NCBI GenBank assembly: GCA_030649165.1
Contig: JAUSGG010000152.1
Location: 1-36,789, forward strand
Length of the DNA: 36,789 nucleotides
Source: Armatimonadota bacterium
Lineage (GTDB): Bacteria; Armatimonadota; UBA5829; JAUSEB01
Direction: 5' to 3'
Part shown: positions 1-36,789 of the stretch, in pieces
How the letters are laid out: every line of letters begins with the position of its first letter
Numbering within the stretch: the first letter of the stretch is position 1
Made by a program: the position numbers and the translations under genes
Notes under the pieces: model-generated
Databases searched by the model: none
Seen by the model: only the letters and a program-made list of their open reading frames with translations
Told to the model about the DNA's origin: nothing

Positions 1-137
1 AGCATCGTTTGTAGTCATTAGCCACAGATGGACCTCCCCCTAACCCCCTCCCACGGGGAGGGGGGATTTGCCCCCTCTCCTTTCAGGGGAGGGTTGGGGT
101 GGGGTTCAAACAGGGTGAGCCTTCCACAAACGATGCT
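1..137. repeat. G/C-rich dispersed repeat bounded by a 12-bp inverted repeat
   Basis: AGCATCGTTTGT at 1-12 is the exact reverse complement of ACAAACGATGCT at 126-137. Between them lies a C-rich/G-rich unit (about 34-108) whose relatives occur at 7944-8017, 9742-9775 (reversed) and 14961-14980. The right part, 86-104, has four G-tracts separated by 1-2 bases, a classic quadruplex pattern. The left arm starts at base 1, so the inverted repeat may extend outside the window. No coding frame is supported here. Confidence 0.7.
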
Positions 138-158
138 CCTGTGACCACAAGCTGATTC

Positions 159-198
159 TTGGCCACTTCGCGAGTCGATAGTGTATAATCAGTCGATA
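159..198 (+). promoter_or_regulatory. Predicted promoter of the methyltransferase gene with flanking direct repeat
   Basis: A perfect TATAAT lies at 184-189. A weak -35 (TTGGCC, 159-164) has a 19-bp spacer. The octamer AGTCGATA occurs twice, at 173-180 and 191-198, one copy on each side of the -10 box and 18 bp apart, as expected for an operator. The start codon follows at 222. Confidence 0.55.
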
Positions 199-221
199 CG
201 GCATCCGGAAAGGCTTGCGCG

Positions 222-1487
222 GTGGTAGTGGAAACTGCAAAAGGCGAACGAGTCAGGGCATATCTGAGCGGCTTCAGCCTCGCGGGAGAACTCAGCCTGT
301 TTCAGGACGAGTCCGGCGCCGAGATCCGGCTGGACATCCTGCATGTGGACGGCCTGGAGGTCCCCGTCTTCATCAATGAGTATTGGACCTCCGGCCAGCG
401 GCAGGCGTCGTCCATTCACGAAGTCTCCTACAGAGCGTGCTATAAGCCGCAGTTGCCGCGGTTCTTCATCGAACTGCTGACCGAGCCGGGAGATACCGTG
501 TACGATCCCTTTGGCGGACGTGGAACGACCGCAATCGAAGCAGCGCTTATGGGTCGTGGTGCAATATCCAACGACGCCAATCCTCTAAGCGAAACCCTCG
601 CCCGTCCCAGGTTCCACCCGCCCACTCCGGCTCAGGTGAAAGAACGGCTGAATGCCATCCCTCAGCGGCCCGGCGGCCGCGCCGACTTCGACCTCTCTAT
701 GTTCTTCCATCCGGACACGGAGGCCGAGATAGTGTCGCTTCGGGACTATCTGAAGGCCAGGCGGGCCGACGGGACGGAGGATCACCTCGACCGGTGGATA
801 CGGATGGTCGCGACGAATCGGCTCACCGGCCACTCCCCCGGCTTCTTCTCCGTCTATACGCTGCCGCCGAATCAGGCCGTCACCCCGGATCGGCAGATCA
901 AGATAAACAAGAAGCGCAACCAGACGCCGGAGCACCGGGATACGACGAAGATCATCGTCAGGAAGACGCATTCGCTCGTGAAGGAGCTGACCGAATCACA
1001 GAAAGATTCGCTCAGGCGCCGCGGGGAAACCGCGGTCTTCCTGTGCGCTGACGCAAGGCGGACAGACGCCATTCCCGACAACTCGGTTGCGCTTACGGTC
1101 ACGTCTCCGCCGTTCCTGAATGTGGTGCAATACGCTGACGACAACTGGCTGAGATGCTGGTTCAACGACATAGACGTGGATGACGTCGCCGGCCGTATTA
1201 CGATGGCCCGCGGCGTCGAAGAATGGAGTCGGTTCACGGGTGATGTTTTCCGCGAACTCCATAGAGTTACCAAACCCGGCGGCTGGGTCGCCTATGAGGT
1301 CGGCGAGGTCAAAGCCGGCAAGGTCAAACTGGAAGAGCATGTGGTCCCCGCCGGCCTGTCCGCCGGCTTCCACTGCGTCGCAGTGCTGATCAACGAGCAG
1401 TCCTTCACCAAGACAGCCAACATCTGGGGCGTGTCGAACAACTCCAAAGGCACGAACACGAACAGGATTGTGCTGTTCAGCAAATGA
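222..1487 (+). CDS. Site-specific DNA methyltransferase (N4/N6 amino-methyltransferase type)
   Basis: Predicted AdoMet-dependent DNA methyltransferase of 421 residues. Motif I-like DPFGGRGTT is at residues 95-103, followed by a conserved-looking NDANPL stretch. The catalytic motif IV is TSPPF at 294-298, the form seen in N4-cytosine and some N6-adenine enzymes. The long segment between motif I and motif IV could hold the target recognition region. A GTG start at 222 is preferred because GGAAAGG lies 8 nt upstream (207-213) and a TATAAT box lies at 184-189. No restriction endonuclease is adjacent, but a nucleotidyltransferase/HEPN-type pair follows directly, so the gene may be an orphan methylase or part of a larger defence locus to the left. 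Family assignment is firm; target sequence and base are unknown. Confidence 0.88.
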   Translation: MVVETAKGERVRAYLSGFSLAGELSLFQDESGAEIRLDILHVDGLEVPVFINEYWTSGQRQASSIHEVSYRACYKPQLPRFFIELLTEPGDTVYDPFGGRGTTAIEAALMGRGAISNDANPLSETLARPRFHPPTPAQVKERLNAIPQRPGGRADFDLSMFFHPDTEAEIVSLRDYLKARRADGTEDHLDRWIRMVATNRLTGHSPGFFSVYTLPPNQAVTPDRQIKINKKRNQTPEHRDTTKIIVRKTHSLVKELTESQKDSLRRRGETAVFLCADARRTDAIPDNSVALTVTSPPFLNVVQYADDNWLRCWFNDIDVDDVAGRITMARGVEEWSRFTGDVFRELHRVTKPGGWVAYEVGEVKAGKVKLEEHVVPAGLSAGFHCVAVLINEQSFTKTANIWGVSNNSKGTNTNRIVLFSK

Positions 1488-1531
1488 GAAGGAAGGGCGC
1501 CGCAATTCGGTACGATCCGGGCGCGTTGTGG

Positions 1532-1537
1532 TATAAT
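1532..1537 (+). promoter_or_regulatory. -10 box before the MNT gene
   Basis: A perfect TATAAT at 1532-1537 lies 45 bp before the ATG at 1583, in the gap after the methyltransferase stop. No convincing -35 hexamer is visible at the right distance, so the promoter may be weak or activator dependent. Confidence 0.4.
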
Positions 1538-1582
1538 CGCCTTGCTGGCTCGCCAATCTTTCCGCCGGCATTGGGGCTTTGC

Positions 1583-1903
1583 ATGGTTGATGAAAGCATA
1601 CTTTCAGAAGCTGTTCGGAGGCTGGTAGACCGCTTCAATCCTGAGCAGGTGATACTGTTCGGATCACAGGCCACGGGAGTCGCGGATTCCCACAGCGACG
1701 TCGATCTTCTGGTGATATGCCGTGTTGCGTCAAATCGGCGCAAGCTGATGGTGGAAATGGACAGGGATCTGGCAGGACTGCCGATCGCGCGCGACATCAT
1801 TGTGCTTACGCCGCAGGAATATGAACGCGAGTGCCTCATTCCGGGAACAGTGGCGCGTCCCGCATGGCTGGAGGGCAGAGTGTTGTATGGACGTCCCCAT
1901 TAA
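1583..1903 (+). CDS. MNT-type minimal nucleotidyltransferase (MntA-like antitoxin)
   Basis: A 106-residue protein with the minimal nucleotidyltransferase signature GSQATG...SDVDLLV near residues 27-44. D39 and D41 are the expected metal ligands and D71 is a likely third carboxylate. This fold is shared by MntA antitoxins, which AMPylate a HEPN RNase toxin, and by other small nucleotidyltransferases. The ATG at 1583 is chosen over the upstream in-frame start because it begins the recognisable domain and follows a TATAAT box. The next open frame starts inside this gene (overlap 1887-1903), the usual layout of MNT/HEPN pairs, which supports an antitoxin role. The partner looks degenerate, so the pair may be inactive. 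Enzymatic function is predicted from motifs only. Confidence 0.8.
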   Translation: MVDESILSEAVRRLVDRFNPEQVILFGSQATGVADSHSDVDLLVICRVASNRRKLMVEMDRDLAGLPIARDIIVLTPQEYERECLIPGTVARPAWLEGRVLYGRPH

Positions 1904-2105
1904 AGAAATCCTGCGCAAAGTCAGGCAGTGGACCGCCTACGCGGACGTGCCGGTCAGGGTAGACACATCGGGCCTTGCGAGTCTGCCGAACGAGGGAGAT
2001 TATATCTGCGTGACCGGCGCATCCAGCCTGTATAAACCGGGCGCCGACCGGCTGCCGCTTGTCCTTCCGCGAGCTTACTCAGACATTTGGGTGAGCGGGA
2101 ATTAG
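1887..2105 (+). pseudogene. Degenerate gene in the HEPN (hepT) position
   Basis: The open frame of 72 residues overlaps the end of the nucleotidyltransferase gene by 17 bp, as hepT does with mntA. The N-terminus (KEILRKVRQWTAYAD) resembles the first helix of HEPN proteins. The central Q-Q-A-x-E-K helix and the RX4-6H ribonuclease motif are not present in this frame. Short pieces (ICVTGASSLYKP, then PRAYSDIW) can be read as a damaged version of the usual HEPN core and the PRTHDL-like segment. My reading is a frameshifted or decayed hepT. The alternative is an unrelated small protein. The sequence alone does not settle this. Confidence 0.45.
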
Positions 2106-2155
2106 GGGTCGCTTTCAGCCGCCCGCTTATCCGCTCGAACAGGGATGAATAGGTC

Positions 2156-4075
2156 CTATAACGGCGGCCATAAGTCGGCGGAGTTCCTGACGCGAAGCGT
2201 CCGGACGCGCAGGCTCGTCCCGTCCGGGATAAAGCACCCGCTCATCCCGGTCACAACGGCGCGCCGCCCGACGTCCGGTTTATCTGCATTCCACGTCACC
2301 CTCAAGCCGGTGTGGCCCGAGCCGTCTCGCAGATTGCTTCCGTCGTCGATGTAGAAGTAGGTGAAATCGGTCCACGTCACGAGGCCGCTGCATCGAACGA
2401 GCAGTCCGAGGTTATTGAGACCGCGCCCCTTGTCCACGCCCATCTGATACAGGCCCATTTGCTTTCCGCCAAAGTCGCGGCCCGGTATCGACAGCGCATC
2501 CAATGGCAGCCCGCTCTGCACGTTGGAGAAGATCGCATTGGTGAGGGCGCGTTCGCCGTCGAATTCGCCCAGCGTTCCAGTCACGTCCACACGACTGCCT
2601 TCCACCATCGCGGGAGGACCGACGGTACCGTATACGAGGATTCCGGAGCTTTCATCGGGGTCTTCGATGTAAATCCTGTCGGTCAGCAGACCCGGGCTGC
2701 ACGTCACAACTTTGCCGGTCAGCGTCACTCTCGTTCCATTTGCCAGATTCTTCATCTCACTGATCGTGGCGGGGGAGGCGGACTGCAGAGTCAGCGCCTT
2801 TTCAGCGTTGACGCGGCCATACCCGGTCTCGATGTCCCAACCCGCCGGACCGAGGTTGTCGCAGCAGGCGATTATCTGTTGGAACACCTGCTCGTTCGTC
2901 CAGGTCGGATTCTTGCTCCAGATCAGCGCCGCAATTCCCGACACGTGCGGCGAAGAGGCGGACGTGCCCGACGCAATCGTGTAGTAGCCCAGGCCGAGAA
3001 GCCAGTCTTCCTCCGTATAGGCCCCCAGGATCATACTCGCCGGCGCCATAACGTCCAGCCACGCGCCGTAGTTGCTCCCGTAGTGGTCGCCGAACCACGG
3101 ATCATCGTATACCCATCGGGCGTCCTGCTCGTCCGTGCCGCCGACCGCCAGGGCGTGATCGTAAGCTGAGGGATAATGCATGGCGTTCAGGTCATCATTT
3201 CCGCTCGAACAGACTATCAGGCAGCCGGTGTTCCATGCATAGTCAATTGCCTGTTCCAGAATTGGCTCGTCGATATATGTGCCCAGGCTCATATTGATGA
3301 TCTTCGCGTCGTGGTCTGCCGCCCAGTAAACGCCCTCGGCCGCGTCGATCTCGTAACCGATCTCGCCCTCCATCACTTTAACGGGCAGTATCTTCGCGTT
3401 CCAGGCCACGCCGGCCATGCCGATCCAGTTGTCGGTGATCGCCGCCGCGATACTTGCCACCAGAGTGCCGTGGCCGTTGTAATCCATTGTCTCCGTGTTG
3501 TTGAGGACCGTGTTGTAGCCGACCAACACCTTGGGATTTGGGCCCGGCGCGTAAAGGTCTTCGTGCACCGCCCATACGCCGGTGTCCAGCACGGCGATAG
3601 TTACGCTCGCGCCGGAATTCTGATCCCATGCGCCCCACGCCTCCGGCGCGTGAATATCGTGACGCGCGCCGCCGTCGTACAACGCCCACTGCCAGAACTC
3701 GAAGTGCTCATCGTTCGGCAGATACATCGAATCAAGGCGCATGATGTGGTTTGGACCTGCATAGTCCACGAGCGGACTGCGCCGGTACGCCGCGATCGCC
3801 TGCTCCACTGAAACACCCTTCGGCAGCTTGACCCGATGGACGCGGGCCCTCGGGATCTTCTTGGTAACGAGCCACTTATGACTGGCGTGCAGGGCCGCCG
3901 CGCCGCGTTCGGACACGCCCGGCTTGAACCGGACCAGGACCTCGTCGGGAGCGTAGTCCAGAGCAAACACTGCCGAAACCGCCGCGACCAGCAGGAGTAC
4001 AATGAGGGAGACTAGCGAGCAATACCTTTTACCGCGGGAGAAAAACACGGAGAACCGCCTACTTTCAGCCGTCAC
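2156..4075 (-). CDS. Exported subtilisin-like serine protease (S8) with C-terminal beta-rich domains
   Basis: A 639-residue secreted protease. Residues about 18-40 form a hydrophobic signal segment, followed by a short inhibitor-I9-like pro-region starting APDEVLVRFKPG. The S8 catalytic triad is complete: Asp164 (AVLDTGVW), His202 (NGHGTLVA) and Ser372 (SGTSASSPHVSG), with oxyanion Asn293 in SSGND. After residue about 440 come two segments with an OB-fold-like look (LANGTRVTLTGKVV and a later repeat) that may bind a ligand or the cell surface. The GTG at 4075 has no strong ribosome binding site. It is kept because a well placed promoter (TATAAT on the minus strand at 4118-4123) ends about 40 bp upstream. 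No PEP-CTERM or LPXTG-type sorting signal is seen, so the product is probably released or periplasmic. Confidence 0.92.
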   Translation of the reverse strand: MTAESRRFSVFFSRGKRYCSLVSLIVLLLVAAVSAVFALDYAPDEVLVRFKPGVSERGAAALHASHKWLVTKKIPRARVHRVKLPKGVSVEQAIAAYRRSPLVDYAGPNHIMRLDSMYLPNDEHFEFWQWALYDGGARHDIHAPEAWGAWDQNSGASVTIAVLDTGVWAVHEDLYAPGPNPKVLVGYNTVLNNTETMDYNGHGTLVASIAAAITDNWIGMAGVAWNAKILPVKVMEGEIGYEIDAAEGVYWAADHDAKIINMSLGTYIDEPILEQAIDYAWNTGCLIVCSSGNDDLNAMHYPSAYDHALAVGGTDEQDARWVYDDPWFGDHYGSNYGAWLDVMAPASMILGAYTEEDWLLGLGYYTIASGTSASSPHVSGIAALIWSKNPTWTNEQVFQQIIACCDNLGPAGWDIETGYGRVNAEKALTLQSASPATISEMKNLANGTRVTLTGKVVTCSPGLLTDRIYIEDPDESSGILVYGTVGPPAMVEGSRVDVTGTLGEFDGERALTNAIFSNVQSGLPLDALSIPGRDFGGKQMGLYQMGVDKGRGLNNLGLLVRCSGLVTWTDFTYFYIDDGSNLRDGSGHTGLRVTWNADKPDVGRRAVVTGMSGCFIPDGTSLRVRTLRVRNSADLWPPL

Positions 4076-4117
4076 CCGGTGCGAATGCCGTGTGCGACCA
4101 CTCTATGCTGTGCAAGA

Positions 4118-4146
4118 ATTATACCATTTGCATAGGTGGCTGCTAA
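4118..4146 (-). promoter_or_regulatory. Predicted sigma70-type promoter of the subtilase gene
   Basis: On the minus strand TTAGCA (complement of 4141-4146) and TATAAT (complement of 4118-4123) are separated by exactly 17 bp. The predicted start near 4111 gives a leader of about 36 nt to the GTG at 4075. Confidence 0.6.
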
Positions 4147-4157
4147 ACGTGGAGGAG

Positions 4158-4283
4158 GAGTCGGAAGAGTCGAAGGAGTCGGAAGAGTCGGAAGAGTCGA
4201 AGGAGTCGAAGGAGTCGGAGGAGTCGGAAGAGTCGAAGGAGTCGGAGGAGTCGGAGGAGTCGAAGGAGTCGGAGGAGTCGGAC
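4158..4283. repeat. Tandem array of fourteen 9-bp units (GAGTCGGAA/GAGTCGAAG)
   Basis: Fourteen consecutive 9-bp units run without a break. Every unit begins GAGTCG and ends GAA, AAG, GAG or GAC. Because 9 is a multiple of 3, the array leaves a Glu/Ser/Lys-rich frame open, but no start, ribosome site or conserved context supports translation. The 23 bases at 4151-4173 reappear exactly at 14845-14867 as a short, unexpanded copy. The array lies between the subtilase promoter and the 3' end of the ketosynthase gene. Confidence 0.9.
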
Positions 4284-4314
4284 GGATCGGTCTCAGGGCC
4301 TCAGCACTCAGAAC

Positions 4315-5556
4315 TCAGCGCTCGCGTTTCCCCATCACCAGGGCCGCGTTTATGCCGCCGAAGCCGAAGGAGTTCGAGAGGAGGCAGTCGATCTTCTGCT
4401 CGCGGGGATTCCACGGAACGTAATCCAAATCGCACTCGGGATCGGGCTCGTCCAGATTGATGGTCGGCGGCACGTAGCTGTTCTCCATCGCCAGGGCGCA
4501 AATGGCCGCTTCGATCGCTCCCGCCGCTCCCAGCGAGTGAGCGTGCAGAGGTTTGGTTCCGCTGATCGGAATCCGATACGCTCTCTCGCCGAAGACTCTC
4601 TTGACCGCGGCGGTCTCCGTCCTGTCGTTCAACAGAGTCGAGCTTCCGTGGGCGTTGATGTAGTCTACCCCGGCCGGATCGACGCGCGCATCGTCGAGAG
4701 CGCGCGTCATTGCGTTCGCCGCCTGGGTCCCGTCGGGAAGCGGGGCCGTCATGTGATATGCGTCATTTGTCAACCCGTAGCCGAGCAGCTCCGCGTAAAT
4801 ACGCGCTCCGCGTTTCAGCGCGCGCTGAAGTTCTTCTATGACCAGCACGGCGGCCCCCTCGCCCATCACGAACCCGTCGCGGCGGAGATCGAACGGGCGG
4901 CACGCTTTCTCCGGCTCGTCGTTGCGCGCCGACATTGCCTTGATAATCGCAAACGCGCCGTAGCACAGAGCCGCCAGCGGGGCTTCCGCTCCCCCGGCGA
5001 ATACAACGTCCGCCTCGCCCGACCGGACAAACCGGAGCGCCTCGCCCAGCGCGATCGTGCCGGACGAGCAACTGTTGGAGTTGGCGACGTTCGGCCCGGT
5101 AATACCGAGGGTGATGCCGATGTTGCAGCTCGCCGAGCCGCAGAAGACGGCGACGGCCAGACTCGGATCGACGCTCCTCAGCCCCTGCCCGCGGAACACC
5201 CCGTACTGCTCTTCCGCGAAGGCGGTCCCGCCCAGAGCCGAGCCTATGCTGACCCCGACACGGTTCGGGTCTTCGCGCGATACGTCCAGACCCGCGTCCG
5301 CCGCGGCCAGTATCGCGGACACAACGGCGAATTGCGCGAACCGATCCAGGCGTTTGGCCTTCTTCGGGTCGAGGTAGTCTTCCGCGTTGAAACCGTCCAC
5401 TTCCGCCGCGCAGTGAGACCTGAATATCGATGGGTCGAACCGCGTAGCCCTCCGCACGGCGGATTTGCCGGCCCTTACGCCTTCCCAGAACGCCTCTTTT
5501 CCGATTCCGATCGGGGTCACCATCCCCAGACCTGTTATGACCGCCCTTCGCCGCAC
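4315..5556 (-). CDS. Beta-ketoacyl-ACP synthase, FabF/KAS II type
   Basis: A 413-residue condensing enzyme of the thiolase superfamily, full length for FabF. The catalytic set is present: Cys163 in SNSCSSGT, His303 in NAHGSST, His340 in LHAHSLGAAG, and Lys335 in GTK. The active-site cysteine context differs from housekeeping FabF, which usually has ACTSG or ACASG, and this suggests a specialised role. It is the last gene of a minus-strand run: radical SAM, methyltransferase, SRPBCC, ketosynthase. The neighbours suggest condensation of an acyl or polyketide-like chain followed by cyclisation and methylation. No acyl carrier protein, chain-length factor or ketoreductase is visible nearby. The GTG start at 5556 has GGAGGG about 6 nt upstream. 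A primary fatty-acid role remains possible. Confidence 0.92.
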   Translation of the reverse strand: MRRRAVITGLGMVTPIGIGKEAFWEGVRAGKSAVRRATRFDPSIFRSHCAAEVDGFNAEDYLDPKKAKRLDRFAQFAVVSAILAAADAGLDVSREDPNRVGVSIGSALGGTAFAEEQYGVFRGQGLRSVDPSLAVAVFCGSASCNIGITLGITGPNVANSNSCSSGTIALGEALRFVRSGEADVVFAGGAEAPLAALCYGAFAIIKAMSARNDEPEKACRPFDLRRDGFVMGEGAAVLVIEELQRALKRGARIYAELLGYGLTNDAYHMTAPLPDGTQAANAMTRALDDARVDPAGVDYINAHGSSTLLNDRTETAAVKRVFGERAYRIPISGTKPLHAHSLGAAGAIEAAICALAMENSYVPPTINLDEPDPECDLDYVPWNPREQKIDCLLSNSFGFGGINAALVMGKRER

Positions 5557-5607
5557 GACTTTCCCTCCTTCACCCTTATAACCCTAAAACCTTACAAACC
5601 TACAACC

Positions 5608-6054
5608 CTATCCTTCCGCCGCTCGCTTTATATGCTCCAACGTCTTGCCCGCGATGTGAGACACGAAGAACCGTCCGGTGACCAGCTTGCCCGGCGGCGT
5701 TCGCACTATCGGGACGCGCAGGTCCATCTCGTGCATAATCACGGCGCGGGTTCCTCCGTTCGGGTCGCGACCGATGGTCCACTCGACCCACATACCCCGT
5801 GTCGGACCGCCGATATGCTCGTAGTAGATTCTTCCCGCCTGTGGCTCCAGCGTTTGGACCGAGAGCCATTTCACGGGAATGATCGTGCGCAGCGCCGCCA
5901 TCTCGACTATGCGGCTCAGCCCCCGAGACTCCACGACATGCACCCATCGGTAGTGCGGCAGAATACGCGGCCAGTTCTCCACCTCCGCCGCGAGCTTGAA
6001 AACTATCTCCGGCGCGGCATTTATGTGAATGCTGTTCAGCGTACGCATGGGCAT
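5608..6054 (-). CDS. SRPBCC (START-like) polyketide cyclase/aromatase-type protein
   Basis: A 148-residue single-domain protein that reads as a SRPBCC helix-grip fold. It opens with the typical beta strand and helix (SIHINAAPEIVFKLAAEVENWP), has a central WVEWTIG strand, and ends in a long C-terminal helix that would close the hydrophobic pocket. Related proteins cyclise or aromatise polyketides, carry hydrophobic ligands or act in coenzyme Q biology. It sits between a methyltransferase and a ketosynthase on the same strand, which favours the cyclase reading. The ATG at 6054 is preceded by GGAG (complement of 6063-6066) at an ideal 8-nt distance, and that ribosome binding site is part of a dispersed CCCTCTCCC-type repeat. 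Substrate unknown. Confidence 0.8.
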   Translation of the reverse strand: MPMRTLNSIHINAAPEIVFKLAAEVENWPRILPHYRWVHVVESRGLSRIVEMAALRTIIPVKWLSVQTLEPQAGRIYYEHIGGPTRGMWVEWTIGRDPNGGTRAVIMHEMDLRVPIVRTPPGKLVTGRFFVSHIAGKTLEHIKRAAEG

Positions 6055-6057
6055 TTA

Positions 6058-6179
6058 CCCCTCTCCCTGGAAGGGAGATGGCAGGGGTGAGGGTTGAACC
6101 TGTCATTGCTAGTCCGACCTTTGCCTTTGTGCGATAACTCCCGCCCCTCACCCAACCTCTCCCTCATAGGGAGAGGGGC
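6058..6179. repeat. Two inverted copies of the CCCTCTCCC/GGGAGAGGG hairpin repeat
   Basis: Copy one (6058-6099) has a CTCTCCC-TGGAA-GGGAGA hairpin followed by AGGGGTGAGGG. Copy two (6143-6179) is the same unit in the opposite direction, so the pair fills the gap between the methyltransferase and SRPBCC genes. Related copies are at 10371-10408 and 14876-14919. The first copy provides the ribosome binding site of the SRPBCC gene on the minus strand. Confidence 0.8.
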
Positions 6180-6186
6180 CTCAATC

Positions 6187-6933
6187 TCACTCGTTCGACT
6201 CCTTCCGCCAAACAATCGTCATCCTGAACAACCGCCGTTCGATGCGCGCGTCCAGGCCCGCCTCTCGCGCCAACTGCTTCGCCTCCTCGACCGAGTAAGC
6301 GCGCAGGGCCGAAACCGGCCCGTCGTGATGCGTCAGCCGGTTGCCCGGCGACAGCCTCGTCAATACCCAGAGGAGAATGCGCAGGACCTGGCCGCGTATC
6401 AGGTCAACAGCCACAAACCCATACCGCGACACGCGCCGGAGCTCGCGCAGCAGTCGCACGGCGTCCTCCGGCGAAAGGTGGTGCATCGTGAGAGTCGTGA
6501 CCGCGACGTCGAAACTATTGTCGGCAAATGGCAGAAAACGCGCATCCCCGGCCACGAGCCGTATCCGCGGCACACCCTCCGCCGACCGCGCGGCCACCGC
6601 CAGCGCCTTTTGGCTATTGTCTACCCCAACAATCTCAGCTTCAACCCCGCGCGACTCCGCCCACTTCGCTATTGCGAGCGGAACACCCGCGGCCCCTGTC
6701 CCTACGTCAAGAACCGATAACGCCGGCCGGCCGCGCCATATCTCCTCCACGCCCCGCAGCAGCAGCGACACGCCGCCGGTGACCTCGTCCAGCCGCCGCA
6801 TTTGCCGCATGTTCCGGGCCAGTTCGTCTATGCCGATGCTCTCGTCCTCGACAAGCGGCTCGTCCAGGTACTCCAGTTTCTCGCGCCTTTGGGGAGCAAA
6901 TATGCAGCGCAGCGCGGCCCGTATCGACATCAT
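6187..6933 (-). CDS. Class I SAM-dependent methyltransferase (UbiE/Methyltransf_11-like)
   Basis: A 248-residue methyltransferase with a Rossmann AdoMet site: motif I VLDVGTGAAG at residues 74-83, an acidic end of strand two in EIVGVDNS, and motif post-I/IV in FDVAVTTLTMHHL. The N-terminal 70 residues form a helical cap that probably shapes the substrate pocket. The start codon lies 1 bp after the stop of the upstream radical SAM gene (ATG 6931-6933, TAG 6935-6937), so the two are almost certainly cotranscribed and translationally coupled. A second ATG one codon later is equally possible. Placement beside cyclase-like and ketosynthase genes suggests O- or C-methylation of a small lipid or polyketide-like product. 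The acceptor cannot be read from sequence. Confidence 0.88.
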   Translation of the reverse strand: MMSIRAALRCIFAPQRREKLEYLDEPLVEDESIGIDELARNMRQMRRLDEVTGGVSLLLRGVEEIWRGRPALSVLDVGTGAAGVPLAIAKWAESRGVEAEIVGVDNSQKALAVAARSAEGVPRIRLVAGDARFLPFADNSFDVAVTTLTMHHLSPEDAVRLLRELRRVSRYGFVAVDLIRGQVLRILLWVLTRLSPGNRLTHHDGPVSALRAYSVEEAKQLAREAGLDARIERRLFRMTIVWRKESNE

Positions 6934-6934
6934 C

Positions 6935-8485
6935 CTATCCGCCGCCGCGGCGGAGAAACCGCCCGATAGTCTTGTTCATCAGCGGAGCGTGACGCCAGTA
7001 CGGCGGCCTTGCGCCCAACAGCGCCGACAGCCTTTGGACGACGCGAAGACCTCGCTGATTTCCGTCCGACGCGAAGATGACGTTCTTCGACGGGAACTTC
7101 GATCTCCCGAGCAGACTCCACAGCCGATCGAGAGTCAGCCCTGGAGACACGTAAAACCTGGGCCGCAGCAGATCGTCCTCCTTCGAAACCACGCCCTCCG
7201 CAATCGCGCGGCGGTGAACACCCGTCCCCGGATAAATGCGAACGCCGTAGGTGATGTAGACAAGGTCCCGGTCGGACAAGTCGCTCTCCATAAAGTCAAT
7301 CGTCTGTCTTGCTGTTTCCTCCGTCTCCTCCGGGCCGCCCATCAGGAAAATCCACAACCGGAGCATATTGGTCCGGCGGAGCGTTTCAGCGGCGCGGCGC
7401 ACATCGTCGCTCGTAAAGCCTTTGCGCAGCGCGGAGAGGACGCGGTCGGATGCGCTTTCGGGAGTCACCCCGACCGACACGAAGCCCGCTCGTTCCATCG
7501 CCGTAACCAAATCGTCGGAACAGAATGCCGGGTTCAACTCGACCGATTGGAGGGCAATTCCGCGCCCGCGGCGGATGAGCTCTTCGCACACTTCGATTGC
7601 ATGAGCTTCGGGGTAGTTGAACGTGCTGTCCACGAATTCCACCGAACTGCCCGGATAGGCGGCGGCCAGCTCAGCTATCTCGTCCGCGACCGCGGAAGGC
7701 GACCTCAACCGATAGGTCCGACCCTCGATTTGCCCGTAAAGGCAGTAATCGCACTCGAACGCGCATCCCCGCTTCGTCTGGACCGGCAGGGCGGCGGCGT
7801 GCGCGAGATAGGGGCGCATGTCGATCCAGTCACCGACTCGCGTCCGCGGCAGCGCGTCCAGGTCTGTAGGTTTATAGGTTTGTAAGTGTGTAGGGGATTC
7901 AGGACTGGGGACTGAGCGCTGAGTACTAAGCGCTGAGCGACCTCCCCCTAGCCCCCTCCTAAGAGGAGGGGGAACACCTGCCCCCTCCCCATTCAGGGGA
8001 GGGCTGGGGTGGGGTTCAGCTTGACGGCTACGTACTATCCCCGGGCTGCCGGCGTCCTTTCCGTCGCTCAACGCGCTGAGCAATTCGACAAACGCCGCTT
8101 CCCCGTCCCCAACAACGGCATAATCCGCTTCCAGATACTCCAGGACAGGCCGCGGGAGAAGACCTACAGCCGGACCGCCGATAGCAATCGGAACAGGCGA
8201 ATACTCCCTGCAAGTCCGAACGATTTCCCGGATTTCCGGCATAAACCACGTCGGACGGACCGAATCGGAGCTGTCGATGTTGCGGACCGACAGACCGATC
8301 ACGTCCGGTTTGGCTTTGGCGAGTGCTTCCGCGAGCCGCCTCAGCGGGTTGCGGGCGAAGCACAGGTCTTCCACTGTGACGGAATGGCCGGCCGCCGCCG
8401 CGCTGGAGGCGACGGCGCACAGCCCCAGCGGGATCGCGGGGGACGGAGAAGTTTCGCGGTTGGTATTGATCAGAAGGACGTTCAT
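6935..8485 (-). CDS. B12-binding domain radical SAM enzyme with in-frame repeat insertion
   Basis: A 516-residue protein with an N-terminal cobalamin-binding-like Rossmann domain (residues 1-150; DVIGLSVRN and IAIGGPAVG are typical) and a radical SAM domain whose cluster motif is C241-x3-C245-x2-C248 in KRGCAFECDYC. The canonical base-off DxHxxG motif is missing, as in many members of this class. Such enzymes catalyse methyl transfers to unactivated carbon, ring contractions and similar radical reactions. Residues about 156-208, between the two domains, are encoded by dispersed non-coding repeat sequence (7862-8020) and are Pro/Gly/Arg rich with no resemblance to the family linker. It heads a minus-strand operon with methyltransferase, SRPBCC and ketosynthase genes. 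The start ATG at 8485 has only a weak GGAA ahead of it. Confidence 0.88.
   Translation of the reverse strand: MNVLLINTNRETSPSPAIPLGLCAVASSAAAAGHSVTVEDLCFARNPLRRLAEALAKAKPDVIGLSVRNIDSSDSVRPTWFMPEIREIVRTCREYSPVPIAIGGPAVGLLPRPVLEYLEADYAVVGDGEAAFVELLSALSDGKDAGSPGIVRSRQAEPHPSPPLNGEGAGVPPPLRRGLGGGRSALSTQRSVPSPESPTHLQTYKPTDLDALPRTRVGDWIDMRPYLAHAAALPVQTKRGCAFECDYCLYGQIEGRTYRLRSPSAVADEIAELAAAYPGSSVEFVDSTFNYPEAHAIEVCEELIRRGRGIALQSVELNPAFCSDDLVTAMERAGFVSVGVTPESASDRVLSALRKGFTSDDVRRAAETLRRTNMLRLWIFLMGGPEETEETARQTIDFMESDLSDRDLVYITYGVRIYPGTGVHRRAIAEGVVSKEDDLLRPRFYVSPGLTLDRLWSLLGRSKFPSKNVIFASDGNQRGLRVVQRLSALLGARPPYWRHAPLMNKTIGRFLRRGGG
7862..8020. repeat. Dispersed G/C-rich repeat and simple repeat inserted in frame in a coding sequence
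   Basis: The segment joins two intergenic repeat types: a TAGGTTTATAGG-like simple repeat with a CTGAGCGCTGAG run (7862-7940), and the C-rich/G-rich unit (7944-8017) also seen at 34-108. The G-rich end, 7996-8014, again has four G-tracts. The insertion is about 159 bp, a multiple of three, contains no stop on the minus strand, and adds about 53 residues to the radical SAM protein. Confidence 0.85.
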
Positions 8486-8646
8486 TTCCAGGCTGCCTCG
8501 GCTGCACGCAGTATAACCTCTTCCCTACCCGGCAGGCAAGGGGGATAAACGGGTTGGTAGTTGGTTCATGTCAGACCTGTCGGGCCCGTCTGACCTGTCC
8601 GACTCTCTCCGGCCCTCGTACAAATACCTGTTTTCGTCCCAAACCC
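8486..8646. other. Divergent intergenic spacer, left part
   Basis: This is the first part of the 293-bp gap between the radical SAM and PEP-CTERM genes. It holds a 7-bp inverted repeat GTCAGAC (8570-8576) / GTCTGAC (8588-8594) around GGGCCC, within a run of GACCTGTC-like words similar to those at 13072-13110 and 25083-25122. AAATACCTGTTTT at 8622-8634 recurs exactly at 10179-10191. No gene is visible. Confidence 0.5.
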
Positions 8647-8675
8647 TTGACTTGTTCACAACACTGGAGTATAAG
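8647..8675 (+). promoter_or_regulatory. Strong sigma70-type promoter of the PEP-CTERM gene
   Basis: TTGACT (8647-8652) and TATAAG (8670-8675) have a 17-bp spacer. The predicted start near 8682 gives an unusually long leader of about 97 nt before the ATG at 8779. Confidence 0.75.
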
Positions 8676-8712
8676 AGTTTTAGAGCTAGTGGGCTATCTA
8701 GTGCCCTTTGAC

Positions 8713-8742
8713 GCCAGTCATTGACGCGGGATCCGCACTGGC
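8713..8742 (+). promoter_or_regulatory. Hairpin in the 5' leader of the PEP-CTERM mRNA
   Basis: GCCAGT (8713-8718) pairs with ACTGGC (8737-8742). Inside, GCGG (8726-8729) pairs with CCGC (8733-8736) around a GAT loop, leaving a 7-nt bulge on the 5' side. The hairpin ends 36 nt before the start codon and upstream of the GGAGGG ribosome site. It matches no riboswitch class I recognise. Confidence 0.4.
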
Positions 8743-8778
8743 CTTGAGTATTCGGAAACGAAAGGAGGGAGAAAAAAG

Positions 8779-9585
8779 ATGAAGCATTTTGTGTTACTTC
8801 TATTGGTCATCGGGTTGATTATCGGCCTTGCAGTCGCCACCTACGCGGATAATGTGACCATCCAGCGCGGCGCCTATGGAAGCGTCCGAGATGCCGGCCT
8901 TCGCTCCGACGGAGCCCCTGACGGCAATATCGGAACCACTTCCGGTGCCGGCGCCGGACGTCTGTACCCTGATGCGGGCGCTCCGGGCGACAAGGGTCCG
9001 AGGCACGTGATCATTGCGTTCGACCTGTCGTTGATCCCGACCAATGCGGTGATCAACTCGGCCACGTATGGCGTTTACCTCACCGAGTACAACGGCGGCA
9101 CCACCATAACGGACTACAAGCTGTCGCGAGTGCAAAACGGCAAGGCGTGGAACGAGGGGTCCGGCGCTTACCCGGTGGCGTCTACGGGTGATGTTACCTG
9201 GAACAGTCAACAGCATGGCGTGGCCGCATGGGCAACGGCAGGCGCGACCGGCGGTGCGGACATCGATCTTGGTACCTCGCAGACCTGGGGCATAGCGGCG
9301 TTCAGCGGGACTGGGTTCCGGACATTCAACGTTGCGAGTTGGGTTCAGGACTGGGTCAGCGGCGCCCAACAGAACAATGGTATGCTGATGTGGGGAGGAA
9401 TCGGCACCGGTTCCGGCAACTACTATTGGGCAGCCATGAGCGAGGAGGCTACCGTAGCTAATCGGCCTTACCTGACCATTGACTACACGGTTCCTCCGCC
9501 AGTAATTCCAGAGCCTTCCAGCCTTCTTGCGCTCCTGACGGGCGCGAGCGGACTCGGACTGATCTGGCGCCGCAGAAGGGCGTAA
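8779..9585 (+). CDS. DNRLRE-domain surface protein with PEP-CTERM sorting signal
   Basis: A 268-residue exported protein. Residues 1-23 are a clear signal peptide ending at about TYADN. The body is a DNRLRE-like beta domain: repeated beta strands, the AVINSATYGVYLTEY segment, and the closing NYYWAAMSEEATVANRPYLTIDY block, which carries the conserved Arg-Pro-Tyr-Leu pattern. The C-terminus is a textbook PEP-CTERM: PEPSS, a 16-residue hydrophobic helix and the RRRR cluster, directing exosortase-dependent sorting to the envelope or extracellular matrix. The ribosome site GGAGGG is well placed, the promoter is strong (8647-8675), and a good terminator follows at 9626-9657, so it is an isolated, probably highly expressed single-gene unit. 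The exosortase itself is not in the window. Confidence 0.93.
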   Translation: MKHFVLLLLVIGLIIGLAVATYADNVTIQRGAYGSVRDAGLRSDGAPDGNIGTTSGAGAGRLYPDAGAPGDKGPRHVIIAFDLSLIPTNAVINSATYGVYLTEYNGGTTITDYKLSRVQNGKAWNEGSGAYPVASTGDVTWNSQQHGVAAWATAGATGGADIDLGTSQTWGIAAFSGTGFRTFNVASWVQDWVSGAQQNNGMLMWGGIGTGSGNYYWAAMSEEATVANRPYLTIDYTVPPPVIPEPSSLLALLTGASGLGLIWRRRRA

Positions 9586-9625
9586 TATCCTAGATCGAAA
9601 AACATACCGAACATGGTCCGGACTT

Positions 9626-9657
9626 GAGGCCGCGGAGTCGACTCTACGGCCTCTTTT
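9626..9657 (+). terminator. Intrinsic terminator of the PEP-CTERM gene
   Basis: GAGGCCG (9626-9632) pairs with CGGCCTC (9647-9653). The loop region contains a further palindrome GAGTCGACTC (9635-9644), and TTTT follows at 9654-9657. The position, 40 bp after the stop, fits termination of the PEP-CTERM transcript. Confidence 0.85.
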
Positions 9658-9741
9658 GTATGTCAGCGGAACAGCGACGATACGTTCAACGCCCGGCTTA
9701 GAGGTTAGACGTTAGAGTTGGAAGCTGGGCGACAGGTTCAA

Positions 9742-9775
9742 CCCCACCCCAACCCTCCCCTAAAGGGGAGGGGGT
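9742..9775. repeat. Reversed partial copy of the G-rich dispersed repeat
   Basis: CCCC-A-CCCC-AA-CCC-T-CCCC at 9742-9760 is the reverse complement of the quadruplex-forming end at 86-104, followed by TAAAGGGGAGGGGG. A simple GTTAGA-type run precedes it (about 9700-9723). Confidence 0.75.
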
Positions 9776-9829
9776 TACGCTCCGAACCCCCCACGGGTTC
9801 GACTCATTCGGCTCTTCCCTCTCCTCGTC

Positions 9830-10057
9830 TCACCGCTGTTTCGCGTAATCCCGGAAATCGGAGCTGTCAATCTCGACAAACGGCGGACCCTTTTTCTTGT
9901 CCTCCCGCTCCAGGTGGACGATCCCCTCGTGAACGCCGAGGAACGTGAAAACCTCTCCTTTTGGCGAAACGACCTTCTGCATCCGAGTTATACCAAACAG
10001 CGAAGGACCGCTGTTGTCCATGTATATCTTTCTCTGAACCGCTAATGGTTTGTCCAC
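9830..10057 (-). CDS. Small hypothetical protein
   Basis: A 75-residue protein starting with GTG at 10057. This start is chosen because AGGAGG (complement of 10063-10068) lies 5 nt upstream, whereas the longer TTG-start frame would place that site inside the coding region. The sequence is polar, with a predicted beta-rich middle (QKVVSPKGEVFTFLGVHEGIVHLERED) and a basic KKKGPP loop. There is no signal peptide, membrane segment, cysteine or known motif. It stands alone between repeats, convergent with the PEP-CTERM gene. Function unknown; a strong ribosome site is the main support for its being real. Confidence 0.6.
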   Translation of the reverse strand: MDKPLAVQRKIYMDNSGPSLFGITRMQKVVSPKGEVFTFLGVHEGIVHLEREDKKKGPPFVEIDSSDFRDYAKQR

Positions 10058-10289
10058 GATAGCCTCCTGCAAATGCCGTCATACGTATTATAGGCCGAGC
10101 CTGCCCGCGGCACAATCATGAGGTTTATGAGGTTTATGAGGTTATAAGGGTTGCGCGGGTCGGGTGTAATCCCGGCAGAAATACCTGTTTTATTTTGCCG
10201 TGTTGGTTTACCTATCCGGGAATTTGGGAACCAAGCTTATGCGGGAGCAAACCCGTGACACATCCTTTTCTCCTTTCTTGGATACTTGT

Positions 10290-10321
10290 GGGGCCTGCCA
10301 AGACGGCGGGCCTCGTTTTTT
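10290..10321 (+). terminator. Intrinsic terminator without an obvious gene
   Basis: GGGGCCTGCC (10290-10299), a 5-nt loop and GGCGGGCCTC (10305-10314) form a 10-bp stem with two G-U pairs, followed by G and six T (10316-10321). It points to plus-strand transcription across the non-coding 10150-10290 segment. Confidence 0.75.
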
Positions 10322-10370
10322 GTCGACAATACCGCTCAGTGGGGCTGTTGAAAAAGTGTACAAGCGGAAT

Positions 10371-10408
10371 CACCCTCACCCTAGCCCTCTCCCGTCAAGG
10401 GAGAGGGG
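10371..10408. repeat. CCCTCTCCC-type hairpin repeat
   Basis: CCTCACCCTAGCCCTCTCCC-type unit with the GGGAGAGGGG arm, the same family as 6143-6179 and 14876-14919. It lies downstream (on the minus strand) of the STAS gene. Confidence 0.75.
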
Positions 10409-10508
10409 ATTACGCCCGTGTTCTCCCAAAGGTGAGCAGCAAAGAGGGTTGTACTCGCCGTTTCTGAGCTCTTGCCATACGGCCCTCTTTCAAGAGCCCC
10501 TCAGATCG

Positions 10509-10847
10509 TTATGTTGTTATGTGGAAATAGCCGAGGAGTCCCGATATCTCGAGGAGACGGTAGATCGCGCGTCCCGGGTTACGCAGGCCAATGGAGCCGC
10601 CACGGGCGATGAGCTCTCGCGTCATCTCCATCAATGCGTGAAGGCCACTGCTGTCCATGAACTCAACGTCGGTCAAATCCAGAGTCAACTCGCCGCGGTA
10701 ATCCGCCGAAGCGGAGGCCAGGACGCTCTTGAACGAGGCGCAGGTTGACAGGTCTATCTCCCCCAGAATCCGAAGGGTCCTGTTTCCTTCAGCGTCGGTT
10801 GTGACAAACGAGGCAATGGTCGGCTTCTCGGGTTCTGTCGAGCTCAT
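10509..10847 (-). CDS. STAS-domain anti-sigma factor antagonist-like protein
   Basis: A 112-residue single STAS domain. The family core is clear: TLRILGEIDLSTCASF (strand-helix), LTLDLTDVEFMDSSGLHAL, and a final amphipathic helix. The DSSG serine at about 66 is the site phosphorylated by an anti-sigma kinase in SpoIIAA/RsbV proteins, so partner switching is possible. No anti-sigma kinase, PP2C phosphatase or sigma factor is adjacent, so it is an orphan and its partner must be elsewhere. The ATG at 10847 is chosen over a longer frame because a GGAGGAGAG ribosome site precedes it and the upstream extension runs into a non-coding palindromic repeat. Confidence 0.88.
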   Translation of the reverse strand: MSSTEPEKPTIASFVTTDAEGNRTLRILGEIDLSTCASFKSVLASASADYRGELTLDLTDVEFMDSSGLHALMEMTRELIARGGSIGLRNPGRAIYRLLEISGLLGYFHITT

Positions 10848-10997
10848 TGTTCCAGCTCTCCTCCAGATCGCTCGGAGAGGCGCGGCAAACGCGGGATAGT
10901 GGGACTGACAGCGAGCATCTGATGACCAACACGGCCAATCTACCATACGCCCGCCCGCCAAGTCAAGGTTAGGTAACAGTTCAGCCTTCCGGGCATC

Positions 10998-11092
10998 GTC
11001 ATTTCGAGCGGAGCGCCAGCGGAGTCGAGAAATCTGCTTTTGAGCGTGACGCAACCGGAAAAAGCAGATTCCTCCACTTCGGTCGGAATGAC
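10998..11092. repeat. 95-bp palindromic (MITE-like) element
   Basis: The outer arms GTCATT (10998-11003) and AATGAC (11087-11092) and the inner arms AATCTGCTTTT (11031-11041) and AAAAGCAGATT (11060-11070) are inverted copies. The left arm carries the word CGGAGTCGAGAAATCT. No transposase frame is present. It looks like a non-autonomous dispersed palindrome. Confidence 0.7.
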
Positions 11093-11123
11093 ATTCCCAC
11101 ATTCCCCCGAAACTGAACTCACT

Positions 11124-11159
11124 CTTATGAGGGTTATGAGGCTTATGAGGGTTATGAGG
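11124..11159. repeat. TTATGAGG-type simple repeat
   Basis: About four units of CTTATGAGG/GTTATGAGG in tandem, similar to 10118-10149 and, reversed, to the TTATAACCCT run near 5575. These belong to the same class of intergenic low-complexity runs. Confidence 0.7.
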
Positions 11160-11285
11160 TTCAGAGGTCTATAGGTTCGCGTTCTTTGCGGATTTCAAGT
11201 CCCGGAGAAGTGTCCAGGATTGCAAATCCTGTCCGAACGGGGTCGGCAACCGTCAACCATCAACCATCAACCCTCAACTCAACCA

Positions 11286-11314
11286 TTGACATTTGCCCGG
11301 TAATCCTCTTCAAT
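11286..11314 (+). promoter_or_regulatory. Predicted promoter of the SpeE-like gene
   Basis: A perfect -35 TTGACA (11286-11291) is followed after 17 bp by TTCAAT (11309-11314, 4 of 6 consensus bases). The predicted start near 11321 leaves a 50-nt leader to the ATG at 11371. Confidence 0.5.
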
Positions 11315-11370
11315 GAATGACATACTCTGCCATAGTCGCTCCGCGCCTGTGGAGTTTGGAGGCGAAGCGT

Positions 11371-13044
11371 ATGAACTCCGTTTCAAAGACCGGCCACCCG
11401 TTGGCCCAATCCCTCGCGATCTGGCTGCTCGTGTTCTCCGGCGGATGGTTCGTGATGCTGACCGAGCTTATCGGGGCGCGTGTTCTGGCCCCCTACTTCG
11501 GAAACACTATCTACGTGTGGGGCAGCGTCATCGCGATTTTTCTACTGGCCCTGGCGGTCGGCTACGCCATCGGCGGGAGGATGACCCGGCGGTTCTCCTC
11601 CGCGCTTGTCCCAGCCGGGCTGGTGGCCGCCGCCGGTCTCTACATAGCGGCCACGCCGTTCTACCAGGATGCCCTCTGCGCGTGGCTATATACCACCGGT
11701 ATGCACGTCAAGTGGGGGGCGCTGTTTGCGTCCACTGTCCTGTACGGCCCGCCCACCGCTCTTCTTGGCGGAGTCTCCCCCTATTGCGTTCAGATCGCAA
11801 CAAAAACGCGCGCGGAAGTCGGTCGTCGGGCCGGGGCGCTCTATGCGGTGTCCACGATCGGGAGTTTTATCGGGTGTCTCATCACGGCGTTTTTCCTGAT
11901 CCCGGCCCTGCCGCTTTCGCAGATCACGCTTTGCGGCGGAGTGGGGGTGGCGTGGGTCGCTCTGATCGTAGCTCTGGCGTTGTCGAACAGGACCACTCCG
12001 GCGCTCCTGGCGCTGGTCCCCATCCTTGGAGTTTTCGTGTTCGCGGCGGTCAAACAGCCCGGTAAATCCTGGTATTCTGATATTCCGGCTTACGCGTACC
12101 CGCTCAAGGGCCAGACGCTCGCCGACTTTCCGCCCGAGCAACTCGGCGCGCGTATCAAAGAGGCCCAGGCGCTTGCCAATCGGGAAGTGAAGGAATACGC
12201 CGCGGCGGGCCGGAAGTCGCTGCTCGACACCGAGACGCCCTACCATCACATATCGGTCGTGCAGGAAGGCCCGTCGCGACTGCTCATTTTCGGCAAGTCC
12301 GGTTTTCACCAGCCTCAGACGGCATTGGACCTGCGGAATCTCAACTGGCACGTTGCCGAGTATACGCATTTGACATTCGCCGGTCTGCTTTATCAGCCGG
12401 CGCCGAAGCGCGTTTGTGTGATCGGAGTCGGCGGGGCCGTCATACCTCGCGCGATGGAGCTGTGCGCCCCCGGCGTGCGCATCGACGCGGTAGATATCGA
12501 CCCCGCGGTGATCCACGTTGCCAGGAAATACTTCTTCTGGCGGCCCAGCAGAAACGTGCGGGTATATGGGCAGGACGGACGCTCCTTCATCAACTGGGCC
12601 GTTATGAACGGGCATCCTCTTTATGATTGGATCGTTCTCGACGCCTACAACGATGAATACGTGCCATTCCACCTGACGACGGTGGAGTTCATTTCTACTG
12701 TGAAACGGATGCTCGCTCCCGGCGGCGTGCTGACGGTGAACATGTGCATCGATGACGCGCTGTACGGCTGCGAGGCCCGCACTTTCAACGAGGTTTTCGG
12801 CAACGTCACGGCCTTCGAGGGCAATCACAGCGGCAATATCGTGCTCGTTTGCCAGAACGGCCCCAGAAAGGGTTCGATGAATATCTACGAGGCGGCAAAG
12901 GCGGCGCGCCGCCTTCGCCTGCCCCCAGAGGCGCGAATCGACATGCGAGCGATAGTGAGAAGTCTTCAGCAGACGCAAAAGTGGAACTCGAAGGGTCCAA
13001 TCCTGACCGACATTTGGGCGCCTGTAGAGAATCTGATCAAGTGA
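11371..13044 (+). CDS. Membrane-anchored spermidine synthase-like protein (MFS/SpeE fusion type)
   Basis: A 557-residue fusion. The N-terminal half has about seven hydrophobic membrane segments, beginning SLAIWLLVFSGGWFVMLTELIGAR. The C-terminal 230 residues are a spermidine synthase-like Rossmann domain with VCVIGVGGAVIPRAMEL (from about residue 347), IDAVDIDPAVIHVARKYF and IVLDAYNDEYVPFHLTT. The DAYNDE segment replaces the usual D-x-x-DP aminopropyltransferase motif, so classical putrescine aminopropylation is doubtful. Similar fusions are widespread but not characterised. The ATG at 11371 is chosen because GGAGG (11358-11362) lies 8 nt upstream; longer in-frame starts lack a site. It is a single gene with its own promoter. 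Confidence 0.88.
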   Translation: MNSVSKTGHPLAQSLAIWLLVFSGGWFVMLTELIGARVLAPYFGNTIYVWGSVIAIFLLALAVGYAIGGRMTRRFSSALVPAGLVAAAGLYIAATPFYQDALCAWLYTTGMHVKWGALFASTVLYGPPTALLGGVSPYCVQIATKTRAEVGRRAGALYAVSTIGSFIGCLITAFFLIPALPLSQITLCGGVGVAWVALIVALALSNRTTPALLALVPILGVFVFAAVKQPGKSWYSDIPAYAYPLKGQTLADFPPEQLGARIKEAQALANREVKEYAAAGRKSLLDTETPYHHISVVQEGPSRLLIFGKSGFHQPQTALDLRNLNWHVAEYTHLTFAGLLYQPAPKRVCVIGVGGAVIPRAMELCAPGVRIDAVDIDPAVIHVARKYFFWRPSRNVRVYGQDGRSFINWAVMNGHPLYDWIVLDAYNDEYVPFHLTTVEFISTVKRMLAPGGVLTVNMCIDDALYGCEARTFNEVFGNVTAFEGNHSGNIVLVCQNGPRKGSMNIYEAAKAARRLRLPPEARIDMRAIVRSLQQTQKWNSKGPILTDIWAPVENLIK

Positions 13045-13117
13045 GTGGAGCGAGTGGAGGGAGTCGGGGGCGATGGGACCAATAGGACGGATAAGACAGG
13101 ATAGGACAACTATACAT

Positions 13118-13217
13118 AGCGTCATAAATGATTGCGCATCTTATCCCTCCAGGCACCCTACCTGGAGGATGACCGCCGTCCAGGTAAGGTACCTGGACGG
13201 ATAGGACTTATGACGCT
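13118..13217. repeat. 100-bp terminal-inverted-repeat element with two internal hairpins
   Basis: AGCGTCATAA (13118-13127) and TTATGACGCT (13208-13217) are perfect 10-bp terminal inverted repeats. Inside are CCTCCAGG (13146-13153) / CCTGGAGG (13161-13168), and an 11-bp stem CCGTCCAGGTA (13176-13186) / TACCTGGACGG (13190-13200) with a 3-nt loop. The inner arms of the two hairpins are also complementary to each other, so two alternative folds exist. No transposase and no clear target duplication. Confidence 0.75.
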
Positions 13218-13261
13218 GAGTGTAGCAACCAACAACCAACGACTCTTCCGCGGTACAAACC

Positions 13262-13289
13262 CAGGGCCCCGACCATCGTCGGGGCCCTG
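13262..13289. terminator. Strong GC hairpin, possible bidirectional terminator
   Basis: CAGGGCCCCGAC (13262-13273) and GTCGGGGCCCTG (13278-13289) form a 12-bp stem with a CATC loop between two convergent genes. Neither side has a good T-tract; the minus strand has GGGTTTG after the stem. Termination is inferred from position. Confidence 0.5.
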
Positions 13290-13341
13290 AGCTCTTCAGG
13301 GAGGCGAATCCTGAATGGTGAGATGTGTGACCAATAATGCG

Positions 13342-13560
13342 CTAGCCGGGCAAGCTATCGAACTCCGCCATTCGTCCCAGATACTCAGCGTACTGGTTTG
13401 GTGACCTTAGGACCTGTTCGTCCACGCCTCTTGCGCGGGTGACACTGCTGCACGTAGGACAGTAGTATCGACGCACGTTTCGAGGCATCGTGATCACCTT
13501 GGCAAACTCGGCGCATCGCTGGTTCTCGCAACTCACGGCCTCTACCATGTTGATTAGCAT
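13342..13560 (-). CDS. Small zinc-ribbon-like hypothetical protein
   Basis: About 72 residues with a C-x5-C pair (SCENQRCAEF) and a C-x2-C pair (YYCPTCSS) about 20 residues apart, the layout of a small zinc ribbon. The intervening VITMPRNVRRY segment is basic. There is no membrane segment or signal. The ATG at 13560 is preferred because the AGAGG element ahead of it can act as a ribosome site; a GTG four codons earlier overlaps that element. The protein may bind nucleic acid or act as a partner of a larger enzyme, but no neighbour gives a clue. It is convergent with the SpeE-like gene across a strong hairpin. Confidence 0.6.
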   Translation of the reverse strand: MLINMVEAVSCENQRCAEFAKVITMPRNVRRYYCPTCSSVTRARGVDEQVLRSPNQYAEYLGRMAEFDSLPG

Positions 13561-13721
13561 GGCCGCATGCACCTCTAAGTATATTATTCCATTGTTTAGC
13601 GCCCTGGTACTGAAATCATGCGCAATCCGCGGTCAGACCGGGCCATTATTCCGTGGGAATGAGGTTAGTGGAACGTAGCGCCGGAGTACAGCAAGACGCC
13701 GGTTCCCACCGCAGGGCGCTA

Positions 13722-14627
13722 TCAGGGTTGGGGTTGCAGCGCTCCCTCGGAGGAGGGCGAGGGGCCGCTGGGCGTAACGCGGAATCCGACTCCGCGGCTG
13801 ATTGCGCCCGAATCGTTGGTGACCGTAACACCCGCGGAGATAGCGCCATTTGGGACGCGGGATACGATCGAAGTGTCCGTCCACGATTCCACGCCGGCCA
13901 CCAGCCCTCCGAATCGGAGCGTGCCTGACGACCCAAAGCCGCGGCCTCTGACGATTACTTCACCACCGCGCGGAGTTGACGACGGGTTGATCTCGGTGAT
14001 CACAGGAGTCTCGCTGCTGTCGGAGCTGCTGGAAGTCTGCGGCTCCCCCAGCAGTCCGCCCGCGCTCACGATACCGTTGCGCTCCGGACGCGGAAGAGCG
14101 GGCGCGCTGCCCGCGCGCCGCAGCGCCTTCTCGTTCGGGTTCTTCGCGAGCGCTCCGCGTCGCATACCGAATTCCTGCACCCAGTAATGGCCGTATGGGC
14201 TTCCGCCGACGACGACGTCCGCGATTCCGATCTCGGCGAAATTCGGATCGAGAATATTTGACCGGTGAGGCAGGCTGTTCATCCAGGCGGCAACGGCCGA
14301 CTCGGGAGTGGAGAAACCGCCGGCGAGGTTCTCACCAAGCCAGATCGCGTCGCGGTACTTCGCTCCGAGGTTCCGGGTGATGAGCGTGGAGCCGTCCGGC
14401 CCGACATGGCTGAAAAAGCCCGCCTGGCCGAGGTACAGGGCGTACCGGCGAGCGGATTCGGTCAGCCGCTCGTTCATTGTGAGCGGCGGCACACCCGCTT
14501 TCAGTCGCTCCACGTTGACCAGGTCCAGAACGCGCTCCTCGTTGCTCTCGGCAAACGTGGGCGCGCACGTGAACGCCAAAATGGAAAGACAGACTGCTGT
14601 AATTGAGAGGCGCAGGGTCTTTCTCAC
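13722..14627 (-). CDS. Secreted CAP (SCP/PR-1, YkwD-like) protein with C-terminal IPT/TIG domain
   Basis: A 301-residue secreted protein: signal peptide (residues 1-26, cleavage near TFAES), a CAP domain (about 30-155), a Ser/Pro linker and an IPT/TIG domain (about 205-290). The CAP signature residues are present: His74 in FFSHVGPDG, Glu99 in LGENLAGG and His121 in MNSLPHRSNIL. The TIG part has ITEINPSSTPRGGEVIVRG and the GFGSSGTLRFGG hairpin. Bacterial CAP proteins of this type are extracellular; the enzymatic activity of most is unproven. The GTG at 14627 has a weak GAGAG site, and no other start keeps the signal peptide intact. Single gene, no operon partners. Confidence 0.9.
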   Translation of the reverse strand: MRKTLRLSITAVCLSILAFTCAPTFAESNEERVLDLVNVERLKAGVPPLTMNERLTESARRYALYLGQAGFFSHVGPDGSTLITRNLGAKYRDAIWLGENLAGGFSTPESAVAAWMNSLPHRSNILDPNFAEIGIADVVVGGSPYGHYWVQEFGMRRGALAKNPNEKALRRAGSAPALPRPERNGIVSAGGLLGEPQTSSSSDSSETPVITEINPSSTPRGGEVIVRGRGFGSSGTLRFGGLVAGVESWTDTSIVSRVPNGAISAGVTVTNDSGAISRGVGFRVTPSGPSPSSEGALQPQP

Positions 14628-14844
14628 TTGCTCTCGAAGTTACTTTCCTATTGATTGACTGCGGGGACCTTAGGGCGCAGGTTCACGCATTTGCATCCGG
14701 CAAGCCTTCGCCGGTTGTTCTTGCGCTCCTCGATCGTTGAGGATTGCGTCGATGTAGCCGTCAAGCACACAGTTTACATACCTGCCCGCCACACCGATGT
14801 CAATATGTTAGCACAGTCGAGGTAGTTATGCAAGCATTATTTTT

Positions 14845-14987
14845 GGAGGAGGAGTCGGAAGAGTCGAGGGCAAAACCCCCTCTCCCTGGAAGGGAGAGGG
14901 TAGGGGTGAGGGTTGAACGCGACATCTAACTTCCAACCTCTAACTTCTAACATCTAAATCGGGGGAGGGCTGGGGTGGAGTCGGGGG
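14845..14987. repeat. Cluster of dispersed repeats: 9-bp seed, CCCTCTCCC hairpin, simple run, G-rich unit
   Basis: Four repeat types found elsewhere in the window lie end to end: 14845-14867 is identical to 4151-4173; 14876-14919 matches 6058-6099; 14927-14957 is a TAACTTC run; 14961-14987 matches the G-rich unit with one shortened G-tract. The clustering suggests preferred landing sites for these sequences. Confidence 0.75.
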
Positions 14988-15101
14988 TGAGGGTGAAACG
15001 TATCATCGAAAACTGACCACACCGCGTGTAAGACAGAACTCCCAGATTCGCAATGCCGGAAATCCGCGCCGCCGTCCACGCCCAAGGTCGGTACAACAAA
15101 G

Positions 15102-15127
15102 GCTCCCCGGCCTTGCGGCCGGGGAGC
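15102..15127 (-). terminator. Hairpin terminator downstream of ferredoxin
   Basis: GCTCCCCGGCC (15102-15112) and GGCCGGGGAGC (15117-15127) form an 11-bp stem with a TTGC loop. On the minus strand it is followed by CTTTGTTG, a short U-rich tail, so it fits termination of leftward transcription from the ferredoxin gene. Confidence 0.65.
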
Positions 15128-15290
15128 AGAAAAGAGGGTGGGAAGGTTTACAATTATTATACGACACGAGTCGGCGATTTGTTCCACCACGCAATCAGGT
15201 ATTTTTTCCCGGCGCAAATGCGTAAGGTGGCAGACACCTGATCGCTCTGATTTGCAACCAGGCTGCCGCCACCTCGTTTACCGATGTAAG

Positions 15291-15479
15291 TTACGCAAGC
15301 TTTATGGCGTCTGTCGGGCAGGCTTCGCAGGCTTCGGTCGTCGCGGACTCGGCCCCGGCGGGCACCGGATCCGCAATGACGTATGCGAGTCCGTCATCGC
15401 GCATCTCGAAAACTTCCGGGCAAGTATCGGAGCAGATGCCGTCGCCTATACACAGATCTTGATCGATCTCGGCCTTCAT
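15291..15479 (-). CDS. Small single-cluster ferredoxin
   Basis: A 62-residue ferredoxin. Cluster residues are C10-x2-D13-x2-C16 in CIGDGIC, with C20-P following, and C54 in EACPTDAI. Asp occupies the second ligand position, as in Pyrococcus furiosus ferredoxin, so the cluster could be a labile [4Fe-4S] or interconvert with [3Fe-4S]. C20 and C51 remain as a possible disulfide pair. The ATG at 15479 is chosen because a GGGGGG-type ribosome site lies just upstream. The same strand continues upstream with a 2-hydroxyacyl-CoA dehydratase-type activase (15664-16461), a protein that needs a low-potential electron donor, so the two may work together, although a 184-bp gap with repeats separates them. 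Confidence 0.9.
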   Translation of the reverse strand: MKAEIDQDLCIGDGICSDTCPEVFEMRDDGLAYVIADPVPAGAESATTEACEACPTDAIKLA

Positions 15480-15582
15480 TGGTTCCCCCCTCTCTACAAG
15501 CAATAGATCGCCCACGCGGGCGCGTTTTTTCGAATATCATTATAGTGCAAGCCTTTGCCGAGGGCAAGATGATGATCAGTGA

Positions 15583-15684
15583 TGGTGATCAGTAAACAGT
15601 GAACAGTGAACAGTGATCAGTGATCGGTGATCAGTGAACAGTATTGCGGCAACAGTTCACTGGTCACCGTTCACAGTTCACTGC
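15583..15684. repeat. CAGTGA-type tandem and inverted repeats
   Basis: A run of GTGATCAGT/GTGAACAGT units (15583-15640) faces an inverted run of the same words (15651-15684) across a short AT-rich loop, so the whole can fold into one long hairpin. The right arm overlaps the 3' end of the activase gene and contains its stop codon. Confidence 0.8.
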
Positions 15685-16461
15685 TCCCGACATAATCGCC
15701 GCCCCCACTGCTCCGATTATCTGCGGCTCTTCGGGAACGAGGACCTCCGCCCGCAATCGCGATGCGAGCGCCTGAACGATGCCCGCGTTTTTCGCCACGC
15801 CCCCGGTCATCACAAACGGCGCCGCGCCGCGGAGACGTCGGACCATTCCGTATATGCGATCCGCGACTGACTCGTGCAGCCCTCGGATGATATCTTGCTT
15901 CGGCGTCCCTCCGGCGACCAGGGCGACGACCTCCGATTCCGCAAATACCGTGCACGTGCTGTTGATCCGCACGTCCGTCAGCGATCCGCGGGCCAATTCC
16001 GCGAGAAGATCTATCCTGGTCTCGAGCGATTTGGCCATGACTTCGAGAAACCTGCCTGTGCCGGCGGCGCATTTGTCGTTCATCGCGAAGTCTTCGACCC
16101 TCCCGTCGTCGCCCATGCGGATCACTTTGCTATCCTGGCCGCCAACGTCGATCACCGTCCTCGCATCCAGAAACCGCCACCTGGCGCCCACGGCATGGCA
16201 CGTGATCTCCGTTACGACCCGGCTCGCAAATGACACGCTCACCCGCCCGTAACCCGTGGCCCCCACCGACGAAACGTCGGATTCGCGCAAACCGGCCGCG
16301 GCAAGCGCCTCAGTATATGCCCTGCGCGCCGCTGTTTCGCTGTTCGCGCCGGTTGGCAGAATGGCGTGAGCCAAGAGCTTGGCCCCCTCCATTATCACCG
16401 CGTCCGCGGTAAGCGAGCCGATGTCTATCCCCGCGATCACGCGGGAAGATTGCGCTTCCAT
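15664..16461 (-). CDS. Acyl-CoA dehydratase activase (HgdC/BadF/BadG-type ATPase)
   Basis: A 265-residue ASKHA-fold ATPase. The phosphate-1 loop is GIDIGSLTADAVI (residues 11-23) and phosphate-2 is VIDVGGQDSKVI (104-115). The two cysteines that bind the [4Fe-4S] cluster at the homodimer interface are C131 (NDKCAAGTGRF) and C170 (INSTCTVFAESEV). Family members drive ATP-dependent one-electron reduction of 2-hydroxyacyl-CoA dehydratases or benzoyl-CoA reductases, which are anaerobic enzymes. Neither dehydratase subunit is nearby, and only a ferredoxin follows on the same strand. The last residues (AVNCER and the stop) are encoded by the CAGTGA repeat, so the natural C-terminus may have been replaced. 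The ATG at 16461 starts the domain; an earlier TTG has no ribosome site. Confidence 0.88.
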   Translation of the reverse strand: MEAQSSRVIAGIDIGSLTADAVIMEGAKLLAHAILPTGANSETAARRAYTEALAAAGLRESDVSSVGATGYGRVSVSFASRVVTEITCHAVGARWRFLDARTVIDVGGQDSKVIRMGDDGRVEDFAMNDKCAAGTGRFLEVMAKSLETRIDLLAELARGSLTDVRINSTCTVFAESEVVALVAGGTPKQDIIRGLHESVADRIYGMVRRLRGAAPFVMTGGVAKNAGIVQALASRLRAEVLVPEEPQIIGAVGAAIMSGAVNCER

Positions 16462-16512
16462 ACCTACCAGATTAGCGGATTTCCGACCGTAGGGCAAACG
16501 GAAGAACCGGGG

Positions 16513-17667
16513 TTAGAGCTTAAACCCGTAGCTGAGAGCAAGGAAATGTTTTCGCTCAGTCGGCGCCGCCCTCACTCGGCCTATCTCATAGCGCAGTTCC
16601 AGCCATCTGGAACCGTCCTCTTCCGGGTTGAGCCAATACTTGAGCGTCAGACCCAGCGCATTGCTGAAGCGTTTCTCTCCCGTCGTTCTTCCGTTCAGCA
16701 CGTACCATCCGGTTGCGTCAAACCATACGGCGTAGGTCGGTTGGTCCCGGGGCGTAGTAAAACTCTCCGCCGCTTTCCGTAGAAGCTTCTGCCATTCCTC
16801 AGTAGATGGCGGCGGGGTACCCATATACTTGAGACCTGTATACAAATTGAAGATAATGCTGTCGGAATCGTCAGGAACCAATGCGCCCTTGCCAAACCGA
16901 GCCACTATCCTTTCCGATAGAGATTCCGCTTCCGCAAAGGTTGGCGCCCTATGAACTAACAGATCAGGCAGCTTTTTCCTGAGTTCCGCCAACTTCTCAC
17001 TGGCAACCCACTTGTAGCCCTGCCCGACGAAAGATCTGTATGTGGCAAGACCACGATTCTTGGTAATTCCCGCCGACGAATCCTCCAGCCTCTCCTCCTG
17101 AAGGCCCAAGATCAACCAGTTTGGTCCATTTGCCCCACGGTACTTCAATAGTCCTGATAGCGGATGAAGAGGCGCCGTTTCCAACCCGGCGGCAATGCTG
17201 AGATCACCGTCTATCTGCCCGTTGACCTGCAGCGCTCCACGCAATTCCCTGATGAACTTGCCTTTGACGCTAAATGGACGGATATTTAGCGCCTCCAGAA
17301 TCGGGCCACCCGTTTCAACAGCGCCGTCTTCCAAGCGCAAAGTAAAGTCCTTGCTGTCGCCGGCGCTCCCATTTTTCGGAGGCTTAGTCAGAGGTTTCGA
17401 GAGATTTTGGGACGTGAAGGGCGTGCCTGCCTGTTTTATCGATTCGCCGTTGAGTTCGAGACGGTAGTAACCGTTGCTCTCATTAGCGCCGGACAGATCG
17501 TTCAGATACCCGCCGGTTAGAGTGATATTGCTTATCGAGGAAGGATCCTGCGCTTCCGCCCGGTCCGACTCTTGCGCCGCCAATTGACACGACAGAAGAG
17601 CAGTAAGCAGGACGAGCAGTAGAGCTCTCGACACGAATTTCAATCGCAAGGCGATGGTCCCACTCAT
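16513..17667 (-). CDS. Exported hypothetical protein, possible outer-membrane/beta-rich
   Basis: A 384-residue protein with an N-terminal signal (hydrophobic ALLLVLLTALLSCQLAAQ, where LLSC could be a lipobox). The body has alternating polar/hydrophobic strands, and the C-terminus ends in an aromatic strand (FLALSYGFKL), as in many outer-membrane beta-proteins. A central helical region (about 240-265) separates two beta-rich parts. I recognise no family. Its ATG overlaps the stop of the upstream 115-residue gene (TGATG), so the two are translationally coupled; AGGAGG lies 9 nt upstream. It belongs to a divergent four-gene locus with the plus-strand two-TM and trypsin-HEAT genes. Confidence 0.7.
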   Translation of the reverse strand: MSGTIALRLKFVSRALLLVLLTALLSCQLAAQESDRAEAQDPSSISNITLTGGYLNDLSGANESNGYYRLELNGESIKQAGTPFTSQNLSKPLTKPPKNGSAGDSKDFTLRLEDGAVETGGPILEALNIRPFSVKGKFIRELRGALQVNGQIDGDLSIAAGLETAPLHPLSGLLKYRGANGPNWLILGLQEERLEDSSAGITKNRGLATYRSFVGQGYKWVASEKLAELRKKLPDLLVHRAPTFAEAESLSERIVARFGKGALVPDDSDSIIFNLYTGLKYMGTPPPSTEEWQKLLRKAAESFTTPRDQPTYAVWFDATGWYVLNGRTTGEKRFSNALGLTLKYWLNPEEDGSRWLELRYEIGRVRAAPTERKHFLALSYGFKL

Positions 17668-18014
17668 CACTGGCCACCTCCTGACTCATCATACATTGCA
17701 TGCACCAAGATATATGTGGATATCTGCAGCAGATGAGTGTCAATATCCCAGTTTTCCGGCTCGGGCGCGTCTACGTTTGACGCCTTTTTGATCTCTTCCC
17801 AAAGGCTGCTGCTCACGGAGCCGAACGCCTGCCCCGAATATGCAAAGAAATGGCTCAGCGGTATGCCGCCAACGTAGAAGAAGATATCCCAGGGAACCGG
17901 ATCGGGAGTAGACTTCAGATCCTCAAGATATTTCTTGTCCTGTGGAGCGCCGGAAGACCCGGTGAAATCCTGCACGGCCTGCGCGACCGCGCGAAGAGCT
18001 TGGAATGGATTCAT
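17667..18014 (-). CDS. Small hypothetical protein coupled to the exported protein gene
   Basis: A 115-residue soluble protein, acidic in its C-terminal half, with no signal peptide, cysteine pair or known motif. A central segment (VPWDIFFYVGGIPLSHFFAYSG) is hydrophobic but interrupted by Pro and charged residues, so membrane insertion is uncertain. Its stop overlaps the start of the following exported-protein gene by TGATG, meaning cotranscription and coupled translation. The ATG at 18014 follows a GAGAGGTGATGG ribosome region. It is first in the minus-strand half of the divergent locus. Function unknown. Confidence 0.65.
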   Translation of the reverse strand: MNPFQALRAVAQAVQDFTGSSGAPQDKKYLEDLKSTPDPVPWDIFFYVGGIPLSHFFAYSGQAFGSVSSSLWEEIKKASNVDAPEPENWDIDTHLLQISTYILVHAMYDESGGGQ

Positions 18015-18420
18015 CTGCCATCACCTCTCGTAAAAGTTGTTGGCCGCTGACGTCGAACTTCAGACGTTCGCGAGAAACGCGCGCCAGGCGGCCATATAGT
18101 GAGACTGATCATATCATTACGAAACGCTGAAAATCCACAGGAAGCCGCAAAAAATGGAGAAGTATCTGTCGGTCGTCATCACAACGCGGGGATTCGCGCG
18201 GGAATGCGGGGCCAAGCAACTCCGCTCATCAGTCACAATGCAACAAAGCAACGTGGAGTATTGTCAGTTAATGCGCGCATGTGTATAATTCTCGAAAGGT
18301 TGTGGGAATAAAGATCAGTGTTTTCGCGCGCCAGTCCGCCACTGCGGTATCAAGCCAGGTGGGCCTGCCCGGCCGCGGCAGAGCGCGCGGGAACCGCGGG
18401 TTCGGGAGGTCGGAGCAATC
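18015..18420. other. 406-bp divergent promoter region of the four-gene locus
   Basis: No gene is supported. The clearest element is the plus-strand promoter at 18261-18289. The stretch 18296-18420 is the leader of the two-TM protein mRNA and is rich in CGCG words. On the minus side, TATGAT-like words near 18105-18115 could serve the leftward genes, but no good promoter pair stands out. Confidence 0.5.
18261..18289 (+). promoter_or_regulatory. Strong promoter of the two-TM / trypsin-HEAT operon
   Basis: TTGTCA (18261-18266) and a perfect TATAAT (18284-18289) are separated by 17 bp. The predicted start near 18296 gives a leader of about 125 nt to the ATG at 18421. Confidence 0.75.
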
Positions 18421-19188
18421 ATGCCAGCCGGTTCAATCGATTACGTTCAGATCGGGAAGGTCGCGGGAGTCGGAGGAATCGCTTTCCTCGTCTTCGCCGA
18501 GATCATCAAAAAGCTAATCCCCTCTTTGAAGAACCTCACCCGGAAGCAGAAGTTTATATTGTCCCTTGTGATCGCTTTTTTGGCATTTCTGGCTCTGGTC
18601 GTCGGGCAGGTCACCTATATCATTGTCAAGAAGCCGGTGCGGGTTGATGAAGTTTACCAGCGGGAATTACGGGGCAAGACCGTGGATGAACTTGAGACTG
18701 AACTGCACTCCTCCGATTATCCCTCGAAGTACGTTGTGCAGGCATTGGCCCGCAAGTACGGAGAAGAGAAGACGCAAGCCGAGGAGGTCTTGGCGGGCGC
18801 AATTCAGGATGAGCGTGAAAACGGGCAGGTTGTCAAGCAAGCTCTGACTTGCCTGGCGCCGAGGCTCACCTTGAATCCGCAGAACCGTTGCGTCGCCAAC
18901 GCGCTGGCGCACGTGTATTGGCTGTTCTCGGACCAGAGCAGCGAACGGCAACTCGTAGACAGACAGCTTGACAGGATCTGGCTAACTGAAACTAATTCGC
19001 ACAGCTTCGAAAACGCCCTCTGCCGTGGTCCTATAACCCTTCAACTGGCGCGGCTGTTGGCGTTATTCTTGGGAGACCGGTATGTCGAGGAAAATGATAC
19101 AGCAGCCAGGCAAGTAATGCGAAACTGCGTGAATAGTCCGGACGCATCTCCTTACGCGAAGGACGCATGTCGGGATCGGCTGCAATAA
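18421..19188 (+). CDS. Two-TM membrane protein of unknown function
   Basis: A 255-residue protein with two hydrophobic helices near the N-terminus (VGGIAFLVFAEIIKKLIP at about 18-35 and ILSLVIAFLAFLALVVGQV at about 46-64), joined by a short basic loop, then a 185-residue soluble helical domain. The soluble part has evenly spaced Leu/Ala-rich helices that could be a degenerate helical-repeat array. Several cysteines are present but not in a metal-binding pattern. The gene is followed after 28 bp by the trypsin-HEAT gene with a strong ribosome site, so they form one operon from the promoter at 18261. GGAG lies 5-6 nt before the ATG. No family recognised. Confidence 0.7.
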   Translation: MPAGSIDYVQIGKVAGVGGIAFLVFAEIIKKLIPSLKNLTRKQKFILSLVIAFLAFLALVVGQVTYIIVKKPVRVDEVYQRELRGKTVDELETELHSSDYPSKYVVQALARKYGEEKTQAEEVLAGAIQDERENGQVVKQALTCLAPRLTLNPQNRCVANALAHVYWLFSDQSSERQLVDRQLDRIWLTETNSHSFENALCRGPITLQLARLLALFLGDRYVEENDTAARQVMRNCVNSPDASPYAKDACRDRLQ

Positions 19189-19216
19189 CGATCCATCTTG
19201 CAGAGGAGGACGACGC

Positions 19217-21637
19217 ATGAGGATTTCTCGAACGGTCCGAACAGTCTGGTCGCTCATACTGATGGGCTTGGTCGCCATCCAGTTCGTCAATGCGGACCCC
19301 CAAAACCCCATCAAACTGTACGGCAACGCCCGGAAACCGCCGGAGCGCCCTGTCTACGCCGGCGATCATCTGGTCTTCACAGTAGCGCTGCCAAGCGCAA
19401 GAAGGCGCGTCGCCGAGATCTTCTGCGACAAGTCGGTTGTGGCTCGCACATTTGTGATGGAAGACGTGGGCTATTTCGGCTTCAGAGTTCCACCTAGCTG
19501 GGGTCCGAACACAATGCACGAAATCAGATTGGGCAGAAGCGGACGGCCAATTGCATGGCTGCAGTTTTATAAAGGGAGTAGACCTGGTTGGGCCGTGGCG
19601 GGCGGCGACCCTGAAAAGGAGTTTCAAGCGGCTGTTCGGTTGGCGAGCGCCGGGGCGGCAACGGTCCGGATCGAGGCGCTCACGAAGTCCGAATCGGCAA
19701 CAGGCGGAGAGGCCGGCGGAGACGGCCGGCCGTTGCGGGTTGCGGAAGAAGGCTCCGGTATTATCGTGTCAAGGGAGGGTCTGGTTATCACCTGCGACCA
19801 CGTTGTGAGAGGAGCTGACACAATCCGCGTTGAGTACCAGGGGAACGAATATGAGGCGCGTCGGAAAAGCGGTACAGTCGCGGACAAGTGGGCGCAGTCA
19901 GACGTCGCGATTCTGCAGATCAAGCGGCGCAGCCCATCTGAAGAGTTCGTCACCGCCTACCTGGCCACACCCGACATTGTGAAGTCCGCGGTCAAGTCCG
20001 GGTCCGAAGCGCAATCCGTTGGATACCCGGTGCAGTGGCGGACACTCAGGACGATCAAGGGCCTTATCGCAGGATTCGGCGCTGAGCCGGCGCGGACTTC
20101 CGGCCCCGTCGAGGGTACAATCGACGCACGGCTCGGTCCCGTTTATATGTACCCAAGCCCGATCCTCGTGGACTGGGAAGAGCCTATAGAGGAAACAGAG
20201 GCTACGGGCATGAGCGGTGGTCCACTAGTGACGCCCGCCGGTCATGTCATAGGGATACTGCAGAGCACTCGGCTATCGAGCAGTCAGTATATCCCTGTGC
20301 CCCTTATCTGTAAAGCGGTCGAGGACATTGAGGCAGGGCCATCCCCGGCAAGAAAGGCCGCTTCTAAAGTGTTCAAACTGCTCCCAGTAATTCCTATGCG
20401 GAACTGGGAGCAAGCAGAGCAGCGGGATGCTGCGTGGCCGAAGATACTGAAGGGGCTATCTCTGATACCGACGGGGCGGATTGGCGATGCGGCAAACCTC
20501 TTCATCGGGGCCATACGCGCCGCCAAGACCCCGTCCGCGACTCAAACTGCTGTTGCCGGCCTGGAACGCCTCTGTCCACACAGCGCGCCTGCCATCGCCA
20601 ATGCGGTCACATCCGCTCTCAATGATGACGTCAAGATTCCTCCGGAACCACTTGCCGAACTCCTCGCGCTGGCTTCGCGACATGATTGCCTGCCTAGAAG
20701 CACATTGGTATCAGCTTTGGACGCCAACGAGGCGGTTATCCGACAGGCGGCCCTGGCAGCTTTAAGCGATCTTGGAACACTCGATCGTCTTACTCATGAG
20801 GAATTCGAATGCATGGCTCGCCTGTTCGGCGAACCGGAGGCGGCCCCCGCCGCCGGTTACGCGATGGCATGTTTATTGTACACCCCGGATTACACGGAGA
20901 AAAGCGGCTCGGACCATGGGTTGCGCCGGGCAGCGGAAGAGATGATACGCTCCAACTTGTTGAACGGTGAATTCTCTGTTCGGAAAGCCATCGCTCAAGC
21001 CATCAAAGAGAAAGATGACCCGGCTGCCATCACCGAATCTCTGATGGCCGACCTCAGAGTGGCCCAAAACAATAGCGGACAATGGCGTGTTGTGGAGACG
21101 CTGGGCTTGATCGGCAGTAAGGAAGCTGTCCAGCCACTGCTCAGCGTCCTGCGGCAATCCCCGGAGCAAACAAACGACCGCGGCGCCGCCCACAACAGCG
21201 CGGCGCTCGCTTTGGGCAAAATCGGCACCAAAGAAGCCATTGATGGTCTGAAGAACGTCCTCAAGAGCGAACAAAGCGGCTCCGCGGTTTCCGCATTGGC
21301 AAGAACGGGAGGAAAAGACGCCGTCGAAGCTCTGAAGGAAGCGTGCCTGCGGGACACCACGGATGACTCCGTTCAAAGACCTCACATTATTGAGCAACTG
21401 GCTCGAATGGGAGGGAAGTCGGCAGAAGATGCTCTCATAGCCATCGTGGAAGCGCCGGATTCGCAAGGTCACGCGATTTCGATTGCCGCCGGACTGCGGA
21501 AGGCGCAAGTCAAGGCCAGCGATTACCCGGCCCTTACCGAAGCCCTTCGGAGGAACGGCTATCGCGATATCTTTCCCCCGGAGGCCGCGAAGCCGCCCTC
21601 TCCTCGTACGCCCAGGCAGAAGACTATGAAGCGGTAG
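19217..21637 (+). CDS. Exported trypsin-like serine protease with C-terminal HEAT repeats
   Basis: An 806-residue protein. Residues 1-26 form a signal peptide, 30-120 an extra beta domain, about 135-365 a trypsin-like (S1/HtrA-type) protease and about 400-790 a helical array with HEAT/PBS-like repeats (for example SKEAVQPLLSVLRQ, TKEAIDGLKNVLKS, GKDAVEALKEAC). The catalytic triad is complete: His195 (ITCDHVVRGAD), Asp229 (QSDVAILQI), Ser333 (TGMSGGPLV). No PDZ domain is seen, and the HEAT array takes its place. This suggests that binding of a partner or large substrate to the repeats controls proteolysis. It is in an operon with a two-TM protein and opposite two exported/hypothetical genes, possibly one envelope system. 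AGAGGAGG precedes the ATG. Architecture is clear; role unknown. Confidence 0.88.
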   Translation: MRISRTVRTVWSLILMGLVAIQFVNADPQNPIKLYGNARKPPERPVYAGDHLVFTVALPSARRRVAEIFCDKSVVARTFVMEDVGYFGFRVPPSWGPNTMHEIRLGRSGRPIAWLQFYKGSRPGWAVAGGDPEKEFQAAVRLASAGAATVRIEALTKSESATGGEAGGDGRPLRVAEEGSGIIVSREGLVITCDHVVRGADTIRVEYQGNEYEARRKSGTVADKWAQSDVAILQIKRRSPSEEFVTAYLATPDIVKSAVKSGSEAQSVGYPVQWRTLRTIKGLIAGFGAEPARTSGPVEGTIDARLGPVYMYPSPILVDWEEPIEETEATGMSGGPLVTPAGHVIGILQSTRLSSSQYIPVPLICKAVEDIEAGPSPARKAASKVFKLLPVIPMRNWEQAEQRDAAWPKILKGLSLIPTGRIGDAANLFIGAIRAAKTPSATQTAVAGLERLCPHSAPAIANAVTSALNDDVKIPPEPLAELLALASRHDCLPRSTLVSALDANEAVIRQAALAALSDLGTLDRLTHEEFECMARLFGEPEAAPAAGYAMACLLYTPDYTEKSGSDHGLRRAAEEMIRSNLLNGEFSVRKAIAQAIKEKDDPAAITESLMADLRVAQNNSGQWRVVETLGLIGSKEAVQPLLSVLRQSPEQTNDRGAAHNSAALALGKIGTKEAIDGLKNVLKSEQSGSAVSALARTGGKDAVEALKEACLRDTTDDSVQRPHIIEQLARMGGKSAEDALIAIVEAPDSQGHAISIAAGLRKAQVKASDYPALTEALRRNGYRDIFPPEAAKPPSPRTPRQKTMKR

Positions 21638-21784
21638 TAGCCGGCGGCGACGGTCTTATATCATATCCCGCGGAGCGCGTCTGACAACCGCTCTACTGCC
21701 CATAACATCGCCCGTTTCCCCCCAATAATACGCCGGGTAAGCTATTAACGTGGACGAGCGCGTGTTTGGAGGAGGGATAGCATA

Positions 21785-22564
21785 ATGCGTGCAATGTGGT
21801 CGGGATCGCTCACTTTCGGTTTGGTCAACATACCGGTAAAACTGTACAGCGCGACGGAGGAACAAACCCCGCGGTTCGACTTTCTCCATGAGAAGGACCT
21901 GTCCCCAATTCGCTACGCCAAGTTCTGCCGCGGCGAAGGGGAGGAGGTGAAAGACGAGGAAATCGTCAAGGGTTTCGAGTATAAGAAGGGCGAGTACGTG
22001 GTAATGTCCGATGAGGACTTCCAGCGGGTCAGCCCGGAAAGGACCAGGGCTATCGAGATCGTGAGTTTCGCGGCGGAGGACGAGATCGACAGCAGATATT
22101 TCGAGAAGCCGTATTATCTGGAGCCGGACCGAGGAGCCGATAAGGCTTATGCTTTGCTGCGGGAGGCCCTGCGGCGATCGGGCAAGGTCGGGATCGCAAA
22201 GTACGTCTTGCGCAATCGCGAAAGGCTTGCGGCCATAAAGCCCGAGGGCGAAGCGCTTACCCTGAACCAGCTTCGGTTCGACGCCGAGGTCAGGAAGCCG
22301 GAGGGGCTGAAGCTGCCGCCGGCCGAGCAGGCGGCCGAACGGGAAGTCGAGCTGGCGCTGATGCTGGTCAAGCAGCTCAGCGAGCCGTTCAGGCCCGAAC
22401 AGTACAGGGACGAATACAGCGAACAGCTTATGGAGATCATCGAACAGAAGGCCGAGGGTCGAGTTCTTGCGCCTGTCGCCGAAGCGCCCGAGCCTGAAAA
22501 AGTCATAGACATCATGGCCGCGCTGAAGGCGAGCCTGGAGGAAGTCGAGGCGAAAGCGTCATGA
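21785..22564 (+). CDS. ku: Ku protein, non-homologous end joining
   Basis: A 259-residue bacterial Ku, normal length. The family opening MWSGSLTFGLVNIPVKLYSAT is unmistakable and continues through FDFLHEKDLSPIRYAKFC and GFEYKKGEYVVMSDEDF, ending in a short acidic/Ala-rich tail. Ku binds DNA ends as a homodimeric ring and recruits LigD. The ribosome site GGAGGAGGG is very strong, and LigD follows after 13 bp on the same strand, so the two form the complete minimal bacterial NHEJ operon. This pathway is typical of bacteria that survive desiccation or slow growth with one chromosome copy. Confidence 0.97.
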   Translation: MRAMWSGSLTFGLVNIPVKLYSATEEQTPRFDFLHEKDLSPIRYAKFCRGEGEEVKDEEIVKGFEYKKGEYVVMSDEDFQRVSPERTRAIEIVSFAAEDEIDSRYFEKPYYLEPDRGADKAYALLREALRRSGKVGIAKYVLRNRERLAAIKPEGEALTLNQLRFDAEVRKPEGLKLPPAEQAAEREVELALMLVKQLSEPFRPEQYRDEYSEQLMEIIEQKAEGRVLAPVAEAPEPEKVIDIMAALKASLEEVEAKAS

Positions 22565-22577
22565 CGGAGCCGGCGCT

Positions 22578-25082
22578 ATGAGCCTCAAACAATACCAGGA
22601 AAAGCGCAAGTTCGAGGAAACGCCCGAGCCGGCCGGGGCCGAGCAGCCGTCGGAAGGCCCGCTACGTTTTGTGGTCCACAAGCACAAGGCCAGGCGGCTG
22701 CATTACGATTTGCGCCTGGAGTTCGGACGCGCCCTCAAGAGCTGGGCCGTGCCGAAGGGTCCTTCGCTCAACCCAGGCGATAAACGCCTCGCCGTCATGG
22801 TCGAGGACCATCCTCTGGACTATCGGACATTCGAAGGCGTAATACCGGCGGACAATTACGGCGCGGGGCCGGTTATGGTGTGGGACGAGGGGGAATACGA
22901 CGCGCCGGGGGCTGCTTCACGCGAAATGGCGGAGCAAATCCTTACTCACGGTCTCGAAAAGGGCCACCTGACTTTCATCCTCAAGGGCAAGAAACTTCGC
23001 GGCGAGTTCGCGCTCGTAAAGTTCAGGTCGAAAGAGCCGAACCAGTGGCTTCTGATAAAAGCGAACGACCGGTTCGCCGGCGAGCAAGACATTCTGGAGG
23101 AGGACCGATCTGTCCTCACGAGCCGGACCATGGAAGAGATCGCAGCCGAATCCTCCGCCCCCGCCGCGCCTGACATAGATTTGAGCGGCGCGCCGCCCGG
23201 CCCCATGCCTCGGGATGTGAAGCCGATGCTCGCCACACCCATGGACGATCCCTTTGACAAGACCGGCTGGCTGTTCGAGATCAAATGGGACGGATACCGG
23301 GCAATCGCCGAAATTGAGCGCGGGGCCGTAAGGCTGTACTCCCGCCACACTCTGCCGTTGAACGACCATTACCCGGAGATCGTCGAGTCCCTATCCCGCC
23401 TCGGAACCGACGCCGTAATGGACGGAGAAGTCGTCGTTCTCGACGAAAAAGGCGTTCCGCATTTTGAAATGCTTCAGAACTACCGCGGGCTTCGTAAAGG
23501 AACGCTCGTGTACTACGTGTTCGACCTGTTGTGGCTGGACGGCCGCGACCTGCGGAACCTCCCGCTCATCCGCCGCAAAGAGATCCTTGCGGCGATACTG
23601 CCAAGCCTCCCGCACGTGAGATTTGCGGACCACGTTCCCGACAAGGGCCGCGCGTTTTTCGAAATGGCGGCGGCGAAAGGGCTGGAAGGCGTCCTCGCAA
23701 AGGACGGGCAGAGTCCTTACCGGACGGGCATGCGGGGCCGCGAATGGCTGAAAGTCAAAGCGCGACAGCGCCGCGAGGCGGTCATCGGCGGTTTCACCGA
23801 ACCCCGGGGCGGGCGTCAGTATCTCGGCGCCCTGATCCTCGGAGCGTACAAAGACGACGAACTCGTCTACATCGGGCACACCGGCGGGGGATCCGACGAT
23901 AAGGTCCTGGCCGAGCTTCGCCTTAGACTCGATCCATTGGTCCGCGAAGGGCCTCCTTTCAAGAATCCGCCAAAGCGGAACGCTCCCGCGCACTGGGTCG
24001 AGCCGAGGTTGGTCTGCGAGGTCGAGTTCGCCGAATGGACCGACGACGGTAAAATGCGACAGCCTATCTTTCTGCGCCTCCACGAGCACAAATCCGCCCG
24101 AAACGCACGGCTGGAGGAAGTCGAAAAACCGCGCGCCCCGGATCCGAACCCCTTTGCCGGCAAGCAGGAGGCAAGGGTTACCGCCAACGGCAGGACGCTC
24201 CGGCTGACAAATCTCAACAAGATATTCTGGCCGCGGGAGAAGTACACCAAAGGCGATTTGATCGCTTACTACAGAGACGTGGCGGGGTTCATCCTGCCGC
24301 ATCTCCGCGACAGGCCGCAGTCGCTGAACCGGCATCCCGATGGCATAGAAGGACCCTCGTTTTACCAGAAGGACGTGAAAGACGCGCCGGAGTGGGCCGA
24401 AACCGTGCGGATTCGCACCGAGACAGAAGACCGCGAGATCACTTATCTGCTTTGCCAGGACGAACCCACACTGATCTATATGGCTAACCTTGCCTGTATC
24501 GAGATGAACCCGTGGCTGTCCAGAGTCGAGTCGCTCGAAAAGCCGGACTATCTGGTCATAGACCTCGACCCGGAAGACGCTCCTTTTGAGTGGGTTGTGG
24601 AGGCGGCCCTGCGGGTCCGCGAGGTCCTTGACAGCGTCGGCGCGCCCAGCTTTCCCAAGACGTCAGGGGCGAGCGGGATGCACATCTACGTCCCTCTGGC
24701 TGCACAATACACGTACGAGCAGTCCAGACTGTTCGCCAACATCATAGCCGATTTGGTCCACTGCAGACTGCCCGACAAGACCAGCGTGCTTCGCCCTCCC
24801 GCGCGGAGGCCGGGGCGGGTATACGTGGACTACCCGCAGAACCGCTGGGGAGCCACCCTCGCCGCGCCCTACTGCGTCCGCCCCAGGCCCGGCGCGCCCG
24901 TTTCCACTCCTCTCACCTGGGACGAAGTGAAACCTGACCTCGATCCCGCGCAATTCACGATCCGGACCATTCTGCCGCGCCTTGAGAAGCTGGGAGACAT
25001 ATTCGAGCCGACGCTCGGACCGGGTTTCGACCTTGGCGCAGGTTTGCAGAGGCTCAAAGAGCTTTCCCGCCGCGCGGCGTGA
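22578..25082 (+). CDS. ligD: Multifunctional ATP-dependent DNA ligase LigD (PE-LIG-POL)
   Basis: An 834-residue LigD with domains in the order phosphoesterase, ligase, polymerase, as in Pseudomonas rather than Mycobacterium. The 3'-phosphoesterase (about 25-165) has HKARRLHYDLRLE and EDHPLDY with the expected His42 and His78. The ligase (about 210-510) has the adenylation lysine K236 in EIKWDGYRA. The primase-like polymerase (about 540-825) starts LTNLNKIFWPREKYTKGD and has the catalytic DLDP pair at D662/D664. It acts with Ku, encoded 13 bp upstream, to process and seal double-strand breaks. All three catalytic centres look intact. Confidence 0.97.
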   Translation: MSLKQYQEKRKFEETPEPAGAEQPSEGPLRFVVHKHKARRLHYDLRLEFGRALKSWAVPKGPSLNPGDKRLAVMVEDHPLDYRTFEGVIPADNYGAGPVMVWDEGEYDAPGAASREMAEQILTHGLEKGHLTFILKGKKLRGEFALVKFRSKEPNQWLLIKANDRFAGEQDILEEDRSVLTSRTMEEIAAESSAPAAPDIDLSGAPPGPMPRDVKPMLATPMDDPFDKTGWLFEIKWDGYRAIAEIERGAVRLYSRHTLPLNDHYPEIVESLSRLGTDAVMDGEVVVLDEKGVPHFEMLQNYRGLRKGTLVYYVFDLLWLDGRDLRNLPLIRRKEILAAILPSLPHVRFADHVPDKGRAFFEMAAAKGLEGVLAKDGQSPYRTGMRGREWLKVKARQRREAVIGGFTEPRGGRQYLGALILGAYKDDELVYIGHTGGGSDDKVLAELRLRLDPLVREGPPFKNPPKRNAPAHWVEPRLVCEVEFAEWTDDGKMRQPIFLRLHEHKSARNARLEEVEKPRAPDPNPFAGKQEARVTANGRTLRLTNLNKIFWPREKYTKGDLIAYYRDVAGFILPHLRDRPQSLNRHPDGIEGPSFYQKDVKDAPEWAETVRIRTETEDREITYLLCQDEPTLIYMANLACIEMNPWLSRVESLEKPDYLVIDLDPEDAPFEWVVEAALRVREVLDSVGAPSFPKTSGASGMHIYVPLAAQYTYEQSRLFANIIADLVHCRLPDKTSVLRPPARRPGRVYVDYPQNRWGATLAAPYCVRPRPGAPVSTPLTWDEVKPDLDPAQFTIRTILPRLEKLGDIFEPTLGPGFDLGAGLQRLKELSRRAA

Positions 25083-25122
25083 GATGGGACAGATCAGACC
25101 GATCGGACCGATCTGTCCCATC
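25083..25122. repeat. 13-bp stem hairpin after ligD
   Basis: GATGGGACAGATC (25083-25095) and GATCTGTCCCATC (25110-25122) are perfect inverted copies. The loop holds CCGATCGG, itself a palindrome. It starts immediately after the ligD stop and could end the transcript, but no T-tract follows. The GGACCGATC words resemble those at 13072-13110 and 8570-8607, so it may equally be a dispersed repeat. Confidence 0.65.
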
Positions 25123-25144
25123 CCCTCGACTCACTTTCCGGCGC

Positions 25145-25173
25145 GTGACTTCACTCCCCCTTTCTGCTATATT
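25145..25173 (+). promoter_or_regulatory. Extended -10 promoter of the nitroreductase gene
   Basis: GTGACT (25145-25150) and TATATT (25168-25173) are separated by 17 bp. TGC directly before the -10 box makes it an extended -10 promoter. The predicted start near 25180 gives a 32-nt leader. Confidence 0.6.
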
Positions 25174-25211
25174 TGGACAACACGAACCTACCGCGCGCTG
25201 GAGGTAACAAC

Positions 25212-25781
25212 TTGATCCACGATCTAGTTACGACAAACAGGAGCTACAGACGGTTCCACCAGGACCGCCCGATTGATGAGGCGACGCTGCGGGAGCTTGT
25301 CGATCTGGCCAGGCTGTCTCCGTCCGCCGCAAACCTGCAGCCCCTCAAGTATATGATCTCGGCGACGCCGCGGAAAAATGAAGTGATCTTCCCGACTTTG
25401 GCCTGGGCCGGCTATCTGAAGGACTGGCCGGGACCGGCGGAGGGGGAGCGTCCGGCGGCGTACATCACTATCCTCGGCGACACCGATATCAGCAAAGGCT
25501 TCGGCTGCGACCACGGCATAGTCTGCCAGAGCATTCTGCTCGGGGCTGCCGAGAAGGGTATAGGCGGCTGCATCATCGGCTCGATCGACCGAGAAAGGCT
25601 TCGGGCCGGCCTCGATATTCCCGAGCGGTACGAGATCCTGCTTGTCATCGCCCTGGGCTACCCGTCGGAGAAGGTTGTCCTCGATGAGCTGGGGACGGAC
25701 GGCGGCATTCGCTACTATCGCGACGCTTCCGACGTTCATCACGTGCCGAAGCGATCGCTCGACGATGTGATCGTCGGCTGA
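25212..25781 (+). CDS. Nitroreductase-family flavoprotein
   Basis: A 189-residue FMN-dependent nitroreductase-fold protein. It opens IHDLVTTNRSYRRFHQDRPI, the family's conserved N-terminal block with the FMN-phosphate-binding RSYRRF, followed by LARLSPSAANLQPLKYMI with the typical Ser-Ala-Asn-x-Gln-Pro. The CQSILLGAAEKGIGGCIIGS helix-strand is also typical. Substrates of such proteins vary (nitro compounds, quinones, dehalogenation, dehydropyridines). The TTG at 25212 is the start: GGAGG lies 7 nt upstream and the protein then begins exactly where family members do; a longer in-frame extension overlaps the promoter. The EamA gene follows 15 bp after the stop. Confidence 0.9.
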   Translation: MIHDLVTTNRSYRRFHQDRPIDEATLRELVDLARLSPSAANLQPLKYMISATPRKNEVIFPTLAWAGYLKDWPGPAEGERPAAYITILGDTDISKGFGCDHGIVCQSILLGAAEKGIGGCIIGSIDRERLRAGLDIPERYEILLVIALGYPSEKVVLDELGTDGGIRYYRDASDVHHVPKRSLDDVIVG

Positions 25782-25796
25782 GGTGGAGGTGGCCTT

Positions 25797-26222
25797 GTGA
25801 ACAATCTGAGTCTTGCGCTTCTGGCTATAGTTTTCTGGGGAGCCGCTCCGGCGTTCGAGAAGGCGGCGCTGAAGGACGTGTCGCCCGGCCTCGGGTTAAG
25901 TATCCGCACGATGGTAATCGCCGTAGTGATACTGACGGTATTCTTCGCTACAGGCCAGCATCGCGAGTTTTCTCACACGAAGCCCTCCACCATAGCGATA
26001 CTGGCCGTGGGCGCCATCTCAGCGGGCGTGATCGGCCAGTGGTTCTACTTCGCGGCGCTCAAGGGAGGCGAAGCGTCCGTCATAGTCCCAGTTGTCGGCG
26101 CATATCCCCTCGTCGCGACGATTCTCGGGATTCTCGTGTTCAAAGAGAAGATAACCTGGTTCAAGGCCACCGGCGTGTTGATGATCATCTCAGGCGTGTT
26201 CCTGCTCAAGTGGCAGAGGTAG
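25797..26222 (+). CDS. Single-domain EamA/DMT-type transporter
   Basis: A 141-residue membrane protein with four to five hydrophobic helices, corresponding to one EamA repeat. Family marks include the start LALLAIVFWGAAPAFEKAAL and the end ILGILVFKEKITWFKATGVLMIISGVFLL. Full EamA permeases have two such units in about 300 residues; single-unit proteins usually work as dimers, as small multidrug-resistance proteins do. The start is GTG with a GGAGGTGG ribosome region, 15 bp after the nitroreductase stop, so the two are probably cotranscribed. Substrate unknown; export of a metabolite handled by the nitroreductase is a guess. Confidence 0.9.
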   Translation: MNNLSLALLAIVFWGAAPAFEKAALKDVSPGLGLSIRTMVIAVVILTVFFATGQHREFSHTKPSTIAILAVGAISAGVIGQWFYFAALKGGEASVIVPVVGAYPLVATILGILVFKEKITWFKATGVLMIISGVFLLKWQR

Positions 26223-26333
26223 TCGAAACGAACTGGGCTTTGAACCGTCATTACTTACGTGAGAGTACGGCACAAGTACAATTACAATGGCAAATCGGAT
26301 TTCCGTTGGCCCCATCGAAAAGGAGGTAACTCG

Positions 26334-27443
26334 ATGTCCAGGAGAAACACTATAACTCTGACGCTGCTGGCAGCCATGTTCGCCGCTACGGCAATAGCGC
26401 CTCGGCCCAGCTCGACAGTTACGCTGGGGACCAAAGCCCTCAGAGGCGTCGCGATCGGCTACGTGGTCAAACAGTCCGCCGGCGGGCTGAACAAGTTCAT
26501 CAACACAATCACGTTCAACCACAACGTGCCGGACCGCTTGTCCACAAAAGTCGTTCCGATCCTGAGCGTCGGCGAGAAGGGGTACGTCGGAGGCGCGCAG
26601 GTATCCGGTCCCGCGGCCGCCGTTAGAAACGTGAAGGCGGTCTGGCAGTACGAGGACAATTTCAGCAACAACCGTTTCCGGCTGAAGGTCCTCGTTCCCA
26701 GCGACAGCCTGAGCCCCCTGAAGATCAGCCGCGTGTCGAAGGTCGGCGTCTCGGCCCTCATAGACGTCTCGCTTGCCGGCGGATGGGAGTATGACACGGT
26801 CAGCCGCGGCGTCAAGTTCGGCGACGTGCTCCTGGCGGCAGGCGTTGCCGTAGCCGTTAAGAACGCCGGTCCGGCGATCAACAAAGCGATCAACACCATC
26901 AGCTTCAACAAGGGTCTTTCGACCAAAGTCGTCCCGATGGCAACCTTCGGCGAGAAGGCCTATATCGGCGGCGCCCAGGTGAGCGGATCGGCGAACGTCA
27001 TCAACTCCGTCAACGCCGTTTATCAGTACGAAGACTTTTTCAGCGGCGGCAGGTTCCGCGTGAAGGTAATGGTCCCGACCACCTCCTCTAACCCGCTCAA
27101 GCTGAAGCGCGTTCAGGGCGCGGGCGTTACCGCCGTCGTGGACATGAGCCTGGCCCGCCAGCGAGACCTCTGGGACAGAGACCGCGACCGCTATCTCTTT
27201 GGAAGATACCAGCGCCGTTACGATGTCGAGGACAGATACCGCTACCGCCGCGATCAGGGCCTCCACAAGGGTTGGTGGCAGGGCAAGCACAAAGGCTGGC
27301 ATAAGAAGGGAAAAGGCGGCGAGAAGATCGAAGACAAGTTCGGTGTGAATCTCGGACTCCCCGATCGCGACCGAGATGACGACAAGGACCGGGATGAGGA
27401 TAGAGACAGAGACCGGGACAAACACCGCCGCGGTCGTGACTAA
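26334..27443 (+). CDS. Exported protein with two tandem copies of an unknown domain and an Arg/Asp-rich tail
   Basis: A 369-residue protein with an N-terminal signal-like segment (about 6-25). Residues about 43-148 and 173-274 are two homologous copies. Shared landmarks are NTITFN/NTISFN, LSTKVVP, GEKGYVGGAQVSG/GEKAYIGGAQVSG, AVWQYED/AVYQYED, RFRLKVLVP/RFRVKVMVP and a final VDVSLA/VDMSLA. After 275 the sequence becomes a hydrophilic tail of Arg, Asp, Lys and Gly that ends in repeated DRD units, possibly disordered. I recognise no named family. The start ATG at 26334 has a perfect AAGGAGGT ribosome site 7 nt upstream, which excludes a longer frame. It lies between an EamA transporter and ruvC, with no clear functional link. 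Confidence 0.8.
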   Translation: MSRRNTITLTLLAAMFAATAIAPRPSSTVTLGTKALRGVAIGYVVKQSAGGLNKFINTITFNHNVPDRLSTKVVPILSVGEKGYVGGAQVSGPAAAVRNVKAVWQYEDNFSNNRFRLKVLVPSDSLSPLKISRVSKVGVSALIDVSLAGGWEYDTVSRGVKFGDVLLAAGVAVAVKNAGPAINKAINTISFNKGLSTKVVPMATFGEKAYIGGAQVSGSANVINSVNAVYQYEDFFSGGRFRVKVMVPTTSSNPLKLKRVQGAGVTAVVDMSLARQRDLWDRDRDRYLFGRYQRRYDVEDRYRYRRDQGLHKGWWQGKHKGWHKKGKGGEKIEDKFGVNLGLPDRDRDDDKDRDEDRDRDRDKHRRGRD

Positions 27444-27470
27444 GCCCAACTAACAACTAATAACCGAGAT

Positions 27471-27496
27471 GGGTGGCGGTTCGGAAACCGCCACCC
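27471..27496. repeat. 11-bp stem hairpin before ruvC
   Basis: GGGTGGCGGTT (27471-27481) and AACCGCCACCC (27486-27496) pair around a CGGA tetraloop. It begins 27 bp after the stop of the preceding gene and ends 17 bp before the ruvC ATG. It could terminate upstream transcription weakly or hide the ruvC start region, but there is no T-tract. Confidence 0.6.
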
Positions 27497-27513
27497 CACA
27501 ACTATCAACCGAC

Positions 27514-27996
27514 ATGATCATCCTCGGAATAGACCCCGGAACGGCGACAACCGGATACGCAGTGGTTCGGACCGATGGCTCACGGCTGGAGGTCCTCGCG
27601 TGCGGTCCTATCTACACCACACCCGACCTTCCCGCCGCGGAACGCCTCAACTCTATCTACCAGCAGCTCGACAAGATCATCGACGCGCACAAACCCGACG
27701 CGCTCTCCATCGAGCGCCTCTTCTTCGCCAAGAACGAGACAACCGCTCTGGCCGTCGGACGAGCATCGGGAGTCGTGCTGCTGCTGGCGGCCCAACGAGG
27801 GCTCAAGACCGAAGAGTACACCCCACTGGAAGTCAAACAGGCGGTTGTCGGATACGGCGCGGCGGACAAGAAACAGGTGCAGTTCATGGTCACGAAGATA
27901 CTGAACCTCGCGCAAACGCCCAAGCCCGACGACGTCGCCGACGCGCTCGCCCTCTGCATTTGCCACGCGCATTCGGCGAAGATGAAGAGCTTGTAG
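27514..27996 (+). CDS. ruvC: Crossover junction endodeoxyribonuclease RuvC
   Basis: A 160-residue RuvC, normal length, with the four catalytic carboxylates: D7 in GIDPGTATTGYA, E67 in LSIERLFFAKN, and D140 and D143 in PDDVADALA. It cuts Holliday junctions made by RuvAB branch migration. The ATG at 27514 gives the canonical MIILGIDPGT start; a longer frame would run through the hairpin at 27471. ruvA and ruvB are not in the visible neighbourhood, although ruvC is often their neighbour. No good ribosome site is visible. Confidence 0.96.
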   Translation: MIILGIDPGTATTGYAVVRTDGSRLEVLACGPIYTTPDLPAAERLNSIYQQLDKIIDAHKPDALSIERLFFAKNETTALAVGRASGVVLLLAAQRGLKTEEYTPLEVKQAVVGYGAADKKQVQFMVTKILNLAQTPKPDDVADALALCICHAHSAKMKSL

Positions 27997-28147
27997 GAGA
28001 GCGGAGAGGTCTGGGGGATGAGGTATTAGTCATCCATAGCGTTTCGCAAGGCCCATGCCGAAAACCAGAAGCTTCGCCCGGTGGACAAGCCAGCAGCAGC
28101 GTGTCGCTATCCTGATTGCCAGCTTATGGTTTTAGTTTCTGCAATAC
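27997..28147. other. Spacer between ruvC and the FNR-type promoter
   Basis: This is about 150 bp with no open gene, repeat or terminator that I can recognise. It marks the boundary between the general-maintenance genes and the respiratory island. Confidence 0.4.
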
Positions 28148-28189
28148 TTGACCTAAGTCAAGTTTCCCGTGTAGGTTATGTGGTATGAT
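28148..28189 (+). promoter_or_regulatory. Class II FNR/DNR-type promoter
   Basis: The palindrome TTGACCTAAGTCAA (28148-28161) has TTGAC half-sites with a 4-bp spacer, the layout bound by FNR/DNR/NNR-type members of the Crp family. A -10 box TATGAT is at 28184-28189. If transcription starts at 28196, the palindrome centre is at -41.5, exactly the class II activator position, and no good -35 is present. The first downstream genes are the moaA fragment and a Crp/Fnr regulator, suggesting autoregulation in response to low oxygen or nitrogen oxides. Confidence 0.8.
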
Positions 28190-28221
28190 TTAGCCCTAAT
28201 GAAGCGAGAGGGTTAGCAACC

Positions 28222-28461
28222 ATGAAGCCGCCCGGCGCTTCGAGCTTTGGGGCGCGCGAGATCAAGTATCTCCGTCTTTCCATAACCGATAGCTCCGATA
28301 TGCGGTGCGGATACTGTGTGCCCCATCGGACCTCCATCGCGCATGTCGCCGACCCACTCTCATCTGAGGAAATCGTTCTTCTCGTCAACGCCTTCGCCAA
28401 GAACGGAGTGACTAAAGTCAGGTTTACGGGGCGAGCGGGACCGGAGCGCGAATGGAGATGA
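28222..28461 (+). pseudogene. moaA: Truncated moaA (GTP 3',8-cyclase) fragment
   Basis: A 79-residue frame clearly related to the N-terminus of MoaA: IKYLRLSITDSSDMRCGYCVP and EEIVLLVNAFAKNGVTKVRFTG align with the family, which then continues GGEPLLR. Here the frame leaves the family at that glycine (RAGPEREWR, stop), so about 250 residues are missing. The first cluster cysteine is also replaced by serine (DSSDMRCGYC instead of a TDRCNFRCxYC-like motif), so it cannot bind the radical SAM cluster normally. It is driven by the FNR-type promoter, and its last 10 bp overlap the start of the crp-like gene. It may survive only as a translated leader that couples translation of the regulator. A working moaA must exist elsewhere if the molybdoenzyme is active. 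Confidence 0.75.
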
Positions 28462-29219
28462 AACCAGCGACACTCGAAGTAGGGAGCCGCGTGGCTCTTC
28501 TGAAGCGGAATGCATTCTTCCGCGGTTTGGACGACGGAACCCTCGAAGGGATCGCGCCCAAGTTCTTCCAGCGCGAATACAAGCGGCGGGACTACGTCTG
28601 GTTCCAGGGCGACCCGTCCGACGCTTTTGTCGTAATCAGGGACGGCTACGTCAAGATCGTCAAGCATTCAAAGGGCGGCAAAGACGTGCTTCTCGAAGTG
28701 CTGGGGCCTGGAGACGTGTTGGGCGCAGTCGCGCTTCTGGAAGGAAGGCCGTATCCGGCTACGGCCTGCGCGCTCAGCAAAGCTTCATTGCTCTTGCTAT
28801 CGCGCGACGAGTTTCTCGGTGTGATCGAGCGCAATCCGGCGGTCGTCACGCAGGCCCTGGTGGCTGTAGGTTCGCGGCTGAGGTACGCGCACGAAATGAT
28901 GCGCCAGTTCGCAACAGAGTGCGTAGAGTCGCGCGTCGCCAGCCTTTTGCTTATACTGGGGTCACGCGCGTTCGACGAGCACGGAGAGCGCGTCGTCCTG
29001 GACGTAAGACTCACCAGACGTGACATCGCCGACATGGTGGGGGCCGCGCTCGAAACTACGATTCGGCTCCTCAGCCGGTGGGAGAAAAACGGTGTTGTCA
29101 GTCGTGACCGCGGTCACATAGTTTTGCTTGACCTGCCGACGCTCAGAAAAATATCTTCGGAAGAAAGTTACCCGAAAGAATATGATCCAAGTCATATTGC
29201 ATCTGATACCAGGCGCTAA
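28452..29219 (+). CDS. Crp/Fnr-family transcriptional regulator
   Basis: A 255-residue regulator with an N-terminal cyclic-nucleotide-binding-like beta roll (about 15-130; FVVIRDGYVKIVKHSKGGKDVLLEVLGPGDVLGAVALLEG), a dimerisation helix (130-170) and a C-terminal winged helix (about 170-235). The recognition helix LETTIRLL has Glu201 and Arg205 at the positions that read the TTGA half-site in FNR, in agreement with the two palindromes around this gene. The N-terminal cysteine set of FNR is absent, so it does not carry an FNR-type cluster; a DNR/NNR-like NO or haem sensor is more likely. GGAG lies 5 nt before the ATG, which overlaps the moaA fragment by 10 bp. It probably controls the respiratory operon downstream. 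Confidence 0.92.
   Translation: MEMKPATLEVGSRVALLKRNAFFRGLDDGTLEGIAPKFFQREYKRRDYVWFQGDPSDAFVVIRDGYVKIVKHSKGGKDVLLEVLGPGDVLGAVALLEGRPYPATACALSKASLLLLSRDEFLGVIERNPAVVTQALVAVGSRLRYAHEMMRQFATECVESRVASLLLILGSRAFDEHGERVVLDVRLTRRDIADMVGAALETTIRLLSRWEKNGVVSRDRGHIVLLDLPTLRKISSEESYPKEYDPSHIASDTRR
29179..29198 (+). promoter_or_regulatory. Second palindrome, probable FNR-type site before the respiratory operon
   Basis: AATATGA-TCCAAG-TCATATT is a perfect inverted repeat at 29179-29198. Its core ATGATCCAAGTCAT (29182-29195) matches 10 of 14 bases of the palindrome at 28148-28161, with the same N4 spacing. It lies inside the last codons of the regulator gene. A weak -10 (TAAACT, 29217-29222) would place the site near -41. 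Inferred target of the Crp/Fnr protein. Confidence 0.6.
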
Positions 29220-29252
29220 ACTGATAGTAAGGAGCCGGGCGTCCATACTTAC

Positions 29253-29372
29253 ATGCGGGAGATGGTGAAAGATGGAACGACCGGAGCGACTTGCCCCCAC
29301 GGCAGCGCCGCGCTGACCGGCTTGTCGGAGCTTGTGCGAGCGACTCCAGTGGGAAGATGGATTTGTGAGTGA
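29253..29372 (+). CDS. Possible 39-residue small protein
   Basis: An open frame starting with ATG at 29253 sits between the regulator and the flavin/Fe-S oxidoreductase gene, and its TGA (29370-29372) overlaps the GTG start of that gene (29365). The product begins MREMVKDGTTGATCPHG and ends LVRATPVGRWICE. It has two cysteines, no membrane segment, and a CPHG that could bind metal or haem. The GGAG upstream is too far away, so the case rests on the overlap and on the lack of another use for this stretch. It may be a coupling leader. Confidence 0.4.
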   Translation: MREMVKDGTTGATCPHGSAALTGLSELVRATPVGRWICE

Positions 29373-31275
29373 TCTGCGAGCGATGGATTCCACGGACAAA
29401 TACTACGTAGAAATCCCGGATTACGACTACTGGAAGCGGCAGATCGAATGCCAGTACGCGTGCCCGGTTCACACCGACGCGCGCGGTTACATACGCGCAA
29501 TTGCGGATGGAGATTACGAGACCGCTTACCGGATAGCGCGTGGGCCGAACCCACTTGCGTCGATGTGTGGTCGTGTCTGTGGAGCGCCGTGCCAGGCCGC
29601 GTGCCGAAGAGGAAGCCTGGACGCTCCACTGGCTATTCGAGCGCTCAAGAGGGTGGTTACGGAAAGGTTCGGACCCGAAAGCAAAGGCGGAAGTGAGGTC
29701 GATTTCCCCAGGCAACAGGCGGCGCACGCTCCCGCCGGACCTTGTCTCGACTCCGCGGAGGTCTACCATCTTCTCGACTACCTGAAGACGGCAAATATTC
29801 CTAAGCCTTCAGGGGAGCGCGTGGCGATTGTTGGATCGGGGCCGGCCGGCCTTGCGGCTGCCCACGACCTGGCTCTACTCAGCTTCAGACCGACGATATT
29901 CGAAATGGAGCCCGTGCCCGCCGGTATGCTTTACCTCGGCGTGCCGGAGTACCGCCTGCCCAGGGACCTGATCCGCGCCGAAGTGGCGGTGATAGAGGCG
30001 CTTGGCGTCGAGATACGCTGCAATACGCAAGTGGGTAGGGACGTTTCTCTAGCCGAACTCCGCAAGGATTTTGCCGCGGTGATCATTGCCGTAGGGGCCA
30101 AGCGCTCACGCCAGCTTGATATTCCCGGCGCGAGCGCGGACGGCGTTCTCGGAGGAATCGATTTCCTCCACGACGTGGCACTTGGCAACCCTCCAAAGCT
30201 TGGAGCCAGAGTGGTAGTCGTCGGCGGGGGGAGCGTGGCGTATGACGTCTCACGGACGGCCCTGCGCCAGGAAGAGTCCGACGTGTCGAGAACGGCGCTC
30301 CGGCAGCCATCCGTGAGGGAAGTCCACCTCTGCTGCCTGGAATCGCGAGAGGAGATGCCCGCGGACGAGGTAGAAGTTTTCGAGGGAGACGAGGAGGGAA
30401 TACAACGGCGCAACCGCCTCGGTCCGAAGGAAATCCTGGTGGAAACTCGTGACGGGCGACTGGTTGTCAAGGGTGTCCTTTTCCAGCGGTGTCTGTCGGT
30501 TTTCGACGAAAACGGCCGGTTCGCGCCTAAGTTCGACGAGAACGACATTGTGACCATCGACGCGGACACGGTGATCCTGGCTATCGGGCAGGCTACCGAC
30601 CTGTCTTTCGTCGACACCGAGGCCGATGGAGTCGAGTTGAACGAGCGGGACCGGTTGAAAGTGGACCTGTATTCACTGTCCACGACGTTCCCCGGTCTGT
30701 TCGCCGCGGGCGACGTGGCGTACGGGACTAAGCTGATGATAGACGCCATCGCCAGCGGCAAGAAGGCCGCGCTCTCGGTCTACGAGTATCTTACGGGCAA
30801 GAAGATCGGCGCGGAGCAGGCGCAGGCCCACTTTCCACTTCCCGATTACGAGCGTGAGGCCGGATACGAGCGGCTGCCGGCGGTCCAGGTTCCGACCAGC
30901 CGGGTCGAGGAACGAATAACAAGCTGTATAACGCCGGTTGAGATCGGCTATTCGGAAGAGGACGCCAGACTGGAAGCATCCCGCTGCCTGGACTGCGGCA
31001 TCAATACGATTTTCGACGGTGATAAGTGTATCCTGTGCAACGGATGCGTGGACGTCTGTCCGACGCTTTGCTTGAAGATTATCCCGGTGAGCTGGCTTGC
31101 TCCCACTCCGGATGTCGAAGCGGCGGTCCAAACCCGCTACTCGGAAGGGGAAGACGAAGGATCGGCGATCATCAAAGACGAAACGCTTTGCATTCGCTGC
31201 GCGCTCTGCGAGGAACGCTGCCCGACCGACGCGATCACCATGGAACGCTTCCAGTTCGCGGAGAGTTGGCGGTAA
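29365..31275 (+). CDS. GltD-like FAD/NAD(P)H oxidoreductase with N- and C-terminal Fe-S clusters
   Basis: About 636 residues. The N-terminal Fer4_20-type region has C29/C33 (CQYACPVHTDARGYI) and C68, C72, C76, C80 (MCGRVCGAPCQAAC). The middle is a glutamate-synthase small-subunit-like flavoprotein: FAD site VAIVGSGPAGLAAA (from about 153), NAD(P)H site VVVVGGGSVAYDV (about 280-292) and LFAAGDVAYGTKLMIDAIASGKKAA. The C-terminus adds two 4Fe-4S motifs, CILCNGCVDVCP and CIRCALCEERCP. It should move electrons between NAD(P)H and ferredoxin or a membrane partner. Residues about 293-314 contain an exact 9-residue duplication, DVSRTALRQ. GTG 29365 is preferred (GGGAAG about 8 nt upstream) over TTG 29332 and ATG 29383. 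Rieske and cytochrome b genes follow, suggesting that it feeds that chain. Confidence 0.88.
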   Translation: MSDLRAMDSTDKYYVEIPDYDYWKRQIECQYACPVHTDARGYIRAIADGDYETAYRIARGPNPLASMCGRVCGAPCQAACRRGSLDAPLAIRALKRVVTERFGPESKGGSEVDFPRQQAAHAPAGPCLDSAEVYHLLDYLKTANIPKPSGERVAIVGSGPAGLAAAHDLALLSFRPTIFEMEPVPAGMLYLGVPEYRLPRDLIRAEVAVIEALGVEIRCNTQVGRDVSLAELRKDFAAVIIAVGAKRSRQLDIPGASADGVLGGIDFLHDVALGNPPKLGARVVVVGGGSVAYDVSRTALRQEESDVSRTALRQPSVREVHLCCLESREEMPADEVEVFEGDEEGIQRRNRLGPKEILVETRDGRLVVKGVLFQRCLSVFDENGRFAPKFDENDIVTIDADTVILAIGQATDLSFVDTEADGVELNERDRLKVDLYSLSTTFPGLFAAGDVAYGTKLMIDAIASGKKAALSVYEYLTGKKIGAEQAQAHFPLPDYEREAGYERLPAVQVPTSRVEERITSCITPVEIGYSEEDARLEASRCLDCGINTIFDGDKCILCNGCVDVCPTLCLKIIPVSWLAPTPDVEAAVQTRYSEGEDEGSAIIKDETLCIRCALCEERCPTDAITMERFQFAESWR

Positions 31276-31311
31276 GCGGTGAGTGGCTTTTGTTGAGGAG
31301 GGTGACACCCT

Positions 31312-31779
31312 ATGTCAGACAAAAAGAACGAGAATGGCATCAGCCGGAGGGAGTTCTTGACCAAAGGAGCGCTTGGCTCGTTCCTTGTTGCGATGGGCGG
31401 CGCGACGGTAGGAGGGTTTGCCCTCCCTAAGCCCACCGTGTCGCCTGGGCCGAGCCGCAGGTACAAACTGGGAGATCCGGGAAAGTTCCCTGTCGGAACG
31501 GCCATGAAGATGGACAAAGAGAACATCTTCTTGTTTCGCGATGTTGAGGGTTTCTATGCGATAACCGCGGTTTGTACGCACCTGGGTTGCATTGTCGTCA
31601 GAGTGGATGACGGCTTCGCGTGTCCTTGTCATGGGTCGCGCTTTGCGCCGGATGGCCATGTCGTCGAAGGCCCGGCGCCGAGAGGCCTTTTGTGGCTTGA
31701 GGTGTCTCGAACGCCGGATGGAGGGGTTATGGTTGACGCCGACGTGGAGGTCGACCTGGGGACGAAGCTTGTGGTGTAG
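31312..31779 (+). CDS. Tat-exported Rieske [2Fe-2S] protein
   Basis: A 155-residue Rieske protein. The N-terminus has a twin-arginine signal SRREFLTKGA with a hydrophobic stretch that probably stays as the membrane anchor. The cluster motifs are C88-T-H90-L-G-C93 and C104-P-C106-H107-G-S; C93 and C106 are the expected disulfide. In the complex it takes one electron from quinol at the Qo site of cytochrome b and passes it to a cytochrome c. GGAGG precedes the ATG by about 10 nt. It is followed after 49 bp by cytochrome b and then a multihaem cytochrome c, a complete alternative bc-type complex. Confidence 0.96.
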   Translation: MSDKKNENGISRREFLTKGALGSFLVAMGGATVGGFALPKPTVSPGPSRRYKLGDPGKFPVGTAMKMDKENIFLFRDVEGFYAITAVCTHLGCIVVRVDDGFACPCHGSRFAPDGHVVEGPAPRGLLWLEVSRTPDGGVMVDADVEVDLGTKLVV

Positions 31780-31828
31780 AATGTCGGTAGTTGCGCGTCG
31801 CTTTCAAAGTGACCTCGGAGGAGTCTGA

Positions 31829-33370
31829 ATGGAAAAACCCGCGCTGACGCAGTTCATAGATAACTTGAAATCGGTTCCCGACGCGGCTCGGCGGGCGTTC
31901 TTGAAGAACGGGCTGCCTGAGTCCGAGCGCGAGCGGTCGCAGATGAGTTTTCACAACTTTTTTCTGCACATGCAAAGCGTCAGGACGCACAAGCACAGCC
32001 TGCGTTGGACATACACCTTGGGCCTCGGCATTATTGCCACCGCGGCGCTCATCATCCTCACGGCCACGGGTGTGCTGCTGATGGTATACTACAAGCCGTC
32101 AACCGAACTGGCGTACTATTCCATGAAGGACATCAACTACGTTGTTTTCGGCGGGCGTATCGTGCGGAACGTCCATCGGTGGGCGGCGCACTTGATGGTC
32201 GTCGCGGCGCTGCTTCACATGGCGCGGGTATTCTACACCGGCTCCTACCGTCGACCGCGTGAGGTGAACTGGCTGATCGGACTGGGCCTTCTGGTAATGA
32301 CTCTTGCGCTGAGCTTCACCGGGTACATTCTCCCTTGGGACCAACTCGGCTACTGGGCGGCCACTATTGGGGCCAACATTGCTCAGTCGCCCCGTGAAGT
32401 CACCGACGCGTTTGGAATCACCCACGCAGTCGATGTCGGAGGGCTTGGGAAGCAGATGCTCCTGGGCGCGAGCTTCGTGGGCGAAGACGCCCTTCTAAGA
32501 TTCTACGTGTTGCACTGCGTCGTCCTTCCGGGGTTGCTCATGACGCTCCTCGGCTTGCACTTCTGGCGGATCAGGAAAGACGGCGGCCTTTCCAGACCGG
32601 AGAGCGTGGACAAGCCGGGCGCCCCCGATTACAAGCCGGTCCAGCCGGGAATTTTCAAGCCGGGCACGGAGAAGACCTACGGGTTGATGGCTCTTGTAAA
32701 GGGAAGCAAGCCGACGGTCGGCACGGCCCCCGAGAACACGGTTATGTCCTGGCCGCACCTGATGTACGCCGAGGCGGCGGTCTTTGCGCTCACTATGGCG
32801 ATCACCCTTGTCCTGGGCTATTTCCTGAACGCTCCGCTCAAGGAAATAGCGAACCCGATGGTGCCGGAAAACCCGGCGAAGGCTCCGTGGTACTTCCTGG
32901 GTCTTCAGGAATTGGTCTCATACTCCGCGTTCATGGGCGGTATCGGGATTCCGACCATAACGCTCGTCAGCCTGGCATTGATCCCGTTTCTGGACAGGAA
33001 GGGTTCCGATGTCGGCATCTGGTTTGGCGGCGCGGCGGGAAAGAAGGTATTTTGGCAATCCGTGCTTTTTGGCGCGATGGTGACCGTCGGAATGCTGGCC
33101 CTAACCATCACGCAAGGGTGGCTCAGAACGTGGATTCCAAACATCCCTCAGCTCGTGATCACAGTCGTGAACCCCGGGACGGTTCTTGTGGGTCTTTACG
33201 CCTGGTGGTCGTTGTCTAACATAAAGCGGCACAACTCGATCCGAATGGGAGCGGTAGCGATGTTCACGGTCTTCCTGGTCGGCTTCATTCTGCTGACTTA
33301 TGTCGCGGCGATTCACCGCGGACCGAACTGGCATTTCTACTGGCTTCATAGCCAGTGGCCTCCGCACTAA
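31829..33370 (+). CDS. Cytochrome b (b6/subunit IV fused), Rieske/cytb complex
   Basis: A 513-residue membrane protein with the cytochrome b core and C-terminal subunit IV-like part in one chain. Haem ligands are H116 and H130 (VHRW...LLHM) in one helix and H229 and H244 (VLHC...GLHF) in another. The second pair has 14 residues between histidines, the b6-type spacing; bc1 enzymes have 13. The Qo motif is A352-P353-W354-Y355 instead of PEWY, so the catalytic Glu is Pro, a change associated in some lineages with low-potential quinones. The KxG-type loop ends in a long insertion (about 250-305) before the C-terminal half. GGAGG is upstream. It oxidises quinol, probably menaquinol, with the Rieske protein. 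Confidence 0.95.
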   Translation: MEKPALTQFIDNLKSVPDAARRAFLKNGLPESERERSQMSFHNFFLHMQSVRTHKHSLRWTYTLGLGIIATAALIILTATGVLLMVYYKPSTELAYYSMKDINYVVFGGRIVRNVHRWAAHLMVVAALLHMARVFYTGSYRRPREVNWLIGLGLLVMTLALSFTGYILPWDQLGYWAATIGANIAQSPREVTDAFGITHAVDVGGLGKQMLLGASFVGEDALLRFYVLHCVVLPGLLMTLLGLHFWRIRKDGGLSRPESVDKPGAPDYKPVQPGIFKPGTEKTYGLMALVKGSKPTVGTAPENTVMSWPHLMYAEAAVFALTMAITLVLGYFLNAPLKEIANPMVPENPAKAPWYFLGLQELVSYSAFMGGIGIPTITLVSLALIPFLDRKGSDVGIWFGGAAGKKVFWQSVLFGAMVTVGMLALTITQGWLRTWIPNIPQLVITVVNPGTVLVGLYAWWSLSNIKRHNSIRMGAVAMFTVFLVGFILLTYVAAIHRGPNWHFYWLHSQWPPH

Positions 33371-33438
33371 GTCTGCTTATCTGGGGCGTTTTGTGAATCG
33401 ATTGGTAGTTACAGATAGTTTATTGGAGGATGAGACGC

Positions 33439-34869
33439 GTGGCTGACGGCCTTCCGGACCGGGACATATCTCGGGGAACAAAATGGCTGCTGCTGGTCTC
33501 CAGCCTGGTAGTGATAGCCATTATGGTGGGAGAGGCGAGGTCCAATCTCTCGGCGGAATGGCGACGCCATCAGAAAGAATACCACAAGCTACTCCTGGCG
33601 AAGGCGTTGGATGAGGCAAACAAAGAGACTGCCAGGTCGTTCAATATCGCGCTCCAGCAGGTGGTCGTTCCTGAATTGGGCGTGACCGACCGATGCGTTT
33701 CGTGTCATACTGGGATCGACAACCCCCATATGGCTGACGAGAAGCAGCCTTACCGTTTGCACCCGGGAACATTTCTGAAGGACCACCCCGTCAGCAGGTT
33801 CGGCTGCGCCATTTGCCATCGCGGGCAGGGAGCCGCGGTCAACAATGCTGACGCTAAAGCCGTCCATGCCTACTGGGATTACCCCATGCTGCCGGGCAAA
33901 ATGGTCCAGGCGTCGTGCGGTCAGTGCCACGACCCGAAGGCGATGAAGGGGCGCGGCGGCGATATCCTCGCGCGAGGCGCGCGGTTATTCGAGTCGAGCG
34001 GATGCCGGGCCTGTCACAAGCTGGGAGGGCGCGGCGGCGCCCTGGGGATTGCCCTGGACGATGAGGGGCGGCGTATTATCCATCAACTTCCGCTCACTGA
34101 ACTGAAGGGTGAGCACACTGTTTGGAACTGGCTTGCCGAGCATTTCCGCGACCCGCGGGGCGTTGTCCCGACGAGTCAGATGAGAAATCCAACGCTTACG
34201 GAGCCGGAAATCGAGGCGTTGACCACATACATTCTGTCGCTTTCCAAACTGACGATTCCGGAAGATTACATCACGCCGGACAAATACGAGCAGAAGTACG
34301 AAGCCCTTCGTCCGGGCAGGCCGAACGGAGCGGAACTCTATAGGCAGTTTTGCTTCTCGTGTCACGAATCCGGGACGTACAGCCGGTGGGACAAGATTTC
34401 CGGGCGGTTCATCCCCGCTATCAGGGGCAAGGCTCTGGCGGCCTCGCCGGCGGGCTATCTGAGGCGAAACATCGAGCTCGGACGCGATGGGACGCAGATG
34501 CCCGGGTGGCGCAAGTCGGGTGGCGGGCTGAGTAATAGCGAGATCGGCGCATTAGAGGCGTATATTCGCGGCGGCGTCAAACCTGTGGAGATGACGGCAT
34601 CCGCGCAAGGACGTGGAAACGCCGGTCGCGGGAGGGCTCTGTTCGCCCAAAACTGCCGGGGCTGCCACGGGTCGGGTGGAAAGGGCGGAGTTGCGCCGGC
34701 GCTGGGGAGCGCCACGTTCCTAAGCGTCGCGTCCGACGCGTTCATACTATCTACCATTAAGAACGGCAGGCCCGATACGGCGATGCCCGCTTTCCAGCGG
34801 GCCGGAACGGCCGGCTTGACCGACGTCGAACTGACCGACTTGCTGGCTTACATTCGGTCGATGAAATGA
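33439..34869 (+). CDS. Membrane-anchored hexahaem cytochrome c
   Basis: About 476 residues. One N-terminal hydrophobic helix (WLLLVSSLVVIAIMVG) anchors the protein with the rest outside the cytoplasm. Six CXXCH motifs are present: CVSCH, CAICH and CGQCH form an N-terminal three-haem module, then CRACH, CFSCH and CRGCH each start a monohaem class I-like domain with a methionine ligand candidate (SQMRNP, TQMPGW, TAMPAF). The true start is GTG 33439: GGAGG at 33425-33429 is 9 nt upstream of it but directly touches the ATG at 33430. It probably accepts electrons from the Rieske protein and gives them to the molybdoenzyme encoded 10 bp downstream. Confidence 0.94.
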   Translation: MADGLPDRDISRGTKWLLLVSSLVVIAIMVGEARSNLSAEWRRHQKEYHKLLLAKALDEANKETARSFNIALQQVVVPELGVTDRCVSCHTGIDNPHMADEKQPYRLHPGTFLKDHPVSRFGCAICHRGQGAAVNNADAKAVHAYWDYPMLPGKMVQASCGQCHDPKAMKGRGGDILARGARLFESSGCRACHKLGGRGGALGIALDDEGRRIIHQLPLTELKGEHTVWNWLAEHFRDPRGVVPTSQMRNPTLTEPEIEALTTYILSLSKLTIPEDYITPDKYEQKYEALRPGRPNGAELYRQFCFSCHESGTYSRWDKISGRFIPAIRGKALAASPAGYLRRNIELGRDGTQMPGWRKSGGGLSNSEIGALEAYIRGGVKPVEMTASAQGRGNAGRGRALFAQNCRGCHGSGGKGGVAPALGSATFLSVASDAFILSTIKNGRPDTAMPAFQRAGTAGLTDVELTDLLAYIRSMK

Positions 34870-34879
34870 GGAGCGGAAC

Positions 34880-36789
34880 ATGGATGATGTAGACAAGCCG
34901 GACCAGAGCGGTATAGAGACGGAAGCACGGACAAGAAAGGTGAAACTCTCCAGGCGGCAGTTTCTGAGCGCCGGCGCCGCGTCTTCTATCCTTGCGCTTC
35001 TGCCGGGCTGCCTGCGAAAGCAAGCCCCAAACCTGACAGGACTGCAGGGCGAGTTTGATCCGCTCCGAACCTACCCGTATCGAAGCTGGGAAGACCTTTA
35101 CCGTAACCAGTGGAAGTGGGACAAGGTCGTCAGATCGACGCACTCCGCGAACTGCACCGGCTCCTGCTCGTGGAACGTCTTCATCCGTGATGGGATTATG
35201 ATTCGAGAGGAACAGGCCGCGGACTTTCCTCGAATCAACGAGGATTTGCCGGACTACAATCCGAGAGGTTGCCAGAAGGGCGGCTGCTTCGTTGAGTACG
35301 TCTACGGCGCCCAGAGGCTGAAACGCCCTCTGATCCGCGTCGGGGAACGCGGCGAGGGGAAGTGGCGCGAGGTAAGCTGGGACGATGCCTACGAGCATAT
35401 CGCCAACAAGCTCTTGGACAATATCTACGATTATGGCCCGGACACTAACACTTTCTTCAGCGTTATCCCCGCTATGAGCCCTGTGAGCTTTTCGGGCGGG
35501 GCGAGGTTCGCGCACCACATCGGCGGCGTTTTCTGCTCCTTCTACGATTGGTACTGCGACCTCCCGCCAGGCGAGCCGCTCACCTGGGGTGTACAGACGG
35601 AGGCCTGCGAGTGCGCGGACTGGTTCAACTCCAAGTACATCGTCCTTTGGGGGTCGAACATATCGCAGACGCGCATCCCCGACGCCCACTTCGCCTACGA
35701 GGCCAGGTACAACGGCGCGAAGATCGTCGCCATAAGCCCTGATTTCAACTCGAGCTGCATACACGCGGACCTATATTTCAAGATCAACCCGGGCACGGAC
35801 GCGGCCCTCGCTCTCTGCGCCGCAAGGATCATAATCGACGAACACCTTTACGACGAGCATTACGTGAAAGAGCAGACCGACATGCCTCTGCTGGTCGTCG
35901 AGAAGACCGGACGGTTTCTGCGCGAGAAGGATATGAAGGCCGGGGGCAAGGATGACGTATTCTACGTCTGGGACTCACGGGCCGATAGAGCCGTCCAGGC
36001 TCCGGGGAGTATGGGGTCCGGAGTTAAGTCGATCGGGTTGAAAAGTATCGACCCGGCGCTGGAAGGCCGGTTCCAGGTCAAGCCGGCGAACGGCAAGACG
36101 GTGGATGTCGTTCCGGTGTTCGAGCGGCTCAAAGGGAAGCTAGATGACTACGATTTGAGCGGCGTGGCCAAGTTGACCGGTCTCCCCGCGCATGAAATTC
36201 AGCAATTCGCCAGGGATATGGGAAACCGGAAGCCGGCGATGATAATCCATGGCGCGGGGCTGAATCACTGGTTCCATAACGACTTGATCAATCGTTCGTT
36301 GATGCTCTTGGTTGCGCTTACTGGAAACGTCGGGAAGAACGGCGGCGGGTTCAACCACTACGTCGGACAGGAGCGCATGTGGCCGGAGCGCGGGTTCAAG
36401 CAGCTCGCGTTCCCAAAGGGTCCGAAGAAGCAGCGATTCCAGAACATGACGCTCTGGACTTACATGCACTCGGCTACTAAGGACCCGCACCTTTATGACG
36501 GGAAGCCTATCGAATGGTATATCGAACAGAGCGTCAAGAACGGCTGGATGCCGCTCTACCCTAAGAACCGCAAACAAAAGCCCAGGGCGCTGATCGTCTG
36601 GCGGGCCAACTATCTCAACCAGGCAAAAGGCAACGAGTTGATCCTCGAATCGCTCTGGAAGGACCTCGACCTGATTGTGGATATCAATTACCGCATGGAT
36701 ACGACGGCGCTCTACTCCGATGTGGTCCTCCCGGCCGCAAGTTACTACGAGAAGACGGACATCAACACAACCGACTGCCATTCGTTTGT
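34880..36789 (+). CDS. narG: NarG-type nitrate reductase catalytic subunit, Tat-exported (partial)
   Basis: The gene runs off the right edge; 636 codons are visible of an expected 1000 or more. A twin-arginine signal SRRQFLSAGAA is followed by LLPGC, a possible lipobox (C44). The Fe-S ligands are H88-x3-C92-x3-C96 (HSANCTGSC) and C131 (PRGCQKG), the NarG pattern. The predicted molybdenum ligand is D223 in SFYDWYCDLPP, and the following TWGVQT and SQTRIPDAHF segments match NarG closely. Unlike E. coli NarG, it lacks the long insertion before SW-x-E/D-A and carries an export signal, as in archaeal and other outward-facing enzymes. Other type II DMSO-reductase relatives (selenate, perchlorate) cannot be fully excluded. 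The start ATG has GAGGAG upstream. NarH and a chaperone are expected beyond the window. Confidence 0.92.
   Translation, partial: MDDVDKPDQSGIETEARTRKVKLSRRQFLSAGAASSILALLPGCLRKQAPNLTGLQGEFDPLRTYPYRSWEDLYRNQWKWDKVVRSTHSANCTGSCSWNVFIRDGIMIREEQAADFPRINEDLPDYNPRGCQKGGCFVEYVYGAQRLKRPLIRVGERGEGKWREVSWDDAYEHIANKLLDNIYDYGPDTNTFFSVIPAMSPVSFSGGARFAHHIGGVFCSFYDWYCDLPPGEPLTWGVQTEACECADWFNSKYIVLWGSNISQTRIPDAHFAYEARYNGAKIVAISPDFNSSCIHADLYFKINPGTDAALALCAARIIIDEHLYDEHYVKEQTDMPLLVVEKTGRFLREKDMKAGGKDDVFYVWDSRADRAVQAPGSMGSGVKSIGLKSIDPALEGRFQVKPANGKTVDVVPVFERLKGKLDDYDLSGVAKLTGLPAHEIQQFARDMGNRKPAMIIHGAGLNHWFHNDLINRSLMLLVALTGNVGKNGGGFNHYVGQERMWPERGFKQLAFPKGPKKQRFQNMTLWTYMHSATKDPHLYDGKPIEWYIEQSVKNGWMPLYPKNRKQKPRALIVWRANYLNQAKGNELILESLWKDLDLIVDINYRMDTTALYSDVVLPAASYYEKTDINTTDCHSF

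Follow-up and report, generated by a model that had tools for sequence, protein, structure and literature searches.

The DNA analysed here raises the question of whether a run of closely spaced respiratory genes at the end of an Armatimonadota contig forms one electron-transfer unit and, if so, which acceptor and which electron exit that unit would serve. The window is the complete contig JAUSGG010000152.1 (36,789 nucleotides), so the 3′ end of the block stops at the contig end. ORF prediction and HMM searches confirmed the preliminary description of a block of six predicted plus-strand genes with short spacers, in the order Crp/Fnr regulator, GltD-like protein, Rieske protein, cytochrome b, hexahaem cytochrome c and molybdenum (Mo) enzyme alpha. 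The features, with the basis of each assignment in parentheses, were as follows:

28148–28161, strand not given: TTGACCTAAGTCAA, an Fnr/Crp-type palindrome (motif count)
28222–28430, plus strand: moaA remnant, first ~70 codons (nucleotide match to relative G001)
28452–29219, plus strand: Crp/Fnr-superfamily regulator (Pfam)
29332 (or ATG 29383)–31275, plus strand: GltD-like FAD/NAD(P) Fe-S oxidoreductase, presumed cytoplasmic (Pfam/NCBIfam)
31312–31779, plus strand: Rieske [2Fe-2S] protein with a twin-arginine N-terminus (Pfam)
31829–33370, plus strand: cytochrome b in which a b6-type and a SUIV-like part are fused (Pfam)
33430–34869, plus strand: hexahaem cytochrome c, membrane-anchored (CXXCH count)
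34880–36787, plus strand: Mo enzyme alpha, type II DMSO-reductase family, with Tat signal, truncated at the contig end (ORF, HMM)

The catalytic alpha gene of the window is cut at residue 636 by the contig end. A second copy in the same genome encodes a complete alpha of 940 aa (L002), and the search beyond the window for narH, narJ and narI, which had been proposed as a check, led to beta, gamma and delta genes on another contig (C229), with no match to narI in this genome. The block is best explained as one respiratory unit, GltD-Rieske-cytochrome b-hexahaem c-alpha-beta-gamma-delta, with its remainder on other contigs of this genome.

A survey of other genomes for the same arrangement found the order GltD-Rieske-cytochrome b-hexahaem-alpha intact at 26 of the 26 loci with sufficient upstream sequence, to which this count was confined, and the conserved order is more than chance. 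The GltD-like gene heads the unit at every testable locus, and beta, gamma and delta come after alpha wherever the contig continues. Carriers belong to Acidobacteriota, Myxococcota, Omnitrophota, Planctomycetota and other groups. No flanking gene was universal around the loci; those seen repeatedly, at some loci, were a porin, Rrf2/hemerythrin/RIC and MoaA/MobB, and NO-stress and molybdopterin genes are present in the flanks of some. In the relative G005, a paralogous set of regulator, GltD, Rieske, cytochrome b and hexahaem genes adjoins a canonical NarGHJI. Alpha-linked copies did not all fall in a single clade of the GltD tree (six changes), which means either that the modules switched partners or that the signal is weak.

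The last gene of the block had been described as a Tat-exported NarG-type enzyme. Its Tat export signal is present along with the HxxxCxxxC motif and the Mo-Asp, and the active site is of the NarG/haloarchaeal type, with 14 of 15 checked positions identical to E. coli NarG, but membership in the NarG family did not hold. The full-length alpha of the same genome passed TIGR03479 (1175 bits versus a cut-off of 984.75) and failed the narG model TIGR01580 (636 versus 1084 bits). Beta was over the type II cut-off (484 versus 480.7 bits, tested on G005) and below the narH equivalog cut-off (248 versus 524 bits), while gamma and delta of G005 matched TIGR03477 and TIGR03482 below cut-off and PF09459 and PF02613 over cut-off. 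These models place the alpha-beta-gamma-delta enzyme in the type II DMSO-reductase family rather than with NarGHI. In a tree computed without SerA, DdhA and NxrA, alpha formed its own clade (SH-aLRT 99) outside both the haloarchaeal and the NarG clades. As to a clustering with non-nitrate enzymes, this clade stands beside haloarchaeal NarG, PcrA and ClrA, and the tree, with open forks and long branches, singles out no type II group as its sister. The position of alpha outside the NarG clade was counted against the mechanism proposed below.

Because alpha falls outside the NarG family proper, nitrate is a substrate that we infer, and the variation in substrate among type II enzymes was counted against the nitrate reading. 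Selenate, chlorate, bromate or iodate could be the substrate instead, as alpha scores above the cut-off of the type II model, which includes such enzymes, and below that of narG, its closest solved structure is perchlorate reductase, and haloarchaeal NarG also reduces chlorate (PMC8301774). At the gate, alpha shares Glu, Trp and Leu with NarG, where PcrA has Trp/His/His; Glu occupies the gate-Trp position in all 27 sequences, and the perchlorate aromatic gate is absent. Chlorite dismutase was found near none of the copies, and the G005 module is linked to NarGHJI, with NO-stress genes close by. Another oxyanion is accordingly improbable as the substrate, and perchlorate or chlorate in particular is contradicted by the gate residues and the missing dismutase. 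The nitrate-reductase reading draws on the paralogous module beside NarGHJI, on the flanking NO-stress and molybdopterin genes and on the same absence of chlorite dismutase. The unit might also run in reverse, so that nitrite, or some other donor, is oxidised by the Mo enzyme and its electrons are lifted by the complex to NAD(P)+; a GltD-like subunit would fit such uphill reduction, and oxidative enzymes (EbdA; NxrA) belong to type II as well, but alpha matches Kuenenia NxrA weakly (254 bits, versus 949 bits to PcrA) and the link to NarGHJI in G005 points the other way, which leaves reversal with a very slight chance.

The nitrate reading retains an outward-facing nitrate-type Mo enzyme that works without NarI, as the preliminary description had it, given the NarG/haloarchaeal active-site residues and the lack of narI in this genome. 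Across 35 genomes, narI was over cut-off in three. The combination of narI adjoining narH with an unlinked partner for the bc complex was not found in the genome of the window; in G005 narI does adjoin narH, and the module there is linked.

For the membrane part, the closest counterparts were the Rieske/cytochrome b complexes Kuste4569-4574 and Kustd1480-1485 of Kuenenia stuttgartiensis, for which quinol bifurcation with production of NAD(P)H is, as here, a proposal (PMC12954380). The best PDB matches of the Rieske protein were both Kuenenia Rieske proteins (9rk4 and 9rk3). The GltD-like protein had NfnABC (9bov/9bp5) as its best match in the PDB; its identity with the NAD(P) reductase subunits of Kuenenia is 34–38%, and it conserves their Fe-S cysteines and carries an acidic motif, LES(R/L)xEMPA, in place of the NADP-type arginines. 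In cytochrome b, His47, which corresponds to the proposed novel haem-b ligand of Kuenenia, is invariant in the family, and the motif HxWRx(R/H)KDGG, with Arg/Lys near the interface-haem His, is kept. The column of the Kuenenia haem-cN Cys holds Thr or Ser in every family member, which was counted against the mechanism. The cytochrome c described as having six haems does contain exactly six CXXCH motifs, with equal spacing in all complete copies. An AlphaFold model of cytochrome b has helices that suggest four plus five membrane spans like Kuenenia, but with a mean pLDDT of 50 it was of low confidence and was set aside as too weak to count as evidence. Judged by homology, the Rieske, cytochrome b, hexahaem and GltD genes are not an ad hoc mix but a relative of the Kuenenia NAD(P)-linked complexes, and electrons probably leave the unit through the GltD-like protein; the extra electron entry suggested for it earlier is less likely.

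Gene content, gene order, homology, export signals, cofactor ligands and the absence of narI are sequence-based, and from them we infer nitrate as substrate, complex formation, the electron path and the direction at the NAD site. The Rieske/cytochrome b core would take electrons from menaquinol, or another quinol, at its outer quinol site. The high-potential electron would pass through Rieske, hexahaem c, gamma (haem b) and beta (Fe-S) to alpha (Mo), which would reduce nitrate to nitrite outside the membrane. For the low-potential electron, the path would lead across the b haems, and across an additional haem at the interface of the cytochrome b dimer, into the GltD-like subunit, whose Fe-S clusters and FAD would pass it to NAD+ on the inner side; the same has been proposed for the Kuenenia homologues. 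The delivery of quinol electrons to nitrate via the b/Rieske unit and the multihaem cytochrome, as suggested at the outset, gains support from the haloarchaeal gene order, the G005 module and the lack of narI, and outward nitrate reduction by the Rieske/hexahaem path is likely. Beside NarGHJI, the hexahaem protein need not feed the reductase, because NarGHJI itself can take quinol electrons. The NAD-linked part relies on the Kuenenia homology in Rieske, GltD, cytochrome b, hexahaem protein, interface His and Fe-S Cys; net NAD+ reduction by the unit is a possibility somewhat short of even. The reading of the block as one unit that combines outward nitrate reduction with NAD+ reduction via the GltD-like subunit is mildly favoured.

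A haloarchaea-like outward nitrate respiration with a normal Q cycle, in which NADH feeds electrons in through the GltD-like protein, or this protein is an accessory reductase, and no bifurcation to NAD+ occurs, would agree with the same order in the haloarchaeal operon, which has neither GltD nor the hexahaem protein, and with the missing haem-cN Cys, which sets the membrane part apart from the Kuenenia bifurcation candidate. It accounts less well for a GltD gene that stands first at every testable locus and for the retained Fe-S ligands, interface-haem His and nearby Arg/Lys, since haloarchaeal cytochrome b is without the interface-haem features and GltD is absent there. We consider a normal Q cycle rather unlikely. 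That one conserved operon couples outward nitrate reduction to quinol bifurcation making NADH inside is itself a tentative proposal.

Regarding the fate of nitrite, NrfA was over cut-off in none of 34 genomes, including that of the window, and NirK in five of 34, the genome of the window not among them, with no clear pattern. This scarcity in carriers was counted against the nitrate-respiration reading.

Control of the block by FNR, as initially claimed, lost ground. Its support is a single palindrome and a cysteine-poor regulator, which has Cys only at residues 106 and 157, lacks the N-terminal Fe-S cysteine cluster that is the hallmark of the FNR oxygen sensor, and reached the cut-off of no equivalog model. 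A homologue (61%) stands beside the NarGHJI-linked module of G005. The TTGACCTAAGTCAA palindrome occurs once, where 0.06 are expected per window, and an identical copy precedes moaA-gltD in G001, the nearest relative; this conservation is not independent, because the flanks are likewise 92% identical. Between the box and the regulator lies the moaA remnant, a 92% nucleotide match to the intact moaA at that place in G001, interrupted where the regulator gene now stands. As a general operator the box was rejected: across 30 loci, the 500 bp preceding GltD contained only two TTGAN6TCAA sites (P about 0.015), which is weak.

Several uncultured groups carry a block that pairs an outward nitrate-reductase-like enzyme with a membrane complex otherwise described only from anammox bacteria, which hints that NADH formation may be driven by nitrate in some microbes. 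The operon joins two questions, how outward nitrate reductases conserve energy and which electron acceptor serves the anammox NAD(P)-linked Rieske/cytochrome b complexes, and its presence across several phyla makes both testable in a single system. If the coupled reading is true, nitrate respiration directly drives NAD+ reduction, the terminal acceptor of the Kustd1480-type complex gains a counterpart, and the reductase has been exchanged between lineages, with octahaem protein, outward nitrate reductase, NarGHJI and multihaem cytochromes as exchanged terminal partners. For Acidobacteriota and Armatimonadota it suggests an overlooked route of nitrate respiration, one that narG/narI marker searches would miss.

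Among known systems, canonical NarGHI shares the active-site residues and the His-Cys3 FS0 motif, whereas the present alpha is shorter, Tat-exported, without NarI and, with its beta, below the narG/narH cut-offs. Perchlorate reductase PcrAB (PDB 4ydd/5e7o) resembles the present enzyme in its type II alpha, which is ~48% identical and about as long; here Glu replaces the gate Trp and Trp a His, and chlorite dismutase linkage is lacking. Methanoperedens also has an outward Nar with an Orf7-type haem-b protein and a Rieske/cytochrome b plus multihaem c unit proposed as quinol route (PMC4683180), but in two separate loci, with pentahaem cytochromes and no GltD described there (PMC4683180). The haloarchaeal pNar operon, which comprises narB (Rieske), narC (cytochrome b), narGH, Orf7 and narJ (PMC7754194, PMC8301774), has a Tat-exported NarG, 47% identical in alpha, a haem-b gamma, a TorD-like delta and no NarI, and its gene order bears out the earlier parallel with a Rieske/cytochrome b pair beside an outward NarGH; in H. 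mediterranei, NarC enriches with NarGH (PMC7754194). It differs in the lack of GltD and of a hexahaem cytochrome, in a cytochrome b without the interface-haem His and in a separate alpha clade. The Kuenenia complexes, at 34–46% identity, likewise unite in one cluster a Rieske protein, a b6-like cytochrome b plus SUIV, a multihaem c replacing cytochrome f and an NAD(P) oxidoreductase (PMC12954380), and their interface-haem His and Fe-S Cys are kept here. In our block, cytochrome b and SUIV are fused, the haem-cN Cys is absent, the GltD motif reads LES(R/L)xEMPA rather than YRRTREEMPA, and the Mo enzyme stands where Kuenenia has an octahaem protein.

All six genes placed by the preliminary description, from the Crp/Fnr-superfamily regulator to the alpha subunit of a molybdenum enzyme, were recovered at their positions in the window as open reading frames with HMM matches. 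The window spans all of contig C35, from a genome of 5.48 Mb (99.3% complete), which leaves the alpha gene truncated at residue 636. Contig C112 holds a second copy, 93% identical in DNA, with the complete alpha (940 aa), and the start of contig C229 carries beta, gamma and delta. This beta is 84% identical to that of G005, a relative from the same taxonomic order in which Rieske, cytochrome b, hexahaem cytochrome c, alpha, beta, gamma and delta genes follow unbroken. Since a single beta-gamma-delta set was found against two copies of the hexahaem-alpha stretch, the C35/C112 pair may be either two true copies from a recent duplication or a mixture of strains. The regulator falls outside the conserved unit in the comparison across loci and lies within a disrupted moaA in the window; the nearest relative, G001, has the whole gene.

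Window 33886-36787 (C35): hexahaem-alpha stretch, first copy in the assembly
C112 1-2917: hexahaem-alpha stretch, second copy
Window 28222-28430: remnant of moaA, broken off where the regulator gene lies; intact counterpart at G001 L103:7032-8000

A scan of genome contigs for the unit gave 36 loci. The survey of gene order proposed in the preliminary description bore out the arrangement: GltD-Rieske-cytochrome b-hexahaem-alpha was found in 26 of the 26 loci with enough upstream sequence, followed by beta, gamma and delta wherever the contig extends past alpha. Each of the 23 complete hexahaem proteins carries six CXXCH motifs, with identical or almost identical spacing. The carriers are chiefly Acidobacteriota MAGs, with Myxococcota, Omnitrophota, Planctomycetota, Armatimonadota and one proteobacterium; the unit is rare: 2/101 relatives carry it (the remaining matches there being of an alpha type of ~830 aa), as do 5 of 396 Acidobacteriota at >70% identity. 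No gene was universal in the compared flanks. At L056:1-997, a second Rieske/cytochrome b pair lies near the unit on the opposite strand.

The Kuenenia stuttgartiensis genome was identified by a sequence identical to the Rieske domain that had been crystallised, and its two Rieske/cytochrome b clusters (Kuste4569-4574 and Kustd1480-1485) were then read, the locus assignment resting on gene order and residue numbers in the paper (PMC12954380). The best solved relatives of the window Rieske protein were the two Kuenenia ones (E 6e-23 and 7e-19), with a weaker match to b6f Rieske (E 7e-14), and that of the GltD-like protein was NfnABC, the structure likewise found for the Kuenenia NAD(P) reductase (PMC12954380). 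Identities to the Kuenenia counterparts were 34-38% for GltD, 37-39% for Rieske and 42-46% for cytochrome b. The histidine proposed as ligand of a new interface haem b in Kuenenia (PMC12954380) aligns with window cytochrome b His47 and is invariant in the family of copies, which also preserves an HxWRx(R/H)KDGG stretch; haloarchaeal cytochrome b lacks both. The haem-cN Cys of Kuenenia is Thr or Ser in every family member. The potential-raising Rieske Ser is preserved in 23/23, and the Rieske Tyr is Phe in nearly all members, as in Kustd1480. GltD has 18 Cys columns preserved in the family; at 17 of them one or both Kuenenia proteins also have Cys, and the remaining one (column 138) is family-specific. 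Sequence comparison shows both the homology to the Kuenenia complexes and the cofactor ligands. The YRRTREEMPA motif of Kuenenia and NfnABC is replaced by LES(R/L)xEMPA or a close variant in 23/23 members, which, by the general Rossmann-fold rule linking such residues to NAD or NADP, suggests NAD rather than NADP as substrate.

Full-length alpha scored above the type II DMSO-reductase model cut-off (1175 vs 985 bits) and below that of narG (636 vs 1084 bits); similarly, G005 beta was above the TIGR03478 cut-off and below that of narH. By family matches, G005 gamma is an ethylbenzene-dehydrogenase-type haem-b subunit and delta a TorD/NarJ-type chaperone. The nearest solved structure to alpha was perchlorate reductase, followed by NarG. 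In the alpha tree, the 27 family sequences grouped together in a single clade (SH-aLRT 99) next to haloarchaeal NarG, PcrA and ClrA and apart from canonical NarG, with no sister group picked. At 15 positions compared, interpreted after PMC8301774, all 27 carry the E. coli NarG residue save at one Lys/Arg position; the matches include the His-Cys3 FS0 ligands, Mo-Asp, gate Phe/Tyr and a Glu at the place of the PcrA gate Trp. These residues favour nitrate as the likely substrate, short of proof.

G005 also holds a second, paralogous module of regulator (61% identity), GltD (59%), Rieske, cytochrome b (56%) and hexahaem genes, which shares the His and LES motifs and directly precedes a monohaem cytochrome and canonical NarG-NarH-NarJ-NarI. 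Several copies of the unit are flanked by Rrf2/NsrR-like regulators, hemerythrin or RIC proteins and MoaA/MobB (named from sequence, not by family search), and no chlorite dismutase was found at the loci of any copy. A beta-barrel porin family, a candidate nitrate/nitrite porin, recurs beside the unit (L041, L047, L051 and L052); a porin of the same family by its N-terminus (L017:1436-2836) adjoins a NasA/NapA-like gene with NarK.

From these genes we infer an electron path and its direction. Quinol would be oxidised at the outer site; one electron would reach the Mo site via Rieske, hexahaem cytochrome, gamma and beta, and nitrate would be reduced there, outside the membrane; the second would pass through the b haems and interface haem to the GltD-like subunit, where NAD+ could be reduced. 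Nitrate has a potential of about +420 mV. With menaquinol at -70 mV (PMC12954380), the downhill half would therefore provide ~490 mV vs the ~250 mV needed for NAD+. The unit's own operon would encode a partner reaction of the kind missing for Kustd1480-1485, for which, according to the Kuenenia authors, no favourable one has yet been proposed (PMC12954380). An ordinary Q cycle with the GltD-like protein as electron entry is a possible alternative.

Other combinations were also observed. A third system in three Armatimonadota (L015, L016 and L017 in G086, G068 and G039) has an alpha of ~830 aa with Asp replacing the FS0 His, a beta of ~620 aa with one CXXCH, Rieske and cytochrome b in the same cluster and a NarK-like transporter nearby, and differs from both NarGHI and the window unit. 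In a planctomycete (G438, L080:5402-14566), a GltD-Rieske-cytochrome b module (GltD and cytochrome b 57-58%, Rieske 48% identical) accompanies 8-haem and 13-haem cytochromes, possibly an alternative terminal partner, with no Mo enzyme. GltD-like relatives at L105:3242-5233 and L106:12067-14067 adjoin cytochrome-oxidase-like genes without Rieske or cytochrome b.

The eight-gene unit was described in no paper found among the open-licence literature searched. Its components and related links have been described in haloarchaea and Methanoperedens (PMC4683180), Nap is associated with Rieske/cytochrome b in Caldithrix (PMC5317091) and Streptomyces Nar1 is linked with bcc-aa3 (PMC7931247). Haloarchaeal plasmids carry hypothetical-Rieske-cytochrome b-small protein-alpha-beta-gamma-delta, the same order as the window unit, and in Haloferax mediterranei the cytochrome b is enriched together with NarGH (PMC7754194). 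In sum, the unit brings two known kinds together in a new way and is not itself a new kind.
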